The position numbers and the translations under genes are program-made. The notes under the pieces were generated by a model. That model had not been told where the DNA came from. It made no database searches and worked only from the letters and a program-made list of their open reading frames with translations. A DNA stretch of 64,000 bases. Origin: Opitutus sp. GTDB lineage: Bacteria > Verrucomicrobiota > Verrucomicrobiia > Opitutales > Opitutaceae. Shown here piece by piece: positions 1 through 64,000 of this stretch (positions are counted from its first letter, which is position 1; every line of letters begins with the position of its first letter). Location of the stretch: NCBI GenBank assembly GCA_013821985.1, contig PNJQ01000008.1:1-64000 (forward strand). The letters are read 5' to 3'.

Positions 1-360
1 ATTGTTGAGGTGGAATTCCACGACATCGCCCGCGCGAACGCGGATGAAAGAGCCGGGCACGCTGCCGCCGTAAGTCCAAAAGGTGTATTCGGCGCCGTCG
101 GCGATCCGCATGTTGATTTCGCGCACCTCGAGGTTCACGACGACGCGGGCGTTGTGCTTGCGCGCGAGCGGCGGCGGCACGAAGGGCGGGGCGGTGAGGA
201 TGGCCTGCTCGATCGGCAGCGCCTGAATTTCGGTCGGGAATATGACCGGGCCTTGAACGCCGGTCGGCCCTTCGCTGGCGCGAACGAGCGTGGTGGTGAG
301 GAGCGCGGCGGCCAAGGCAAGGCCAGCCGTCGCCAGGACGGTGATGCGTGGATTTTTCAT
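1..360 (-). CDS. nirK: Copper-containing nitrite reductase (AniA/NirK class), N-terminal part
   Basis: Reduces nitrite to nitric oxide in the periplasm during denitrification. Reading the minus strand from the ATG at 358-360 gives 120 residues that run off the window start. The N-terminus is a Sec signal peptide (basic start, Ala/Leu-rich core, cut probably near the VRAS stretch at about residue 29). It is followed by a segment typical of the AniA branch: [11 protein letters not shown], then [15 protein letters not shown], then [13 protein letters not shown] and [16 protein letters not shown], the first cupredoxin fold. The copper-ligand histidines lie further downstream, outside the window, so activity cannot be judged. 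It sits behind its own FNR-type promoter and downstream of the ywiC-like gene. The family call is firm; the gene is incomplete only because the window ends. Confidence 0.88.
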
Positions 361-444
361 CGTGGAAGGAAGAGCGTAGCTGCTGGCAGCGGGGCGGTCG
401 TGCTGGGCTTTGCGATTCATGGCGTGAGTTTTGTCTGGGAGTTC

Positions 445-493
445 TTCCCGGATGGTAGTGCGAGCGGGGCCGGGCTGCCTTGACGCGTGTCAA
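445..493 (-). promoter_or_regulatory. FNR/Dnr-type promoter of nirK
   Basis: TTGAC-GCGT-GTCAA at 480-493 is a near-perfect FNR/CRP-family dyad. On the minus strand a -10-like TACCAT (457 to 452) begins 29.5 bp from the dyad centre, exactly the geometry of a class II promoter (activator at -41.5). The predicted start is about 445, giving an 85-nt leader. Regulation by low oxygen and/or nitric oxide is inferred from known nirK regulation. Confidence 0.75.
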
Positions 494-515
494 GCGGACG
501 CGAAATTCCCGCCGC

Positions 516-1460
516 TCAGCGGAACGCGTAGGCAGCCGCCAGGGCGCCGAGGAACAGGACGCCGATCACCGCTTCCATCATGCCAACGCGCCGCGCGCTC
601 CACGCCGGGAAGAAGGGGGAGAGCAGCAGCGCGGTGCGCAGCACGAGCACGGCGGCGACAACGACGGCGGCGGGCGGCACGAGGGTGCGCCAGGCCAGAC
701 CCACGATCACGGCCAGCGCGACGATGGCGATGGCCACGGCGGGCGCCCCGCTGGCATCACGCCCTTTGGCGAGGCGGAGAAATGTTCGAACGGCCAACAC
801 CGTCGGCACGCTGCGCGCGAGCATCAGCATCGCCAAGGCGAGGGCCGGCGCGGCGGTCCATCCTGCGAGCGTCGCAAACGCGGCCGGCACGAGCGCGAAC
901 GCGATGGAGCCGGCGAGTTCGGCCTGCGCCTCGCGCATTTCGTTGCGCAAATCGAACCAGAGAAAGGCGCCCCCGAAAGGCACCGCGAGCAACAGCGGCC
1001 AGAGGGCGGAAAGCGAGGGCAGCGGATTGCGCACTTCGGAGAGTGACGCGCCGGGCGCCGGGCTGACGGCGGCGAGGGCGAGGGCGCTGAGCGCGAGGAA
1101 GGAGAAGAGCAGCGTCCAGCGGAACGCGGCAACGCGGCGCGGGTCGCGGGCGGGGAGCGTCACGGCGAGTTTCAGCGGACGACGCGTGAGAAACCCCGCG
1201 GCGACGGCGAGCGCGAGCCAGCCGCCGGCGAGTGACGGGGCGACCAGCAGTCCAAGCGCAACTGGCTCGAGCGCGAGCGCCCAGCTGCCGTGCTCGCGTG
1301 GGACGACGAGGGAACGGAAGGAGGAATTGGACGAACCGGATGTTGCGGGCGAAGGAGAGACGGTCCGGGTTGCGGCTGCGCCGGGTGCGCCGGGGGCGCT
1401 CGCTGGCGGACTCGCCGCGGGAGTCAAAGTGGAGGCGGGCTCAGGGGCTGGCGTGGACAT
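516..1460 (-). CDS. YwiC-like integral membrane protein
   Basis: A 314-residue polytopic membrane protein. A low-complexity Pro/Ala/Ser tail of about 50 residues is followed by the family signature VVPREHGSWALALEPVALG and then about eight hydrophobic helices. YwiC-like proteins have no settled function; in Bacillus the namesake lies in the nitrate respiration region, and here the gene sits next to nirK, so a link with denitrification is plausible. The promoter immediately upstream has the same FNR-type architecture as that of nirK, which argues for co-regulation. If that promoter is right, transcription would start at the A of this ATG and the message would be leaderless. No better internal start is visible before the conserved core. 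Confidence 0.75.
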   Translation of the reverse strand: MSTPAPEPASTLTPAASPPASAPGAPGAAATRTVSPSPATSGSSNSSFRSLVVPREHGSWALALEPVALGLLVAPSLAGGWLALAVAAGFLTRRPLKLAVTLPARDPRRVAAFRWTLLFSFLALSALALAAVSPAPGASLSEVRNPLPSLSALWPLLLAVPFGGAFLWFDLRNEMREAQAELAGSIAFALVPAAFATLAGWTAAPALALAMLMLARSVPTVLAVRTFLRLAKGRDASGAPAVAIAIVALAVIVGLAWRTLVPPAAVVVAAVLVLRTALLLSPFFPAWSARRVGMMEAVIGVLFLGALAAAYAFR

Positions 1461-1508
1461 GCCTGCACTTTAGCGCGGGAGTTGCCGCCATGCCTTGAGG
1501 CGGGTCAA
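1461..1508 (-). promoter_or_regulatory. FNR/Dnr-type promoter of the ywiC-like gene
   Basis: TTGAG-GCGG-GTCAA at 1495-1508 is an FNR/CRP-family dyad. A -10-like TAAAGT runs from 1472 to 1467 on the minus strand, 29.5 bp from the dyad centre, the same spacing as at nirK. Predicted transcription start 1460. Confidence 0.7.
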
Positions 1509-1668
1509 GGCCTGCGCGGGAAGGTGGGCGGAGCGCGGCGCCCGCGCGGGCTTGCCGCGCAGAGGGAATTGCGCGTCCACCTTGGGGACGCCGGCGTTTG
1601 CGCGGTGCGACGGCTAAGTTTCCAACGCAGCGGCGATTATTCTGGCCGGTTGAAACCGGCCCGACGGC

Positions 1669-2478
1669 TCAGAGCAAACTGCGCTCTTTGGACCAGCGGA
1701 CGAATTCGTTTTCGAGCTGGTCGAACGAATCGATGACGAAGAGCGGATTCTGAAAATGCCAGATGTCGTAGGCCTGCTGCGCGAGCCGCTCGGGCGTGTA
1801 GGGAATTTTCGTCACCTTCTCCGTGAGGCAGTGTTGGGTCTCGCCGTAGGAGGAGATGATGCCGTTGCCGTAGATGCGCAGGCCGGAGGGATTTTTGATC
1901 AGGCCGAACTCGACCGTGAACCAGTAGATGCGCGTGATGCCTTCCTCGGTGGCCGCGTCTTTGCAGTTCAACGCGGCCTGGCCGATCTTCTGATAGAAAT
2001 CCGCGAAACGCGGATGCACGATCATCGGCGTGTGGCCGAAGATGTCGTGGAAGCAGTCCGGCGCGGGCGTGTAATCGAGCTCGCTGCGCGCGCGGATGTA
2101 GTCGGTGGACGGAAAAACGCGGTTGGCAAGATAGGTGAAGAAATCGTGCGCATCGAGCAGGCCGGGGGTGCGCGCGATTTTCCAGCCGGTGGTTTTCTCG
2201 AGTTTGCGCGAGACGTCGGAGAGCTTCGGAATCCGATCGCGGTCGAGGTCCAGCGTGCGGAGGCCGGTGATGTATTCGTCGGCGGCGCGGCCCGGCAGCA
2301 GCGTCTCCATGCGCGCAAAGAGGGTTTTCCAGACGTCCTGCTCCTCCGCGGAGTAATTCGGATACTTGCACTCGTCGCCGACCGGGAGCGGGCCGGTCAT
2401 CTTGTGCGGGATGCAGCGCGGGTCGCTGCCGTCCTGCGTCGTGGTCTCGGGATGGGCCGTGGAAGCGGTGGGAGTCAT
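1669..2478 (-). CDS. phhA: Phenylalanine 4-monooxygenase
   Basis: Converts L-phenylalanine to L-tyrosine with tetrahydropterin and O2, the entry step of Phe catabolism in the cytoplasm. The 269-residue product is the usual size of bacterial PhhA. It carries the iron-site motif PDCFHDIFGHTPMIVHPRF (both His ligands) and the downstream Glu ligand in YWFTVEFGLI, plus GNGIISSYGE typical of aromatic amino acid hydroxylases. The start ATG at 2476-2478 precedes a short polar tail and the conserved CIPHKMTGPLPVGDE region. No pterin-recycling gene is adjacent. The rest of the pathway (hppD, hmgA, CoA-transferase, thiolase) lies 12-20 kb away on the other strand in this same window. Confidence 0.93.
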   Translation of the reverse strand: MTPTASTAHPETTTQDGSDPRCIPHKMTGPLPVGDECKYPNYSAEEQDVWKTLFARMETLLPGRAADEYITGLRTLDLDRDRIPKLSDVSRKLEKTTGWKIARTPGLLDAHDFFTYLANRVFPSTDYIRARSELDYTPAPDCFHDIFGHTPMIVHPRFADFYQKIGQAALNCKDAATEEGITRIYWFTVEFGLIKNPSGLRIYGNGIISSYGETQHCLTEKVTKIPYTPERLAQQAYDIWHFQNPLFVIDSFDQLENEFVRWSKERSLL

Positions 2479-2714
2479 GGGGGAGTTTGCTTGGCGGAAC
2501 AGGTAGCGATTTTCGTCCGCGAATCTATGACAAAGCGGCTTTTTAGTCCGAAGGAGGTAGATTCCCCGGTGCCGAATTGTGCTCGGTGCGACGAACAGCG
2601 AGCGCTCCGCGACGTGCGGTTCCGGGACCTGGGGGATGCGGCGCCCTTGCTGCGTTCTCCGGGGCGGGGGCGCGGGCTCCGGGTTTCACCGGACGCGTGA
2701 GTTTCCGCCGCGTG

Positions 2715-4145
2715 CTATAACTGCCCGGTGAACGGCGCGCGGTTGTCGCGGGCGAGCGCGGCCCCGCTGCCGGCCGGGGCGATGAGTTCGATCCAGTTCG
2801 TCGGACGAAAATAGCGTTCGCTCGCGATGCCGCCAAGTTGCACGTCGTAGTGGAAGTTGTAGTTGCCGTTGAACGTCGCGGTGCGCCCGATGATCGCGCC
2901 GTTGAACGTGCCGGTGCTGCCGCCGCCCCGGAGCGAAATGTCGGCGTTGGGCGCGTAAACCAGGCCGGAGTAATCGGCGTTGCCGCGGAGGTCGAAGCTC
3001 TGCGCGCCGCTCACGGCGACTTCGGCGGTGGTGCGTGTGCCGTAAATCGTCATGCGCGTGGGTTCGGCACTTTGGTTAATGGCGCCGTTGCCTTGGATGC
3101 TGACGTCGCCGGCCGCGTAGAGCCCGAGCGAGGCGGAGGAGGCGCTGGTAATGGTGATGCTGGCGTTGCTGCCGATCTCGACATCGCCGGAGACGATGAC
3201 GTCCACGGCGTCGGTGATCGTCAGCGTTGAGTTGCCGAGATCGATCTCGCTCGCGCTGTAGCGATAGCGGCCGTCGGCGTCGGGCGTGTCGCCGACGCGC
3301 GGGAGCGAGACGCTGGCCGTGATGGCGCCGAGTGGAGCGGGGGTGCCGGACGGCACGACGGCGTCGGGGATGTTGTAGGAAAAATCGCGACGCACGCGCG
3401 AGGGGTCGATGTTGTCGGGCAGGCCGGAGGCGGAGGTCGCCCCGAGGATGCTGCCGGACGGGCCGACGGTCGGGGTGCCGCCGCCGGTGGCCACCGAGCC
3501 GTAGATGTCGGCGTTGTTGACCGAAAGGCCCGCGTTGGTGGCGGCGGTGGTCGCGACGGTGGCCTGGTCGAGGCGGTTGGTTGTGGCGTGCCACGGTCCG
3601 ACCGAGGAGTCGAACGCATCGATGCTGACGCGGTTGCCGTTGAAGGTGACGTTGCCTTTTGCGACGACGGCGTTGGCCCAGGTGGTGCGGCGGGTGAGGG
3701 CGGCCCGGAGTTGTTTGACGACGGCCGATTGGGCGGGAAGGCGGACGATGCCGAGGGCGGTGATGACGGGATTGTTGGTCGCCGGGCTGTCGATGCGGGT
3801 GTAGATCTCGCCGGTGCCTTGGGCGAGCGCGAGGCCGCTGGTGGTGGTGCGGACTTTCGCGCCCGTGGCATCGCCGGCGTCGGCCCAACCGTGCGCCGCG
3901 TCGATCCAGCCGTTGTTCGCCGCCCACATCGCCTCCTCGATGCCGGCCTCGGCGAGATTGAGCGCGACGCTCATGTAGTAGCTGCGGGTGGCGAGGCGTT
4001 GTTCCTGCAGGCCGCGGACAAAGAGATGCGCGGCGATGACTGCGATGGCGGCGGCGAGCAGCAGCACCGTGATGAGCGCGGAGCCGCGCTGCCGCTCAGT
4101 GCGCCGTGGGCTTGGCGCGGAGCGTGTATTGCGCGGAGATGACAT
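2715..4145 (-). CDS. PilX-like pilus assembly / minor pilin-like protein
   Basis: Last of three overlapping pilin-type genes read on the minus strand. After a basic N-terminus, RQRGSALITVLLLAAAIAV forms a single hydrophobic helix of the PilX type, followed by a Glu-containing helix (LNLAEAGIEEAMWAAN). The remaining 350 residues are rich in Ser, Thr, Gly and Asn and predicted beta-structured, ending in NFHYDVQLG, a pattern seen in PilX-like proteins with a long beta-rich exodomain. The start at 4145 is chosen because it overlaps the pilW-like gene by 50 nt and leaves a plausible short leader; an upstream ATG at 4343 would add 66 residues of shadow-like sequence. Probably part of a pseudopilus or type IV pilus tip. 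Exact role unknown. Confidence 0.7.
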   Translation of the reverse strand: MSSPRNTRSAPSPRRTERQRGSALITVLLLAAAIAVIAAHLFVRGLQEQRLATRSYYMSVALNLAEAGIEEAMWAANNGWIDAAHGWADAGDATGAKVRTTTSGLALAQGTGEIYTRIDSPATNNPVITALGIVRLPAQSAVVKQLRAALTRRTTWANAVVAKGNVTFNGNRVSIDAFDSSVGPWHATTNRLDQATVATTAATNAGLSVNNADIYGSVATGGGTPTVGPSGSILGATSASGLPDNIDPSRVRRDFSYNIPDAVVPSGTPAPLGAITASVSLPRVGDTPDADGRYRYSASEIDLGNSTLTITDAVDVIVSGDVEIGSNASITITSASSASLGLYAAGDVSIQGNGAINQSAEPTRMTIYGTRTTAEVAVSGAQSFDLRGNADYSGLVYAPNADISLRGGGSTGTFNGAIIGRTATFNGNYNFHYDVQLGGIASERYFRPTNWIELIAPAGSGAALARDNRAPFTGQL

Positions 4146-4641
4146 ATTGGGAGTTGGAGCTGAACGATACGCGGCGAACGATGCGCATCGAGAGCTGCAC
4201 CTGTTTGAGCTCCGCCAGCGAGGCGGTGACGGAGTTGTTGCTGTTGAGGTAGCGGAACGAAAAGCTGCCGATGTTCGGCACAACCGTGCGGCGGACGCCG
4301 CCGACCTCGCGGATACAGCTGTCGGTGGCAGCGTCGAATTCATATGTCACGTCCTGCGTGCCGCCGCTGGTGTTGAGCGGCACGGTCAGCGTGAGGCTCG
4401 TGGCGGTGAAGTTGGTGACGGTGGTGGCGCTCTTCGCGTCGCGGCTGAGCAATTCGAGCAGTTCGCGCGCGTCGGCGTTCATCGAGTTGTAGTTCGCGAT
4501 GGACTGTTCGCCCTGCATCAGGAACACGAACGAACTCAGCACTGCGGCCATCAGCATGCCGAGCAACGAGGTCGAAACGAGGACCTCGACGATCGTAAGG
4601 CCGCGGTGAGGGCGGCGGCGGACTGGCTCAGAAGCCGACAT
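4096..4641 (-). CDS. PilW-like minor pilin (prepilin-type N-terminus)
   Basis: 181 residues. The class III prepilin cleavage site is clear: RRRPHRG^LTIVEVLVSTSLLGM, with Glu at mature position 5 followed by a hydrophobic helix. The C-terminal part is a globular beta-rich domain with two Cys-poor strands ending in QYVISAQYTLRAKPTAH. It overlaps the upstream pilV-like gene by 14 nt and the downstream pilX-like gene by 50 nt, so the three are translationally coupled. Prepilin peptidase and the assembly ATPase are not in this window and must be encoded elsewhere. Confidence 0.8.
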   Translation of the reverse strand: MSASEPVRRRPHRGLTIVEVLVSTSLLGMLMAAVLSSFVFLMQGEQSIANYNSMNADARELLELLSRDAKSATTVTNFTATSLTLTVPLNTSGGTQDVTYEFDAATDSCIREVGGVRRTVVPNIGSFSFRYLNSNNSVTASLAELKQVQLSMRIVRRVSFSSNSQYVISAQYTLRAKPTAH

Positions 4642-5176
4642 AGATGTAGTCCGAAAGGCCCTTCTCGCTGAACGACGTGCGCGCCGAACGCGTGAACGGC
4701 ACGCCGCTCTCGGTCCAGCTGATGGTGATCTCCATCGCGATCAGACCGAGCTCGGTTGTGCTCGAGGCGTGGACGGTGGTGAAGCGCGCCTCGAGTGTCA
4801 TCGTGCGCGTGAAATCGCTGTTGAGCAGCTCCGTCGTGATGGTGGACGTGAAATTCACCGGCTGGGTTTGCGCGGCGTAGGCGGAGACCTGCGCGTAATT
4901 CTTCAGGCGCATGTCCTCGACCGCGGACTGCAGCACCTGGCTCGACAGTGTGATCATGCGCGCATGGTTGACGAGGTTGAGCCCGCGCGAGATCGCCGCC
5001 ACCGCCCCGAGCACGACGAAGGAAAGCAGGGTCGCGGCGATCATCACCTCGGCGATGGTGATGCCACGGCGTGCCGCGGCGGGGGCAGGCCGCCGTCCGG
5101 TGAAAACAGAATCTGGGCGGAGAGAAGACAACAGGATCCACGGCGCACCATCCACTCTGCGCCGCGGCGCGACCAT
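4628..5176 (-). CDS. PilV/GspI-like prepilin-type protein
   Basis: First gene of the pilin-like operon. The prepilin motif AAARRG^ITIAEVMIAATLLSF lies unusually far in, near residue 36 from the chosen ATG at 5176, so the leader is long; an in-frame ATG at 5218 would make it longer still. After the hydrophobic helix comes a beta-rich domain of about 130 residues containing two segments typical of PilV-like proteins (TMTLEARF, AMEITISWTESG). Length about 182 residues. The start is uncertain, the family assignment is not. Confidence 0.72.
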   Translation of the reverse strand: MVAPRRRVDGAPWILLSSLRPDSVFTGRRPAPAAARRGITIAEVMIAATLLSFVVLGAVAAISRGLNLVNHARMITLSSQVLQSAVEDMRLKNYAQVSAYAAQTQPVNFTSTITTELLNSDFTRTMTLEARFTTVHASSTTELGLIAMEITISWTESGVPFTRSARTSFSEKGLSDYIYVGF

Positions 5177-5329
5177 GAAACTCGCAGGCGGCGCGGCGTC
5201 GCAAATCGATTTGCGCACCGCTTGGCTAAAGACTCGTGAATTTCAGGGTCGGTTGGCCCTAGTTGGTGCGGAGTTGCGCTTGGCGAATCAAGTTCGAGGC
5301 GGCAACGTCGCGACGTCTCACCCGAGCAT

Positions 5330-6331
5330 TTGAACGAATCCGAAACAGCACATCCGTGGAGCCGGCATTACGCCGCGAGAGGCGAAGTGCGCCCGGAATT
5401 CACGCCGGTGCCGGGCGTTGAGCCGTCGGCACCGACGGAGCCGGTCGCGGAGGACGCGAGGTTGATCGGCGCGCTGCCCGGGCCGCCCGCGGTGCCGATG
5501 ACGGAGCTGGCCCGCGCCGTGGAGCGGACGGAGAAAATTGATTGGCACGCGACGCCGCACATCGAGTTGTTCACCGCCGAGGATCTCGAACGCGTGCGCC
5601 GGGAGACCGAAGCGCGCCGGTGGATGGAGGTGTTGGGCACGTTGCGCCTGGTGGCGTATGGTTTCGCCGCCGCCGTGTTGCTGGTGCTCGGCTTCGAATT
5701 GGCGCAGCGCCTCGGCAACCGTCTTCCGTCTGACCAGGTGCTCGCGGCGCAGGGCGAGAAGCTCGGCGAGTATTTTCTCCCGCGGCACGCGACGGAAACG
5801 CAGCCGCTCGTCGTCGGCGGCAGCGAAGCGCGTCTGCTGGCGCATCCCGCTGCCGCCCGCGCGACCTACGAATTCGTCCTCACGCTGCAATTGCGCGAAC
5901 CGCTCTATGCGCCCGCGGACTCGAACGGTGCGCAGGCTTATCGCGATTTGCAGCGCGCCGTGGCGGAAGCGCATGCGCGCTTCGTCGGCGCGCGGCTTTA
6001 CGCGGACTTTCCGGCGCTCGCCAATCCCGTGGAAATGCCGGTGTTGCTCGCCCTCACCCATCGCACCGGCGAGCGGCTGACGGTGCACGTGCCGGTGACG
6101 GCGACGCGGCGGATTTTTGGCTGGAAGCTTGAGCCCGATCTCGCGTCGGCGCGCGTGGAATCGCCGCGGTTCACCGGCGAGGTGCTCGCGCGCCAGCCGG
6201 CGGCGCACCTGATTTTCAACCGACCGGAATCGCGCGAAGTCCTGCGCAACCTCCAAGTCGCCGCGCGCGCCTACGTGCTCGATGTGCAACGCGCGCTCGC
6301 CACGCGCCGGCGCGAAGCGGACGGACGTTGA
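5330..6331 (+). CDS. Hypothetical membrane-anchored protein
   Basis: 333 residues if the TTG at 5330 is used; the first ATG is at 5498, and the GTG within ARGEVRPEF is another option. The N-terminal 110 residues are Pro/Ala/Glu-rich and polar. One strong transmembrane helix follows (LGTLRLVAYGFAAAVLLVLG), then a soluble domain of about 190 residues with no motif I recognise, ending in a basic tail. Arrangement is that of a bitopic protein with the larger domain on one side of the membrane. It is divergent from the pilin-like operon, with no operon partner downstream. Function unknown. Confidence 0.55.
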   Translation: MNESETAHPWSRHYAARGEVRPEFTPVPGVEPSAPTEPVAEDARLIGALPGPPAVPMTELARAVERTEKIDWHATPHIELFTAEDLERVRRETEARRWMEVLGTLRLVAYGFAAAVLLVLGFELAQRLGNRLPSDQVLAAQGEKLGEYFLPRHATETQPLVVGGSEARLLAHPAAARATYEFVLTLQLREPLYAPADSNGAQAYRDLQRAVAEAHARFVGARLYADFPALANPVEMPVLLALTHRTGERLTVHVPVTATRRIFGWKLEPDLASARVESPRFTGEVLARQPAAHLIFNRPESREVLRNLQVAARAYVLDVQRALATRRREADGR

Positions 6332-6455
6332 CTGGCCCGACGGGGGGGCGGGAGAGAGGAAGGGCGGGCGAGTCCGCGGCGTTTTTTTTCGGACCGATGG
6401 TGGTGCGCGGGCGACTCATTCGTCCCTCCCCGTGAACCAACCCAATCGTTCCTCC

Positions 6456-7100
6456 ATGAAACTCCTTCGTGCTCTTCTCGCGGCATTGTCCGCGCTTTCT
6501 CTTTTGCTTGCCGCTCAAGCAGCGGAAGCCGGCGCCCCGGACGCCGGTCCAACGCGCTCCGGCCTGCTGGGCCGGCCGCGGCTGGGCTTCACGACCGATA
6601 GCTACCGGCTGTCCGATGTGGGCTCGGTCGATGCGACGGGCCGCGGCTACACGATCGAGGCAAGCGTCCCTATCGCCTCATGGCTCGATTTCGGCGTGGA
6701 GCATTTCCGCGTCCGCCTGGACGGCCCCGCGTCCCTCCAGTTCGAGCGGCACGCCACCCTGTTTTCCGCCACCGGCCACGGGTTGAAGTGGGGCCCGGCG
6801 CGCCCCTTCGTCACTGCGGGCGGCGGCACATATACCCAGCAAGCCGGCGGAAAACAGAAGGACCAAGCCTGGCAGCTCGCGCTCGGCGCGGAAATCCCGC
6901 TCGCGCGCCGGCTGACGCTCACCTCCGCTGTCGCGCGCTTCCAAGCGAAGGACCTCGACCACGAGGAATGGCGCGTCGAGGGCGCGCTTGCCTGGCCTGT
7001 CACGGACCACGTCGCTCTTGCCCTGCGAGCCCGCCATGGCGACATCGCGGGACAGACGAATTACCAACGCTACGCGGCGGGCCTGACGTTTGTCTATTGA
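6456..7100 (+). CDS. Outer-membrane beta-barrel-like protein
   Basis: 214 residues beginning with a clear signal peptide (MKLLRALLAALSALSLLLAA, Ala-rich cleavage region ending near AEA). The mature part alternates hydrophobic and polar residues in strands separated by short turns (GLKWGPARPFVTAGGG, QLALGAEIPLARRLTLTS, RYAAGLTFVY) and ends in an aromatic residue, as small outer-membrane barrels do. No specific family identified. A 113-bp gap separates it from the sigma factor gene downstream. Function unknown. Confidence 0.6.
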   Translation: MKLLRALLAALSALSLLLAAQAAEAGAPDAGPTRSGLLGRPRLGFTTDSYRLSDVGSVDATGRGYTIEASVPIASWLDFGVEHFRVRLDGPASLQFERHATLFSATGHGLKWGPARPFVTAGGGTYTQQAGGKQKDQAWQLALGAEIPLARRLTLTSAVARFQAKDLDHEEWRVEGALAWPVTDHVALALRARHGDIAGQTNYQRYAAGLTFVY

Positions 7101-7213
7101 ACCTTTCCCCAGCCAACTGCGAACCCACCACCACCGCGGTCGATGGGCCGCGGCGGCCGACGCACGTCAGCCCTTCGTCTCGGATTTCCTCGCGCCTCGA
7201 TCGACCCGCCACC

Positions 7214-7774
7214 ATGCTCGCGCCGCTTGCCATGTCCGCGCCCCCGGATGAACCGAAAGACTTCGCCGGCTTTTACCGCGCGACGGTGGATCCGCTCCGC
7301 CGCTACCTGACCCGCTTGCTCAGGGGCGACGCCGCGCAGGCGGAGGACGTCGCGCAGGATTCCTACGTGCGCCTCTATCCGGCCATGCAGGACAACGCCG
7401 TGCGCCGCCCGAAAGCCTTCCTCTACACCACGGCGCGCCGGCTCGTGATCGACCAGATTCGCCGGCGCAATCTCGCGCCGATGGACGGCGTGGAGCCCGT
7501 CGAGCTCGATGCCCACGCCCGCGCCGAGCCCGATGTGCGCGACACGGTCGCGGCCCGGCTCGAGCTGGAACGCTTTGAGCGCGCGGTCGCGGAGCTGCCA
7601 CCTGGTTGCCGCGCGGTCTTCGTGCTCAACACCGCCGAACACCTCACCCACGCGCAGATCGCGGACCGCCTCGGTCTGGCGAAGAGCACCGTGGAAAAGC
7701 AGCACGCCCGCGCGTTGCGCCTCGTGCGCGCCGCGCTGGCGACGCAAACGGACGAAGCGTCCCCCTCGCCATGA
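7214..7774 (+). CDS. ECF RNA polymerase sigma factor, FecI-like
   Basis: 186 residues from the ATG at 7214 (a second ATG at 7232 would give 180). Sigma region 2 is seen in FYRATVDPLRRYLTRLLRG and QAEDVAQDSYVRL, with the region 2.4 helix around TARRLVIDQIRRR. Region 4 is LPPGCRAVFVLNTAEHLTHAQ followed by the HTH IADRLGLAKSTVEKQHARAL. The stop codon overlaps the start of the FecR gene (ATGA at 7771-7774), and a TonB receptor with a signalling domain follows, so this is a cell-surface signalling operon in which the receptor senses a substrate and releases the sigma factor through FecR. Confidence 0.9.
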   Translation: MLAPLAMSAPPDEPKDFAGFYRATVDPLRRYLTRLLRGDAAQAEDVAQDSYVRLYPAMQDNAVRRPKAFLYTTARRLVIDQIRRRNLAPMDGVEPVELDAHARAEPDVRDTVAARLELERFERAVAELPPGCRAVFVLNTAEHLTHAQIADRLGLAKSTVEKQHARALRLVRAALATQTDEASPSP

Positions 7775-8769
7775 ACCCGCCGGATCATCCCGATCATCTT
7801 GCCGCCGCCGACGAGCAGGCCGCGCTCTGGGCCGGCCGCCTCGCGGGCGATGAGCTCACCGCCTCCGACCGCCGCGAACTCGCGGCGTGGCTCGCGCAAC
7901 ACCCGCGCCATCGCACCCTGCTCTCCGACTACGTTGCCTTGTCGCGGGACGCCGAGCGGCTGATGCCGCAACTGGCCGCGCTCGGCCGCGTGGCCGTGCC
8001 GGCGCCGGCCGAAACCGCGAAGACGGCGCGCCCGACGGTCGCCCGCGGTTGGCTGCTCGGTGGCGCGCTCGCCGTCGCCGCTGCGGTGGCCGTGTTGTTC
8101 CTCATCGATCGCCCAACGCCCGCGCCCTTGCTCGAGACCGGTATCGCGGCCCACGCGGCCCACCCGTTGCCGGACGGCTCGCAGGTCGATCTCAACGCCC
8201 GCACCCAGCTCGCGGTGGAATTCGCCCGCGACGAACGGCGCGTCCGCCTCGTGCACGGCGAAGCGCTGTTCGCCGTGGCGAAGGACGCGACGCGGCTGTT
8301 CATCGTCGATACGACCGCCGGAGAGGTGCGCGTGACTGGCACGAAGTTCAACGTCCGGCTCGAATCTGCCGACGTCGTTGAAGTCACCGTGCTCGAAGGC
8401 TCCGTGGTTGTGGCGGTGCCGGGGGCGAAGGGCGATCCGCTCAAGCTCAAGCCGGGCGACCAGCTCGTCGTCACGGGCGGCGCGGCCAACATTCACCAGG
8501 TTACTTCCGACCAGCTGCAGGACGCCATCGCGTGGGTGAAGGGCTTCGTGGTTTTCGATCGCATGCCGCTGCGCGACGCGGCGGCGCGCTTTGCGAGCTA
8601 TCACGACAAGCGCATCGAGGTGGACGCGGCCCTCGCGACCAAAACCTACGGCGGCAAACACCGCATCGCCGATCTCGACGGTTTTCTCCAAGCCGTGCCG
8701 CTGCAAATTCCCGAGGCCGAAATCACGAGCACGCCCGAAGGGGTCATTCGCATCGGTCTGCGCAAGTGA
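7771..8769 (+). CDS. FecR-family anti-sigma / sigma regulator
   Basis: 332 residues. The cytoplasmic N-terminus carries the DUF4880-like helix pair (AALWAGRLAGDELTASDRRE, AWLAQHPRHRTLLSDY), then one transmembrane helix near residues 93-113 (GWLLGGALAVAAAVAVLFLI). The periplasmic FecR domain follows (LPDGSQVDLNARTQL, RLVHGEALFAVAKD, VTGTKFNVRLE, VTVLEGSVVV), and a C-terminal DUF4974/secretin-like module (VVFDRMPLRDAAARFASYHDK). It receives the signal from the receptor encoded 7 bp downstream and controls the sigma factor encoded upstream. Confidence 0.9.
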   Translation: MNPPDHPDHLAAADEQAALWAGRLAGDELTASDRRELAAWLAQHPRHRTLLSDYVALSRDAERLMPQLAALGRVAVPAPAETAKTARPTVARGWLLGGALAVAAAVAVLFLIDRPTPAPLLETGIAAHAAHPLPDGSQVDLNARTQLAVEFARDERRVRLVHGEALFAVAKDATRLFIVDTTAGEVRVTGTKFNVRLESADVVEVTVLEGSVVVAVPGAKGDPLKLKPGDQLVVTGGAANIHQVTSDQLQDAIAWVKGFVVFDRMPLRDAAARFASYHDKRIEVDAALATKTYGGKHRIADLDGFLQAVPLQIPEAEITSTPEGVIRIGLRK

Positions 8770-8776
8770 GCGTCGC

Positions 8777-11125
8777 ATGAAACGGATCTGGGCAGGATTG
8801 CTGGGCGTGTGCGGCGCGGCGTTGCTCGGTGGCGCGCCGCAGCGTTTCGAGGTTCCCGCGCAGGATGCGGCGCGCTCGCTCATGGCCCTCGCGCGGCAGA
8901 GTGACGTGGAGGTCGTGTTCCTCTACGACGATTTGAAGCGCGTGCAATCGCCGGCGTTGCACGGCGAGTTCGAACCCGAGGAAGCGCTGCGCCGCTTGCT
9001 CGAAGGCACCGGCTTCGCGGCGCGTTCGGCTGCGGCGGGTCGCTTCGTCGTCGTGCCCGCTCCGCGGGCGGCGCCGCAGACCAGTGGTTCCGGCGGCGCG
9101 CCGGCGCCAGCCGCGCTCGCGCTGGCGGAGGCCGATGCCGCGCCGGTGCGGTTGGAGAGTTTTGTCGTCACGCCGAGCCGGTTCGGCATCACGGAAAATC
9201 TTTCGCCGCGCACGGCAACGTTCACCCATGATGAAGTGGCGCGCCTGCCCTCGCTCGGCGAAGACGTGCTGCGCGCGGTGGCGCACGTGCCCGGGCTGTC
9301 CGGCTCGGATTTCTCCGCAAAGTTTTGGGTGCGCGGCGCGCCGTTCGAGAAGGTGCTGACGCGGGTCGATGGGGCGACGTTGATCGAGCCGTTTCACATG
9401 AAGGACCTCGGCGGCGCGATCTCGGTCATCGACCTCGAAACGGTCGCGCGCCTCGATCTGATCACCGGCGGCTTCACGGTGGAATACGGCGACCGGCTCG
9501 CCGGCGTGCTGTTGATGGAAACGGACCGCCCCGTCGATCCGCGCCCGCGCACCACACTCGCGTTGAGCGTCATGGGTGCGCGCGGCACGAATCGCGGGAC
9601 GTTTACGGACGGGCGGGGCGCGTGGATGGTGAGCGGGCGGCTCGGTTATCCGGACCTCTCGCTCGAAATGGCCGATGCGGAGGAGGTCACGCCGCGTTAT
9701 CACGATGCGTTCGCCAAGGTCGAATACGACCTGACGCCCGATCACACCGTCGCGGTCAGCCTGCTGCATTCGCGCGACCGCATGAAATATCTCAACCTCA
9801 ACGATCGGATCGCGCAGGACAGCCGCTCGCGCGACGATTACGTCTGGCTGCGCTGGCAGGGCGCGTTCGGCGAACGGGTGCGCGCCGACACCGTGCTCGG
9901 CGGCGCGTGGCTCGGATGGGACCGCGCCAGCCGCCGCGTGCCCGGAGGCTTCGGTGTGCCAACGGAGCGCCGGCTCGACGACCGCCGCAATCTCGCGCAG
10001 GCGTCGCTGCGGCAGGATTGGACCGTGCAATGGGGCGACCATGCGCTGTTGCGCACCGGATTCGAAGTCGCCCGCGGCAACATGGAATACCGTTTCAACA
10101 GCCGCCGTGAGACGTTGCGCGCGGCGAATGGCGCGTTGGTCGTCGAGCCGGTGATCCGCGACATCGAACGTGACGTCGAGGGCGACACGTTTGGGCTGCA
10201 CGCTTCGTGGCGGCAGCGTTTGGGCCGGCGCGTGGTGGTCGAGCCCGGACTGCGCTACGATCGGGCGAGTCAGGTGTCCGGCTCGGGCGGCGTGAGCCCG
10301 CGGCTGAACCTCGCCGTCAATTTCGGTGCCACAACGTGGCGCGCGGCGGCGGGCGTGTATCGGCAGACCCAGGGCATTCACGAGCTCCCCGTGATGGACG
10401 GAGAGACGAGTTTTTCTCCCACCGAGGAGGCGAGGCAATGGGTTGTCGGAGTTGACCATCGCGTGCGCCGCGGCTTGGCGCTGCGCGCGGAATTTTTCCA
10501 GCGGACGGTCAACGAGCCGCGCGCGCATTGGGAGAATCTCGTCAACCCGCTGCGCATCGCGGGTGAACTCGATTTCGACCGCGTGCGCCTCGCGCCGACG
10601 GAGGCCAGGGCGCGCGGCGTCGAACTTAGCGTGCGGGGCACGGGAGAAAAGACGCGCTGGGCGGCCAGCTACGCCTGGGCGAACGCGGAGGAACAGATCG
10701 GCGGTCGCTGGCGCCCGGTGATCCGCGATCAGCGGCACGCTCTCCGGCTCGACGGCACGTGGTCGCCGAACGAGCGCTGGGACTTTTCCGCCGCCTGGCA
10801 GTTCCGCTCCGGGTGGCCGACCACGAGTTTCGCTTACCGCGTCGTCCCGCTGAATAACGGCGTGATCTACGAACCGCAGCTCGGCGAGCCGCTGGCGGAG
10901 CGGTTGCCCTCTTACCACCGCCTCGACTTGCGCGTCACGCGCATCTGGCGGCGACCGCATGCGACCGTGCGCGTATTCGTTGACGTGTTCAACGCCTACG
11001 GGGCGAAGAATCCCTTCCGTTACGACGTGCTGTTGCGCGGCACCGCCACGCAGATCGAGCAGGTGCGCCGGCCCGAGAAATCCCTGCCGATCCTCCCGAG
11101 CGCGGGCGTGCAGTGGGATTTTTGA
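8777..11125 (+). CDS. TonB-dependent receptor with N-terminal signalling (STN) domain
   Basis: 782 residues. A short signal sequence (MKRIWAGLLGVCGAALLGGA) precedes an STN/secretin domain (FEVPAQDAARSLMALARQSD ... LEGTGFAARSAAAGRFVV), which contacts FecR. A Pro/Ala linker leads to the plug (PRTATFTHDEVARLPSLGED, LSGSDFSAKFWVRGAPFEK, DLITGGFTVEYGDRLAGVL) and a 22-strand-type barrel ending in SAGVQWDF with a terminal Phe. The substrate cannot be told from sequence; no iron or sugar gene is adjacent. Third gene of the sigma/FecR/receptor operon. Confidence 0.9.
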   Translation: MKRIWAGLLGVCGAALLGGAPQRFEVPAQDAARSLMALARQSDVEVVFLYDDLKRVQSPALHGEFEPEEALRRLLEGTGFAARSAAAGRFVVVPAPRAAPQTSGSGGAPAPAALALAEADAAPVRLESFVVTPSRFGITENLSPRTATFTHDEVARLPSLGEDVLRAVAHVPGLSGSDFSAKFWVRGAPFEKVLTRVDGATLIEPFHMKDLGGAISVIDLETVARLDLITGGFTVEYGDRLAGVLLMETDRPVDPRPRTTLALSVMGARGTNRGTFTDGRGAWMVSGRLGYPDLSLEMADAEEVTPRYHDAFAKVEYDLTPDHTVAVSLLHSRDRMKYLNLNDRIAQDSRSRDDYVWLRWQGAFGERVRADTVLGGAWLGWDRASRRVPGGFGVPTERRLDDRRNLAQASLRQDWTVQWGDHALLRTGFEVARGNMEYRFNSRRETLRAANGALVVEPVIRDIERDVEGDTFGLHASWRQRLGRRVVVEPGLRYDRASQVSGSGGVSPRLNLAVNFGATTWRAAAGVYRQTQGIHELPVMDGETSFSPTEEARQWVVGVDHRVRRGLALRAEFFQRTVNEPRAHWENLVNPLRIAGELDFDRVRLAPTEARARGVELSVRGTGEKTRWAASYAWANAEEQIGGRWRPVIRDQRHALRLDGTWSPNERWDFSAAWQFRSGWPTTSFAYRVVPLNNGVIYEPQLGEPLAERLPSYHRLDLRVTRIWRRPHATVRVFVDVFNAYGAKNPFRYDVLLRGTATQIEQVRRPEKSLPILPSAGVQWDF

Positions 11126-11194
11126 GCGGCGCGCGGGCGAAAAAATTTCGGCCCGATGGTGGTTGCGCCGGTGGATTTCGTCTCTTCGGAGCGA

Positions 11195-11737
11195 ATGAAA
11201 AAACAAATCCTCCTCCTCCTCGCAGGCGCATGCGCCTGTCTTCTCAGCGGCTGTGCGACGATCCTCAAGGACGACTCGCAGCCCGTCGCGTTCACGTCGG
11301 ACCCGGTCGGAGCGACCGTGAAAATCAACGGCGCGAGCGTCGGCCAAACGCCGACGACCGTGATGCTCAAGCACTCCATCAAGCGCCAGATGGTGCAGAT
11401 CGAGAAGCCCGGCTATCACCCGGAAGCCTTCCGGCTGGAGAAAAAGGTCGATGCCCTGACTTTCGGCAACGTGATCGCTGGCGGCGTGATTGGCTTCGGC
11501 GTGGACATCGCCACGGGCAACGCAACCAACTACGCCGAAAGTGTGCACGTGCGGTTGCGGCCGCTCGATGCCGCGGCTGACCAGAAAGCCGAAATTGTGC
11601 AGAGCGCCTCCGGCATCGACCTGCCGCGCAAGGACACGCCCGCCCCGGTGGCCACGCCCGAAGCCCCGGCCGCGCCTGCCGCGCCAGAGTCCCATCGCGG
11701 GTCTGTCCCGCAGACGAACAGCGGCGCAAAGAAATAG
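11195..11737 (+). CDS. PEGA-domain lipoprotein
   Basis: 180 residues. Lipobox LLSGC with Cys20 after a hydrophobic stretch marks a lipoprotein. Residues about 30-80 form a PEGA-like repeat (VAFTSDPVGATVKINGASVG ... TVMLKHSIKRQMVQIEKPGY). A hydrophobic Gly-rich segment (NVIAGGVIGFGVDIATGNA) follows, as in small lipoproteins of the conjugal-transfer TraT/PEGA type, and the tail is Pro/Ala-rich. The ATG at 11195 is chosen because it directly precedes the signal peptide. Role in the envelope unknown. Confidence 0.72.
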   Translation: MKKQILLLLAGACACLLSGCATILKDDSQPVAFTSDPVGATVKINGASVGQTPTTVMLKHSIKRQMVQIEKPGYHPEAFRLEKKVDALTFGNVIAGGVIGFGVDIATGNATNYAESVHVRLRPLDAAADQKAEIVQSASGIDLPRKDTPAPVATPEAPAAPAAPESHRGSVPQTNSGAKK

Positions 11738-11813
11738 TGCAAGTCGGGTAGCGGTCGCGAGCGCCGCTGCTCGTCTCCTCGGGTGGGGCTCGCGGGAGGG
11801 CCGCCACAACGCC

Positions 11814-13649
11814 ATGAACTCAAAAATTGCTTTACCGTTGGTCGGGCTTGGCGCGGTGCTGATTGGCGCTGCAGGGTTGCAAATATTATCCGACGCGACG
11901 GTCCCGGCGACCTCCGGCGCGGGTGGTCTCCGCGAGCCCGCCGCGACGGAGGTCGTGGCACATGCGCGGAGCCTCGCGCGGCAGGCCGGACCGGCGGCGC
12001 ATCTCCCGCGGTTTTCGCTCAGCCACGTGTTTCCCGACTTAGCGGACGCGCCAGCGGATTGGCGGGGCTGGCAACCGGAGCAAATCACCGTGGCACCGCA
12101 CGCGGGTCTGCGCCTGACCTTCACGCGCGAACAGGCGCAGCAAACCGAGCGCACGATGACATGGGTCGGACGCATCCCGGAGTTGCCCGGCGCCAGTCTC
12201 GTGGGGATCGCGAGTGAGCGCGCGTGGGATGCGATTCTGGTGGTGCCCGGAGCCGGCGAATTCGCGTTTCACGTCGAGAACGGGCGGGTGAGCGTGACGG
12301 AATCGGCGCCGGGGGAGGAGCGTTGCGCGAACGACGAAGAGAAAGCCGTGACCGCCGCAATGACTGCGGAGTATTCCGCGCCGGCCGCGGGGCGCTATGT
12401 GCCGAGGATGACGCCGGGCGTCGCCGAAGTGCTCGCGGCGGCGACCGACGGGCCCTGGATGGTGGATGTGTTGCTGCTCTACGACGCGACGGCGGTCACC
12501 GTCGCCCGCACTTTGGCGACGGACGTCGAGGCCTACATGGAAGCGCGCGGGCGCGGAATGATCGAGACGGCGAACGTTTTTTTTCGAAACAGCGGCGTGG
12601 AGAATTTCGTCTGGCGCTTCGCCGGCGCGGCGCAGGTGCCGGCGTTCGCGCGCGACGGGAAATTTCTCACCGACTTGAATGCCATGACGCCGGGTGGTGC
12701 GCTCTACAGTTGGATTCGGGATGCGCGATATCGTTATGGCGCCGACCAGATGATGCTGCTCACGGGTGAAGCCGAGGCACCGGGCGGGCGCGCGGCGACG
12801 CGTTATCAGGACGGCTCGCATCGCGACCAGGCGAATGAAGCGGATTGGGCCGTGGCGGTGATGAACGTGCGCGCGGGGTCGTTCACCTTCACGCACGAAC
12901 TCGCGCACAACTGGGGCTGCTACCACGATCGCGGCAATTTCTTTGGCACGAACCTGCCGACCCCCGACAGCGACGGCTACTGGTGTTACGGTCTGCGGTT
13001 CGTGGACAATCTTGGCGGTGTCACCGGGACGATCATGGCGTATGCGGACTACAAGCTGCCGTATTTCAGCAACCCCGACCTGACCGTGCGTGTGACCTCG
13101 ACGATGCAGGGCCGCGCCGGAGCGGAGATCGACGTTGGGACGTTTGCGCTCGGCTACACCGAGACGCACCCGAAGGCGGCGAACAACGCCCGCGTGCTGC
13201 GCGACCATGCGGCGTGGATGGCGGGACTCGCGGACGAAATTGCCGCGGCGCCGGAAATCGTCGAGCAGCCGGTGGCCACGAGCGTCGAAGCCGGACAAAC
13301 TCTGGCGCTACGGGTCGCGGCTCGCGGCGGTGGGCTCTATTATCAATGGAAGCGCAATGGCGTCGCGGTCGCGGGGGGAACGACGGCGAATTTTTCCAAA
13401 ACGGCGGCCACCGCGGATGCGGGCGATTACACGGTCGAGGTTTCGAATCGCCGCGGCGCGATCGTCAGCAGCGTCGCGGCGGTGAACGTGACCGCCGCGT
13501 CGGCACCGGCACCGAGCACGCCCGCAACTCCATCGCCGCCGCCGGCCTCGTCAGGGGGTGGCGGCGGCGGTGGTGGGGGCGCGACGAGTGTGTGTTTCGC
13601 CGGCTTGGTGGCCGTGGCGTTGCTCGTGCGACGTCGCTTCAGCGATTGA
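11814..13649 (+). CDS. Secreted reprolysin-like zinc metallopeptidase with Ig-like domain and GlyGly-CTERM-like tail
   Basis: 611 residues. N-terminal hydrophobic segment (IALPLVGLGAVLIGAAGLQI) is a signal peptide. The catalytic domain contains the extended zinc motif HELAHNWGCYHD at about residue 361, with GTIMAYADY after it resembling the Met-turn. After the protease, EIVEQPVATSVEAGQTLAL to YTVEVSNRRG is an immunoglobulin-like domain. The last 35 residues are Pro/Ser-rich, then nine glycines, a hydrophobic helix (VCFAGLVAVALLV) and RRRF, the plan of a C-terminal sorting signal such as GlyGly-CTERM. The gene overlaps the convergent LuxR gene by 11 bp. Likely exported and surface-anchored or released. 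Confidence 0.8.
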   Translation: MNSKIALPLVGLGAVLIGAAGLQILSDATVPATSGAGGLREPAATEVVAHARSLARQAGPAAHLPRFSLSHVFPDLADAPADWRGWQPEQITVAPHAGLRLTFTREQAQQTERTMTWVGRIPELPGASLVGIASERAWDAILVVPGAGEFAFHVENGRVSVTESAPGEERCANDEEKAVTAAMTAEYSAPAAGRYVPRMTPGVAEVLAAATDGPWMVDVLLLYDATAVTVARTLATDVEAYMEARGRGMIETANVFFRNSGVENFVWRFAGAAQVPAFARDGKFLTDLNAMTPGGALYSWIRDARYRYGADQMMLLTGEAEAPGGRAATRYQDGSHRDQANEADWAVAVMNVRAGSFTFTHELAHNWGCYHDRGNFFGTNLPTPDSDGYWCYGLRFVDNLGGVTGTIMAYADYKLPYFSNPDLTVRVTSTMQGRAGAEIDVGTFALGYTETHPKAANNARVLRDHAAWMAGLADEIAAAPEIVEQPVATSVEAGQTLALRVAARGGGLYYQWKRNGVAVAGGTTANFSKTAATADAGDYTVEVSNRRGAIVSSVAAVNVTAASAPAPSTPATPSPPPASSGGGGGGGGGATSVCFAGLVAVALLVRRRFSD

Positions 13650-14229
13650 GCAGCGCGGCGACGCGCGTGCGGCCGCGGACGCCGAGCTTGGTGAAAATGG
13701 CGGCGAGCTGCGTCTTGATCGTCAGCGGGCTGCGGCGCAGTTCGGTGGCGATTTCGGCGGTGCGCAGGCCCTCGCGCACGCGCATCGCGACTTCGCGTTC
13801 GCGCTCGGAGAGCCGCGCCAGCAACGCCACCGCGCCCGGCGAAAGCGGGCGGTGCCGGTCGCCGCGCGGGCGACGGTAATCGAGCTGAATATGAAACGCG
13901 TGGCCCGCCTCGGCGGCGCGCGCTTGCTGGAGTTTGATGCGCGCGTGCAGGCCGCGGGCGTTGTCCGAGACCACTTTCACGGGATCCGCGGTCGGGTCGG
14001 CGCGGAGCTGCGCGCAGGCTTGGGCGAGGACAGGTGGGACGGTGAACGCGTTGCGCGCGCGGAGGGCGGCGGCGTGGCGCTCGCCGTGATTCCACACGGC
14101 GCACGCGCGGGCGGCCTCCTCGTTGAACCAAAGCGGGCGGCATTCGGCGTCGAGCAGCAGCAGGCCGACGGGCACGTCTTCGAGCATGGTGAGGACGTGA
14201 TCGAGCAGGGCGGGGGCGGGGGAGGGCAT
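13639..14229 (-). CDS. PAS-domain LuxR-type transcriptional regulator
   Basis: 196 residues. Residues about 8-110 form a PAS-like sensor (HVLTMLEDVPVGLLLLDAEC ... RPLWFNEEAARAC). The C-terminal third is a LuxR/GerE DNA-binding domain (LSEREREVAMRVREGLRTAE, IATELRRSPLTIKTQLAAIF, TKLGVRGRTRVAALL). No receiver domain is present, so it probably responds to a bound ligand or protein contact. It is divergently placed from hppD with a 170-bp shared promoter region holding a perfect palindrome, which makes it a candidate regulator of the tyrosine genes; that link is inference. Confidence 0.82.
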   Translation of the reverse strand: MPSPAPALLDHVLTMLEDVPVGLLLLDAECRPLWFNEEAARACAVWNHGERHAAALRARNAFTVPPVLAQACAQLRADPTADPVKVVSDNARGLHARIKLQQARAAEAGHAFHIQLDYRRPRGDRHRPLSPGAVALLARLSEREREVAMRVREGLRTAEIATELRRSPLTIKTQLAAIFTKLGVRGRTRVAALLNR

Positions 14230-14368
14230 GGGTCGCCGCGCAGGGCGCGGCCAGTTGAAGTTGCAGGTTTAAGTTGAAGTGGGGGACGGCCGCAAGGGGC
14301 GATTACTCCTTTCGGGCTATGGACCGGGCGGGCGTTCGCGGCTAGAGTTTCCTTTCACCCCGCCACGC

Positions 14369-14384
14369 AAACGAACTTTCGTTT
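14369..14384. promoter_or_regulatory. Candidate operator upstream of hppD
   Basis: AAACGAA-CT-TTCGTTT is a perfect 7-bp dyad ending 15 bp before the hppD ATG. The position fits a repressor site or a hairpin near the ribosome-binding region. Which protein binds is unknown; the divergent PAS-LuxR gene product is one candidate. Confidence 0.45.
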
Positions 14385-14399
14385 CCTCCTGCATTTCCC

Positions 14400-15515
14400 A
14401 TGAGCAGAACCTTCTTCGACAAACCCATTGAGCGCAAAACCGCCGCGAATCCGCTCGGCCTGAAACAATTCGATCACATCGAATTCTGGGTCGATAACGC
14501 CGACCAGTGGCGCGATTTCTTCGTGAAGAAATACGGCATGGTGCCGCGGGCGTATGGCGACAATTCCACCGGTCTGAAGGGCCGTCGGGCGCACCTCGTC
14601 GGCCAGGGCCGCGTCAACTTCCTCGTGACCGAGCCGCAGGGCACGGGCGCCGAGGCGGATGCGGTCCGCGCTCACCTCGAGAAGCACGGCTGCGGCGTGC
14701 GCGACGTGGCGTTCCGCGTGAAGGACGCGAAGCACGCGTTCACCGAGGCGCAGCGCCGTGGCGCGAATCCGGTGAAGGAAGTTTTCTCCGACGATTTCGT
14801 CGTCGGTGCCGCCATTGCCGCCTACGGCGACACGATCCACAGCTTCATCGAGCGCAAGCAACCAGGCGAGTTTCTCCCGGGCTTCCAAAACGTCGCCGGC
14901 GGCATCGACGACCGCGACATCAACTTTGCGATGATCGACCACGTTGTCGCCAACGTGGAGCGCATGGATGAGTGGGTGACTTACTACGAGCAGGTGTTCG
15001 GCCTCGATCTGTTCATGCACTTCGACATCAACACCGGCCGCTCCGCGCTGATGTCGAAGGTCGTCAGCTCGACCGACGGCTGGATCAAGATGCCGATCAA
15101 CGAGCCGTCATCCGCCAACTCGCAGATCCAGGAATTCCTCGACCAATACAACGGGCCTGGCGTGCAGCACATCGCGCTGCTCACGCCCAACATCATCTCG
15201 ACGATCGATGAGATGCGGAAGATGGGCCAGGACTTCCTCGACGTGCCGGACAGCTACTACGACGAGAATTTCGAGGAGCGCGTCGGCAAGATCGACGAGG
15301 ACAAGGAAGTGCTCCGCCCTCTCCGCATCCTCGTCGATCGCGACAACGAGACCGGTTACCTGCTCCAGCTCTTCACCAAGTGCGTGTTCGCGCGCCCGAC
15401 GTTGTTCTTCGAGGTCATCCAGCGCAAAGGCACCTCGATGGGCTTCGGCGAAGGCAATTTCCGCGCCCTCTTCGAAGCCATCGAACGCGAACAGCAGAAG
15501 CGAGGAACGCTCTGA
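14400..15515 (+). CDS. hppD: 4-hydroxyphenylpyruvate dioxygenase
   Basis: Converts 4-hydroxyphenylpyruvate to homogentisate, the second committed step of tyrosine breakdown. 371 residues, normal for the family, with two vicinal-oxygen-chelate domains. Iron ligands are visible: His in FAMIDHVVANVERMD, His in GPGVQHIALLTPNI and Glu in LFFEVIQRKGTSMGFGEGNF. The C-terminal GEGNFRALFEAIEREQQKRG helix that covers the active site is intact. It is followed after 100 bp by hmgA, whose product uses its product. Confidence 0.95.
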   Translation: MSRTFFDKPIERKTAANPLGLKQFDHIEFWVDNADQWRDFFVKKYGMVPRAYGDNSTGLKGRRAHLVGQGRVNFLVTEPQGTGAEADAVRAHLEKHGCGVRDVAFRVKDAKHAFTEAQRRGANPVKEVFSDDFVVGAAIAAYGDTIHSFIERKQPGEFLPGFQNVAGGIDDRDINFAMIDHVVANVERMDEWVTYYEQVFGLDLFMHFDINTGRSALMSKVVSSTDGWIKMPINEPSSANSQIQEFLDQYNGPGVQHIALLTPNIISTIDEMRKMGQDFLDVPDSYYDENFEERVGKIDEDKEVLRPLRILVDRDNETGYLLQLFTKCVFARPTLFFEVIQRKGTSMGFGEGNFRALFEAIEREQQKRGTL

Positions 15516-15524
15516 TTTTGGATT

Positions 15525-15614
15525 TCAGAATGCGGATTGCGGATTAGAGTCCGTGGTCCGCTTCTGCTTTTCGGCGCCCTCAATCCCCATCCGCAATCTC
15601 CAATCCGCAATCGC
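15525..15614. repeat. Imperfect palindrome between hppD and hmgA
   Basis: Left arm GCGGATTGCGGATT (about 15533-15546) is mirrored by CCGCAATCTCCAATCCGCAA near 15590-15609. The element fills almost the whole hppD-hmgA gap and could fold in the transcript between the two messages. The sequence type (repeated GCGGATT units) looks like a dispersed genomic repeat rather than a terminator, as no T-run follows. Confidence 0.6.
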
Positions 15615-15615
15615 G

Positions 15616-16803
15616 ATGCCCTTCTACCAACGCCTCGGCTCCCTGCCACGCAAACGCCACATGAAGTTTCCGCGCGATCAGGCGCAGAGCTTCAAGGGCG
15701 AGGGTCTGCACTACGAGCACATCATCACGACGGAGGGCTTCGATCGCGCCTACTCGATCGTCTATCACCTCAAGCCGCCGACGCTGGTGAAGAAGGTCGA
15801 ACTCTACTCCGAGCAGCCGACGAAGGTCGCCGCGCACCTGCCGTTGCGGCATCATCATTTGAAATCCGCGGGCATGCAGCGTGCGGGCGATCCCTACACC
15901 GGTCGCGTGCCCTTGATGTTCAACGCCGACATCACCTGCTCGCGCTGCCGCCCGGCGAAGGTGATGGAGAGCGGCTACGATTTTTACCGCAACGGCCAGA
16001 ACGACGACGTGATCTTCGTCTTCTCCGGTGGCGGCTGGCTCGAATCGAATTTCGGCCGCCTCCGCTACAAGCAGGACGACTACATCGTCATCCCGCGCGG
16101 CACGATCTACCGCCTCGTGCCCGACGACATCACGCAGGAAGATTATCTCATCCTCGAGTCCGCGCACCCGGTGCGACTGCCGGCGCGTTATTTGCATCCC
16201 GAAGGCCAGATCCGGCTCGGCTCGCCGTATAGCGAACGCGATTTTCACGGCCCGACTGAAATCATCGCCGAGGACAAGGACGGCGATTTCGCCATCCTCG
16301 TGAAGGACCGCGGCTCGCGTTTCACGCGCAACATCATGGGCGCGCACCCGTTCGACGTCGTGGGTTGGGATGGCTACCTGTATCCCTACACTTTTAGCGC
16401 GAACGATTTTGAGCCGATCACCGGCACGTTCCATCTGCCGCCGCCGATCCACCAAACCTTTGAGATCAAGGGCTACGTCATCTGCACCTTCGCGCCGCGC
16501 TACCTCGACCTGCATCCCGAGGCGATCAAGGTGCCGTGGTCGCACGACAACACCGAGGCCGACGAAGTGCTCTTCTACGTCCGTGGCAACTTTGGCTCGC
16601 GCAAGGGCGTGGAGCCCGGCTCGTTCACGCTGCACCCGCAGGGCATCCCGCACGGTCCGCACCCCGGCACGACGCTGAAGAGCTTCGAGCACAAGCGCAC
16701 CGAGGAACTCGCCGTGATGTTCGACACGCAATACCCGCTCGAACTCACCGAGCAGGCGCTCGCGATGGACGACCCGAATTACCCGCTGAGCTGGCTCGGG
16801 TGA
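15616..16803 (+). CDS. hmgA: Homogentisate 1,2-dioxygenase family protein
   Basis: Opens the homogentisate ring to maleylacetoacetate. 395 residues, somewhat shorter than the classical enzyme of about 440. Recognisable cupin features: PFYQRLGSLPRKRHMKFP at the start, DITCSRCRPAK, VFSGGGWLESNFGRLRYKQD, YIVIPRGTIYRL, and the iron-site region PWSHDNTEADEVLFYVRGNF followed by HPQGIPHGPHPG. The start at 15616 is the first ATG before the conserved core. The position directly after hppD supports the role. The next two pathway genes (isomerase and fumarylacetoacetase) are not adjacent. Confidence 0.88.
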   Translation: MPFYQRLGSLPRKRHMKFPRDQAQSFKGEGLHYEHIITTEGFDRAYSIVYHLKPPTLVKKVELYSEQPTKVAAHLPLRHHHLKSAGMQRAGDPYTGRVPLMFNADITCSRCRPAKVMESGYDFYRNGQNDDVIFVFSGGGWLESNFGRLRYKQDDYIVIPRGTIYRLVPDDITQEDYLILESAHPVRLPARYLHPEGQIRLGSPYSERDFHGPTEIIAEDKDGDFAILVKDRGSRFTRNIMGAHPFDVVGWDGYLYPYTFSANDFEPITGTFHLPPPIHQTFEIKGYVICTFAPRYLDLHPEAIKVPWSHDNTEADEVLFYVRGNFGSRKGVEPGSFTLHPQGIPHGPHPGTTLKSFEHKRTEELAVMFDTQYPLELTEQALAMDDPNYPLSWLG

Positions 16804-16824
16804 GGATGTAATTCAGTGCAGTTG

Positions 16825-16901
16825 GTAGGGGCGCTTGCCCTCAAGCGCCTTGAATTGGCCCTTCAGGCGTGCGAAGGGCCGTCGAGGGCAACGGCCCCTA
16901 C
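16825..16901. repeat. Imperfect palindrome downstream of hmgA
   Basis: GTAGGGGCGCTTGCCCTCAA at 16825 is mirrored by GAGGGCAACGGCCCCTAC ending at 16901, with GGCCCTTCAGG/GAAGGGCC inside. It lies in the 232-bp gap before the flavin-reductase-like gene. No poly-T follows, so a dispersed palindromic element is more likely than a terminator. Confidence 0.6.
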
Positions 16902-17035
16902 TGTGGCCGGCCACGCAGTTCGCTGAGTGATGCACGCGCAATCCCGCGCCGGGGTGTGTCGGCGCGCGATGCCCGAACTGGTGATACTTTCCTGCTCTAC
17001 TCGCTACCCGCTACTTGCTACTCGCTTCTGCCAAC

Positions 17036-17668
17036 ATGCTGCTCGATTTCGAAAAACTCACCCCGCGTGACGGCTACGCCTGGATCACGCAAGCGATCAT
17101 CCCGCGCCCCATCGCGTGGGTCTCCACGATCTCCGCCGACGGAAAACCGAATCTCGCGCCGTTCTCCTTCTTCCAGGCGATCTGTTCAAATCCGCCCACG
17201 TTGATGTTCGTGCCGACGAACAATCGCGACGGCGGCAAAAAGGACACGCTGCGCAACATCGAGGCGGTCCCCGAATTCGTGGTGAACCTCGTGTCCTACG
17301 CGCTCGCCGCGCCGATGAACGACACCGCGACGCCGCTGCCTTATGGCGAGGATGAGTTTGCTCACGCCGGCCTCGAGCCCGCGCCTTCCTCGCGCGTGCG
17401 CCCCCCGCGCGTCGCCGCTTCGCCCGTTTCCATCGAGTGCACGCTCGATCGCGTCGTCACGATCGGCAGCGGTGTGGGAGCCGGCAACGTGGTGTTCGGC
17501 CGCATCGTCGCGATGCACGTCGCCGATTCCGTCTTGTCCGCCGACGGCAAGGCGCTCGATCCGGTGAAGCTCGACCTCATCGCGCGGCTCTCGGGCGAAT
17601 TCTACATGCGCACCGGCGAGCTCTTTACGATCACGCGTCCCCCGGGCGGTTCGGCGCTGCGGAGCTAG
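17036..17668 (+). CDS. Flavin reductase-like domain protein
   Basis: 210 residues of the FMN-binding split-barrel flavin reductase family: ITQAIIPRPIAWVSTISADG, NLAPFSFFQAICSNPPTLMF, KDTLRNIEAVPEFVVNLVSY and the C-terminal ARLSGEFYMRTGELFTITRP. Members reduce or bind FMN, often supplying it to an oxygenase, but many have unknown substrates. The ATG at 17036 is preferred to an upstream ATG at 17015 because it directly precedes the conserved MLLDFEKLTPRDGY. Its place between hmgA and the thiolase suggests a link with aromatic amino acid use, unproven. Confidence 0.8.
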   Translation: MLLDFEKLTPRDGYAWITQAIIPRPIAWVSTISADGKPNLAPFSFFQAICSNPPTLMFVPTNNRDGGKKDTLRNIEAVPEFVVNLVSYALAAPMNDTATPLPYGEDEFAHAGLEPAPSSRVRPPRVAASPVSIECTLDRVVTIGSGVGAGNVVFGRIVAMHVADSVLSADGKALDPVKLDLIARLSGEFYMRTGELFTITRPPGGSALRS

Positions 17669-17682
17669 TCGGCCGCTTTTTT

Positions 17683-17830
17683 GGAGGGCGGCGCTCCGTC
17701 GCCGCCGGGAGTGGGCTTCCGGCCCCTTTGCCAGAGATTGCCGCCGCAAGAGCTGCGAGCGGGAAAAGAAAATGTCCAACGCGCTCATTCAGCGCAGGGA
17801 ATTTCCGGCGGCGACGGAGCGCCGCCCTCC
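17683..17830. repeat. Long inverted repeat with perfect 24-bp arms
   Basis: Left arm 17683-17706 starts GGAGGGCGGCGCTCCGTCGC; right arm 17807-17830 is its exact reverse complement. The 100-bp spacer has no gene. A related element with imperfect arms is at 41694-41780. Together with the next repeat it fills the 313-bp gap before the thiolase gene, in which no gene is visible. Confidence 0.7.
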
Positions 17831-17890
17831 ATTTGCCGCGGCGAGCGCGCTGCGGCGGCGGCGTTCAGTCTGTCGAGAAGCCTTATTAAA

Positions 17891-17956
17891 CCACGAAATA
17901 CACGAACCCCACGAAAGCCTCCCCCTTTCCTTTCGTGTGTTTCGTGTGTTTCGTGG
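17891..17956. repeat. ACACGAA-type palindromic repeat
   Basis: CCACGAAATACACGAACCCC on the left is mirrored by GTGTGTTTCGTGTGTTTCGTGG on the right, with short tandem units (CACGAA / TTCGTG) in both arms. It ends 25 bp before the thiolase ATG, so it is transcribed with or overlaps that promoter. Confidence 0.65.
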
Positions 17957-17981
17957 TGGCTAACGTCAACCTGCCCTCCCC

Positions 17982-19160
17982 ATGAACGACATCGTCATCC
18001 TCTCCGCCACCCGCACGCCCATCGCCTCGTTCCAAGGCGGCCTCGCTTCCGTTGCCGCGTCGAAGCTCGGCGCCACCGCCATCAAGGGCGCGCTCGCGCA
18101 AGCCGGCGTCGCCGCGACCGATGTCACCGACGTGCTCATGGGCAACGTCCTCCAAGCCGGCCAAGGCCAGGCGCCCGCGCGCCAGGCCGCGATTCACGCC
18201 GGCCTTCCGCAATCCGCGCGCGCCGTGACGATCCACAAAGTGTGTGGCTCCGGCCTCCAAGCGGTGATGCAAGCCGCGCATTCGCTGAACGCCGGCATGG
18301 GCACGCTCTTCGTCGCCGGCGGCATGGAGAACATGTCGCAGGCGCCGTATCTCTTGCCGAAGGCGCGCGACGGCTTCCGCATGGGCCACGGCCAGATCAT
18401 CGACTCGATGATCACCGACGGACTCTGGGATCCCTACAACAACGTCCATATGGGCAACTGCGCCGAAAAGTGCGCGGCGAAATACGCGTTCACGCGCGAG
18501 CAGCAGGACGCGTTCGCCATCGAGTCGTTCAAGCGCGCCAACGCCGCGCAGAAAGACGGCAAATTCGCCACCGAGATCACGCCGGTCGAAATCACCGACG
18601 CCAAGGGCAACACCACCAAGGTCGAGCACGACGAAGGTCCGGCGAAGGTGAAATACGACAAGATTCCGACGCTGCGCCCGGTCTTCGACAAGGCCGGCAC
18701 CGTCACCGCGGCCAACGCCTCCTCGATCAACGACGGTGCCGCCGCGCTCGTCGTCACCACCGGCGCGCACGCCGCCGCGAAAGGCCTCAAGCCCATCGCG
18801 AAGATCGTTTCATTTGGTGGCCACGCACAGGATCCGGTCTGGTTCACCACCGCGCCCGTCGAAGCGACGCAGAACGCGCTCAAGACGGCGGGCTGGAAAG
18901 TTTCCGATGTCGATCTCTGGGAAGTGAACGAAGCGTTCGCGGTGGTGCCGATGGCTTTTGCGCAGGAACTCGGCGTGCCGATGGACAAGCTCAACGTCCG
19001 CGGCGGCGCCATCGCGCTCGGCCATCCGATCGGCGCCAGCGGCGCGCGCATCCTCGTCACGCTCATCAGCGCGCTGAAAGAGCGCGGCCTGAAGCGCGGT
19101 GTGGTCGCGATCTGCATCGGCGGCGGCGAAGGCCTCGCCGCCTGCGTCGAGCTGGTGTGA
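17982..19160 (+). CDS. Acetyl-CoA C-acetyltransferase (thiolase)
   Basis: 392 residues, standard length for thiolase II. It cleaves acetoacetyl-CoA to two acetyl-CoA, or runs the reverse condensation. Catalytic Cys lies in IHKVCGSGLQAVMQAAHSL (near residue 88), the NEAF motif in WEVNEAFAVVPMAF, the His in ALGHPIGASGARI, and the second Cys in AICIGGGEGLAACVEL. With the CoA-transferase encoded at 21.7 kb it would turn acetoacetate from tyrosine breakdown into acetyl-CoA. The gene is bracketed by two palindromic repeats and has no coupled neighbour. Confidence 0.94.
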   Translation: MNDIVILSATRTPIASFQGGLASVAASKLGATAIKGALAQAGVAATDVTDVLMGNVLQAGQGQAPARQAAIHAGLPQSARAVTIHKVCGSGLQAVMQAAHSLNAGMGTLFVAGGMENMSQAPYLLPKARDGFRMGHGQIIDSMITDGLWDPYNNVHMGNCAEKCAAKYAFTREQQDAFAIESFKRANAAQKDGKFATEITPVEITDAKGNTTKVEHDEGPAKVKYDKIPTLRPVFDKAGTVTAANASSINDGAAALVVTTGAHAAAKGLKPIAKIVSFGGHAQDPVWFTTAPVEATQNALKTAGWKVSDVDLWEVNEAFAVVPMAFAQELGVPMDKLNVRGGAIALGHPIGASGARILVTLISALKERGLKRGVVAICIGGGEGLAACVELV

Positions 19161-19188
19161 AAACGAGTTCTCGGCCTCGGAAAAACTG

Positions 19189-19253
19189 AACCACGGATTG
19201 CACGGATGACACGGATTGGTTCCGTATCCGTGCCATCTGTGAAATCCGTGGTT
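19189..19253. repeat. CCACGGATT-type palindromic repeat
   Basis: AACCACGGATT at 19189-19199 is mirrored exactly by AATCCGTGGTT at 19243-19253; between them CACGGAT units face ATCCGTG. It lies 28 bp after the thiolase stop. No T-run follows it, so it is probably a dispersed repeat that may also cap the transcript. Confidence 0.65.
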
Positions 19254-19380
19254 AAATTGTTTGTTCGGAGTTCGGCGCGATTCCCGTTCACCGGACGGAC
19301 GTGCGACTGGGTGCGGATTTCGTCCCATGCGTCGCAAGTCCGCTGCATGCTCGCGCCATCGCTCGTGATCTGAGGTTCAT

Positions 19381-20343
19381 ATGTCCGCCTCGATTTCATT
19401 CCGCTCACTTGACTCCGCCGCCGCGGAGCAACGCGTCCGTCCGCATGTGCGCGAGACGCGCGTCATCCCCGCGCCATGGCTCGGCGGACAAGTCTGGCTG
19501 AAACTCGAAAACGAGCAGGAGACCGGCAGCTTCAAATTGCGCGGCGCGGCGAACCGGTTGCTCACGCTCTCCCCCGAAGAAGCGCAGCGCGGCGTCGTCA
19601 CCGCCTCGAACGGCAATCACGCCCTCGCCGTCGCCACGATGGGCCGAAAGCTCGGCGTGCCGGTGGAAGTCTACGTCTCGAACACCGCGACCGCAGCGAA
19701 GCGCGCCACGATCGCCGCGTGCGGCGCGACGGTGAATCAAAGCGCCGGCGACTGCCTCGCCGCGGAGATCGCGGCTCTCTCCGCCGGCGCGGCGAGCGGA
19801 CGCGTTTATGTTTCTCCCTACAACGATCTCCTCGTGGCCGAAGGGCAGGGGACGATCGCGATCGAATTGTTGCGCCAACTTCCACGACTCGACGCCGTGC
19901 TGGTCGCGGTCGGCGGCGGCGGGTTGATTGGCGGCATCGGCGCGGCGTTGAAGCAACGTGCGCCGCACGTCCAAGTTGTCGGGTGCTGGCCGGAAAATTC
20001 TCCGGCACTCCACGCTTGTTTGCGCGCGGGGAAAATCATCGACGTGCCGGAGCAACCCACGCTCTCGACCAGCACCGCCGGCGGCGTGGAGCCGGACGCG
20101 GTCACGTTTCCGCTCGCGCAGCACGTGATCGGTCGCGCGGTGCTTGTGAGCGAAACGGAGATTCTTGCGGCGTTGCAGCTCACCTATCGCGAAACAGGCA
20201 TGGTGATCGAAGGCGCCGCGGGCGTGGCGCTCGCCGCGTATCAAAAGCACGCGCCCGAATTCGCGGGCCAAGCAGTCGCGATCATCGTGTGCGGTGGAAA
20301 CGTCGACGCCGCGGTCGCCGCGCAGATCACGGCGTCGGCATGA
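19381..20343 (+). CDS. PLP-dependent threonine/serine dehydratase-like enzyme
   Basis: 320 residues of fold-type II PLP enzyme. The PLP lysine lies in ENEQETGSFKLRGAANRLL; the substrate loop is TASNGNHALAV; the phosphate-binding glycine loop is AVGGGGLIGGIG, and IIVCGGNVDAAV closes the domain. No C-terminal ACT regulatory domain is present, so it resembles catabolic threonine deaminases, serine racemases or EutB-type dehydratases. It precedes an ornithine-cyclodeaminase-like gene by 130 bp, as in eutB-eutC pairs for hydroxyectoine-type metabolism; the substrate cannot be fixed from sequence. Confidence 0.85.
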   Translation: MSASISFRSLDSAAAEQRVRPHVRETRVIPAPWLGGQVWLKLENEQETGSFKLRGAANRLLTLSPEEAQRGVVTASNGNHALAVATMGRKLGVPVEVYVSNTATAAKRATIAACGATVNQSAGDCLAAEIAALSAGAASGRVYVSPYNDLLVAEGQGTIAIELLRQLPRLDAVLVAVGGGGLIGGIGAALKQRAPHVQVVGCWPENSPALHACLRAGKIIDVPEQPTLSTSTAGGVEPDAVTFPLAQHVIGRAVLVSETEILAALQLTYRETGMVIEGAAGVALAAYQKHAPEFAGQAVAIIVCGGNVDAAVAAQITASA

Positions 20344-20356
20344 ACGCGTGTCTTCT

Positions 20357-20463
20357 TGTAGGAGCCTGCTTCCGCCGTCGCCAAGGCTATGGCGGACAAG
20401 TGCAGGCGATTCCCAGCGCGTGTCGTGGCTGCACGGTGAATCGCCTGCAAGCAGGCTCCTACA
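20357..20463. repeat. Nested palindromic repeat (GTAGGAGCCTGC arms)
   Basis: TGTAGGAGCCTGC at 20357-20369 is mirrored by GCAGGCTCCTACA at 20451-20463. Inside it TGCAGGCGATT (20401-20411) is mirrored by AATCGCCTGCA (20439-20449). It fills the gap between the dehydratase and cyclodeaminase genes and could form a cruciform or strong RNA hairpin 12 bp before the next ATG. Confidence 0.7.
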
Positions 20464-20475
20464 ACTGAAGAAGCC

Positions 20476-21402
20476 ATGCGCATCGTTTCTCTCAGTGAAA
20501 TCAAACTCCGCGTCTCTACCGCCGCGGCGATCGCGGCAGTCGAGGAGGGGTTCGTCGCCTACTCGCGCGGCGAAGTGACGGTGCCGCCGGTCGGGCATCT
20601 CGGGTTCGAGCAGCCGCCGGGCGATGTGCACATCAAGTATGGCCACCGCCGCGGTGACGACATGTTCGTGGTGAAGATCGCGAGCGGCTTCTACGACAAC
20701 CCGAAGCTCGGCCTGCCCTCCAGCAACGGCCTGATGCTCGTCTTCAGCGCTCAGACCGGCGCGCCCGAGGCCGTGTTGCTCGACGAAGGTTGGCTGACCG
20801 ATCTGCGCACGGCTGCGGCCGGTGCGGTCGCGGCGAAGCATCTCGCACCGCGCGACGTGGGCGAGATCGGCATCGTCGGCGCGGGAGTTCAAGCGCGCTG
20901 GCAACTCGATCTGCTGCGTCACGTCACGTCGTGCCGTCGCGCGGTCGTTTGGGCCCGCGATTTTTCCAAGGCGCATGCGTTCGCAGTCGAGGGCTTCGAA
21001 ATCGAAGCGGTCCGCACGCTCGAGGAACTCGCCGCGCGGGCTCGTCTGATCGTCACGACCACGCCATCGCGCGAGGCGTTGCTGCGCGCGGAAATGATTC
21101 ATCCCGGCACGCACATCACCGCCGTCGGCGCGGATGCACCGGGCAAGCAGGAACTCGACCCCGCGCTCTTCGCGCGCGCGGCCGTGCGCGCGGTGGACTC
21201 GCGGTCGCAATGTCTGCATCACGGCGACTCGGCGCACGCGTTGCGCGCCGGACTCGTGCGGGAGACGGATTTTGCCGAGCTCGGCGAAATCATTGCCGGC
21301 ACGCGACCGGGCCGAACCGACGAAAACCAAATCACGATCGCCGACCTGACCGGCCTCGCGATTCAGGATATCCAAGTGGCGAAGCTCGCCGCGGCGAACT
21401 GA
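20476..21402 (+). CDS. Ornithine cyclodeaminase / mu-crystallin family protein
   Basis: 308 residues. Family marks: VHIKYGHRRGDDMFVVKIAS, SSNGLMLVFSAQTGAPEAVL, DLRTAAAGAVAAKHL, the NAD(P) loop GEIGIVGAGVQARWQLDLL, TTTPSREALL, HITAVGADAPGKQEL and the terminal DLTGLAIQDIQVA. Members act as ornithine cyclodeaminase, imine reductase or alanine dehydrogenase, and cannot be told apart here. It follows the PLP dehydratase across a palindromic repeat; the pair may act in sequence on one amino acid. Confidence 0.85.
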   Translation: MRIVSLSEIKLRVSTAAAIAAVEEGFVAYSRGEVTVPPVGHLGFEQPPGDVHIKYGHRRGDDMFVVKIASGFYDNPKLGLPSSNGLMLVFSAQTGAPEAVLLDEGWLTDLRTAAAGAVAAKHLAPRDVGEIGIVGAGVQARWQLDLLRHVTSCRRAVVWARDFSKAHAFAVEGFEIEAVRTLEELAARARLIVTTTPSREALLRAEMIHPGTHITAVGADAPGKQELDPALFARAAVRAVDSRSQCLHHGDSAHALRAGLVRETDFAELGEIIAGTRPGRTDENQITIADLTGLAIQDIQVAKLAAAN

Positions 21403-21702
21403 CACCGACCCCAAACCATTTTGCCGCAAAAAGGCACAAAGTGCCCGGCCGCAGCTGAAGCGTGCACAGCGGCTATAGCCGCACGGGGGTGATAGTCGCA
21501 ACCGGCTGAGTTTTGGTGTTTTTCGTGGCCAATCGCTCGGGCCTTTAGTGGTGGACCGCTCTCTGACGCATTGCCCCGCAGCGCGTGCGACAGAATCGCT
21601 CCGAGGCATAGAACGAAGACTTCAATCCGCCTACACCGGGCGCCGCCGCACAGCTTTCGGTTGGATTCGCGCGCATTCCTCGTTTCTCTTGGCCCCTCCC
21701 CC
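21403..21702. other. 300-bp gap with repeat fragments, no gene
   Basis: No coding region is supported. It contains a perfect 14-bp palindrome GCGGCTATAGCCGC at 21469-21482, and segments that look like fragments of other dispersed repeats (TTTTGCCGCAAAAAGGCAC near 21418). The CoA-transferase promoter is presumably in the 3' half, but no clear -35/-10 pair is seen. Confidence 0.5.
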
Positions 21703-23055
21703 ATGAGCAAAGTGTTCCCCTCCGCCGAGGCCGCGCTGGCCGGTCTCCTCCACGACAACATGACGATCGCTGCCGGTGGCTTCGGCCTCTGTGGCATTCC
21801 GGAAAATCTGATTGTCGCGCTGCGCGACAGCGCCGTGAAAGGCATCACCATCGTCGGCAACAACGCCGGCGTGGACGACTTCGGCATGGGTCTGCTGCTG
21901 AAGACGCGGCAGATCAAAAAGGTCATGGCGTCCTACGTCGGCGAGAACAAGGAATTCGAGCGCCAGGTGCTCGCCGGCGAACTTGAACTCGAACTCATCC
22001 CGCAAGGCACGCTCGCGGAGCGGCTCCGCGCGGGCGGCGCGGGCATCCCCGGATTCTACACGCGCACCGCGTTCGGCACGAAGCTCGCCGAGGGCAAGGA
22101 GACGAAAGTTTTCGACGGCAAGGAATACGTCCTCGAACCCGGCATCAAGGCGGACGTCTCGCTTGTGAAGGCGTGGAAGGGCGACAAGTCCGGCAATCTG
22201 GTCTTCCGGAAGACGGCGCGGAATTTCAACCCGATGATCGCCACCTGCGGCGCCATCTGCGTCGCCGAAGTCGAGGAACTCGTCGAAGTCGGCCAGCTCG
22301 AGCCGGACCAAATCCACACGCCGGGCATTTACGTCGATCGCATCATCCAAGGCCCGCGCTACGAAAAGCGCATCGAGTTCCGCACCGTGCAGGGCGCCGC
22401 CGCGTCGAAAAAGGAAACACCGATCCGCGAACTCATGGCGAAGCGCGCCGCGCAGGAGTTGCGCGACGGCTATTACGTCAACCTCGGCATCGGCATCCCG
22501 ACGCTCGTCGCGAACTTCATTCCCGCCGGCATGAACGTCACGCTGCAATCGGAGAACGGCCTGCTCGGCATCGGCCCGTTCCCGAGCGAGGACAAAGTTG
22601 ACGCCGACCTGATCAACGCCGGCAAGCAGACGATCTCCACGATTCCCGGCTCCGCGTTTTTCTCGAGCGCGGATTCGTTCGCGATGATCCGCGGCGGCCA
22701 CATCGACCTCTCGATCCTCGGCGCGCTCGAAGTCGCCGACAACGGCGACATCGCGAACTGGATGGTCCCGGGGAAAATGGTGAAAGGCCCCGGCGGCGCG
22801 ATGGACCTCGTCGCCGGCGTGAAGCGCGTCGTCGCCGTGATGGAACACTGCGCCAAAGACGGCAGCCCGAAGATCCTGAAACAGTGCACGCTCCCCATCA
22901 CCGGCAAGGGCGTGGTCAGCCTCATCATCACCGACCTCTGCGTCTTCGCAGTGAAGAACGGCGGCGGCCTGCGCCTGCTTGAACTTCACCCCGGCGTCTC
23001 ACTCGACGACGTGAAGGCGAAGACCGGCGCGCCGTTTGAGGTGGAGCTGGAATGA
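21703..23055 (+). CDS. 3-oxoacid CoA-transferase, fused A and B subunits
   Basis: 450 residues combining both halves of a SCOT-type enzyme that moves CoA from succinyl-CoA to acetoacetate. The A part (residues 1 to about 215) has [30 protein letters not shown] and [15 protein letters not shown]. The B part (about 240-450) has [16 protein letters not shown] and the catalytic Glu in [14 protein letters not shown], then [14 protein letters not shown] and [18 protein letters not shown]. In most bacteria the subunits are separate genes; here the fusion resembles the eukaryotic form. With hppD, hmgA and the thiolase it fits the final step of tyrosine breakdown. A fragment of a second B subunit lies 1.2 kb downstream. 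Confidence 0.92.
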
Positions 23056-23112
23056 GTAGGCGGAAAAGCTGAGACTTCCGAACGATCGGGTTGCTTCAGC
23101 GGAATGTTGTGA

Positions 23113-23679
23113 TCACCGCTTCGTGAAGGTCAGCTTTCCCACGTCGAATTCGAGAGTTCGATGAGCAATCGGATTATCGCTTAGTAGCTCCAATACGACG
23201 ACGGGAGACCTCCCTTGGTTGTCGAGCAGGGCGAAGTTCTTTCGCCACCAAGTCGAGGAGGTTGACCGTTCGAACTGTAATCGCTCCTCACTGGTGAAAA
23301 TCTCGCTCAGGGCCCACGCCTTGACGAATTCTCCGTCTCCTCGATAAACAACCACAACGTTTTCGGTTCGTCCCAACGCGGCGTAATCATCGAATGTAAC
23401 GATGAACCGCGCGTCGTTAGTCACCAACGCATCGTGTGGCGCTTGTGGGTTGCGGAGCCGAAACTCTGATCTTTTCTTGTAGCCTTCAGTAGCAGGATCA
23501 TAGGTCAGCACAGTGGCGACCGCGGGACGATTCTCTTCAGTCCCAAACGCTGGTGTGACTCGCAACAGTGTGTTGCCGTCGGGCGACGAGACCACCTTTA
23601 GTTTGGGCGGGGGCCAGCTATCCGCTTGGGCGTAGGCTCCGATATAGAACACAAGTAGCGCGAAGATGAAACGCTGCAT
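23113..23679 (-). CDS. Hypothetical secreted protein
   Basis: 188 residues with a signal peptide (RFIFALLVFYIGAYAQA). The mature part starts WPPPKLKVVSSPDGNTLLRV and looks like a single beta-rich domain with several acidic-aromatic strands; no family recognised. Its codons are visibly more AT-rich than those of neighbouring genes, and it borders a stretch of broken genes, so it may be a recent arrival. Function unknown. Confidence 0.6.
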   Translation of the reverse strand: MQRFIFALLVFYIGAYAQADSWPPPKLKVVSSPDGNTLLRVTPAFGTEENRPAVATVLTYDPATEGYKKRSEFRLRNPQAPHDALVTNDARFIVTFDDYAALGRTENVVVVYRGDGEFVKAWALSEIFTSEERLQFERSTSSTWWRKNFALLDNQGRSPVVVLELLSDNPIAHRTLEFDVGKLTFTKR

Positions 23680-24053
23680 AATTCTTCACTAGCCGACGCT
23701 AGTGCAGATGGCAACGATGGTGCGCGCGTTCCGGTTTCCAAAGTTCGCAGGCCATTAGGTGAAAACGGTTTTGACCTCTATTCGCTTCCGAGCGCCTTGA
23801 GTCCAACGTGCTCCATCTCGCCTGCGCTTGGGTTCAGTGATTGGATCCGTCTCAATGCTCAGCGACGTCCCTCGCAGATGAGCGATCGCACCGAAAGCCC
23901 GGCGAGGGATTGTGACTTTCGCCGCCGCTTAAGTTCGGCGGTCGCGATCGCGCGCTTCGACGAACCTTTGCGTGAGGTGCCTTCATCGGAATTATCGATT
24001 GCTGGATGCGAGGCCGAGCTTGGCCCGAACTTCGGCGGCGGAGTAGCACTTGC

Positions 24054-24219
24054 CCTCGTCGCCGGCGTGAAGCGCGTCTTCGCCGTGATGGAGCACTGCG
24101 CGAAAGACGGCAGCCCGAAGATTCTCAAACAGTGCACGCTCCCCATCACCGGCAAGGGCGTGGTCAGCCTCATCATCACCGACCTCTGCGTCTTCGCAGT
24201 GAAGAACGGCGGCGGCCTG
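24054..24219 (+). pseudogene. Fragment of a second CoA-transferase B-subunit gene
   Basis: These 166 bp match 22806-22971 of the intact gene at all but five positions. Four of the five differences are silent and one changes Val to Phe. It starts and stops abruptly inside unrelated sequence. The excess of silent changes suggests the copy diverged while still functional, so it is probably the remnant of a former paralogue rather than a recent accidental duplication. Confidence 0.8.
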
Positions 24220-24290
24220 GTCGTAGGCCGCGAGAGCGCCGAGAATTTGCTCCACGCCCGCTTGGTCGATGCGTCCTTTTCGCTTGGTCA

Positions 24291-24609
24291 CGAGCGCCAG
24301 GCCGCGGAACGAACCGAGGGCCGAGTGCAGGTGCTTCCAGCGTGTGCCGTCATACTCGGCGATTCCGCCGTAGAAACCAAAGAGGCGCACGCCGTCGGGC
24401 CGCTGCAGCATGCACCACACTTGTGAATTCGCCGCGTATTCCGCCGGCGAAAAACTCCGCAGCGCCGAACGCCCGGCTTCGGGATAAAAAATCCCTTTGG
24501 CGGCTGCGCCGATCGCACCCGATGGCAGGCCTGCGCCAATGAGCCCGAGCAGAAGCGCGGTGGCCCGCCGCACGGACCAGGAGCGACAAGCACGGGGGCG
24601 GGGCGGCAT
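24291..24609 (-). pseudogene. 5' fragment of a two-component-propeller sensor gene
   Basis: From the ATG at 24607-24609 the minus strand encodes a basic start, a hydrophobic signal segment (ATALLLGLIGAGLPSGAIGA), then FSPAEYAANSQVWCMLQRPD and YGGIAEYDGTRWKHLHSALG, which is the first blade pattern of ligand-binding propeller sensor kinases. Homology ends near 24291 and the frame runs into antisense CoA-transferase sequence. Only the first hundred residues or so remain of a protein normally near a thousand. Confidence 0.7.
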
Positions 24610-24817
24610 GGGCTCGACACTTGGAAGTTGGCCGCGGGTGGTCAACCGGCGGGCGCGGGAACCGTTGCGCATTTTCACGTAGTCATGAGCCGCTCCCGAC
24701 GTTGTCCGCAGACGGCTCACCGCCTGCCGTGGCCCGCACCGCGTTCATCGTGGCGATTCGCCCGCTGGTCAGGCCGGCGTTGCCACAAGCGGAGGGCGGT
24801 CCCTAACTGTCGGCTTC

Positions 24818-26848
24818 ATGAAGTTCCCCTGTTCTCTCCTCCCGGCGTTGGCGATCGCGGCCCTGACGACCCCCGTCTTCGCCAACCTCAAGCCGCTCGA
24901 CCTGAAGTTCAGCGTCGAGCACATGGACAAGTCCGTCGCCCCCGGCGCCGACTTTTCAAAACACGCCTGGGGCGGCTGGGCCGCCCGCACCGAGATTCCC
25001 GCCGACAAGGCGCGCTGGGGCTCCGGCGACATGCTGGGCGAAAACAACTGGCAGCGCATCCGCGGCATCCTCGAGGACGCGGCTGCCAATCCCGGCGCGC
25101 CCGGCACGAACCAGCAAAAGGTCGGCGACTTCTTCGCGTCCGCGACCGATGAGGCGGCGATCGAGGCCGCGGGCCTGACGCCGCTCGAACCCTACCTCGC
25201 CGACATCGCGGCGGTGAAGGACGCGGCGGGTCTCGCGCAGTATCTCGGCAAGGCGCATTCCCGCGGGGCCGCGGCGTTTTTCGGCGTGTTCCCCTACGCC
25301 GACCAGCGCAAGAACGACACGATGCAGCTCATCGCCGGCCAAGGCGGCCTGAGCCTGCCGACGCGTGATTATTATTTCGAGGAACGCTACGCGCGCTTCC
25401 TGCCACTGTTCGTGGAGCATGTCGCCAAGATGTTCGAACTGACTGGCGCCGCGCCGGACGCCGCCAAGGCCGACGCCGAAAAGGTGCTGAAGCTCGAGAC
25501 CGAGATCGCGAAGCACTGCAAGGCGCCGACTCAGCTGCGCGACCCAATCGCGAACTACAACAAGATGACGGTGGACGAGGCGGCGGCGCTCATGCCGGCG
25601 TTCCCGTTCAAGACTTACCTCGCCGCGGTCGGCGTGCCGGCGAGCGAAACGTCGCTGAACGTCGCGCAGCCAAAATATTTTGAAGGCTTCAACCAGCTCA
25701 TCACCGAGCAGCCGATGAGCGACTGGCAGGTTTATCTCCGCTGGCGCCTGATCAACGGCGCGGCCCCTTTCCTCACGAAGGCGCTGAACGACGAACGCTT
25801 CCGCTTCTTCGGCACCGTGCTCAACGGCACCCCGGCGCAGGAACCGCGCTGGCAGCGCGCCGCCCGCGTGCTCGACAACAATATCGGCTTCGCCGTCGGC
25901 GAAATCTACGTGCAGAAATACTTCCCGCCCGAAGTGAAGGGTAAGCTCGAGTCGATGATCCAGATCATGCGCGACGTGCTGAAGGACCGCATCGTCGGCC
26001 TCGAATGGATGTCCGAGCCCACCAAGCAAAAGGCGCTCGAGAAACTCGCGAACTTCCGGGTCGTCGTCGGTTACCCGGCGAACTGGCGCGACTATTCCGG
26101 TCTGCAGATTTCGCGCGCGAGCTACTTCGACAACGTCGTCGCATCCGCGCAATTCGAGTGGAAGCGCCAGTTGGCCAAGTTCGGCCAGCCCTTCGACAAG
26201 ACCGAGTGGTTGAGCACGCCGCAACAAGTCAACGCCTACTATCAGCCGTCCGCCGGCCAGCTCGTGTTCCTCGCCGGCATCCTCCAGCCGCCGTATTTTG
26301 ATCCCGAGATGGACGATGCGGTGAATTACGGTTCGATCGTCGGCGTCATCGGCCACGAGATTTCCCACGGCTTTGACGACAAGGGTCGGCTCTACGACGC
26401 ACAGGGCAACCTGTCGGACTGGTGGACGCAGGCCGACGCGGACGCCTTCAAGGCGCGGGCCCAGAAGCTCGTGACGCAATACGCCGCCTACGAGGCGCTG
26501 CCCGGGCAGTTCGTCAACGGCGAGCTGACGCTCGGCGAGAACATCGGCGACCTCGGCGGGGTTTCGATCGCCTATGAAGCGCTGCAACGTTCGTTGCAGG
26601 GCAAGGAGCGAAAGCTGATCGACGGCCTTACGCCCGAGCAGCGCTTCTTCCTTTCGTGGGCGCAGACGTGGAAGACGAAGACGCGTCCCGACCGAATGAA
26701 GACGCTGCTGCAAATCGATGTTCACTCGCCCGGCGAGTTCCGCGCGTTCGGCCCGTTGGTGAACCTGCCGGAATTCTTCGAGGCCTTCGGCATCAAGGAA
26801 GGCGACCCGATGTGGAAAAAGCCCGAGGACCGCGCGAAGATCTGGTGA
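24818..26848 (+). CDS. M13 family zinc metallopeptidase (neprilysin/PepO-like)
   Basis: 676 residues, normal for M13 endopeptidases, which cut small peptides. The N-terminus is a signal peptide (SLLPALAIAALTTPVFA), so it acts in the periplasm. The zinc motif HEISHGFDDKG is at about residue 512, followed by the third ligand in GENIGDLGGVSIAYEAL near residue 574. NAYYQPSAGQLVFLAGILQP matches the substrate-binding NAYY motif. The C-terminus PMWKKPEDRAKIW corresponds to the CxxW region of mammalian members but without the Cys. A terminator follows within 60 bp; it is monocistronic. Confidence 0.93.
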   Translation: MKFPCSLLPALAIAALTTPVFANLKPLDLKFSVEHMDKSVAPGADFSKHAWGGWAARTEIPADKARWGSGDMLGENNWQRIRGILEDAAANPGAPGTNQQKVGDFFASATDEAAIEAAGLTPLEPYLADIAAVKDAAGLAQYLGKAHSRGAAAFFGVFPYADQRKNDTMQLIAGQGGLSLPTRDYYFEERYARFLPLFVEHVAKMFELTGAAPDAAKADAEKVLKLETEIAKHCKAPTQLRDPIANYNKMTVDEAAALMPAFPFKTYLAAVGVPASETSLNVAQPKYFEGFNQLITEQPMSDWQVYLRWRLINGAAPFLTKALNDERFRFFGTVLNGTPAQEPRWQRAARVLDNNIGFAVGEIYVQKYFPPEVKGKLESMIQIMRDVLKDRIVGLEWMSEPTKQKALEKLANFRVVVGYPANWRDYSGLQISRASYFDNVVASAQFEWKRQLAKFGQPFDKTEWLSTPQQVNAYYQPSAGQLVFLAGILQPPYFDPEMDDAVNYGSIVGVIGHEISHGFDDKGRLYDAQGNLSDWWTQADADAFKARAQKLVTQYAAYEALPGQFVNGELTLGENIGDLGGVSIAYEALQRSLQGKERKLIDGLTPEQRFFLSWAQTWKTKTRPDRMKTLLQIDVHSPGEFRAFGPLVNLPEFFEAFGIKEGDPMWKKPEDRAKIW

Positions 26849-26907
26849 GCGCCACTGGGCGCTGACCGGCCGAGATCGCTCCTCCGCCCGATTCAGGAAA
26901 ATCTCCC

Positions 26908-26936
26908 GCCCGCGCCGTGATGGCGCGGGCTTTTTT
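26908..26936 (+). terminator. Rho-independent terminator after the M13 peptidase
   Basis: Stem GCCCGCGCC / GGCGCGGGC (26908-26916 with 26922-26930), loop GTGAT, then six T. Confidence 0.9.
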
Positions 26937-27046
26937 ATCCGTGCGAGGCACGCTTTCGTCGCGCATCCGGCGTTGGAGAGTGGTCCTTAATCCCTAGTGG
27001 TCGAATCGCTCTTGCCGCGTGCGCACGGAAACGGCGTGATGCGCGC

Positions 27047-28024
27047 ATGAGTCTCACGGTTTGGGCCAACCACGAGCTCCGCCCCGGAGCGCGCGAGCTG
27101 TTTTATGACAGCCTCGCCCGGCTCGGTTGTCGCGTCTTGCAATCGCCAGCGTCGTCGCCGGCCGTGTTGGCGGAGGGTAAATCCGACCCGGGCCTCGCGG
27201 AGGCGGATATCGCCTACGGCCAGCCGCACCCCCGCGACGTCGTCGCGCACGCGCGCTTGCGCTGGGTCGCGGTTTCGACGGCCGGCTACACGCGCTACGA
27301 CACCGACGAATTTCGCGCCGCGATGCGCGCGCGGGGCACGGTCGTGACCAATGCCTCCTCGGTTTTCGCCGGACCGTGCGCGGAGCACGCGTTGTCGATG
27401 ATGTTGAGTTTCACGCGCGAGTTGCCGCGCTACATCGTGAACAAGACCGGCGCGCGCGAGTGGAACTACGAAGGCGGCCGCTACTCGATCGAAACCCTGC
27501 AGGGCAAAACCGTGATCGTGCTCGGTTACGGTGCGATCGGGCAGCGCCTCACGGAGTTGCTCACGCCGTTCCGTTGCCGCGTCATCGGCGTGCGCCGCCA
27601 GCCGCGGGGCGATGAAGGCATCGAGATGGTGCGCGACGCGGAAGTGGGGTCGATCCTCGCGCTCGCCGATCACGTGGTGAACTGCCTGCCCGACGCGCCG
27701 GGCACGCGCCGTTTTTGCGACGCGGTGTTTTTCTCGCAGATGCGCCGCGGCGCACATTTCTACAACATCGGGCGCGGCTCGACGGTCGATCAGGATGCAT
27801 TGCTGCGCGCGTTGCAGGGCGGGCAGGTCGGCGGCGCGTTTCTCGACGCGCTGACGCCCGAGCCGTTGCCGCCGGAGCATCCGCTGTGGGCCGAGCCGCG
27901 TTGCCAGATTACGCCACACCTCGCCGGAGGGCATCGCGGGCAGGACGAAAGTCTTGTCCGGCATTTCACGGGCAACGTCCAACGCTTCATCAGCGGTCTG
28001 CCGCTGCTCGATCGGGTGATTTGA
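27047..28024 (+). CDS. D-2-hydroxyacid dehydrogenase family protein
   Basis: 325 residues. NAD-binding fold with GKTVIVLGYGAIGQRLTELL near residue 160. Catalytic residues expected for the family are present: Arg near NCLPDAPGTRRFCD, the Glu/Asp region in LDALTPEPLPPEHPLW, and His in ITPHLAGGHRGQDE. The nucleotide-binding acidic position after the second strand is replaced by RRQPRG, which suggests NADP(H) rather than NAD(H). Substrate unknown; monocistronic between two repeat-rich gaps. Confidence 0.85.
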   Translation: MSLTVWANHELRPGARELFYDSLARLGCRVLQSPASSPAVLAEGKSDPGLAEADIAYGQPHPRDVVAHARLRWVAVSTAGYTRYDTDEFRAAMRARGTVVTNASSVFAGPCAEHALSMMLSFTRELPRYIVNKTGAREWNYEGGRYSIETLQGKTVIVLGYGAIGQRLTELLTPFRCRVIGVRRQPRGDEGIEMVRDAEVGSILALADHVVNCLPDAPGTRRFCDAVFFSQMRRGAHFYNIGRGSTVDQDALLRALQGGQVGGAFLDALTPEPLPPEHPLWAEPRCQITPHLAGGHRGQDESLVRHFTGNVQRFISGLPLLDRVI

Positions 28025-28057
28025 GGCGCAGAGCGGAGCGTTCGCGCCGAGTGGAGT

Positions 28058-28114
28058 GGTGGAGCGGATTGACCTCAATCCGCCCCGAGCGCGTTGAGGT
28101 CGGCGCGCTCCACC
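28058..28114. repeat. Palindromic repeat with two nested perfect arms
   Basis: GGTGGAGCG (28058-28066) pairs with CGCTCCACC (28106-28114), and inside it GACCTCAA (28071-28078) with TTGAGGTC (28094-28101). A diverged copy occurs at 23773-23820 in the gene graveyard. The 357-bp gap 28025-28381 holds this and two more repeats but no gene. Confidence 0.65.
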
Positions 28115-28225
28115 TCGATCGACGCAAGAAAGGTGGACGCGCAGACTTGTCCGGCCGAAGGCTGGTCCGTCTGCGTATTATCGCCACGCAGGCGGTCGCG
28201 AGAGTTTCGACGGATCGGATGCCGG

Positions 28226-28296
28226 GGTGGGAGGGGCTTTACGCCCCGACGTTAAAGCTCGCGAACGGAACGTCGGGGCATAAAGCCCCTCCCACC
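28226..28296. repeat. REP-like palindrome, copy A
   Basis: 71 bp. Arms GGTGGGAGGGGCTTTACGCC... and its mirror ending AAAGCCCCTCCCACC. Further copies at 46197-46266, 46668-46737 and 59163-59223. Confidence 0.85.
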
Positions 28297-28351
28297 TTCA
28301 CAATCGGCCGCGCACTCGATGCGCTTGCGGCGCTCGGGTCTTCCCGGTCTT

Positions 28352-28373
28352 CCCGCGCCCGGAGGTCGCGGGC
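28352..28373. repeat. 22-bp GC-rich repeat, copy 1
   Basis: CCCGCGCCCGGAGGTCGCGG(GC), palindromic in its outer bases, ends 8 bp from the amidohydrolase stop codon. An identical copy sits at 59317-59338, also just past the stop codon of a minus-strand gene and also beside a REP-like palindrome. Confidence 0.7.
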
Positions 28374-28381
28374 TACCTCGA

Positions 28382-29674
28382 TTACTGTTTGTAGATTTTG
28401 CCGGCCTTCATGACGAAGCTGACTTGCGTCACGACGTTGATGTCGGCGAGCGGATCGCCGGCGACGGCGACGAGATCCGCGAATTTGCCGGGCTCAACCG
28501 TGCCGAGATCGTTTTCCATTTCGATCAGCCGCGCGGCTTCGAGCGTGGCGGCCTGGATCGCTTTCATCGCAGGCATGCCGGCTTCGACCATGTAGATGAA
28601 CTCCTTGGCATTGTCGCCGTGCGGGCCGACGCCCTGGTCGGTGCCGAACGCGATCTTCACGCCGGCCGCATAGGCGCGACGGAACGTTTCCTGGATGAGC
28701 GGCCCGATCGCGGCGGCCTTGGGGCGCACAATGGCGGGGAAATAGCCGTCGATGCGGGATTTTTCCGCGACAAATTTTCCGGCGCTGATCGTGGGCACGT
28801 AATAGGTGCCTTTTTCTTTCATCAGGGCCATGAGCTCGTCGGTCATGTAAGTGCCGTGTTCGATCGAGGTGACCCCGGCGCGCACCGCACGCAGCATGCC
28901 TTCGGTGCCGTGCGCGTGCGCGGCGACTTTCATGCCGTAGTCCTTCGCGGTCTGCACGACGGCGGCGAGTTCCTCGTCGGTGAAGAGCGGCGCCTGGCCG
29001 CTTTTTGCGAGCGAGAGCACGCCGCCGGTCGAGGCGATCTTGATGAAATCGACGCCATCCTTGTAGCGCTGGCGCACGGCGCGGCGGATCTCGTCGGCGC
29101 CGTTGACGGTGCCGCGAAGCGGATCGGCGAGGGCGGCTTGGAGTTCCGTGTTGAGGCCGTTCGTGCCGTCGCCGTGGCCGCCGGTGGTGGAGACGCCGCC
29201 GGCCGCGACGATGCGCGGGCCTTCGACCCAGCCCTTGGCGATCGCGTCGCGCAAGGCGGTGTTGAGTTTATCGCCCGCGCCGCAATCGCGCACGGTGGTG
29301 AAGCCCGCGAGCAGAGTCTTTTTCGCGTAGGTGGTGGCGCGGAGGATCTTGTCGGCGGGATTCAGGTAGAGATTTTCCGCGTAGCCGGCCGCGCCCGACT
29401 GTTCGCTCGTGATGTGGACGTGCATGTCCATCCAGCCCGGCATGAGCGTGGCGGATTTGAGATCGACGACGGTATCGTCGGCGGTCGGAGCGGCGAATCC
29501 GTCGGCGATGCCCACGATGCGGTCGCCCTCGACGACCACAGTGACGTTGGACCGGGCGGTGTCGGAGCGACCGTCGATCAGCCGGCCGGTGTGAAGGAGA
29601 GTTTTCGCGGACAGCAGCGTGCCGGTGCACAGCAACGTCGCCGCGAACAGGGGTAGGCGCGGGGAGTTCAACAT
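28382..29674 (-). CDS. Secreted metal-dependent amidohydrolase (imidazolonepropionase-like)
   Basis: 430 residues with a signal peptide ([17 protein letters not shown]). Amidohydrolase marks: GWMDMHVHI metal site, [13 protein letters not shown] with the candidate carboxylated Lys, [12 protein letters not shown] and TSIEHGTYM metal His, and [14 protein letters not shown] with the catalytic Asp. Closest in plan to Xaa-Pro dipeptidase/imidazolonepropionase-like exported hydrolases that clip dipeptides. The ATG at 29674 is chosen because it directly starts the signal peptide. Divergent from the small-peptide operon, with a 257-bp shared upstream region. Confidence 0.87.
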
Positions 29675-29931
29675 GAGTTGCGACGCTAGCTGCGGCTGGT
29701 CATCGCGCGCAACGGCCAATTCATCGCGCGCCGGTCGCGGGTTGTTCTCCGCTCGCTCGACATCCGGGTGTGCTCGGCCATGGTGCGGCCCACCCCTCGC
29801 GTCCCCCGGCGCGCGCAGTTTTCCGGAATAAACTCCGCCGGCCGGGCTCTCACCCGCCAATTCCCCCTTTTGTCCACGCCCGGCGGCACCGTGCCGTTGG
29901 CGGACGAAAAACCCAAAAACCTGAAATCCTC

Positions 29932-30159
29932 ATGAACAAATCGACCCGCACGATCATCGCCGCCGCCGCCATCGCTGGCCTCTACGCCGGAGCGCTCGCG
30001 CTCAAGGCTTCCGCTTCCACCAACCTCAATCCCGGCACCTCGCTCGTCGGCGACGACAAAGCCAAGGACAGCAAGGATGGCTGTAAGGGCAAAGACGGTT
30101 GCAAGGGCAAGGACGGCTGCAAAGCCAAGGAGGAGAAGAAGGACGCTCCGAAGAACTGA
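29932..30159 (+). CDS. Candidate bufferin/HvfA-like precursor peptide (Cys-repeat, secreted)
   Basis: 75 residues. Residues 1-29 form a Sec signal peptide (TIIAAAAIAGLYAGALALKA, cut after ASA). The mature peptide is short and charged and carries three near-perfect repeats of KDGCKG, so its only three Cys are spaced exactly six apart. It is followed by an MNIO (DUF692) and a DUF2063 gene, the organisation of operons for modified, exported, metal-binding peptides in which the enzyme converts Cys side chains to heterocycles. Known precursors of this type (BufA, HvfA) also have a signal peptide and repeated Cys motifs. Modification and metal binding are inferred, not shown. It is too small and Lys-rich to be confused with an enzyme; a structural or stress protein is the alternative. 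Confidence 0.75.
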   Translation: MNKSTRTIIAAAAIAGLYAGALALKASASTNLNPGTSLVGDDKAKDSKDGCKGKDGCKGKDGCKAKEEKKDAPKN

Positions 30160-30205
30160 GTTGGCCAACCGCCGGGTGACGCTTCACCGGCGTTTTCGAT
30201 CTTGC

Positions 30206-30234
30206 GGAGACCGCGCGCCACTGCGCCGGTCTCC
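30206..30234 (+). promoter_or_regulatory. Hairpin between precursor and MNIO genes (possible attenuator)
   Basis: GGAGACC (30206-30212) pairs with GGTCTCC (30228-30234), followed by TTTC. A smaller GGTGA/TCACC hairpin lies just before it at 30170-30193. Such structures could lower expression of the enzyme genes relative to the precursor, as in many peptide operons; this is inference. Confidence 0.45.
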
Positions 30235-30308
30235 TTTCGCTTCCGAAGGTTTGCTTCCCAATGCCGCCGGCGAAAAGCTCCGGCCGCATTCGACAGCCCA
30301 CCGCGCTC

Positions 30309-31184
30309 ATGCCCGCTAACAAATTCAACGGCTTCACCGACTACGGCATCGGCCTCGGTCTGCGCGTCCCGCACTACGATCACATCCTGTCGGAGAAACC
30401 GACGGTCGATTGGTTCGAGATCATTTCCGAGACGTTCATGGTCGGCGGCGGCCGGCCGCTCGAAGTGCTCGAGCAGATCCTCGCGCAATACAAAGTCGTC
30501 CAACATGGCGTGTCGCTCTACCTGGGTTCGACTGACTTTCCGAACCGCGACCACCTGAAGAAGCTCAAGGCCCTGACGAAGCGCACGAAGACGCCCTGGC
30601 TGTCCGATCACCTCTGCTGGGGTAGCGTCGATGGCACCGTGTCGCATGATCTGTTGCCGATGCCCTACACGATCGCCGCGGCGAAACACGTCGCGGCAAA
30701 CATCCGCCACGCGCGCGATTTTCTCGAACTGCCGATCGCCGTCGAAAACGTCAGCTCCTACACCGAGTTCCACGCCTCCGAGATGACGGAATGGGAATTT
30801 CTCACCGAAGTAGTCGAGCGCGCCGATTGTGGAATTCTCCTCGACGTGAACAACATTTACGTCTCCTCGAAGAATCACGGCTTCGATCCCTACGATTACG
30901 TGAACGCGATCCCTCATCACCGCGTCGCGCAGATGCACATCGCCGGGCACACGAAGTTCGAAAAATACCTCCTCGATACGCACGACCATCCTGTGCTCGA
31001 TCCGGTGTGGAAACTCTACGCACACGCCATCCAGCTCTGCGGCGTGACCGCGACGCTGCTCGAGTGGGATGACAAGATTCCATCGTTCCAGGAAGTCCAC
31101 GACGAGGCGCTCAAGGCCAACGAATACATCGCTGGCGCGCGCATCGCGCTCGGCCGCGCCAAACCGGCGGCGGCTCGTTCGTGA
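30309..31184 (+). CDS. MNIO-family (DUF692) peptide-modifying enzyme
   Basis: 291 residues from the ATG at 30309; an upstream ATG at 30261 would add 16 residues that do not look conserved. Family signature is strong: GIGLGLRVPHYDHIL, VQHGVSLYLGSTDFP, WLSDHLCWG, HDLLPMPYT, IAVENVSSY, ILLDVNNIYVSSKNHGFDPY, MHIAGHTKFEKYLLDTHDHP and ATLLEWDDKIPSFQEV. These His, Asp, Glu and Asn residues make up the multi-iron site of MNIO enzymes (MbnB, BufB, HvfB), which oxidise Cys residues of a precursor peptide. Here the likely substrate is the Cys-repeat peptide encoded 150 bp upstream. It is followed after 19 bp by the DUF2063 gene. Confidence 0.92.
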   Translation: MPANKFNGFTDYGIGLGLRVPHYDHILSEKPTVDWFEIISETFMVGGGRPLEVLEQILAQYKVVQHGVSLYLGSTDFPNRDHLKKLKALTKRTKTPWLSDHLCWGSVDGTVSHDLLPMPYTIAAAKHVAANIRHARDFLELPIAVENVSSYTEFHASEMTEWEFLTEVVERADCGILLDVNNIYVSSKNHGFDPYDYVNAIPHHRVAQMHIAGHTKFEKYLLDTHDHPVLDPVWKLYAHAIQLCGVTATLLEWDDKIPSFQEVHDEALKANEYIAGARIALGRAKPAAARS

Positions 31185-31203
31185 TAAAGATTACGATCCG
31201 CCG

Positions 31204-32295
31204 ATGACCGCCGCTGCTCCGACCCCCGTCCGCCAAAAAGCCGGGCCGGTTGCCAACCGCTCGAGAAAGCACGCGCCGCGCGCGTTGCCTGCGAGATCTT
31301 CGGGCGCCGGAAAACAATCAACCAACCGAAGCCGGTCGCAGTCCGGCGCTCCGACGGCCGGCACGCCGCTCACCGCGCGCTCCAAACGCGAACTCCGCGA
31401 GTTGCAGCGCGCGATGCTCGCGGTCGTCATGAATCCGCTCACGCGCGCGAATCGCACGGCGTCCCGGCTCAGCGACGGCCGCGCCACACGCGCCGCCGCG
31501 GCGCAGATTGCGAAACCGAACGACCGGCTCACGGCGTTCGAGCGACTTGAAATCTACAATCGCATGTATTGGTTCCGCGTGCTCGACAGCCTGCACGAAG
31601 ATTGCCCGGCGTTACGCGCGGTGCTCGGCGAACGCCGCTTCCTGCGCCTGATCGAGGCATTCCTCCAAGAATTGCCGTCGTGCTACTGGACGCTGCGGGA
31701 CTTACCGCAGCGGTTGCCTGCGTTCATTCGCGCGCACCCGGGGCTCACCGCGCCGCACACCGCCCTCGCGGCGGACGCAGCGAAATTCGAGTGGGCGCAG
31801 GTGGAGGTTTACGACGGCGCGGCGTTTCCCGTGTTCACGCTCGACGATCTGCGTGGCGCCAACCCGGCGCGCCTGCGGCTCAGCCTCCAGCCTTACCTCC
31901 AGTTGCTCGAGCTGCGTTATCCGGTGGACGAGTTCGCCCTTGCGATCCGGAAGCGCGAGGCGCTGTTGCGCGGCGACGCGTCGAACGCGCCGACGGAGCT
32001 GCGCCGGCGGGCGAATTCGCTGGTGCGCTTGCCGCGGGCGGAGCGCTGCTGCGTGGCGGTGCACCGGCACGAGGGCAGGATTTATTTCAAGCGGCTCGAA
32101 CCGGCAGCGTTTCGCGTGCTCGCGGCGATCCGCGCCGGGCAGCCGCTGGCCCGCGCGCTCGCGGCCGCCCTGCCGTGGTCGAAGAATCCGCCCGAGGATT
32201 GGGCGGCGAAAGTGCAGGACTGGTTCCGCACGTGGATGGAACTTGGCTGGTTCGGCCGGCGTCGAGCATTCCGCGCGTCAGCGCGAGGCGGATGA
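31204..32295 (+). CDS. DUF2063 (BufC/HvfC-like) partner protein
   Basis: 363 residues. The conserved domain starts near residue 60: RELRELQRAMLAVVMNPLTR, RLEIYNRMYWFRVLDSLHED, and HTALAADAAKFEWAQVEVYD further on. In MNIO operons this protein is the partner that recognises the precursor and presents it to the enzyme. The first 60 residues are an unusual Arg/Ser/Ala-rich basic tail not typical of the family. The ATG at 31204 lies 19 bp after the MNIO stop. Its 3' end overlaps a convergent response-regulator gene by 18 bp. Confidence 0.85.
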   Translation: MTAAAPTPVRQKAGPVANRSRKHAPRALPARSSGAGKQSTNRSRSQSGAPTAGTPLTARSKRELRELQRAMLAVVMNPLTRANRTASRLSDGRATRAAAAQIAKPNDRLTAFERLEIYNRMYWFRVLDSLHEDCPALRAVLGERRFLRLIEAFLQELPSCYWTLRDLPQRLPAFIRAHPGLTAPHTALAADAAKFEWAQVEVYDGAAFPVFTLDDLRGANPARLRLSLQPYLQLLELRYPVDEFALAIRKREALLRGDASNAPTELRRRANSLVRLPRAERCCVAVHRHEGRIYFKRLEPAAFRVLAAIRAGQPLARALAAALPWSKNPPEDWAAKVQDWFRTWMELGWFGRRRAFRASARGG

Positions 32296-32652
32296 CGGAG
32301 CATGGGTGACGAGTTGCTCGATGGCGTCCCGCAGTATCTCGATGGGGAAGGGCTTGGGCAGCAGGCGCACGCCGCGGCGCAGTTCGGACTCGTTCGCGCC
32401 TCCCGTTACGCCGCCGGAAACAAGGATGACGGGCGGGTCGGGCACGAGTTCGCGCAGAAAATCGAGATAACTCTCCTGTCCCCGATAATTCCAGCCGGGG
32501 TCCACGATGAACAAGTCGAAGCCGGTCGCGCGGGACGCGGCGGCCTCGGCGAGATGGTCGTAGCACTCGACCGAGTGGCCGAAATGCCGGAGGACCGCCG
32601 CGCAGATCAGGCGGCAGTTTTGGTCGCTATCGACGAGGGCGATTCGGGCCAT
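32278..32652 (-). CDS. Single-domain response regulator (CheY-like)
   Basis: 124 residues, receiver domain only: IALVDSDQNCRLICAAVLRH, the presumed phospho-acceptor Asp in FDLFIVDPGWN, VILVSGG and the conserved Lys in LLPKPFPIEIL. The DPGWN around the acceptor is atypical. No output domain and no kinase nearby. It lies antisense between the DUF2063 and DoxX genes, interrupting what is elsewhere a continuous operon, and overlaps the DUF2063 3' end. Confidence 0.75.
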   Translation of the reverse strand: MARIALVDSDQNCRLICAAVLRHFGHSVECYDHLAEAAASRATGFDLFIVDPGWNYRGQESYLDFLRELVPDPPVILVSGGVTGGANESELRRGVRLLPKPFPIEILRDAIEQLVTHAPSSASR

Positions 32653-32871
32653 GGGCTGATGGAGATGAAGTGACGTCGCGCCGCGGGCACGGTGCTGCGC
32701 GGAGGGACGTTCGCTCGGGGCGCGCTTTCCCTGCCATCAGTTGTGTGCCGCGAGATTGCCACAACCCGACGGGGAGCGCTAACCGCCGATTGCTATTTTT
32801 TCCCGGCTTTCCCCGCCGGGGAATTCTCCGGCGGGCGGGAATATCCACGCCGCGTCCCGCTCTCATCGCTC

Positions 32872-33333
32872 ATGACTCCGAACTTTCGCCGTCACCTCGA
32901 GACGCTGGATCGCTGTGCTGCGCTGCTGCAGTCCCCCTTGCTGCTGCTTATCCGCCTCTATTGGGGCTGGTCGTTTGCGCAAACCGGCTGGGGCAAGCTG
33001 ACGCACCTCGAGCGCACGGCGGAATTCTTCGGCTCGCTCGGGCTTCCGGCGCCGAAGCTCAACGCGCTGGCGGCGGGCGCGACCGAGTGCGTCGGCGGCG
33101 CGCTGCTGGCGCTCGGGCTATTCGCGCGGCCGGCCGCGCTGCCGCTGATCTTCACCATGCTCGTCGCCTACGCGACGGCGGACCGCGAGGCGCTGCAGGC
33201 AATTCTGCGCGACCCCGAGCAGTTCACCGGGGCCGCACCGTTCTTGTTTTTGCTCGCGAGCGTGCTCGTCCTCGCGTTCGGCCCGGGCCGGTGGTCGCTC
33301 GACCACCTCCGGGCACGACGCCCACCGCCGTGA
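32872..33333 (+). CDS. DoxX family membrane protein
   Basis: 153 residues with four hydrophobic helices: LLLLIRLYWGWSFAQTGWGK (start of the DoxX domain), then LNALAAGATECVGGALLALG, ALPLIFTMLVAYATADREAL and FLFLLASVLVLAFGPG. DoxX proteins often close MNIO/bufferin-type operons, where their task may be redox-related. The gene starts at the ATG at 32872, 576 bp after the DUF2063 gene and beyond an antisense gene, so it probably has its own promoter. It abuts the next, convergent gene exactly (stop codons at 33331-33333 and 33334-33336). Confidence 0.85.
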   Translation: MTPNFRRHLETLDRCAALLQSPLLLLIRLYWGWSFAQTGWGKLTHLERTAEFFGSLGLPAPKLNALAAGATECVGGALLALGLFARPAALPLIFTMLVAYATADREALQAILRDPEQFTGAAPFLFLLASVLVLAFGPGRWSLDHLRARRPPP

Positions 33334-34356
33334 TCACGCGGCCGCAGTCGTGGTCGGAACCGCCGGCGTGTTCGGTGCATTGAACAGCGATTCGTAGGCG
33401 TAGAGCAGGGCCGCGATTGTGATCGGAATCGTGAGAACGATGCCGATGAAGAGCGCGATCACGCCGAGGAGGCCGAGGATGACGCCGAGCAAGAGCACGA
33501 AGAAGGTGGAGAACCAATTGCGCGTCACGACGCGCCAGCTGGTCACGATCGCGGTCCACGGTCCCAGCCCCTTGTCGATCACCAGCGCGAAGGCGAAGAC
33601 CATGGAAACTCCGATGTAGAGCATCACGAGCATGCCAACGCCGGTCAGCGCGATGAGGCCAGGCGCCAGCGTCGGCATCGAGCTGTAATCACCCTGGCCC
33701 TGCGAAACCATCATCTGGATGATGAAGCCGATCCACGGGGCCATGAAGATCGCGAGCACCGCGATGGCGATCGCGCTTTGCAGCAGCGAACACAGAACGA
33801 GCGGCCCGAGCGCGCGGGTGAAGCCACCGAACACGTCGCCAATCTCACGGTGCTCACCGCGCATCTTGCCGAGATAGAAATAATACAGGCCGCCGTAGAA
33901 CACTCCGTTAAGGAAAAGCCCGGCGAGCGATCCGACGAGCGGGATCAACCCGATGACGAGTTGGACGACGATGACGAGAAACGTCGCGCCCACGAGCGGG
34001 AGGAAATTCGAGGTCCACAACTTGAACGCGCGGCTGAGGCACTCGAACACGTCAATGCGGGCTCCGCTGGCGCGGATCGCGTCGGCGTAGGCCTTCGAGT
34101 CCACGTTGGCCAACATGATTGTCGCCCCGGCTGCGGCCGGCGCGCTCGCCGCCGGGCTGGCGCCAGCGGATGGCGGAAGGGCGGCGCCGAAGCTGCCGGC
34201 AAAATCGGGCAGTGATCCGAGCGTGCTCCAGGCGGTCTCGCCGTCGCGCCGGCATTGGGTCTGCGAATTGGCGCGCCCGGCGGCGATCCATTCGCGCAAT
34301 TTTTCGGCCGAGACCGGCCCGTATTCCTTCCCGTCAGCGCCGATGATGGTGAACAT
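33334..34356 (-). CDS. GYF_2-domain integral membrane protein
   Basis: 340 residues. Residues 1-50 are a GYF_2-type domain (FTIIGADGKEYGPVSAEKLR, ARAN..CRRDGETAWSTLGSLPDF), a protein-binding module facing the cytoplasm. An Ala/Pro linker leads to a membrane domain with about six helices (LVGATFLVIVVQLVIGLIPL, VLCSLLQSAIAIAVLAIFMA, LIALTGVGMLVMLYIGVSM, FFVLLLGVILGLLGVIALFI). The helix-rich part resembles the DUF975/glycerophosphodiesterase membrane-domain type. Function unknown; monocistronic. Confidence 0.72.
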   Translation of the reverse strand: MFTIIGADGKEYGPVSAEKLREWIAAGRANSQTQCRRDGETAWSTLGSLPDFAGSFGAALPPSAGASPAASAPAAAGATIMLANVDSKAYADAIRASGARIDVFECLSRAFKLWTSNFLPLVGATFLVIVVQLVIGLIPLVGSLAGLFLNGVFYGGLYYFYLGKMRGEHREIGDVFGGFTRALGPLVLCSLLQSAIAIAVLAIFMAPWIGFIIQMMVSQGQGDYSSMPTLAPGLIALTGVGMLVMLYIGVSMVFAFALVIDKGLGPWTAIVTSWRVVTRNWFSTFFVLLLGVILGLLGVIALFIGIVLTIPITIAALLYAYESLFNAPNTPAVPTTTAAA

Positions 34357-34636
34357 GCGCGCAGGCTAGACGCAGCGTGCCGCGCGTCAACGCTGCGGGA
34401 GCGCGGGGAGAATCTCGCGGTGGAAGGGCAAGGCGTGGGACCGGGAACGGGCGTGGTGCTGGCTGGATTATCACAGGTATGTTCGGCTTGCCCGTGCGAA
34501 CAACCTTCCAACCGAGGGGAACCCATCCCCGCCACCGGGAGCTCCCGCGTGGAGCGGGGTGCGCCGCGTTGCCGAAGCTCCTTTTCGAGAGGCTGGCGCG
34601 ACCCGCCGGGTGGTCGTCCGCCTGGCGAAACGCCCG
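34357..34636. other. 280-bp gap, no gene seen
   Basis: Between two minus-strand genes (downstream end of rsgA and upstream of the GYF gene). It must hold the GYF gene promoter near its left edge, but I see no clear promoter, repeat or RNA structure. Confidence 0.4.
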
Positions 34637-35716
34637 TCAGTCCTCGCCGCGCTTCTCGCGCACGCGCTGGCGGAGCTGCTTCGTCACTTTTTTCCACTCG
34701 GACTTGTTCTTTTGCGAGGCGCGGGGATTGATCCGGCGGACCTCAAAGGCCATTTCGCGCAGCAGGCGTTGGTAACTGTTCCAGCGCGCGAGATCGAGCG
34801 AGCCATCGGCGAGGGCGGCGCACACGGCGCACCCGGGCTCGGTCGTGTGCGAGCAGTCGGTGAACTTGCAGCGCAGCGTCAGCGCCTTGATGTCGCCGAA
34901 AATATCGTCCACCGCGTCGTCCGCCTGCCAGGGCTGGAGTTCGCGCATGCCGGGCGTGTCGATGATAAGCACGCCGTCGGGCGAGACGACGAGTTCGCGC
35001 ATGGTCGTCGTGTGCCGGCCCTTGCCGTCGATGGCCCGGATTTCCTGGGTGAAGAGCACTTCTTCGCCGACGAGTTCGTTGATCAGCGTCGATTTGCCAA
35101 CGCCAGACGAGCCGAGAAATGCGACGGTCGTGCGCGGCTTCAGCCATGGGTGCAGGGGCTTGGTGCCGCCGCGCTTCAGCGCGCTGGTGACGACGATCGG
35201 CACGTCGCGGGTGATCGTTTCGACCTCGGTGCGGCGCTCGGCGGCTTCGCGCGTGAGGTCGGATTTGTTGAGCACGACGACTGGCTGCGCCCCGCTGGAG
35301 CGTGCGGCCGCAAGGTAGCGCTCGATGCGGCGGAGGTTGAAATTAGCGTCGAGCGAACTGACGAGGAAGACCGTGTCGATGTTGGCGGCGACGACCTGCT
35401 CGATGTCGCGTTCGCCCGCGGCCTTGCGGGAAAACTTCGTGCGGCGCGGCAGGACGCCATGGATGAGCGCGCGGGTGTCGTCGCCCGCCAGCGGTTCGAT
35501 CGCCACCCAGTCACCCACGGCCGGCATGTCGGAGATGGCGGTGGTTTCGTTGAGAAACTTGCCGGTGCATTCGGCGAGGCGCGCGGTGTCCGGGGTCGTG
35601 ACTTCCCAAAATCCCTTGAGCTGCAGGGTGACGCGCGCCGGCTGGCGCCCGGCCGCGGCGTGCGGCGCGAAGGCGGAGGCCCATACATCGTTCCAGCCGA
35701 GATCGGCGAGCGTCAT
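34637..35716 (-). CDS. rsgA: Ribosome small subunit-dependent GTPase A
   Basis: 359 residues. Late 30S maturation factor. Circularly permuted GTPase order is visible: VVLNKSDLTREAAERR (G4), then FLGSSGVGKSTLINELVG (G1), GRHTTTMRELV (G2), IDTPGMREL (G3), followed by the zinc-binding CKFTDCSHTTEPGCAVCAAL. An OB-like domain precedes them. The start at 35714-35716 leaves MTLADLGWNDVWASAF; an upstream frame extension is not supported. The C-terminal Lys/Arg-rich tail (ASQKNKSEWKKVTKQLRQRV) is usual. Confidence 0.94.
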   Translation of the reverse strand: MTLADLGWNDVWASAFAPHAAAGRQPARVTLQLKGFWEVTTPDTARLAECTGKFLNETTAISDMPAVGDWVAIEPLAGDDTRALIHGVLPRRTKFSRKAAGERDIEQVVAANIDTVFLVSSLDANFNLRRIERYLAAARSSGAQPVVVLNKSDLTREAAERRTEVETITRDVPIVVTSALKRGGTKPLHPWLKPRTTVAFLGSSGVGKSTLINELVGEEVLFTQEIRAIDGKGRHTTTMRELVVSPDGVLIIDTPGMRELQPWQADDAVDDIFGDIKALTLRCKFTDCSHTTEPGCAVCAALADGSLDLARWNSYQRLLREMAFEVRRINPRASQKNKSEWKKVTKQLRQRVREKRGED

Positions 35717-35766
35717 GGCGGCGAGGTTGGCAGGTGCCCGGAGGGCGGGGCAATGCCGCAGTGCGA

Positions 35767-35803
35767 ATGGGTTGCAAACCATGCGGCTCCTTCGGCAACC
35801 CAT
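35767..35803. promoter_or_regulatory. Inverted repeat in the rsgA / tonB-like divergent region
   Basis: ATGGGTTGC (35767-35775) pairs with GCAACCCAT (35795-35803), 19-nt spacer, in the 128-bp region between two divergent starts. Could be an operator or RNA hairpin; no further support. Confidence 0.35.
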
Positions 35804-35844
35804 GCGGGGGCCGGGGCGGCGTTCATAAGTATCATCATGAGGTT

Positions 35845-36642
35845 ATGATTGCCGTCGATCACCACGCCTCCACGAGTGTCGCGCCCAACCTGCCGGGCGT
35901 TCAATCCCGCGGGAATCCCGCTGCCGGAATTGTGCAGGCAGCGACCCGCGCCTGGCGTTACGATGGCGTGGGCTGGACGCGGATCCCGCTGGTGTTCGCG
36001 GTCTTCGTTTCGATCGGGCTGCACGTTTTTTTCCTCTTCGGGTTCAACAACAAGACGGTCGCCAAACGCGTCGTGGCAACGGAGGAAGTCGAAATCATCC
36101 AGATGACGATGCCGGATTTGGAGGAGGAGAAGCCGGACACCGTCGAGGAACTCACCGAGCAAGCCGACGAAGCGCCGGCGCTGTCGGTGCCGCAGCTGGC
36201 GGACCTGCCGTCGAGCGTGGCGGTCGCGACTTTCACGCAGCCCCTGCAATACACGCCCGACGTCTCCGCGAGTCTCAACGCCGCCAAGGCCACGCAGATC
36301 CCGGTCAACATCGGGCGCAGCCGCAATCTGCAGAACATGGGCACGATCTTCGAAATCTCCCAGCTCGACCGCGTGCCCACGCCGGTAATGCAGCCCGCAC
36401 CCGTCTTCCCGTTTGCCCTGAAACAGACCGTCAGCGAAGCGCACCTGGTGGTGGAATTCATCGTCGATTCCAATGGCGACGTGGTGGCGCCCTTCGTTGC
36501 GAGCACCACGCACACAGGCTTCAACGAGGCAGCCATCGCGGGCGTCGCGAAATGGAAATTCCGTCCCGGCATGAAGGCCGGCAAGCGCGTCAATACGCGC
36601 GTGCGCGTGCCGGTGAATTTCTTCATTTCCGACGAGGATTAA
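35845..36642 (+). CDS. TonB-like energy transducer protein 1
   Basis: 265 residues. One N-terminal transmembrane helix (IPLVFAVFVSIGLHVFFLFG, near residue 50), an acidic/Pro spacer (MPDLEEEKPDTVEELTEQAD) and a C-terminal TonB domain (HLVVEFIVDSNGDVVAPFVA ... AIAGVAKWKFRPGMKAGKRV, ending in FFISDED). It would couple inner-membrane energy to receptors in the outer membrane. ExbB/ExbD genes are not nearby. A related protein is encoded at 38.2 kb with the same plan, including an AWRY segment ahead of the membrane helix. Confidence 0.85.
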   Translation: MIAVDHHASTSVAPNLPGVQSRGNPAAGIVQAATRAWRYDGVGWTRIPLVFAVFVSIGLHVFFLFGFNNKTVAKRVVATEEVEIIQMTMPDLEEEKPDTVEELTEQADEAPALSVPQLADLPSSVAVATFTQPLQYTPDVSASLNAAKATQIPVNIGRSRNLQNMGTIFEISQLDRVPTPVMQPAPVFPFALKQTVSEAHLVVEFIVDSNGDVVAPFVASTTHTGFNEAAIAGVAKWKFRPGMKAGKRVNTRVRVPVNFFISDED

Positions 36643-36803
36643 GAGGGCAACGCGGCTTGTCCGCGAGCGGCCGACGGCCCGGTATCCCAGGGCGAACCGG
36701 TGCGCACGGCTACGCAGCTCTGCGTATGGCAGGGTGCGGTCCGGCGTGATAGAACGACGTTGCGCCGCGGATCAATCCGCGGTCGCCGCAACCCCTGTTC
36801 CCC

Positions 36804-37380
36804 ATGCCGTCGTTCCTCCGTCACGTGTTCCTCACCGCCGTCGCTTGCACGGCTGCTGCCACCGCCTCCGCGCTTTCGCCCAATGACGCCGGCGACCTCG
36901 TGCGCGCCCAGATCCTCATCAACAAAGTGCTGCAGGTCGTGGACAAATACCGGCAGTTCACCGTCGTGCTCGAGGCACCCCAGCCGATTTCCGGCAACAC
37001 CGGCAAATACCTGCTGCCCTACCGCGCGAACGGCGCGATGACCGAGTGGGCCGGCAAAAATCGTCAACGTCGCCGCGAACAAGATTGTCGGTGAAAAAGT
37101 CGGCGAGAAGGCGACCGAGGCGCTGGCCGCGAAGATCCCGTTCGGCGGCCTCGCCGGCGGGCTGATCAAGAAAAAGACCAAGCAAGTCACAGCCAACGCC
37201 CTGTTGGGCGGCCCGGAGTTCATTAAGAAAACCTCCGATCTCTCGTTCGCGAATCTCAACGATTACGCGATTTATCTGCACGTCCGCCACGCGAACTCCG
37301 CCGGTTACCAGCAGGCGCTCGCGGCCGCGATGGCGCTCTATCCGGAACTCGAGGGCGCGTTCGAGGGCGCGATCAAGTAA
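36804..37380 (+). pseudogene. Hypothetical secreted protein, frameshifted
   Basis: The first part (36804 to about 37050) encodes a signal peptide (HVFLTAVACTAAATASA) and a helical segment ending NGAMTEWA. It then runs to an early stop at 37092-37094. The next frame continues smoothly from about 37054 (AKIVNVAANKIVGEKVGEKA, then GGLIKKKTKQVTANALLGGP, to GAFEGAIK) and stops at 37378-37380. Removing one base in the GGGCCGG stretch at 37048-37054 restores a continuous protein of about 190 residues. It is a real indel, a sequencing error or a programmed shift; I favour an indel. No family recognised. Confidence 0.7.
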
Positions 37381-37589
37381 GCCTACCGCACGCAAACGTC
37401 GAAGGTCGCCAGGAAGGTCGGCTGACCGCGGCCGGCCCGCGCGGAAAGCTCCGCCGCGCCACGACGCGCGAGAACAACTTCCTGAACGCGTGCGGGGGAT
37501 GTGTGCCCGCCAGCTCCGGAGAAAAACACCGCGGCCCCGCGCCCCCGATTTTGAGCGCGGGGCCGCGCTGCGTGCGACGGCACCGCCGG

Positions 37590-37907
37590 CTAGGCGGGCG
37601 GCAAATTCGCGAGCAACTTCGAACCCTCGGACCCGGGCCGCCAGAACAGCGCCGTGTGGCCAACGGCGCCCACGCACGTGCAAGCCGCGTCGGTCTCAAT
37701 CTGCGTGCATAACGCGGCACGCTCGTGACGATCCTGACCGCCGGTGAAGCGCAGCTTCACCAGCTCGCGCGCATCGAGCTGCCGTAACAACTCGGCGAGA
37801 AATTCCGTCGTCACGCCTTCGTGGCCGAGCCACACGACGTCGGGACGCGTCTGGCCGAGACCGCGGAGTTTGGTTTTTTGCGCACCGGTGAGCGGAGGAA
37901 GAGACAT
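37590..37907 (-). CDS. yhbY: YhbY/CRS1-type RNA-binding protein
   Basis: 105 residues, the size of stand-alone YhbY proteins that associate with pre-50S ribosomal particles. LTGAQKTKLRGLGQTRPDVVW, LGHEGVTTEFLAELLRQLDA and RELVKLRF are typical of the CRM domain, whose GxxG loop is represented by GHEG. The ATG at 37905-37907 is the only plausible start. It stands alone, divergent from the second tonB-like gene. Confidence 0.88.
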   Translation of the reverse strand: MSLPPLTGAQKTKLRGLGQTRPDVVWLGHEGVTTEFLAELLRQLDARELVKLRFTGGQDRHERAALCTQIETDAACTCVGAVGHTALFWRPGSEGSKLLANLPPA

Positions 37908-38059
37908 GGGGGGATTTTTTCTGCGCGCCAACGGGCACGCGCCCGCGAAGAGACGCCAAACAGTTCGCGGTGAAAAGCACCGAATGACTGTGCAGGTGCG
38001 CGGCGTGCATCGTCCCATGCGCGGGACACGCGCGTCCCGCGTCGCCAACAAATCCCGCT

Positions 38060-38095
38060 TAGCCGAACGGCTAGGCTCGCGTGCCAACACGTTGG
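38060..38095. promoter_or_regulatory. Two dyads upstream of the sigma-54 promoter
   Basis: TAGCCG-AA-CGGCTA (38060-38073) is a perfect dyad, and CCAAC-AC-GTTGG (38084-38095) a shorter one. They sit 30-70 bp upstream of the -24 element, a fitting place for an activator. Binding protein unknown. Confidence 0.4.
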
Positions 38096-38126
38096 TGCGC
38101 GGCGAGCTGCGCCGAGAGTGAGATGT

Positions 38127-38142
38127 TGGCACGTCCATTGCA
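38127..38142 (+). promoter_or_regulatory. Sigma-54 (-24/-12) promoter of the second tonB-like gene
   Basis: TGGCACGTCCATTGCA matches the RpoN consensus TGGCACG-N4-TTGCA at every fixed position, with ten bases between the GG and GC dinucleotides. Predicted start near 38153, giving a leader of about 85 nt. The 330-bp gap 37908-38237 holds no gene. Confidence 0.75.
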
Positions 38143-38237
38143 AAGAGCCGGGCAGCTCCGCGCGCCGCGTTTCCGAAATTTGAAACTTCGTTTCCGCCCC
38201 GCGTGTGAGTCCCTCAACTACGAACTCCACGCCTCTC

Positions 38238-39023
38238 ATGACCACCACAACTGCCACTCTCCGTCATCCCCATCACTTTCCGGGCCGCCCGCGCGCGCAC
38301 GTCGAAGTTGCTCCCGCGCGCCAAATCGCCGCCGGCGCCTGGCGCTATGCCACGCAACCGCGCCGCCGCTTGAGCTACACGGCGGGCCTGCTGCTCTCCG
38401 TCGGATTGCACACGGCGATTTTTTTCGGTTTCAACCGTGACGTCGCGCCGGTGCGCGCCGCTGCCCAAGTGCAGGAGCAGGTCGTGCAGATCGAAATGCC
38501 GCCGCTCACCCCGGAAGAGCCGGAGCAGAAGCTCGAGGAACTCACGGAAACGGCGCCCGCCGAAACCGTCGCGGTCCCGCAGCTCGTCGATGTCCCGACG
38601 ATGGTCGCGCTGAACGATTTCACCCAGCAGATCGATCTGCGCCCGCAGACGGTCGATACCAACGCGCTCCGGCAGATGGCGATTCCGGTCAATCACGGTC
38701 GCGGCGGCGCGGGCGCCGGCAATTTTGGCAACGTCTTCAAGCTCTCCGATCTCGACCGCATCCCGACCGCTGTCGCGCAGCCCGCCCCGCAATTTCCGCA
38801 GAATCTTCCCTCCCACGTCACCGAAGGCCACGTGCTCGTCACGTTCATCGTCGATGCCGACGGCGTCGTGCGTGACCCGAGCGTGCTGAGTTCGTCCGAC
38901 CGCGATTTCGAGCGCTCGGCCGTCACCGGCGTCATGCGCTGGAAATTCCGCCCGGGCATGAAGGGTGGTCGCAAGGTCGCGACGCGCATGGAAGTGCCGA
39001 TCAAATTCGAAATCACCGATTGA
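38238..39023 (+). CDS. TonB-like energy transducer protein 2
   Basis: 261 residues, a paralogue of the protein encoded at 35.8 kb. Transmembrane helix YTAGLLLSVGLHTAIFFGF near residue 55, then a Glu/Pro spacer (MPPLTPEEPEQKLEELTETA) and a C-terminal TonB domain (GHVLVTFIVDADGVVRDPSV ... VMRWKFRPGMKGGRKV). The N-terminal HHFPGRPRAHVE region is unrelated to known motifs. It is preceded by a sigma-54 promoter and followed by a terminator, so it is a one-gene unit. No ExbB/ExbD is near. Confidence 0.87.
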   Translation: MTTTTATLRHPHHFPGRPRAHVEVAPARQIAAGAWRYATQPRRRLSYTAGLLLSVGLHTAIFFGFNRDVAPVRAAAQVQEQVVQIEMPPLTPEEPEQKLEELTETAPAETVAVPQLVDVPTMVALNDFTQQIDLRPQTVDTNALRQMAIPVNHGRGGAGAGNFGNVFKLSDLDRIPTAVAQPAPQFPQNLPSHVTEGHVLVTFIVDADGVVRDPSVLSSSDRDFERSAVTGVMRWKFRPGMKGGRKVATRMEVPIKFEITD

Positions 39024-39077
39024 GCCGGAAACGCCCCGCTCGACGCGGCGCGATTTTTTCCCACGACTGACCGCGAC

Positions 39078-39109
39078 GCGCGCCGGAGATATCCGGCGCG
39101 CTTTCCTTT
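39078..39109 (+). terminator. Terminator after the second tonB-like gene
   Basis: Ten-base-pair stem GCGCGCCGGA / TCCGGCGCGC (39078-39087 with 39092-39101), 4-nt loop, followed by TTTCCTTTT. Confidence 0.85.
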
Positions 39110-39137
39110 TGGATTCTTTCCCGTCGCGCGGGCGCGC

Positions 39138-40697
39138 TTACGGCGCAAACGGCGCGATCGTGCCGGTGTGAAAACGCGCGATGCCGGCGAGCTGATCCGC
39201 CATGAGCCGGTCGTTGCGGCAGCGGGCGAGCTTGCCGGGCCCGCCAAAGGTTGGGTGCAGCTCCGACCATTGGGTGAACACCCCGGGCATCACCAGCCGC
39301 ACGACCGGCGCTTCGAGTGCGCCGTTGGCTCGCCGCGCGGTGTAGTCGCGGTTGCGGCGGCCGAGTTCGGCGTCGAGTTCGGCGGCCAGCAACGGTCCGG
39401 TCGGCGTGCGCATCGTGCCGGGCCGCAGTTCGACCCACCACTCGTGACAACCCTGCACGCGCGGCACCTTGCGGGTGAAATACGGCGCGACGTGAAAATG
39501 GACCGCCTCCCATTGGTTGCGCACGCAGACATCGATCAACGCGTCGCTCAACTCGCGCTCCGTCACCTGTTCGCCAAATGAATTGAGCAGAAATTCGGTG
39601 CGTCCCGTCACGATCAGGCGCGGCGGAGTGGTGGAGACGAAGCGCACGGTGTCGCCCACGATGCAGCGGGCGACCCCGGCCGGCGTGGTGACGACGAGCG
39701 CGTATTCCACGTCGGTCTTCACCTCGGCCAGCGGCAGGCATTGCGGCCGGGACGCGCCGCCACCCTCGGCCGACAATTCCCGCACCGGCAGGAACTCGAA
39801 AAATATTCCCGCGTCCGTAAACAACCGCAGCCCGCCGCGCGCATCACCGTCCTGAGCGGCAAACACCCCTTCCGCGCCCGCGTAAAGTTCGTGGAGCGAG
39901 ACGCGCGCGCCCGCCGCCTCGACCAGGGCTTTTTCCTGAATGCCGAGGATTGTGCCCGTGTGCACGCAGCACTCGAGATTCGGCCAGTGCGCGCCGGCCC
40001 GGGCCGCTTCCTGCAGCAGGGCGATGAGCGCGCCGGGCGTGCCGGCTGCGAGACGCACATCGCGTGCGCCGAGCGCCTGCACGAGCGCGGCGGTTTTCTC
40101 CGCGCCCTCGGGCAATTCGGCGAGCGCCGCGGACGGCGCGGAAAGATTGTGGCGCGACCACTCCGAGAGGCTGGCGCGGACGATCCCGTCCACGTAACCG
40201 GCCCTCGCGCCGTGCGCGGCCATCAGCGCGGTGCTCGGGCCCGTGTGCACGTGCCGGCCCTCGAAAACGGAGATCCGGCCCACGCGCGCCGCGTGCATCA
40301 ACCACGCATCGGTGATCGCTGCCCGAAGATGACGAAACATGTCCGCGGTTACCGGCAGCATCTTCGGCGTGCCATCGACGGTGCCGGCGGTATAGACGAA
40401 ATGCGTGCAGCGTCCCGGCCAGAGCACGTTGGTCGCGCCGCCCGCCATGCGCTCGGTGAACGCGCGGAACTCCGCGCTCGTCCGCAGTGGCACGCGGGCG
40501 CGGAACTCGTCGTAGCTGCTGCGGGCGTGCAAACCGTGCTGCCGGCCGAACTCCGTCTTCTCGAACCGCGTGAGCAGCACGCGAAACGCCGCCCGCTGCT
40601 GCTCCGTGCCGTTGCCCTGCGCGTGCAGGCGCGCGCGCAGCCGGTGGGTCCGAAGCCCGGCGAGAAAATTGACGAGCCGTCGCGGAGCGATCGTCAT
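39138..40697 (-). CDS. GH3-family (auxin-responsive GH3-like) acyl-adenylating protein
   Basis: 519 residues. GH3 features: FEKTEFGRQHGLHARSSYDE, FRARVPLRTSAEFRAFTERM, TNVLWPGRCTHFVYTAGTVD (the adenylate-binding region), YAGAEGVFAAQDGD, and EYALVVTTPAGVARCIVGDT, then RFVSTTPPRLIVTGRTEFLL. Plant GH3 enzymes join amino acids to acyl acids such as auxin through an adenylate; the role of the bacterial branch is not settled. Length is slightly below the plant enzymes. Divergent from the RluA-type gene. No partner genes. Confidence 0.85.
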   Translation of the reverse strand: MTIAPRRLVNFLAGLRTHRLRARLHAQGNGTEQQRAAFRVLLTRFEKTEFGRQHGLHARSSYDEFRARVPLRTSAEFRAFTERMAGGATNVLWPGRCTHFVYTAGTVDGTPKMLPVTADMFRHLRAAITDAWLMHAARVGRISVFEGRHVHTGPSTALMAAHGARAGYVDGIVRASLSEWSRHNLSAPSAALAELPEGAEKTAALVQALGARDVRLAAGTPGALIALLQEAARAGAHWPNLECCVHTGTILGIQEKALVEAAGARVSLHELYAGAEGVFAAQDGDARGGLRLFTDAGIFFEFLPVRELSAEGGGASRPQCLPLAEVKTDVEYALVVTTPAGVARCIVGDTVRFVSTTPPRLIVTGRTEFLLNSFGEQVTERELSDALIDVCVRNQWEAVHFHVAPYFTRKVPRVQGCHEWWVELRPGTMRTPTGPLLAAELDAELGRRNRDYTARRANGALEAPVVRLVMPGVFTQWSELHPTFGGPGKLARCRNDRLMADQLAGIARFHTGTIAPFAP

Positions 40698-40834
40698 GCG
40701 GGCGCACTGAACACCAACCCCTGCGCCGAGGCGAGTGCCGACACCGCCGCACCGGCGAAATTTTCTTAAAACGAAGCGCGTCCCGCCGGGTATTGGTTTG
40801 CGCGCCGGCGGCGCTTCGCGTTGAAACGCCGCGC

Positions 40835-41629
40835 ATGCCGTCGCTGCCCAAGGTGGTTTTCGAGGACGAGGCGCTCATCGCTTTCGACAAGCCGAGCGGA
40901 CTCCTGATCGCGCCCGACCGCTGGGACAAGACGCGCGCCAACCTCATGGGCCTGGTGCACGAGAAATTCGGCCACAGCGTCGCCAACGTCCACCGCATCG
41001 ACGCCGACACCAGCGGCGTCGTGCTTTGCACGAAGACCAAGCCCGCGCTCGATTTCGTCAGCGGGCAGTTCCAGTCCAAAACCGTCGAAAAAGTCTATCA
41101 CGCGGTCGTCGTCTCCGCCGGCCCATGCGCCGCGCCCTGGGCGGGCGGCGCGAAATCGATTGCGTCTCCCGAGGGCACGCTGCCGTACACCTTCCGCGTC
41201 GATCTTGTGCTGAAGGAAGACGACGCCAACCCCGGCCGCATGTGCGTCGTGCGCAAACACGGCAAAGGTTCCGTGACGGATTGCAGGGTGCTCGAGCGTT
41301 TCGGCGCCTTCACGCTGCTCGAATGCCGTCCGCAAACCGGGCGCACGCACCAGATCCGCGTGCACCTCGCGGCGAGCGGCTGGCCGATTCTCAATGATCC
41401 TTTCTACGGCAACGCCACGCGCTTGCTGCTCTCGGATTTCAAGCGCGGCTACAAGGGTCGCGAGGACGAGAAGCCGCTCCTCGCGCGCCTCGCGCTGCAT
41501 GCCAGCGCGCTGACGATCAACCATCCGCTGACGCGCGAGCGGGTGACGATCACCGCGCCACTGCCGCACGATTTCGAAGTCGCGTTGAAATACCTGCGGA
41601 AGTTTGCCGCCGGCGCGAAGCGGCGGTAG
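40835..41629 (+). CDS. RluA-family pseudouridine synthase
   Basis: 264 residues. Catalytic Asp in the motif VHRIDADTSGVVLCTKT, followed by VEKVYHAVV and the substrate-binding RPQTGRTHQIRVHLAASG. The target (rRNA or tRNA position) cannot be told. No S4 domain is present. The start at 40835 is chosen over a TTG at 40793 because residues before PSLPKVVFEDEALIAFDKPS are not conserved. The GH3 gene is divergent upstream. Confidence 0.92.
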   Translation: MPSLPKVVFEDEALIAFDKPSGLLIAPDRWDKTRANLMGLVHEKFGHSVANVHRIDADTSGVVLCTKTKPALDFVSGQFQSKTVEKVYHAVVVSAGPCAAPWAGGAKSIASPEGTLPYTFRVDLVLKEDDANPGRMCVVRKHGKGSVTDCRVLERFGAFTLLECRPQTGRTHQIRVHLAASGWPILNDPFYGNATRLLLSDFKRGYKGREDEKPLLARLALHASALTINHPLTRERVTITAPLPHDFEVALKYLRKFAAGAKRR

Positions 41630-41693
41630 CGCCGCGGGCGAGTCGCCGCCGGCACGGCGGCAACCACCACTGATCTGTGGCTCTGGAAATTTT

Positions 41694-41780
41694 GGAGGGC
41701 GCCGCTCCGTCGGCGCCGCGATCCACTTACGGTTTTCGGACACACGCCACGTTCTCGGCGGCGACGGAGCGCCGGGCTCC
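41694..41780. repeat. Inverted repeat related to 17683-17830
   Basis: Left arm GGAGGGCGCCGCTCCGTCGG (41694-) faces CGACGGAGCGCCGGGCTCC ending at 41780. Arms are close to those of the 17.7-kb element but with mismatches, and the spacer is shorter and unrelated. It lies in the 296-bp gap before the beta-oxidation gene, which has no gene of its own. Confidence 0.65.
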
Positions 41781-41925
41781 ACTTTCCAGAGGGCCGGTCC
41801 GAAAAATCCCGCGCGGCGGCGTGCCTTACCATTGTCATACGGCGACTAATAGTTGGGCGTGCACCCGGGCTTGGCGTTGTCAGCGACGCGCGGCGGCGGT
41901 TCGCTGCGGGGAAGATTTCACCCCT

Positions 41926-43932
41926 ATGAGCAATCCCCTGACGGTGACGCATTCCGTGGACGCAGATGGCATCGGCTGGATCACGTTCGATGATCCCGCG
42001 AGCCGCGCCAATGTCTTCAATCCACCCACGCAGGCCGCCTTGCGCGCCGCCATCGAAGCGCTCGCCACGCAACCGGTGAAGGCCGTCGTCGTCATCAGCG
42101 GGAAGGAAAAAATCTTCATTGCCGGCGCGGACCTCAAGTGGCTCGGCAAGATCGGGAGCGCCGCCGAGGGCAAACAGGCGTCGCGGGACGGCCAGGCGCT
42201 GTTCGGCTCGCTCGACGCGTTCAAGGTGCCGGTCGTGTGCGCGATTCACGGCGCGTGCGCGGGCGGCGGTTATGAGATCGCGCTCGCGTGCCACTGGCGC
42301 GTGGCGAGCGAGGCGAAGGAAACCGTCATCGGCCTGCCCGAGGTCGGCATCGGCCTCATCCCCGGCTGGGGTGGCTGCGCGCGGTTGCCGCGGCTCGTCG
42401 GCACGAAGTCGGCGATCGATCACATCCTGAAGGCGCAGCTCCTGCCTGCGGTCGAAGCGCACAAAGCGGGCCTCGTCGATGAAATCGTGCCGGCGGCGGA
42501 GTTGAAGGCGCGCGCGAAAGCCGCCGCCCTGAAACTCGCCGCGAGCGGCAAGCCCGGACGTCCCGCGAACCTCGCGGTCGATGCGGCGTTCTTCGGCGAC
42601 CAGCGCAAGACGGCGCTCTCGCGCATGCGCGGTCAGCCGGCGCCGCTCGCCGTGCTCGACGCGGTGGAAAAGGGCGTGAGCCTGCCGCTCGATGCCGCGC
42701 TCGAACTCGAGGCGACGCTCTTCGGCGAAGTTTCCGCGGGGGAAGTCGCACACAACATGGTGCACGTGTTCTTCCTCAAGGACGCGGTGAAGAAACTGAC
42801 CGTCGACGCGTGGTTCCCGAAACCGGCGACGCCCGCCGCACCCGCGCCGTTTAAGAAGATCGGCGTCATCGGTGCCGGCGTCATGGGTTCCGGCATCGCG
42901 CAATGGTGCGCGGCGCGCGGCTACAGCGTGGTAATGCGCGACGTGAAACCGGAATTCGTCGAGCGCGGCATGACCGTCATCAAAGGTCTGTTCGACGAGG
43001 CCGCGAAGCGCGGCAAGATGTCCGCCGACGCCGCCGCGCAAGGCTACGGTCGCGTGCTCGGCACGACAGACCTCGCGCCGCTGGCGGATTGCGACCTCGT
43101 GGTCGAGGCGATCGTTGAGAATGTCGCGGCGAAACAGGCGCTGATGGCTGAACTGTCCGCCGTGGTGCGCGCCGATTGCGTGCTCGCGTCGAACACGTCT
43201 GCGTTGCCCATCGAGGAACTCGCCGCGACCGCGACCAATCCCGGCCGCACGATTGGCATCCACTTCTTCAATCCGGTCAGCCGCATGCCACTGATTGAGA
43301 TGGTGCTCTCGCCGCACACGACGCGCGACACCGCGGATCGCGTGCTCGCGTTTGCCAAGCACCTCGGCAAGACGCCTGTCATCTGCAAGTCCTCGCCCGG
43401 CTTCCTCGTCACGCGCGCGCTGTTTTTCTACCTCAACGAAGCGTGCTTGCTCTGGGAGCAGGGCGTGCCGACCGACGCGCTCGACAAGGCGATGCGCGAC
43501 TGGGGCTGGCCGATGGGCCCGATGCGCCTGATCGACGAGGTCGGCGTGGACGTGACGGATTTCATCTACGGCGAGATGAAACACTATTATCCACAGCGGT
43601 TCGCCAGCGCGACGGTATGCAGCCGCATGCTCGCGGCCGGCATGAAGGGCCGGAAGAACGGCGCCTCGACTGGCTTCTACACTTACGAAGGCGGCAAGGA
43701 GCAGCTGAATCCCGCGATGGCGCAGTTCGCGAGCGGCGCCGTGAAGCAGATGGACGCGAAGGCGATCCAGGAACACCTCAACGGCGTGATGATCGCCGAG
43801 ACGAAGCGCGTGCTCGACGAAGGCGTGTTGAAGACGGCCGACGATGCCGATTTCGCGCTGCTGATGGGCACCGGTTTCCCGGCCTTCCGTGGCGGCCTGA
43901 TGCGGTATGCGAAGAGCAAAGGGCTTTACTGA
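41926..43932 (+). CDS. Enoyl-CoA hydratase / 3-hydroxyacyl-CoA dehydrogenase, fused (FadJ-like)
   Basis: 668 residues. Residues about 1-190 are a crotonase fold: EKIFIAGADLKWLG oxyanion hole, PVVCAIHGACAGGGYEIALA, and VIGLPEVGIGLIPGWGGCAR with the catalytic Glu positions. Residues from about 310 are the dehydrogenase: IGVIGAGVMGSGIAQWCAAR (NAD site), NTSALPIEELAA, TIGIHFFNPVSRMPLIEMV with the catalytic His, and SSPGFLVTRALFFYLNEAC. The protein thus does two steps of fatty acid beta-oxidation. The ATG at 41926 follows a GGGGAAG ribosome site. The thiolase subunit is not adjacent; the thiolase at 18 kb is one possible partner. Confidence 0.92.
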   Translation: MSNPLTVTHSVDADGIGWITFDDPASRANVFNPPTQAALRAAIEALATQPVKAVVVISGKEKIFIAGADLKWLGKIGSAAEGKQASRDGQALFGSLDAFKVPVVCAIHGACAGGGYEIALACHWRVASEAKETVIGLPEVGIGLIPGWGGCARLPRLVGTKSAIDHILKAQLLPAVEAHKAGLVDEIVPAAELKARAKAAALKLAASGKPGRPANLAVDAAFFGDQRKTALSRMRGQPAPLAVLDAVEKGVSLPLDAALELEATLFGEVSAGEVAHNMVHVFFLKDAVKKLTVDAWFPKPATPAAPAPFKKIGVIGAGVMGSGIAQWCAARGYSVVMRDVKPEFVERGMTVIKGLFDEAAKRGKMSADAAAQGYGRVLGTTDLAPLADCDLVVEAIVENVAAKQALMAELSAVVRADCVLASNTSALPIEELAATATNPGRTIGIHFFNPVSRMPLIEMVLSPHTTRDTADRVLAFAKHLGKTPVICKSSPGFLVTRALFFYLNEACLLWEQGVPTDALDKAMRDWGWPMGPMRLIDEVGVDVTDFIYGEMKHYYPQRFASATVCSRMLAAGMKGRKNGASTGFYTYEGGKEQLNPAMAQFASGAVKQMDAKAIQEHLNGVMIAETKRVLDEGVLKTADDADFALLMGTGFPAFRGGLMRYAKSKGLY

Positions 43933-44178
43933 ACGCGGCGCGGTGCGCGATTGCTGGAGGGCGGGGTCGTAGCGGCGAGCGCCAGCGGAGCCGACGCTCC
44001 TCCACTCGCGAGCGCTCGCGGCCACATGGACTTAAGATCGCCGCGCGTTTGTTGGACCGGCTGCAGCCGGCCCTGCCTTGCGAATTTTCGCCGCAGAAAC
44101 CCGGCGATGCGCCCAAAAATCCGTTGCCGCTTATGACAAACTGGCGAAGGTGTCGGCCTTCCCCCACGCCTGTCCCCC

Positions 44179-47100
44179 ATGGCCAAAGCTGCCTCTTCGA
44201 CTCTGAACAAGGAACAACGCCGGCATCTGCTGCGCACGATGCTGGAAAGCCGTCTCGGCGATCTCCGCGAGGAGAGCCTGAACCGGCAGGGCAAAGGACA
44301 CTTCCACGTCTCCGGCCGCGGCCACGAGGCGCTGAGCGCGATCGGCGCGCAGTTGCGCGAAGGCGATTTCATCCTGCCTTACTACCGCGATCGCGGCCTG
44401 TGCATGGGTCGCGGGATGAACACGCGACACCTCGCATTGGAATATTTCGCGAAGCGCGAATCGGCCTCCCGCGGCCGCATGATGCCGTCGCATTTCTCTT
44501 CGAAGGAACTGAACATCGTCAGCGTGCCGACTCCCCTCGGTTCGCAACTGTTGCCGGCGTGCGGCATCGCGTGGGGCATGAAGCTCGATGGCAAGGACGG
44601 CGTCACGATCACCACCGTCGGTGACGCGGCGTCGCGTCAGGGCGATTTTTATGAGGCGATCAGCTTCGCGCTCGAGAAGAAGCTGCCGGTGATGTTTATC
44701 GTCGAGGACAACGCCTACGGCATCTCCACACCCACGCGGAAAATCAACCCGCTCGCACTCGACGTGTTGAACCAGGCCCAGTGGCTGACGATCGACGGTT
44801 CAAACATCGAGGTCGTCCACGCCGAAGCGCAAAAGGCGATCGCGAAGCTCCGCGCGGGCGAGGGCCCGGTGTTTCTCTGGTGCAAGATGGAGCGGCTCTC
44901 GAGTCATACGAGTTCCGACGACCACACGCTTTATCGCTCGAAGGAGGACATCGCCGCGCTGGAGAAATACGACCCGATCCGCCTGCTGCGCGACCAGATG
45001 GTCAAGTCCGGCGAACTGACCGACGCGGAATTCACAAAGTGGGAGGAGGAGTTGAAGGAGAAAGTCCGCGCCGAATACGTCGCGGCCGAAAAAGCCGAGG
45101 ACCCGCGCGCCGACGAACTCTTCCTCGATGTCACGGGCGCCTCGCCCGACTTGAGCGAAGAGTTGTTCAAGCCTGGCAAGTATCGCATGGGCGACATCAT
45201 CAACAAGACGCTGCGCGCCGGGCTCGACGCGGATCCGGGCCGGATGATTTTCGGCGAGGACGTCGAGGATCCAAAAGGTGGCGTGTTCCGCCTCACGCAG
45301 AAACTTTCCACCGATTTTCCGGAGCAGGTGTTCAACTCGCCGCTCGCGGAATCGACGATCTTCGGTCTCGGCGGCGGCCTCGCGCTCTACGGGCGCCGCC
45401 CGGTGTTTGAACTGCAGTTCATCGATTTCAGTTTTCCGGGCTTCAATCAGCTCGTGCAAAATCTCTCGAACCTCCGCTGGCGCTCGAACGGCGCGTGGAA
45501 GGTGCCCGCAGTATTCTACGCGCCCTACGGCGCCTACCTGCCCGGCGGTTCGCTTTGGCATTCGCAGGCGAACGAGTCGGCGTTCGCGCATTTTCCCGGC
45601 ATCAACGTTGTCATCCCGTCCACGCCCGAGGACGCCGCGGGGCTCCTCTGGACCGCGATGCACAGCGATGACATTACGCTGTTCCTCGCGCCGAAGCACA
45701 TGCTTTGGGCAGAAGTCGAAAGCGCGCAGCCGATCGCGTCGATCCCGCTCGGCCAAGCGCGCATCGTTACACCCGGCGACGACCTGACGATTGTCGCGTG
45801 GGGCAACACGATGGAAAAAGCGCGCGAAGCCATCGCGGAGTTGAAGGGCGAAGTCAGCGTCGAGCTGATCGACCTGCGCTCCATCATGCCGTGGGACAAG
45901 GCGACGATCGAAGCCTCGGTCCGCAAGACCGGCCGCCTGATCGCCGTGCAGGAGGACACCGAGGCGTGCTCCGTCGGCCAGATGATCATCACGCACCTGA
46001 TGGGCCAGCCGGAAATCTGGGCCGCGCTGAAGGCGCCGCCGCAACTCATCACCAAGGGTAACGTCATGATCGGCTACAATCCGATCTACGAATACGCCGC
46101 GCTGCCGGCCGTGCCGCAGATCGTCGATGCGATTTGGGCGAGTGTGTCGATGGACGCTGCTCGCGGCGCTTTGCCGAGCACGGCCGCTCCGGCTCAGGTG
46201 GGAGGGGCTTCACGCCCCGAGTTTGGAGTCGCGAGTTCTCAGTCGGGGCATGAAGCCCCTCCCACCATCGCCGCGGTCGCTCCCGTCGTGCAAAACGCCG
46301 TTGCGAACACCGCGCCCGCGAAGTCCGGCGATTCTCACGCGCCGCAGAACACCGTGATCGCCGGCACGAACGACATCATCGTCCGCGTCCCGATCATGGG
46401 CGAAGGCCTGCGTTCCGCGAAGGTCGTGACGCTGAACAAGAAAGTCGGCGACGCCGTGAAGCACGATGACGTGCTCTGCGAACTCGAGACCGACAAGGCC
46501 GTCTATCCCGTCGAAGCTTCGTTTGCCGGCAAGTTCAAGGAATGGCGCATCAAACTCGATGACTCCGTGCTCATCGGTCAGGAGATCGCGCTCGTTACCG
46601 GCGATGCCGCGAGCGTGGCGGAATTGCCGATCGAAGGCGCCGCAGCGCCGAAGCCTGCCGCTGCTGCGGTGGGAGGGGCTTTACGCCCCGACATTGCAGG
46701 TGCGAGTTCTCAGTCGGGGCATAAAGCCCCTCCCACCACGACCTCCACCGCCGTCGCCGCGAAAGCGGCGCCGGCCGCACCCAGCATTGCCAGCACGCCC
46801 GCGCCGGCGTCAGGCTCGCCGGGCATGAAAGGCAACCTCCGCCCGCCCGCGCTACATCCCGCGATCACCAAGCGCTTGGATGCGGTCGTGCCCGCGAACA
46901 TGTTGATGGACGTCCTCTGGACACCGCTGAAAAAAGCGCGCGAAGAGGCAAAGGCCAAGCAGGGCAAGGCCGCGCCGTCACCTTCCGCGATGATGGCGTG
47001 GTGCGTCACGCGCGCGCAGGAAAAACATGCGGCGTTCCGCTGCATCGTCGGCAAGGACGGCAACATCTACGAGCAACCCGACTTTGACCAAGGCGTCGCG

Positions 47101-47487
47101 GTCGCGCTCGACGGTGACCGCCTCGCCACCGCGCCGATCGCGAATGCGAATAGACTTTCGTTCGCCGATTTTTCCACCGCCTACAACCGTGCCGTCGATG
47201 AGACGCGCGCCGGCAAGCTGCTCGATGTGCAGGCGCCGCTCAACATCACCAGCCTCGGCGCGTTCGGCGTCGAGAGCGCGACGCCCATCGTGGTGCCGCC
47301 GGCGATGGCGACGCTCTTCATCGGCACCGCGCACGAGCGGATGATCAATGATGGGGGCGTCGTTTATCCCGCCGAGGTCGTCACACTCTCGCTTACGTTC
47401 GACCACAAGGTCGTCAACGGCGCGGGTGCGGCGGCGTTCCTGCAGGAAGTGAAGAAGCAGTTCGAGACGTTCAAGCTGCCGGGTTGA
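44179..47487 (+). CDS. Fused 2-oxoacid dehydrogenase E1alpha-E1beta-lipoyl-E2 protein
   Basis: One 1102-residue protein. Residues about 1-330 are E1alpha (ThDP motif from GDAASRQGDFYEAI to MFIVEDNAYGIST); 340-665 E1beta (GEDVEDPKGGVFRLTQKL, PYGAYLPGGSLWHSQ); 729-805 one lipoyl domain with the lipoyl Lys773 in CELETDKAVYP; about 875-1102 the E2 acyltransferase core with His1076 in TFDHKVVNGAG (Asn1080 replaces the usual Asp of HxxxDG). No peripheral subunit-binding domain is visible between lipoyl and core, which fits a protein whose E1 is already covalently attached. The complex would decarboxylate pyruvate or branched 2-oxoacids; which one is not clear, though E1alpha/E1beta resemble the branched-chain type. 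E3 is not adjacent. Linkers at residues 673-696 and 830-853 are copies of a genomic palindrome. Confidence 0.88.
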   Translation: MAKAASSTLNKEQRRHLLRTMLESRLGDLREESLNRQGKGHFHVSGRGHEALSAIGAQLREGDFILPYYRDRGLCMGRGMNTRHLALEYFAKRESASRGRMMPSHFSSKELNIVSVPTPLGSQLLPACGIAWGMKLDGKDGVTITTVGDAASRQGDFYEAISFALEKKLPVMFIVEDNAYGISTPTRKINPLALDVLNQAQWLTIDGSNIEVVHAEAQKAIAKLRAGEGPVFLWCKMERLSSHTSSDDHTLYRSKEDIAALEKYDPIRLLRDQMVKSGELTDAEFTKWEEELKEKVRAEYVAAEKAEDPRADELFLDVTGASPDLSEELFKPGKYRMGDIINKTLRAGLDADPGRMIFGEDVEDPKGGVFRLTQKLSTDFPEQVFNSPLAESTIFGLGGGLALYGRRPVFELQFIDFSFPGFNQLVQNLSNLRWRSNGAWKVPAVFYAPYGAYLPGGSLWHSQANESAFAHFPGINVVIPSTPEDAAGLLWTAMHSDDITLFLAPKHMLWAEVESAQPIASIPLGQARIVTPGDDLTIVAWGNTMEKAREAIAELKGEVSVELIDLRSIMPWDKATIEASVRKTGRLIAVQEDTEACSVGQMIITHLMGQPEIWAALKAPPQLITKGNVMIGYNPIYEYAALPAVPQIVDAIWASVSMDAARGALPSTAAPAQVGGASRPEFGVASSQSGHEAPPTIAAVAPVVQNAVANTAPAKSGDSHAPQNTVIAGTNDIIVRVPIMGEGLRSAKVVTLNKKVGDAVKHDDVLCELETDKAVYPVEASFAGKFKEWRIKLDDSVLIGQEIALVTGDAASVAELPIEGAAAPKPAAAAVGGALRPDIAGASSQSGHKAPPTTTSTAVAAKAAPAAPSIASTPAPASGSPGMKGNLRPPALHPAITKRLDAVVPANMLMDVLWTPLKKAREEAKAKQGKAAPSPSAMMAWCVTRAQEKHAAFRCIVGKDGNIYEQPDFDQGVAVALDGDRLATAPIANANRLSFADFSTAYNRAVDETRAGKLLDVQAPLNITSLGAFGVESATPIVVPPAMATLFIGTAHERMINDGGVVYPAEVVTLSLTFDHKVVNGAGAAAFLQEVKKQFETFKLPG
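46197..46266. repeat. REP-like palindrome, copy B, inside the E1-E2 gene
   Basis: 70 bp with arms GGTGGGAGGGGCTTCACGCC and its mirror. It is translated in frame as VGGASRP...SSQSGHEAPPT in the linker between E1beta and the lipoyl domain. About 90 percent identical to copy C (7 differences in 70). Confidence 0.9.
46668..46737. repeat. REP-like palindrome, copy C, inside the E1-E2 gene
   Basis: 70 bp, inserted in the same codon phase and orientation as copy B, translated VGGALRP...SSQSGHKAPPT in the linker between the lipoyl domain and the E2 core. Confidence 0.9.
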
Positions 47488-47646
47488 ACAGGCAAGTCCG
47501 GCCTCCGGCCGGACCCGCCCGGTTTGTTGTGTCGGAATTTTTGGTCTGCAATTGTCCGGCACTGGGCGCGGATAATCGGCCGCTGGCATCATTGCTGGCG
47601 GCGAGTCGGTGGCCGGTCGCCAGCCTGCAGCCACTCCCACGCCGCC

Positions 47647-50103
47647 ATGTTCGCCGAACTTCTCGTCCCCGCCGTCCGGAGCGCCCTGCGCCGTCCGGGC
47701 TTTTCGTTGGTTGTCATTGTCATCGTCGCGCTCAGCGCGGGCCTCGCCACCACGGCGGGCAATCTGGCCTACCAAACTCTTTTTCGTCCGCTGCCGTATG
47801 CACAATCCGACCGGCTCTTCGTGTTGAGCAGCACGAATCCGCCGGAAGGCTGGTGGGAGGCGCCGGGGTCGGTCGCGGAGTTCAAGCGCTACCAACACGA
47901 CGCGCGCCTCGACGACCAGCTCGCCGTCTTCTTCGACCAAGGCAGCGTCAGCTTCGTGTCGGACGCGCCCAGTGCGGGCGCCGAACTCGTGCCGGCCAGC
48001 TACGTGGAACATACCTTCTTCCCGCTGCTCGGGATCGCGCCCGCGCAAGGTCGCACGTTCAGCGAGGAGGAAACCCGCGCGGGCACGACGCACCCGGTCG
48101 TCGTCGTGAGTCATCGCTTCTGGCAGACGAAGCTCGGTGGCCGCGCCGATGTCGTCGGCACGCCGTTGCGCCTCGCCGACCGCAGCTACGAGATCATCGG
48201 CGTGATGCCCGCGGGCTACCGCGACGTGTCGCTCGAGTCCGGCGACCCGCAACTCTGGTTTCCACTTCCGTTCGCGGCCACGCAGCTCGGAGCGGAGCTC
48301 TACACGAACTACACGCTCCGCCGTTGCCGGGCGCTGCTGAAGCTCACCGACGGCGCCACACGCACCGCGGCGCAGGGCGAGGCCGACGAGATCGGGCGCA
48401 CGATCGATCGCGAGCGCCCGGCTGACACGCTCGGTCGCGGGTTTCTCGTGCAGCCGTTGCGGCACTATTTCTTCTGGCGCGTGGAGAAGCCGATCACCGC
48501 GCTGTTCGCGGGCGCGCTGCTCGTGCTCGGCATTGCCGCGGTGAATCTCACCAATCTCTTCCTCGTGCAGGGATTGCGGCGCGCGCAGGAACTCGCGGTG
48601 CGCTCCGCGCTGGGCGCGGACGCGCGCCGCGTCGGTTTGACCGTGCTCGCCGACGCGCTCGTGCCGCTGGCCGCAGGAGCGGTGTTGGCGGTGACCGTCG
48701 CGTTCGGACTGTCGGCGTTGCTGCGCAGCGCTTCCGTGCTGGTGCTGCCGGAATTTGTGTCGCTCGATCTTTCGCCCGTGGCGCTGACTGCGAGCGTGAC
48801 AGCGCTAGTTGTCATGGTCGTCGCGACCACTCTTGGGCCGGTGCTGCGCGCGCGGCGCATCGATCTGCGCGCGGCACTGCAATCGGGCAACAAAGGCGGA
48901 GCGGCCGCCAGCTCGGCGCGCAGTCGCAATCTGCTTATCGCCGCCGAGGTCGCGCTGGCCGCGCTCCTGCTCGTCGGCACGGGACTGACGGCGAAAAGTC
49001 TTTGGGAGATGATGCGTCGCCCGGTGGGTTTCCGCCCGGAGAACATGCTGACGCTCACGGTGCGGCTCGATCGCGGCCAGCTGCCCACGCCGGCGGACCG
49101 CGCGGCTTTCACGCGTCGGTTGCATGAGGCGGTGCAAGGTGCGCCTGGGGCCAGCGCCGCGACCCTGTGGTCCGGCAGCATGCTCGGTCGTGGCGGCTGG
49201 GTGACAAATCTCACGCCGGGTCACCTCGATGCGCAGGATCCGAAAAACGCGAAGACCTTTCAGCGGCTTGGGCCCGCGCCGGGCGCGTTGGCGATGGCCG
49301 GGGTGCAATTGCTGCGCGGCCGTGATTTTTCCCCCAGCGCGACACCGGACCAGCCGGCCGAAATCATCATCGACGAGAAACTCGGTCGCGCGCTGTGGCC
49401 GGACGAGGATCCGCTCGGGAAGACTGCGTTCATCAGTTTGAATCCGAACCGTCGCGCCGTCGTGGTCGGGGTGGTGGCCCCCGTCCGCAACCGCGGCCGC
49501 ACTTACGATGAAACAACCGCGACGGGCGATGCGTATTTCTCGCCGTTCCAGCAGCCGATGGACCAAGTGAACTTGCTCCTGCGCGTCGCGAGCGGGATGG
49601 ACGCGGTGGCGCTGGCCTTCGTGCGCGAACAGGTGGCGCGCCTCGACCCAAATCTTGCAATCGACGACGTGCGGTCGATGCCCGCGCGCATGGAGGAAGA
49701 AGAGCGCACGCCGCGCTTCACGACGACGATCCTCGCGACGTATGCCGGGATTTCCCTGTTGCTCACGCTTGTGGGCGTCTATGGCGTTTTGACGTTCAGC
49801 GTGGCGCAGCGTTACCGCGAGTTCGGCGTGCGCCTCGCGCTCGGTGCGCAACGTTCCCAAGTGACGGCGATGGTGCTGCGCCAGTCTGCGGCGTGGATCG
49901 CGGGTGGGCTGGCCTTCGGCCTGACCGGCGCGGCGCTGCTCGCACCGCAACTGGGCGATTTGCTTATCGGTGTGTCGCCGCACGATCCGGTGGTGCTCGG
50001 AGCCGTCGCGACGTTGATCCTCACCGCCGGGCTGCTCGCGGCATTCGTGCCGGCGTGGCGCGCGGCCCGGGCCGATCCGATGATGGCGCTCCGTGCGGAG
50101 TGA
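47647..50103 (+). CDS. ADOP-type FtsX/MacB-family permease
   Basis: 818 residues. N-terminal helix (GFSLVVIVIVALSAGLATTA), MacB-like periplasmic domain (PARVEHT-type strands, QGRTFSEEET, VVVVSHRFWQTKLGG, VVGTPLRLADRSYEIIGVMP), a first FtsX domain near residue 280 (ALFAGALLVLGIAAVNLTNL) and a second near 700 (TTILATYAGISLLLTLVGVY, GVRLALGAQRSQVTAMVLRQ). This duplicated plan without an ATPase gene is typical of acidobacterial-type duplicated orphan permeases. Role probably export or envelope stress. It is followed by a two-component system 90 bp downstream. Confidence 0.85.
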   Translation: MFAELLVPAVRSALRRPGFSLVVIVIVALSAGLATTAGNLAYQTLFRPLPYAQSDRLFVLSSTNPPEGWWEAPGSVAEFKRYQHDARLDDQLAVFFDQGSVSFVSDAPSAGAELVPASYVEHTFFPLLGIAPAQGRTFSEEETRAGTTHPVVVVSHRFWQTKLGGRADVVGTPLRLADRSYEIIGVMPAGYRDVSLESGDPQLWFPLPFAATQLGAELYTNYTLRRCRALLKLTDGATRTAAQGEADEIGRTIDRERPADTLGRGFLVQPLRHYFFWRVEKPITALFAGALLVLGIAAVNLTNLFLVQGLRRAQELAVRSALGADARRVGLTVLADALVPLAAGAVLAVTVAFGLSALLRSASVLVLPEFVSLDLSPVALTASVTALVVMVVATTLGPVLRARRIDLRAALQSGNKGGAAASSARSRNLLIAAEVALAALLLVGTGLTAKSLWEMMRRPVGFRPENMLTLTVRLDRGQLPTPADRAAFTRRLHEAVQGAPGASAATLWSGSMLGRGGWVTNLTPGHLDAQDPKNAKTFQRLGPAPGALAMAGVQLLRGRDFSPSATPDQPAEIIIDEKLGRALWPDEDPLGKTAFISLNPNRRAVVVGVVAPVRNRGRTYDETTATGDAYFSPFQQPMDQVNLLLRVASGMDAVALAFVREQVARLDPNLAIDDVRSMPARMEEEERTPRFTTTILATYAGISLLLTLVGVYGVLTFSVAQRYREFGVRLALGAQRSQVTAMVLRQSAAWIAGGLAFGLTGAALLAPQLGDLLIGVSPHDPVVLGAVATLILTAGLLAAFVPAWRAARADPMMALRAE

Positions 50104-50195
50104 GCTGAGCCGTTTTGCGCTGCGACGAGTCGCCTGTTGGCGCGCCCGGACGTGCGATTTTTGCGCCGAACGATTCGGCACTTGAAACCCGTGCG

Positions 50196-51320
50196 GTGAC
50201 CTCGTTTTCCCGAGGCGTGAGCCCCGCGTCCCCATCCTCCCGCTGGACCGCGTTGGCGGCGATCTGGGCATGTGCCGCGGTGCTGCTGAGCGTGCAGGCA
50301 CTCGCGATGGTGCCCGCAGGGGCTCCGCTCAGCTTCAGCGTCTGGGTGGTGAGCCAGCAGATTTTCCGCGCGGTCTTTTGGGCGCTGCTCACGCCGGTCG
50401 TGTTGCGACTCCGTGACGCCTGGCCGCTCGAGGGACCGCGCCGCTATGGGCACCTGTTGGTGCATCTCGGCTTTTCCATCGCGCTCATGTTCGCGTTCTG
50501 GCTGCTGCGCATTCCCGCGCTGATGCTCTACGATGGGCAGGCGGCGGCGGTGATCACGTGGGATTCGGTCGTGTCATCGTTTAATTTGCGCAACCTCGTG
50601 GACGTTGTCCTCTATTGGTCCACGCTGGTCGGCGCGTGGATTTACGACCTGATGCGCGCGAGCCAGCGGCATGCGTTGGACGAATCCGAGCTGCGCGCCC
50701 GGCTGGCCGAGTCGGAGCTCGGCGCGTTGCGGCAGCAGGTGCAACCGCATTTCCTCTTCAATGCGCTCAATGCCATTGGCGCGCTCGTGCGGCTGGATCG
50801 CAAACATGAGGCGGTGCACGCGCTCTCGCAGCTCAGCGCCTTGCAGCGCACGTTGCTCGAAAGCTCCGGGGTGCCGGCGGTGCCGCTCGCGCAGGAGATC
50901 GCGTTTGTCGAACGCTACCTTGCGATCGAGCGATTGCGTTTCGGCGAACGCATGCAGACGGCGGTGACGATCGATCCGGCCGCGGCCGAACTGCCGGTGC
51001 CAAACCTGTTGCTCCAGCCGATCGTGGAAAACGCCGTCAAACACGGCGTCGCGCGCCGCACCGGGCCGACGCGCGTCAGCGTCCACGCGGTGCGCCTGCG
51101 CGGCGCGCTCCGGCTCGTCGTGCGCAACGATCCGCCCGAGGCGGATGTGCCGGCCGGAGCGGGCACGGGTTTCGGCCTGCGCGGCGCGCGCCAGCGGCTC
51201 GAACGGATTTACGGCGCACGCGCCACGCTCGCTTTCGACGCCGCACATCCCGACGGCGTAACTGTCACCATCGATCTACCCACCGGCCCCGCGCCTTCGT
51301 CACGCCCGACCTCCCCATGA
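50196..51320 (+). CDS. LytS/YehU-type sensor histidine kinase
   Basis: 374 residues from the GTG at 50196; a TTG at 50115 or GTG at 50217 are alternatives, so the start is uncertain. Four hydrophobic segments occupy residues 15-140. The His_kinase motif is QVQPHFLFNALNAIGALVRL with the phospho-accepting His in PHFLFN. The ATP-binding part shows LLLQPIVENAVKHGVARRTG and GTGFGLRGARQRLERIYG. The stop overlaps the start of the LytTR regulator gene (ATGA at 51317-51320), so kinase and regulator are coupled. Confidence 0.88.
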   Translation: MTSFSRGVSPASPSSRWTALAAIWACAAVLLSVQALAMVPAGAPLSFSVWVVSQQIFRAVFWALLTPVVLRLRDAWPLEGPRRYGHLLVHLGFSIALMFAFWLLRIPALMLYDGQAAAVITWDSVVSSFNLRNLVDVVLYWSTLVGAWIYDLMRASQRHALDESELRARLAESELGALRQQVQPHFLFNALNAIGALVRLDRKHEAVHALSQLSALQRTLLESSGVPAVPLAQEIAFVERYLAIERLRFGERMQTAVTIDPAAAELPVPNLLLQPIVENAVKHGVARRTGPTRVSVHAVRLRGALRLVVRNDPPEADVPAGAGTGFGLRGARQRLERIYGARATLAFDAAHPDGVTVTIDLPTGPAPSSRPTSP

Positions 51321-52120
51321 AACTTATCAAGACACTCATCGTGGACGACGAGCCGCTCGCGCGGGCCATGGTCGCCAAGCTCCTCGAAACCGAAGCGGAC
51401 ATCGAACTTGTCGGCGAAGCGGCGGAAGGCCGGGCCGCGCTCACGCTGATTAACCGCGCGGCGCCCGAGCTGCTATTCCTCGATGTGCAGATGCCGGGCA
51501 TGTCGGGCATCGAGCTGCTGCAAAAGCTCCCCGCGGCGAAGCGTCCGGCGGTGATCTTCGTGACCGCCTACGATGCGTTTGCGCTCAAGGCGTTCGAGCT
51601 GCACGCGATCGATTTCCTGCTCAAGCCCTACACCGACGAACGCTTTCACGCCGCGCTCGCGCGGATGCGCCGGCAGCTGCGCCAGGCGGATATCGGCGCG
51701 CTGACGGATCGCATGGAATCGCTCTTGAAAACTTTCAGCTCGCGCTCCGCGCACGTTCGATCCGGCGCGGCAGCGGAGGTCGCTGCGTCGGCGCCCCTGC
51801 AGCTCGTGGCAAAGTCCGGCAGCGACATCCATGTTTTTCGCACGGACCAGATCAAGTGGGTGGAAGGGCAGGGCGATTACCTGAAGATTCACGGCACGGC
51901 CGGCAGCGCGCTCGTGCGCGAGACGATGACGCATTTCCTCGGTCGCGTGCCCGGCGGACAATTCGTGCGCGTGCACAAGTCCACGATCGTGAACCTCACG
52001 TTCGTCCGGCGCCTCGAGCCGATCTATTCGGGCGACTATCGACTGGAGCTGACGGACGGCACCGTGCTGCGCGTGAGCCGGCATTACCGCGAGCAACTCG
52101 TGCCGCTGTTGCAGGTTTGA
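51317..52120 (+). CDS. LytTR-type response regulator
   Basis: 267 residues. Receiver domain with DDEPLARAMVAKLLE, the phospho-accepting Asp in LLFLDVQMPGMSGIELLQ and KPYTDERF. The C-terminal LytTR DNA-binding domain has SDIHVFRTDQIKWVEGQGDY, LKIHGTAG and VPGGQFVRVHKSTIVNL, then LTDGTVLRVSRHYREQLVPL. Paired with the kinase encoded just upstream. Targets may include the orphan permease upstream or the TonB receptors downstream; no site could be identified. Confidence 0.92.
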   Translation: MKLIKTLIVDDEPLARAMVAKLLETEADIELVGEAAEGRAALTLINRAAPELLFLDVQMPGMSGIELLQKLPAAKRPAVIFVTAYDAFALKAFELHAIDFLLKPYTDERFHAALARMRRQLRQADIGALTDRMESLLKTFSSRSAHVRSGAAAEVAASAPLQLVAKSGSDIHVFRTDQIKWVEGQGDYLKIHGTAGSALVRETMTHFLGRVPGGQFVRVHKSTIVNLTFVRRLEPIYSGDYRLELTDGTVLRVSRHYREQLVPLLQV

Positions 52121-52237
52121 TCGGCGCTCCGGGGCGCAAGAAGTGGTGGGCGGCGCAACGCCTTGGCGCGCGCGCGAACGGGAAGTCGCGAGCCGGTTGA
52201 TGCATGTGGAAGTTGTGGCGTGGTCACGTGGACACAA

Positions 52238-52263
52238 GCGCCGGCGCGCGTTCGCGCCGGCGC
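52238..52263. promoter_or_regulatory. GC-rich hairpin in the leader of the TonB receptor
   Basis: GCGCCGGCGCG (52238-52248) pairs perfectly with CGCGCCGGCGC (52253-52263), loop CGTT, no T-run. It ends 27 bp before the receptor ATG. It may be the terminator-like end of the two-component operon or a leader structure. Confidence 0.5.
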
Positions 52264-52289
52264 ACACCCGCAAACCCCACCGATCGATC

Positions 52290-54968
52290 ATGATCACCTC
52301 CACCACACACCGGTTCCGCCGTGCGCGCATTTTGGCACTGTTAGCGGGACTTCCCCTGTTCACGTGCGTGCCGGCCACGGCGCAGCAATCGGACGAGAAA
52401 AAAGACGAGACCGTCGAGCTACAGAAATTCGAGGTCACCGGTTCGCGCGTGAAGCGCCTCGATATCGAGACGCCCGCGCCCGTCGTCGCCTACAGCACCG
52501 CCGACATCGAGGCGAAGGGCTACACGAACGTGGGCGACTTTATTCAGAGTCTGCCTTTCAACACTGGCGCTTCGAATTCGATCTACCAGACGGCAAGCTT
52601 CACGCGCGGCGCGGCCACGGCCAATCCCCGCGGCTTGGGAGCCCAGCGGTTCCTCGTGCTGGTGGACGGTCGGCGACCGTCCACTTACGCGCTGCCCACC
52701 GGCGGCAATCGCCAAGTGTTCGATTTCAACAGCCTGCCGGCCGCCGCGATCGACAGCGTCGAGTTTCTCAAGGACGGCGCCTCCGCCATCTACGGCGCTG
52801 ACGCGGTGACCGGTGTGTTCAACGTGAAGTTGAAAAAGAACTACACGGGCATCTCGATGACCGGCTACTACGGCAACACGCTCGATCACGATACCGGCAT
52901 CAAGCAATTCAGCGTCGTCGCGGGTGCCGGCGCCGGAAGCACCAAGGCGATGGTCGCCTTCGACTTCAAGAGCGCCAACTCGAACTTCCTGCGCGACTAC
53001 GGTGTCACCACGACCGATTACACCCTCACTCTCGGCACGAACAAGGGCGCCAACCAGAACAGCACGCTGAACTGGCCCGCCAACCTCACCATCACCGCGG
53101 CACAGGCGGCGGCGATCGGGATTCCCGCCGGCACCTACGTGCCGAGTGGCGGCCGGTTGCTGGCTAATCCACAGCTTTCCGATTTTGTGCGTGTCGGCGC
53201 GGTGCCGGCGGAGAATCGCTATAACTTCGCCGAGACCTACCAGCGCTATCCCGCCTACGACTATGTAAGCGTTTACGCGCAGTTTGATCACGAATTCAAT
53301 GATCAGATCTCCGCCTTCGGTTCCGCCGCTTTCTCGGACAACAGCACCTATTACGCGTTCACCCCCGGCGTCGTCAGCTTCGCAACGGAGGGTCTCACGC
53401 TGCCGGCCACCAGTCCCCACAATCCGTTTGGCATCGCGCTCAACACCCTGCTCGGTCGCACGAACTTCGGTCCCGTGCGCAAATTCGACACCGAATCGCT
53501 GTCCGGCAACTTCGTCGGCGGGCTGCGCGGTCACTACAACAACTGGGATTGGGAAACGGCCGTGAGCTACGGCTTCAGCACGGTCACGAGCGTCGCCCGC
53601 AACGCGATTCGCGCGGCGACCTTCCAATCGGCGTTGAACGGCACGCTTTCCGGTTTCACCGGGCAATATTTCAATCCGTTCGGTCCGAACAGCGATGCGT
53701 TTTCGCGGGCGCTGTTTACCTCTTCCAGCGGCATGAACAAGGGCGATGGCTCCGCGTGGGACGCGAGCATTACCAATGGCTCGCTTTTCACGCTCCCTGG
53801 AGGTGACGTCGGCCTCGCGGCCGGCGCCGAAATCCGCAACGATCGCCTGCAGACGAATCCCGACACGGCGGCTTACCTCGGCTCCGGCGGTGGTCAGCCT
53901 CTGCGGGGTGAACGCGACGTCATGTCGGCCTACGTCGAACTCACGGCCCCGCTCTTCAGCAAAACGAGTTTCGGTTCCGCTGAGGCGCAGCTGGCCGTGC
54001 GGCACGAAAATTACAGCGATTTCGGCAAGACCACCAAACCGAAGGCGGGCTTGAAGCTCCGCTTGCCCGACACGCGCTTCGTCAACGTCATCCTCCGCGG
54101 TTCCTACTCGGAGTCCTTCCAGGCTCCCGCGCTGGCGCTGCTCCATGCCTCCCAGACGATCGGGTTCAGTGCCGCTCTTTTGCAGGACCCCTTGCGCCCG
54201 CAGGATGCTCCGCAACAGCAGCGCATCGTGACCGGCGGTAACCCGAACCTTTTGCCCGAGGAAGGCAAGACGACCTATTTCGGTGCGGTCGTTGATCTCC
54301 CGGCGGTGAAGGACCTCTCGTTCAACCTCGATTATTTCAAGTTCCGCATCAACCAGGTCATCGTGACTCCCGGCGTGAATTATCTGTTCACTCCGGCGGG
54401 CATCGCCGCCTTCCCGAATGCCATTGTGCGTGATGGTGCCGGCGGTCCGATCCTCCGCGTCGAAACCGTGCCGTCGAACAATCCCCAGGCGTATCAGGAT
54501 TACCGCGGCGTCGATTTCGGCATCAACTACCGGCATCGCAACACCCCGGTGGGCGATTTCACCTTCTCACTCGAAGTTTCGCGCACGATCGAACTGACGA
54601 TCGACAACGGACTTGGCGGCGGCCCGTTTGATTTTGCCGGCCACTGGAACATTCCGAAATGGAAAGGCAATGCGGGCATCGGCTGGCGCTACAAGAACTG
54701 GAGCGCGAACGTGAACGCCGACTATACGGGCAAATATTGGAATGACGGCTACACCGTGCAGGGCTGGGGCGAGAATCCCTACACGATCACCAGCGCGGCG
54801 GTGAGCTACCGCGGTTTCTGGGGCACGACCATCACGGTCGGTGCGAACAACCTCCTCGACGATCTCCCGCCCTCCAACGGTCGTGACACTCAGGGATTCG
54901 ACACGAACACGTATGGCGGAGGCGGGCTCGGCCGCTTCGTCTATGTGCGAGTGCGGAAGGATTTCTAA
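52290..54968 (+). CDS. TonB-dependent receptor (large)
   Basis: 892 residues. Signal peptide (ILALLAGLPLFTCVPATA, residues about 12-30). The TonB-box-like segment TVELQKFEVTGSRVKRLDIE precedes the plug (APVVAYSTADIEAKGYTNVG, FLVLVDGRRPSTYALPTGGN, AAIDSVEFLKDGASAIYGAD). The barrel follows and ends in RFVYVRVRKDF with the terminal Phe needed for outer-membrane assembly. Long Opitutaceae-type receptors of this family typically import complex carbohydrates or siderophores, but no substrate can be assigned. A terminator separates it from a second receptor. Confidence 0.92.
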   Translation: MITSTTHRFRRARILALLAGLPLFTCVPATAQQSDEKKDETVELQKFEVTGSRVKRLDIETPAPVVAYSTADIEAKGYTNVGDFIQSLPFNTGASNSIYQTASFTRGAATANPRGLGAQRFLVLVDGRRPSTYALPTGGNRQVFDFNSLPAAAIDSVEFLKDGASAIYGADAVTGVFNVKLKKNYTGISMTGYYGNTLDHDTGIKQFSVVAGAGAGSTKAMVAFDFKSANSNFLRDYGVTTTDYTLTLGTNKGANQNSTLNWPANLTITAAQAAAIGIPAGTYVPSGGRLLANPQLSDFVRVGAVPAENRYNFAETYQRYPAYDYVSVYAQFDHEFNDQISAFGSAAFSDNSTYYAFTPGVVSFATEGLTLPATSPHNPFGIALNTLLGRTNFGPVRKFDTESLSGNFVGGLRGHYNNWDWETAVSYGFSTVTSVARNAIRAATFQSALNGTLSGFTGQYFNPFGPNSDAFSRALFTSSSGMNKGDGSAWDASITNGSLFTLPGGDVGLAAGAEIRNDRLQTNPDTAAYLGSGGGQPLRGERDVMSAYVELTAPLFSKTSFGSAEAQLAVRHENYSDFGKTTKPKAGLKLRLPDTRFVNVILRGSYSESFQAPALALLHASQTIGFSAALLQDPLRPQDAPQQQRIVTGGNPNLLPEEGKTTYFGAVVDLPAVKDLSFNLDYFKFRINQVIVTPGVNYLFTPAGIAAFPNAIVRDGAGGPILRVETVPSNNPQAYQDYRGVDFGINYRHRNTPVGDFTFSLEVSRTIELTIDNGLGGGPFDFAGHWNIPKWKGNAGIGWRYKNWSANVNADYTGKYWNDGYTVQGWGENPYTITSAAVSYRGFWGTTITVGANNLLDDLPPSNGRDTQGFDTNTYGGGGLGRFVYVRVRKDF

Positions 54969-54992
54969 GCCTCGCTTCCTTGCTTTCTCACC

Positions 54993-55018
54993 GGCGCGCC
55001 GATGGGCGCGCCTTTTTT
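54993..55018 (+). terminator. Terminator after the first of two TonB receptors
   Basis: Stem GGCGCGCC / GGCGCGCC (54993-55000 with 55005-55012), loop GATG, six T. Confidence 0.9.
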
Positions 55019-55163
55019 GTCTCTCAAACGTGCGGTGCGAATCGCACGGGACAACGCAGCGTCGAACGCCGTGTCGCGCGCCCGTTGCCGCGCTCCGTCG
55101 CGCTCAGACGCTGCCGTCGTCCGCGCTTCTTCGCGAAGCCGGGCAACCAACACGCCAAACCCA

Positions 55164-57962
55164 ATGAACCAAACCCCCGTTCTGAACAGCCGGGGCGCGC
55201 GTCGCACGTGGAGTGCGCTCGCCGCCCTGTGCCTCGCGCCGGCACTTGCCCTCGCGCAATCGTCCGCCGCCGCCTCGTCCTCGTCGGACGACGCCAACAT
55301 CACGAAGCTCGATAAATTCGTCGTCACCGGCTCCTACATCCCGGCCGCGGCGGACGAGGCCAACGCCTCGCCCGTCGTCGTCGTCACGGCGCAGGACATC
55401 CAGGCCAGCGGCCTCACGAAGAGCCTGCTCGATGTGCTCCGCAAATCCGTGCCGCAGATCGTCGGCGGCAACAACATTGGTGTCGAAAACGGCAACGTCG
55501 CCGGCAATTCCACCAATGGCGGCTCGCAACTCGCGCTCCGCAATACCTCCACGCTAGTCCTGATCGACGGCCTGCGGGTCGCGTTTTCGCCGGTCGCCGG
55601 CACCGGTGGTTTCCAATTCGTCGACCTTAACGTCGTGCCCGTTTCCGCGGTGGAACGCATCGAAGTGCTCACCGACGGCGCGTCTGCGATCTACGGTTCC
55701 GACGCAGTTTCCGGCGTAATCAACATCATCCTGAAAAAGAATTACCAAGGCTTCGAACTCGGCGGCTACTACGGCTTCACGAAATCCGACAAGACCGGCG
55801 CGATGTATCGCGACCGCTCGGTGCGCCTCGTCGGCGGTTCGTCGACCGACAAGACGGGCGTCACCATCTCCGCCGAGTGGACGCGCTCCGATCCGCTCTA
55901 CGAGCGCGACTACAACTACACCTCGCCGGTCTATCTCACCGCGAGTTACCCCGGCGTTGTGAACGATGCCAGCGGCAACTTCTATCGCCTCAATTCCACG
56001 CTGAATGCACCGCCGTCCGGTCCCGCCCAGACTCTTGCGCAGTGGGCCGCGCAGGGAGTTTACGTGCTCACGCCCTCCGCACAGGTGCCGCTCGGCTTCG
56101 ACCTTTCCGGTCGACCAACGTTCCTCGGTGCACTCGACAAACAGATCGCCACGGTGGCGTTGCAGCACCAGGTGAACGACGCGCTCCGCGTCTCGTCCAC
56201 GATCCTCTACGCGAAGACGCACAATCAATATAACCTCAACCCGCAGCCGATCGTTTTCCGCATCAACACCAACGCGGGCAACACCGGCCTGCCCGGCATT
56301 CCGATCACCGACGTCGGCGCGCAGGTGCGCAACCGCTTCGTCGGTGCCGGCAATCGAGTCTACATCAACGACACCGACTCGATTCGCGGCACTTTCGTCG
56401 CGGAAGGGAAACTCGGCAGCGACTGGCTCTGGACGGCCGACGCGCTCTACAACACTGCCTCGCAACAGGCGGTTGGCACCAACCAGATCCTCGACTCGGC
56501 GCTTCAGGCGGGCATCGCCAGCGGCGCGATCAATCTCACCGCGATCAACCAGGGCGCGAATGCCTTTGCGACGTCGAACATCTTCGGCGACTCGCTCGCG
56601 CTGCTCGAGAGCAAGCTGCTCGCCTACAACCTCCGCGTGAATGGGTCGCTGTTCGATCTGCCCGGCGGCACGATCTATGTCGCGCTCGGCGCCGGCTACC
56701 GGAAGGAGACGCTGAAAGCCACGGCCGACAAAAACAGTGTCATCGATCCGGTGACCGGCGGCTCGGCGTGGAACAACGGCGTGACGTTGAATCCGTTCAG
56801 CGCGACGCGGTCTGTGAAGTCGGTTTTCGCCGAAGTGAAAATCCCGCTCACCTCCGAAAAGTGGAGCGTGCCGGGCTTCTACAAGGCCGACCTCGACGCC
56901 GCGGTGCGCCACGAAGTCTACAGCGCCAGCGACGAAAAGCCGACCGTCCCGAAAATTTCGCTGCGGTGGATGCCGTTCAACGACGAGTTAGCGATCCGCT
57001 CGACGTTCTCGAAATCGTTCGCCGCGCCGACGCTCTACAGTCTCTACGGCCCGACAAACTCCGGCGCCACCGCGTCGCTCAACGGCCTGACCGCCTACAA
57101 TGCGGCCGGCCAGCCGATCGGTCCGTTCACGCCGATTCAAGGCAACCAGCAGAACGGCTCGAACCCAAACCTTCTGCCCTCGCATTCGAAAAACTACACG
57201 GTGGGCTTCGTCTATTCGCCGAAGGCCATCAAAGGCCTGTCTGTCTCGGTCGATTACGTGAACATCAAGGAATCCGACATCGTCGGCACGCTTGCCGCGG
57301 CGACGACGATGATCCAGGACGTCGAACAATTCGGCCCCGCCTCCGTCTACGCGTCTTACGTGCGGCTGGGCAACTTCAGCCAACTCGGTGGCGCCTTTGT
57401 GACGGCACCGGGCCAGTTGCATCCGAATCCGTCGAACATTTACGTCGATCAACTCGCCGTGAATGTGGGCAAGCAGGATCAGGAAGGCATCGACGTCACG
57501 CTGCAATACGACTGGACCAACGAACTCGGCGCATGGGGCCTCACGAGTTCGTGGAGTTTCCTCCGGTCGTTCGTCGTGCAATCGGCACCCGATCTGCCCG
57601 CGAACGAATTTGCCGGCTTCAACGGCTTCGGCACGCTGCCGAAGATGCGCAGCCGCACCACCGCGACGTGGCAGAAGGGTGCGTTCAGCGCGATGCTCGG
57701 CGGCACGTTCATCAAGTCGGTCACGAGCGCGGGCGATGGTCGTATCCTGCCGAACTTCTACCAGTTCGATGCCCAAGTCGGCGTCGACCTCGCGACCGTT
57801 TCACCGCGGCTCAGCGGGCTGCGCGTGTCGCTCGGCGTGAACAACCTTCTCGACAAGTATCCGCTGGTCGACGACTCGGTGTTCTCCGACCCGCCTGCCG
57901 ATACCGGTCTCTATGGCTCGTTCGGCCGGTTCTATTTCGTCGACGTCACCTACAAGTTCTGA
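55164..57962 (+). CDS. TonB-dependent receptor (large), second copy
   Basis: 932 residues. Signal peptide ending near ALALAQ. TonB-box-like DKFVVTGSYIPAAADEANAS, then plug segments (VVVTAQDIQASGLTKSLLDV, LALRNTSTLVLIDGLRVAF, AVERIEVLTDGASAIYGSD). The barrel ends FGRFYFVDVTYKF with a terminal Phe. It is of the same family as the preceding receptor but not a close duplicate (motif order same, sequence different). A strong terminator follows. Confidence 0.92.
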   Translation: MNQTPVLNSRGARRTWSALAALCLAPALALAQSSAAASSSSDDANITKLDKFVVTGSYIPAAADEANASPVVVVTAQDIQASGLTKSLLDVLRKSVPQIVGGNNIGVENGNVAGNSTNGGSQLALRNTSTLVLIDGLRVAFSPVAGTGGFQFVDLNVVPVSAVERIEVLTDGASAIYGSDAVSGVINIILKKNYQGFELGGYYGFTKSDKTGAMYRDRSVRLVGGSSTDKTGVTISAEWTRSDPLYERDYNYTSPVYLTASYPGVVNDASGNFYRLNSTLNAPPSGPAQTLAQWAAQGVYVLTPSAQVPLGFDLSGRPTFLGALDKQIATVALQHQVNDALRVSSTILYAKTHNQYNLNPQPIVFRINTNAGNTGLPGIPITDVGAQVRNRFVGAGNRVYINDTDSIRGTFVAEGKLGSDWLWTADALYNTASQQAVGTNQILDSALQAGIASGAINLTAINQGANAFATSNIFGDSLALLESKLLAYNLRVNGSLFDLPGGTIYVALGAGYRKETLKATADKNSVIDPVTGGSAWNNGVTLNPFSATRSVKSVFAEVKIPLTSEKWSVPGFYKADLDAAVRHEVYSASDEKPTVPKISLRWMPFNDELAIRSTFSKSFAAPTLYSLYGPTNSGATASLNGLTAYNAAGQPIGPFTPIQGNQQNGSNPNLLPSHSKNYTVGFVYSPKAIKGLSVSVDYVNIKESDIVGTLAAATTMIQDVEQFGPASVYASYVRLGNFSQLGGAFVTAPGQLHPNPSNIYVDQLAVNVGKQDQEGIDVTLQYDWTNELGAWGLTSSWSFLRSFVVQSAPDLPANEFAGFNGFGTLPKMRSRTTATWQKGAFSAMLGGTFIKSVTSAGDGRILPNFYQFDAQVGVDLATVSPRLSGLRVSLGVNNLLDKYPLVDDSVFSDPPADTGLYGSFGRFYFVDVTYKF

Positions 57963-57989
57963 CGCGGCGCGCAGCTTGTGCAGATGCGA

Positions 57990-58015
57990 GCCGGGGCGAA
58001 AGCCCCGGCTTTTTT
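57990..58015 (+). terminator. Terminator after the second TonB receptor
   Basis: Stem GCCGGGGC / GCCCCGGC (57990-57997 with 58002-58009), GAAA tetraloop, six T. It lies between convergent genes. Confidence 0.92.
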
Positions 58016-58043
58016 CGTGTTTGGATCGGTCGTGTGCGACGAC

Positions 58044-58574
58044 TCAGTCTTGACCCACCAGTCTGCTCCGGCGCTCGAGGAGCAGTGTGTCGCACCACTG
58101 ACCCGCAAGAGGACCATGTGACAGGCGGCCGATCTTGGCGCGAATGCCGACGAGACGAAAACCATGGCGTTGTTGCAGCGCGAGGCTCGCGGCGTTTTGC
58201 GGGAACGTGGCGGATTGCAGCGTCCAAAAGCCTTGCGCTTCGCTGTGGCGGATCATCTCGGCCATGAGCGCGTCGCCGATGCGCTGGCCGCGATGCAGGG
58301 CGGACACGTAGAGGCTCATCTCCGCGACACCGCGATAGACGGGACGCGACGACACCGGAATCAGCACGGCCCACGCGGCGAGTGTGCCCGCGGCATCGCG
58401 CGCGACGAGGCAGCAGTCGGCGATTTTGGATTTGATGAAGTCGGTCCATGCGGCGGGCGGTGCGCTTTCGAACGTGGCCATGCCCGTCGCGATGCCTTCC
58501 GCGTAAATGCGGCGCACCGCCGGCCAATCGGCTTCGGTCATGGAATGAAAAGTGAGAGTGCGAGTTGGGTGCAT
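58044..58574 (-). CDS. GNAT-family N-acetyltransferase (phosphinothricin-type)
   Basis: 176 residues. Starts with a GNAT core: TEADWPAVRRIYAEGIATGM, then FESAPPAAWTDFIKSKI, AWAVLIPVSSRPVYRGVAEM and the acetyl-CoA loop SLYVSALHRGQRIGDALMAE, with ATFPQNAASLALQQRHGFRL and GRLSHGPLAGQWCDTLLLER closing the fold. This is the layout of phosphinothricin/methionine-sulfone acetyltransferase relatives; the substrate is unproven. The gene is minus-strand and convergent with the TonB receptor. Confidence 0.88.
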   Translation of the reverse strand: MHPTRTLTFHSMTEADWPAVRRIYAEGIATGMATFESAPPAAWTDFIKSKIADCCLVARDAAGTLAAWAVLIPVSSRPVYRGVAEMSLYVSALHRGQRIGDALMAEMIRHSEAQGFWTLQSATFPQNAASLALQQRHGFRLVGIRAKIGRLSHGPLAGQWCDTLLLERRSRLVGQD

Positions 58575-58602
58575 GGCCAGCAGGCAGCGCGGGGCGTGCC
58601 AA

Positions 58603-58710
58603 GTAGGGCCGGTCTCCGACCGGCCAGGTCAGACCGGCAGCGGAGGATTTGGCGCTTTGGAAATGATGGTTGTGACGAGGGGATTTTCGCCGGTCGGAGA
58701 CCGACGCTAC
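58603..58710. repeat. Palindromic repeat (GCCGGTCTCCGACC arms)
   Basis: GTAGGGCCGGTCTCCGACCGG at the left faces CCGGTCGGAGACCGACGCTAC at 58690-58710. The right arm overlaps the 3' end of the ACT-domain gene and supplies its TAG stop codon. Confidence 0.7.
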
Positions 58711-59087
58711 TCCCGCACGGTGTGGCCGGCAGCTTCGAGGGCGAGAATCGCGTCGTCGAGTTGGGCGTGTTTCACCAGCACGTAGTCGGTGTCGAACGTG
58801 GAGGTGGCGAGAATGCCGATCTTCGCCGCAGCAAGCGGAGCGAGGACGGAAGCGAGAATGCCGGTGAGGGTGAACTCGAATGGCCCTTGGAGCTTGAACA
58901 TCGCCCAGCCCGCTTCGTGCTTCAGGCCGACAGGAATTTGCGCGGCGGGACAGAGGATCGAGAGTTCGTCGGCCGTGCGCGTCACGGCGCTAAACACCGG
59001 CGAGTCGGCCCACGCGGGAAGCGTGGCGTCGGGCGCGAGGCGCGCCACCGCGAATTCGCCGGGGATGAGTTGGAGCACGAGCGGCAT
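58707..59087 (-). CDS. ACT domain-containing protein
   Basis: 126 residues. LSILCPAAQIP and LQGPFEFTLTGILASVLAPL are the first ACT strands, then KIGILATSTFDTDYVLVKHA and the closing LEAAGHTVRE. Stand-alone ACT proteins of this type are predicted amino-acid sensors. The stop codon falls in the palindromic repeat. Monocistronic. Confidence 0.8.
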   Translation of the reverse strand: MPLVLQLIPGEFAVARLAPDATLPAWADSPVFSAVTRTADELSILCPAAQIPVGLKHEAGWAMFKLQGPFEFTLTGILASVLAPLAAAKIGILATSTFDTDYVLVKHAQLDDAILALEAAGHTVRE

Positions 59088-59162
59088 GCGAAGGGAACTA
59101 AGCCGGACGAAGCGAGCGCGGCAAGAGTTGGGCGCGTATCACGAAAGTGCGGCTCGGATTGA

Positions 59163-59223
59163 GGTGGGAGGGGCTTTACGCCCCGACGTTGATTTTTCGT
59201 CGGGGCTTAAAGCCCCTCCCACC
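59163..59223. repeat. REP-like palindrome, copy D
   Basis: 61 bp, arms GGTGGGAGGGGCTTTACGCC and its mirror, between the ACT gene and the Mla operon end. Spacer is shorter than in the other copies. Confidence 0.85.
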
Positions 59224-59225
59224 CC

Positions 59226-59256
59226 AAACAAAACCCGCGCGAGCGAGGCGCGGGTT
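59226..59256 (-). terminator. Terminator of the Mla-type operon
   Basis: On the minus strand AACCCGCGC / GCGCGGGTT form a perfect 9-bp stem with a 7-nt loop (59232-59256), followed by TTGTTT. Confidence 0.75.
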
Positions 59257-59316
59257 GTGGGGCGAGGAGTTGCGCGCGAGCGCGCAACCTACGGTGTTGC
59301 GGCCCGTGCGCAGCGA

Positions 59317-59338
59317 CCCGCGCCCGGAGGTCGCGGGC
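59317..59338. repeat. 22-bp GC-rich repeat, copy 2
   Basis: Identical in all 22 bases to 28352-28373. It ends 12 bp from the MlaD stop codon. Confidence 0.7.
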
Positions 59339-59350
59339 CACCATCGAGAC

Positions 59351-60340
59351 TCAGAACAGCGCGTTGGCCACGACGCCAACAGCGGTGATCGGGCCTTGGT
59401 CGCCGAGGCCGTCGAGCGCGCGGTCGGCTTTCTTCACGATACCTTGAATGTCTTTATACATTTTGTCGTCGCCGAGCAGCGCGCCCAGCGTGCCTTGGCC
59501 GCTGTTCAATTTCGCGGAGAGTTCGCGAATGTTGTTCATGGACAGCTTCAGGTTGTCGGCGGTCGCGGGATCGTAGAGCAGTGCGCCGATGGCGCCCTTG
59601 CCGGCTTTCACGTCGGCGATGATGCCTCGCGTGTCGCTCATGAAAACTTTCGCGTCCGCGGCGGCGGTCTTGATCTCGCCGACGGCGCCGAGGAGTTCGT
59701 CATGGAGCTGCGAATCGTTGACGAGTTTGCCGAGCGTGCCTCCGCCGCTTTTCAGTTTGGCAGTGATGTCCTGCAAGTTGGCGATGGTCTCGGTGAGTTT
59801 CGGGCCGTTGTCCTCGACGAGCTTGTCCACCTTGGCGAAGAGCGAGCCACCACCGCTGTCACCGCCGAGCGCCTTGCCGATGTTGTCGGCCACGCCCTCG
59901 AGCTTTGCGCCGAGCGAGCCGAGTTGCGCGATGACCTCGTTCATATCGACGGTATTCTTGGTTTTGATCACGTCGCCGTTCTGCAGCATGACAGACGAAT
60001 TGCCGAAGCTGACGGCCAGGTGCTGGCTGCCGAGGAGGCTGGAGGTTTCGACGGAAGCGATGGCGTCGTTCGGGATCTGCACCTTCGGGTCGATGGTCAG
60101 GACGGCTTCAACCTGCTTGTTGGCGAGGCGCGTGGCGGCAACGCTGCCGATCTTGACGCCGGCCATGAGCACCTCGTCGCCTTCCTTGAGGCCCTTGAGG
60201 TTGGAGAAGGGAGCGATGACGGTATAGCCGGTCTTCTTGAAGACCTGGCCACCGCTGAGTGACTCAAAGGTGATCCAAGCCAGCGCGCAGCCGAGGAGGA
60301 AGAAGAGGCCGACGCGAACGGTCTGTTGCGTGTTATTCAT
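59351..60340 (-). CDS. MlaD-like MCE-domain lipid transport protein
   Basis: 329 residues. An N-terminal membrane helix (VGLFFLLGCALAWITFESLS) is followed by one MCE domain (GYTVIAPFSNLKGLKEGDEV, LMAGVKIGSVAATRLANKQV, LLGSQHLAVSFGNSSVMLQN) and a long Asn/Leu-rich helical region with heptad-like repeats (ALGGDSGGGSLFAKVDKLVE). It is the periplasmic substrate-binding subunit of a phospholipid ABC transporter. Its start overlaps the end of the ATPase gene by 8 bp. Last gene of the operon. Confidence 0.9.
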   Translation of the reverse strand: MNNTQQTVRVGLFFLLGCALAWITFESLSGGQVFKKTGYTVIAPFSNLKGLKEGDEVLMAGVKIGSVAATRLANKQVEAVLTIDPKVQIPNDAIASVETSSLLGSQHLAVSFGNSSVMLQNGDVIKTKNTVDMNEVIAQLGSLGAKLEGVADNIGKALGGDSGGGSLFAKVDKLVEDNGPKLTETIANLQDITAKLKSGGGTLGKLVNDSQLHDELLGAVGEIKTAAADAKVFMSDTRGIIADVKAGKGAIGALLYDPATADNLKLSMNNIRELSAKLNSGQGTLGALLGDDKMYKDIQGIVKKADRALDGLGDQGPITAVGVVANALF

Positions 60341-61145
60341 GGTTGTTCTCCAGTTGTTTGAAACGCGGATTCTTAAGGTCGATGACGGGAGTCAGAAAGT
60401 CGGCGATCTGTGGATCGGTGGGATTGCGGAAATCGGCTTTGAGGCCGGTCGCGCGGATTTTGCCGTCCATGATGATGGCAATGCGGTCCGCGATGTTGAC
60501 GGCGAGATCGCGATCGTGCGTGACGACGATGCTCGTGACCGCGGTTTGCTCGCGCAGGGTCGCGATGATTTCGCTGATCGTGGCGCCCATCACGGGGTCG
60601 AGTTCGGAAGTCGGCTCGTCGTAGAGGAGGAGTTGCGGCTCCATCACGAGGGCGCGCGCGATGGCGACGCGCTTTTTCATGCCGCCGGAAAGTTCCGAGG
60701 GGAATTTTTGCGCGGCCTTCTCGAGCGAGAGGATGGAGAGCGCGTGCATCACGCGCTCACGGATGCCCGCCTCGTTGCATTGGCGGTGTTCGCGCGGGTA
60801 GAGCGCGAGGTTGTCATAGACCGTGAGCGAGTTGAAGAGCGCGCCGGCCTGAAACACGAGCGCGAGGTGAACCTTGTCGCGCGTGGCGGGATCGGCGGCG
60901 TCGAAGTCGCCAATGCGCACGCTGCCGCTCGTGGCGGTTTCGAGTCCCGCGATGTGTTTCAGGAGGACGCTTTTGCCCGAGCCGCTCGGGCCCATGAGGC
61001 AGAAGATTTCGCCCGGCTTCACCTCGAGGCTGACGTCCTTCAGAACGGTGGCGGAGCCGAATTTCTTCGTGAGGTTCGTCACCGTGACGCCGAAGGTTTT
61101 TTCGGCAAACGGCGTCGCGCTAAACTGAGTGGAGGTGGTGGGCAT
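60333..61145 (-). CDS. MlaF-like ABC transporter ATP-binding protein
   Basis: 270 residues. Walker A GPSGSGKSVLLKHIAG, Q-loop LVFQAGALFNSLTV, signature ELSGGMKKRVAIARAL, Walker B LLLYDEPTSELDPVMG and the H-loop THDRD. The pattern SGGMKKR is typical of the MlaF type. It works with the permease encoded upstream (6-bp gap) and the MCE protein downstream. Confidence 0.94.
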   Translation of the reverse strand: MPTTSTQFSATPFAEKTFGVTVTNLTKKFGSATVLKDVSLEVKPGEIFCLMGPSGSGKSVLLKHIAGLETATSGSVRIGDFDAADPATRDKVHLALVFQAGALFNSLTVYDNLALYPREHRQCNEAGIRERVMHALSILSLEKAAQKFPSELSGGMKKRVAIARALVMEPQLLLYDEPTSELDPVMGATISEIIATLREQTAVTSIVVTHDRDLAVNIADRIAIIMDGKIRATGLKADFRNPTDPQIADFLTPVIDLKNPRFKQLENNHE

Positions 61146-61151
61146 GACGGT

Positions 61152-61904
61152 TCAGAGCAGCGCCTTCGTGACGAAGTAATCGAGCACGAGAATCAGGATG
61201 AGCGAAGTGACAACCGCCTTCGTGACGGAGAGGCCGATCTCGCGCGGGCCGCCGCGGGTGTTGAGGCCGATGTAGCAGCACACGAGCACGATCACGAAAC
61301 CGAAGACTTCGGCCTTCAGGACGCCGTCCATGATGTCCTTCCAGTCCATGTAGCGCTTGAGCGCCGCGAAGTAGGCCTCGCTGTCGACGGAGATGAAGTG
61401 CGTGTATTGGCAAATCAGCGCGCCGCCATACCAGCCGCACAGGTTGGCGACGATGGTAAGGACGGGCATCATCACGAGCACCGCGGCGAGGCGCGGCAGC
61501 ACGAGCATGCGCTCCGGCGGAATGTTCATTGTCACGAGCGCGTCGATTTCCTGGTAAACCTTCATCGAGGCCAGTTCGGCCGTGATCGCGGAGCCGACGC
61601 GGCCGGCGATGAGAATGGCGACCATGACCGGGCCAAGTTCGCGCGACATCGACAGGCCGACGAGCGTGCCGATGAACTGTTTCGCGCCGAAATTCTCCAT
61701 CGAGTAGCCGCTCTGTAACGCGAGCACGCTGCCGATGAAGAAGCTCAGGATCGTGACAATCGGCAGCGAGGTGTAGCCGATCATGAAGCATTGCTCGATG
61801 AAGCGCGCGAACTGGCGCGGCAGCGTCGGGGTGAATTTCGCGGTGCGGGTCAGCAGCAGCACGACACCGCCGATGTGGCCGATGACGAGGGTGAGTTGTT
61901 TCAT
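61152..61904 (-). CDS. MlaE-like ABC transporter permease
   Basis: 250 residues with five to six membrane helices. MlaE marks: FIEQCFMIGYTSLPIVTILS, GLSMSRELGPVMVAILIAGR, GSAITAELASMKVYQEIDAL (the coupling helix) and a C-terminal VTKAVVTSLILILVLDYFVT. The start overlaps the stop of the upstream WPLF-repeat gene (ATGA at 61901-61904). Confidence 0.92.
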   Translation of the reverse strand: MKQLTLVIGHIGGVVLLLTRTAKFTPTLPRQFARFIEQCFMIGYTSLPIVTILSFFIGSVLALQSGYSMENFGAKQFIGTLVGLSMSRELGPVMVAILIAGRVGSAITAELASMKVYQEIDALVTMNIPPERMLVLPRLAAVLVMMPVLTIVANLCGWYGGALICQYTHFISVDSEAYFAALKRYMDWKDIMDGVLKAEVFGFVIVLVCCYIGLNTRGGPREIGLSVTKAVVTSLILILVLDYFVTKALL

Positions 61905-63385
61905 GGGGACGCGGCCCGATGGCCGTGGTTAGCAGAGGTGCGGCGAAAATCGAACAGGGAAAAGCGCCAGCGCGCCTCGCCCGCCTCGCGGCGCCAGCTC
62001 AACAGCCCGCTGCCGAGCGCGACGCGCGAGGCGCCACCGGCGGTCCGCGTGCTGAAGAGCGGGCCGAGATGAAACTCGCGTTCGGTCGGCGTGCGGGTGC
62101 GGCTGACGAGGCTCCAAAGGAAGCTCCAGCGCACGTCATCGGGTGCACGCCGGTCGTGGCGGAAGATGGCGAAGAGCGGCGAGTAGAGCTGGCGGATCGG
62201 TTCGTTGTGCGGAAAGAACACTTCGAGCGGGCTCAGCAGTTGGAACTGGCGCCGGCCGGCGCCGTTGTCCCACACGCTGAGCAACGGCCAGAGGTGCTTC
62301 TTGTAGGCGGGCGCAGCGGATGGATTCGCGAGGCTGCGCTGCTCGTGCGACCAATAGAGGAAATAGAGGAATTGGTTGCGCTCGTGCGCGACGGCCGGGT
62401 CCTGCCACTCGGCGTGGCGCACGAGCGGGAAGAGCAGCCAGGTCTTGTCGTAACCCTTTACGACGGAGTTCGTGTAGAACGGCGCCCAGCGGTTCACGTG
62501 GCGCTCGTCGCCGCGACCCTGCACGAAGAGGGGCCAGAAGTAGCGCGTTTCACGGTAACGCTTGGGCTGAACCCGGTCGCTGTAACCGAAGAAGGGCCAG
62601 AGGTAATTCTCGTCGATGTAGCCCGGCCCGGTGTCGCGGGTGTAGAACGGCAGGAACCCGAACTTCACGTCGGGCGTCGGCTCGGAAAGGTTTTTCTCCT
62701 GTTTGTAGATCAGCGGCCAGAGGTAGAATTGTTCGCGGTAATCGCCGTCGCGTCCGCGTTGGCCAAACAACGGCCAGAATTCGAAGCCGCGATGTCCGGC
62801 CCCATCGATCTGCCGGATAAACGGCCACGGCGTGTAGCGCGTGTGCCGTCCCTTGGCCTGCGTGTGGAAGTAGAGGGGGAAGATCGTCCAGTTCAGCTCT
62901 TCCTTGCCGAAGCGGTGCTTGATCGTGCCCGCGATGGGCAGCAACGCGCGGTAGCTCGTCGCCGGATCGCCGGTGTCGCGCGAAAAATAAAACGGCCAGA
63001 CGTCGAAGCCGTGTTGCGGCACACCGTGGCCGTCCACGCTGCGGCGGTTGTTGATCACCTGGAAAAACGTGAAGAAGGAATAGTCGCCGTCGCGTTGCCA
63101 GCTCAGCAACGGGTAGAACAGATGCGCCGAAATTTTTTCGCCCTTGGCTTGATGGAGAAAGATCGGACGCCACGCTTTTTGCACGCTACCGTCCGCGCCG
63201 CGTTTTTCCACGATCAGCGGACCGAGGGTCTGGCTGGCGGTGACTTCGCCGGTGCGCTCGTCCTCGATTTCCACGCGCAACGGCCAGAAATTCCGTTCGG
63301 CCGCGGCTGCGCCGACCGCGAGGGCAGCCCCGAGGAGCAGCCAGACGGAAAGTCGGGAGATTAGGCTTGGTGGCAGGTCAGGCAT
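61901..63385 (-). CDS. WPLF-repeat secreted protein, first gene of the Mla-type operon
   Basis: 494 residues with a signal peptide (LSVWLLLGAALAVGAAAA). The mature protein carries about eighteen short units of the form aromatic/hydrophobic-(W/S/x)-P-(L/F)-hydrophobic, spaced roughly 15-40 residues apart: FYPLLSW, VWPFYFS, IFPLYFH, FWPLFGQ, LWPLIYK, FLPFYTR, LWPFFGY, FWPLFVQ, LFPLVRH, LWPLLSV, LGPLFST and others. Between them are charged turns (GRDGDYREQ, DTGPGYIDE). This suggests a repeated beta-hairpin fold such as an outer-membrane barrel or a propeller. It is translationally coupled to mlaE by a 4-bp overlap, so it probably works with lipid transport, possibly as the outer-membrane end. 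No known family was recognised. Confidence 0.75.
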   Translation of the reverse strand: MPDLPPSLISRLSVWLLLGAALAVGAAAAERNFWPLRVEIEDERTGEVTASQTLGPLIVEKRGADGSVQKAWRPIFLHQAKGEKISAHLFYPLLSWQRDGDYSFFTFFQVINNRRSVDGHGVPQHGFDVWPFYFSRDTGDPATSYRALLPIAGTIKHRFGKEELNWTIFPLYFHTQAKGRHTRYTPWPFIRQIDGAGHRGFEFWPLFGQRGRDGDYREQFYLWPLIYKQEKNLSEPTPDVKFGFLPFYTRDTGPGYIDENYLWPFFGYSDRVQPKRYRETRYFWPLFVQGRGDERHVNRWAPFYTNSVVKGYDKTWLLFPLVRHAEWQDPAVAHERNQFLYFLYWSHEQRSLANPSAAPAYKKHLWPLLSVWDNGAGRRQFQLLSPLEVFFPHNEPIRQLYSPLFAIFRHDRRAPDDVRWSFLWSLVSRTRTPTEREFHLGPLFSTRTAGGASRVALGSGLLSWRREAGEARWRFSLFDFRRTSANHGHRAASP

Positions 63386-63554
63386 TGCCTTTGCACGGCG
63401 CGGAGCCAGTTAGGTGATGACTCCGCTCGAACGGTCAGACGTAAATCCGGGTCGTTTGGGGCGCAATCAGTATGTTTCAACCCGTGAGAGCAGAAAGTGT
63501 TCCGCCGCATGCGGCTTGGCGCACCGAATTCGGCACCGCGCCGCACCTCGCGCT

Positions 63555-64000
63555 ATGCGCATAACTGGCGGACAGGCGAGGGGGATACCACTGACTCTGC
63601 CGAAGGGAGACGCGGTGCGGCCCGCCACGGATGCGATGCGGCAGGCGGTGTTTTCCAGCCTTGCCAGCCGCGTGCCCGGCGCGCGCTTTCTGGATCTTTT
63701 CGCGGGCAGTGGCGCCTACGGGCTCGAGGCATTGAGTCGCGGGGCCGCCGGCGGCGTGTTCGTGGAACGCAACGCGAAGACGGTGGCGTTTATCCGTCAG
63801 AACATTGAAGCCGTGTGCAAATCGCTGACGCGCGACACCCACGACCTCACGGTCATCACCGCGGACGCCACCACGGTGCCGCTCGCCGGCACCGCCGCGC
63901 CGCACCTCGTTTTCGTCGATCCGCCGTATGACGTAATTGAGGAGCTTGCGCCGAAAATTTTCGGCCGGCTCATCGAGGTGCTCGCGGCCGTGAAGGATCC
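63555..64000 (+). CDS. rsmD: 16S rRNA (guanine(966)-N2)-methyltransferase RsmD, partial
   Basis: The frame from the ATG at 63555 stays open to the window end, giving 148 residues. It begins MRITGGQARGIPLTLPKG, has the Rossmann SAM loop LDLFAGSGAYGLEALSRGA and the catalytic motif FVDPPYDVIEELAPKIF. RsmD methylates G966 of 16S rRNA. The end is missing because the window stops; nothing indicates a defect. It is divergent from the Mla operon with a 169-bp gap. Confidence 0.9.
   Translation, partial: MRITGGQARGIPLTLPKGDAVRPATDAMRQAVFSSLASRVPGARFLDLFAGSGAYGLEALSRGAAGGVFVERNAKTVAFIRQNIEAVCKSLTRDTHDLTVITADATTVPLAGTAAPHLVFVDPPYDVIEELAPKIFGRLIEVLAAVKD

Follow-up and report, generated by a model that had tools for sequence, protein, structure and literature searches.

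A probable bufferin-type operon in Opitutus sp. with a three-site Cys-Lys precursor and a terminator-like hairpin

What is the role of a small secreted peptide with three evenly spaced cysteines whose gene lies beside that of an MNIO (DUF692) enzyme? In this study, we address this question in the window, that is, the whole 64-kb stretch of DNA analysed, from a draft genome of Opitutus sp. (117 contigs, 79% complete), and we consider it likely that the locus encodes a bufferin-type system of the BufA2 or Cys-Lys class acting by the mechanism set out below. An earlier note had described a secreted 75-residue peptide followed by an MNIO, a DUF2063 protein and DoxX, and all of these reading frames are present (Table 1). 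By inspection, the precursor begins with a Sec signal peptide as bufferins do (a Lys/Arg-bearing start, an uncharged run and an AxA site), and the gene order precursor, MNIO, DUF2063 is the bufferin order A-B-C. The three cysteines six residues apart are there as described; of the exact KDGCKG repeats reported with them only two are exact, because the third unit reads KDGCKA. A scan of 29650-33500 for sigma-70-like promoters gave a single site, which does not lie before the precursor.

Table 1. Features of the locus, in positions of the window
Feature	Position	Strand	Basis
bufA-like precursor, 75 aa	29932..30159	+	ORF; residues 1-28 Sec signal peptide and putative leader, 29-47 linker, 48-65 three sites
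Three 18-bp tandem units with Cys codons	30073..30126	+	sequence
Terminator-like hairpin, bufA/bufB gap	30206..30234	+	-22.0 kcal/mol, one bulge, tail TTTCGCTT
bufB: MNIO (DUF692) maturase, 291 aa	30309..31184	+	NF050167 MNIO_BufB, PF05114, invariant H/D/E/N positions
bufC: DUF2063 partner, RRE-type C-terminal domain	31204..32295	+	PF09836; fold matches TglI 8hci, NGO1945 3dee
Single-domain response-regulator-like ORF, between bufC and doxX	32278..32652	-	Response_reg below cut-off
DoxX family membrane protein	32872..33333	+	PF07681; HvfX model below cut-off

The MNIO scored 354.7 bits against PF05114 and 342.4 bits against the equivalog model NF050167, above its cut-off of 310, which places it in the BufB family. 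Eight residues which, from their motifs, we take to form the metal site (H66, H101, E146, N182, H210, D223, H225 and E252) are invariant in 121/121 MNIO relatives. According to excerpts of PMC13419390, the site-3 ligands N175, D242 and H244 of HvfB are required for activity, and we matched them to N182 (or N181), D223 and H225. In Cys-Lys MNIOs an Asp has been modelled in contact with the Lys after the Cys (PMC13097082, excerpts); D255 stands at this selectivity position in the window's enzyme, and Asp is found there in 114/121 relatives. The signature is not exclusive: Gly occurs in 3/7 plasmid MNIOs adjoining BufA2-type peptides, and CK motifs are still present in five of the six relatives without Asp whose precursor is known. 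TGA codons reported inside eight MNIO matches of the family were considered as possible selenocysteine, which was rejected; at all eight loci the reading frame runs uninterrupted across the conserved part, with its stop located after the C-terminus.

The partner BufC, whose conserved part begins near 31375, scored 54.9 bits against PF09836 and 23.6 bits against PF22106, under the cut-off of 27. Its matches to solved structures came only from a fold search with Foldseek (8hci, E 5.6e-6; 3dee, E 8.2e-5), the best E of its sequence profile being 0.13. Having both DUF2063 and an RRE-type domain, it corresponds to a PME-type 1 partner, and DUF2063 is encoded on the same strand in 116/116 loci whose downstream sequence extends 2.2 kb or more. 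The DoxX gene is not contiguous with bufC, being separated from it by the opposite-strand response-regulator-like ORF. Its product fits the general DoxX model (83.7 bits) and falls outside HvfX (NF050144, 72.8 bits, cut-off 80). DoxX lies downstream on the same strand in 63/89 loci whose downstream sequence extends 3.3 kb or more, and was not found there in three of the six genus loci; it is possible that the protein is an accessory of the operon. The intervening ORF scored 16.9 bits against Response_reg (cut-off 30.2), has a relative only in genome G074 among the loci compared, and is probably outside the system.

The locus had been described as bufferin/HvfA-like. The bufferin part is upheld by the MNIO_BufB model and the gene order; the HvfA part is not, and membership in HvfA or Buf_EGKCG was rejected, as the peptide contains neither EGKCG nor KCG and is of the Cys-Lys type. 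HvfA/oxazolin and fontiphorin are also multi-site repeat substrates of an MNIO with a DUF2063 partner, and the hvf operon also has DoxX. However, in the five-residue EGKCG motif of HvfA and fontiphorin the Lys precedes the Cys and Gly follows it, whereas in the window's peptide the Lys follows the Cys and the step is six residues; NACKG is described, in an excerpt, as not processed by FonBC. With BufA1 (DUF2282) the system shares the enzyme family and partner type, and excerpts of PMC12452194 give that family four conserved Cys and a disulphide; membership in Buf1 was rejected on the lack of a Pfam match at E<=1. The window's peptide is a BufA2-like Cys-Lys precursor with the same six-residue step. 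It has in common with BufA2/Buf2 (NF050166) the Sec signal peptide, the A-B-C order, the C-x5-C spacing and the CKG motifs, and differs in carrying three Cys in a single uniform hexad array, whereas BufA2 has six in two groups and a separate C-terminal Cys (compared by eye with the plasmid-borne Pseudomonadota pattern HCYGxNxCKGxxxC...CKGQNxCKG). Excerpts of PMC12452194 describe Buf2 precursors with six or twelve conserved Cys, against three here. The precursor matched neither NF050166 (cut-off 60 bits) nor any Pfam model at E<=1, and 14 precursor relatives scored 11.8-42.3 bits against NF050166, all under the cut-off; collagen-like and wall-binding matches of the relatives were far below cut-off and were taken as low-complexity. 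The Cys-Lys captophorin group (PMC13097082, excerpts) likewise has several Cys-Lys motifs and Asp at the enzyme selectivity position; the abstract names Pseudomonadota, and words beginning Verrucomicrob or Acidobacteri do not occur in the main text. Supplements and figures aside, words beginning Verrucomicrobi or Opitutaceae are absent from the MNIO papers among the matches listed, and KDGCKG, DGCKGKDGC, CKGKNSCKGKGGC and CKGKDGCKG do not occur in the literature text searched. Peptides of this kind are known, but the repeat form, the low number of sites and the conserved RNA hairpin next to the gene seem not to have been described.

We propose that the precursor is synthesised with its Sec signal peptide attached, and that BufC, through its RRE-type domain, would read this signal peptide as a leader and present the Cys to the iron enzyme BufB. 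In the C-K-G/A units BufB would then oxidise the Cys, with 5-thiooxazoles as the most likely products, after which Sec would export the modified peptide, the leader would be removed, and in the periplasm the mature tail would sequester a thiophilic metal, for which Cu(I) is the most likely candidate. A peptide modified in this way might instead serve against another metal or against stress, for example from oxidants or mercury. The bufferin survey describes MerC fusions and raises the possibility of other metals (PMC12452194, excerpts), and no feature seen at the locus names copper, but copper binding is known for the characterised bufferins and for EGKCG products (excerpts of PMC12452194 and PMC13097082), and we regard a target other than copper as rather unlikely.

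The number of sites in the proposed copper-sequestering peptide would change as 18-bp units are gained and lost. A degenerate two-unit DNA motif (at most three mismatches) has two overlapping matches in the window, at units 1-2 and 2-3, and matches in 0/100 shuffles. Units 1 and 2 differ by four synonymous and no non-synonymous changes, and the probability that all four are silent by chance is ~0.001 (0.012 with transitions only). The idea that the three-site peptide is a type of its own is not borne out: related precursors range from 2 to 11 Cys, with six in 63/114, and those of the genus relatives have 5 to 10, and therefore the window's array is a derived, shortened one. Within the genus the enzymes are 87-92% identical to the window's MNIO, while the sites run from 3 to 10. 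It is improbable that the three-site array is an artefact of assembly or decay of a longer one; the fragmented, incomplete draft and the longer arrays of the relatives would favour this, but the array holds no exact repeated word of at least 9 nt, which leaves an assembler little basis for a join (in the arrays of six genus relatives the longest such words are at most 15-29 nt), and at the left junction C-K-G is missing relative to these, not a whole unit, with the frame intact.

Among 200 sampled Opitutaceae genomes, we did not see the pattern named in the earlier note as speaking against it, homologues of the peptide occurring widely without MNIO genes. Precursor and MNIO occur together in 54 of the 57 precursor genomes, and one genome has a distant MNIO without precursor. 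A peptide living without its MNIO partner was rejected, as the three precursor-only genomes (G016, G132, G186) are each broken at a contig end, where G186 retains the first 85 residues of the MNIO. Our script found a precursor at 114/121 distinct MNIO loci; the seven missed comprise three with <420 bp upstream (L010, L011, L035), one with an undetermined residue in its ORF (L042), and three whose precursors were seen in other scans (L013, L028 and L059, the last ~1 kb upstream).

Two features were not part of the earlier note, the strong conservation of the signal peptide and the hairpin treated below. The signal peptide varies far less than those of two other secreted proteins, which is what a role as leader would predict. 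Identity is 81% over 12 genomes and 76% over all 17 compared (lowest 43%, L136), against 36% for an M13 peptidase (best 12 of 20 matching genomes) and 38% for an amidohydrolase (best 10 of 14), with distant copies and a good match beginning only at residue 46 (L190) left out of these controls. A signal peptide has reportedly been found to act as leader, and the constraint seen here gives evolutionary support, in another phylum, for a Sec signal peptide doubling as a RiPP leader. An AlphaFold model of the precursor has a helix at 3-29 and a low-confidence remainder (mean pLDDT 53.2). We hold it highly unlikely that the precursor is just a secreted thiol peptide resembling a metallothionein, with an MNIO that acts on another target, since the peptide's small size, its richness in Lys and Cys and its tail modelled as unstructured would fit, but linkage to the MNIO without a clean exception in 200 genomes, a signal peptide constrained as a leader would be, and a window genome in which, at 79% completeness, no second precursor (E up to 0.01) and no second MNIO were found all argue against it.

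The gap between bufA and bufB contains the terminator-like hairpin and, just upstream at about 30170-30192 by our own reading of the fold, a second hairpin followed by TTTT. In a scan that tolerated bulges and covered at most the first 200 nt of each gap, a hairpin was present in 69/111 loci, compared with 6/110 stretches upstream of bufA and 0/111 inside bufB. It is present in 54/58 Opitutaceae loci and missing in four, and is missing in 38/53 loci outside the family. A scan without bulges found hairpins in 67/111 loci against 46/1110 shuffles and missed the window's own; both scans leave aside L137 and two loci with gaps <40 bp. A covariation count over 26 of the 54 Opitutaceae hairpins gave 95.3% paired cells, which is partly circular because these were picked for forming hairpins and trimmed by hand, and the independent evidence for the hairpin is its rate against the control regions. 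Plasmid hairpins were scanned without a shuffle control and with two gap ends estimated. The conservation of a terminator-like hairpin in Opitutaceae suggests that precursor is made in excess over the enzymes; most transcripts would stop after the precursor, so that substrate would outnumber enzymes. Alternatively, the hairpin could stabilise the bufA transcript instead of terminating it. Supplements and figures aside, the word 'terminator' is absent from the MNIO papers among the matches listed, and 'hairpin', 'stem-loop' and 'attenuat' are absent from PMC12452194 and PMC13097082.

We suggest, tentatively and as a possibility with a minor though real chance, a RiPP that sequesters metal with a valency given by the copy number of an 18-bp unit, and with a high peptide-to-enzyme ratio fixed by a conserved terminator. 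If this is true, the length of the array and the transcript ratio would together tune the sequestering capacity, and the three-site form, which might bind a single Cu(I), would represent a minimal substrate occurring in nature. The hairpin could explain, simply and testably, why a sequestering peptide is made in excess over its enzymes, and the natural range from 3 to 11 sites among systems with closely related enzymes provides a set for the study of site number, order and metal count in MNIO systems. With the locus and its relatives, bufferin-type peptides extend to Verrucomicrobiota and Acidobacteriota, in a coherent form whose six-residue spacing is mostly uniform.

The earlier note had described a precursor of three exact KDGCKG repeats followed by genes for an MNIO enzyme (bufB), its DUF2063 partner (bufC) and DoxX. 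The first two repeats are exact and the third ends in KA; likewise the gene order stands, except that an opposite-strand ORF keeps DoxX from being contiguous with the others.

Features of the bufferin-like operon and its surroundings in the window
Feature	Position	Remarks
Amidohydrolase, secreted	28385-29674	minus strand; immediately upstream of precursor, divergent
Precursor ORF (bufA)	29932-30159	75 residues
GC-rich hairpin	30206-30234	between precursor and enzyme, in the stretch 30160-30245; -22.0 kcal/mol, one bulge, tail TTTCGCTT
MNIO enzyme (bufB)	30309-31184	3' of precursor
DUF2063 protein (bufC)	31204-32295	after MNIO
Response-regulator-like ORF	32278-32652	minus strand; between bufC and doxX; single-domain
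DoxX	32872-33333	beyond opposite-strand response-regulator-like ORF

The precursor opens with basic residues, continues through an uncharged stretch that contains an AxA site and then a brief linker, and closes with KDS-KDGCKG-KDGCKG-KDGCKA-KEEKKDAPKN. Matches to the two-unit DNA motif were confined to this array (0/100 shuffles), and units 1 and 2 show four synonymous differences with zero amino acid changes, for which the chance of all being silent is ~0.001 (0.012 when transitions alone are considered). The source is a draft genome (3.74 Mb, 117 contigs, 79% complete) in which, incomplete as it is, one MNIO and one precursor were found; judged by the MNIO enzyme, its closest relatives are Opitutaceae and other Opitutia of the Verrucomicrobiota. 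A relative of the response-regulator-like ORF lies behind bufC in one other genome (G074, locus L139), where DoxX was not found downstream, and the amidohydrolase also adjoins the precursor in G037, G198, G096, G130 and G071.

Precursor and enzyme occur together. In the 200 family genomes sampled, MNIO was found in 55, the precursor in 57 and both in 54. Precursors without MNIO genes, which the earlier note had held to speak against its reading, were sought in these 200 genomes and not found, as the three apparent cases all lie at contig ends: one 14 bp from the end (G132), one 213 bp from it and a weak match (G016; E 2.6e-7), and one where the contig breaks off after residue 85 of the MNIO (G186). 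The sole MNIO without a window-type precursor (L137 in G064) is distant (48% identical) and has Ala at the position of Asp-255; it is preceded by a Tat-like protein of 237 residues that contains 7 Cys, lacks CK motifs and may represent another type of precursor. Of at least 565 loci in a genome collection the best 80 were taken; together with 56 matches from the 55 family genomes they gave the 121 distinct MNIO loci that we compared. A signal-peptide precursor was detected by one script at 114/121, DUF2063 lies on the same strand in all 116 loci with ≥2.2 kb downstream, and DoxX follows in 63 of the 89 with ≥3.3 kb.

With 342.4 bits the window MNIO passes the NCBIfam bufferin maturase model, whose cut-off is 310; on HvfB it reaches 249.8 bits, below the 360 required. 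The precursor itself has no family match, and it was its relatives that decided the question of family. These carry 2 to 11 Cys (6 in 63/114), and of 651 successive Cys-Cys steps 508 span six residues and 84 seven; the commonest form is CKGxNxCKGxGGCxxxDNGCKGKNSCKGKGGC. Compared by eye, its frame of the first five Cys is common to the plasmid-borne BufA2 precursors of Pseudomonadota, the class defined by model NF050166 and by six or twelve Cys. All six plasmid precursors tested pass this model (84-104 bits), whereas 14/14 relatives tested from Verrucomicrobiota, Acidobacteriota and Planctomycetota fall short of the 60 bits that it requires (11.8-20.2 bits for four hexad-array forms, 17.9-42.3 for the others). 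The window precursor, which lies outside the published definitions in model score and in the six Cys, is thus a variant and not a member of BufA2, but probably a homologue that works like it. In seven acidobacterial precursors (L046, L054, L058, L060, L061, L066, L078) Gly takes the place of the third Cys (CKGQGGG), leaving 4 Cys, and L049 has two tandem precursor genes with lipoprotein-like signal peptides ahead of a single MNIO.

Eight H/D/E/N positions are invariant in 121/121 MNIOs, and we take them for the metal site. According to the captophorin work, MNIOs acting on Cys-Lys substrates carry Asp where Lys-Cys MNIOs carry Phe, beside the catalytic Asp, and a model there sets this selectivity Asp against the substrate Lys (PMC13097082). 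The counterpart pair in the window MNIO, placed by alignment to 3bww, is D254-D255, and Asp occupies position 255 in 114/121 relatives. The signature is not strict, since seven plasmid MNIOs beside BufA2-type peptides (six confirmed by model, L211 by motif) have Asp in four cases and Gly in three, and CK motifs are kept in 5/6 relatives that lack Asp-255 and have a known precursor.

The number of sites varies widely. Nine of 13 genus genomes, the window's included, have the precursor, with 3 (window), 5, 6, 7, 7, 9, 9, 9 and 10 Cys; in the MNIO tree the window sits beside a 6-Cys member within a clade of 16; the other 14 clade members for which a precursor was counted carry 6 to 11. From these numbers and this position the three-site form is most likely derived. 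Its origin through assembly collapse is unlikely, because the array contains no repeated words of ≥9 nt and its left junction lacks C-K-G and not one whole unit. Two further precursors with three Cys come from other lineages (L080 from Acidobacteriia, L038 from Chthoniobacter), and both keep the CKGKNTCKGKGGC frame.

Over 12 genomes, precursor residues 1-28 show a mean identity of 81% to those of the window; the mean is 76% when all 17 compared loci are included, with a minimum of 43%. Of two control signal peptides, that of an M13 peptidase reaches 36% in the same 12 genomes and that of the neighboring amidohydrolase 38% in 10 genomes, with the mature parts at 57% and 66%. Conservation thus exceeds that of an ordinary signal peptide as represented by these two proteins, which fits a leader role. 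A bufferin signal peptide is reported to act in this way (Junger 2026, as cited in PMC13419390), and the same has been suggested for HvfA. The bufC model (mean pLDDT 86.9, good confidence) matches TglI of TglHI (8hci; E 5.6e-6) and NGO1945 (3dee; E 8.2e-5), predicting a DUF2063 plus RRE architecture.

A terminator-like hairpin occupies the bufA-bufB gap at 69/111 loci (Opitutaceae 54/58, others 15/53), against 6/110 equal-length stretches before bufA and 0/111 inside bufB. A stricter scan, which missed the window's own hairpin, found such hairpins at 67/111 loci versus 46/1110 shuffles, and 26 chosen hairpins show both-sided changes at 9/12 pairs. Strong hairpins also follow the plasmid BufA2-type genes (7/7, counted with no shuffle control), mostly without a good T-tract. 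The likely effect would be termination, with most transcripts stopping behind bufA, and the hairpin is possibly a built-in source of precursor excess over enzyme; alternatively, it may protect the bufA message.

The bufferin-type kind is already known, and in one survey (PMC12452194) small precursors that are unassigned, contain 1-18 Cys and lie beside such enzymes already number in the hundreds. As far as our literature searches show, the hexad-array form in Opitutaceae, the variation of its site number within one genus and the conserved bufA-bufB hairpin are new. NACKG is reportedly not processed by FonBC, so that Cys-Lys chemistry would depend on the family's own enzymes; in the literature surveyed we met no description of the structure of any Cys-Lys product. 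By analogy with the characterized relatives bufferin 1, oxazolin and fontiphorin, as described in PMC12452194, PMC13097082 and PMC13419390 for thiooxazole chemistry, export and metal, the precursor would be translated with its leader attached and recognized in this form by bufC, bufB would oxidize the Cys of C-K-G/A to 5-thiooxazoles, and the modified peptide, exported by Sec, would sequester Cu(I) in the periplasm.
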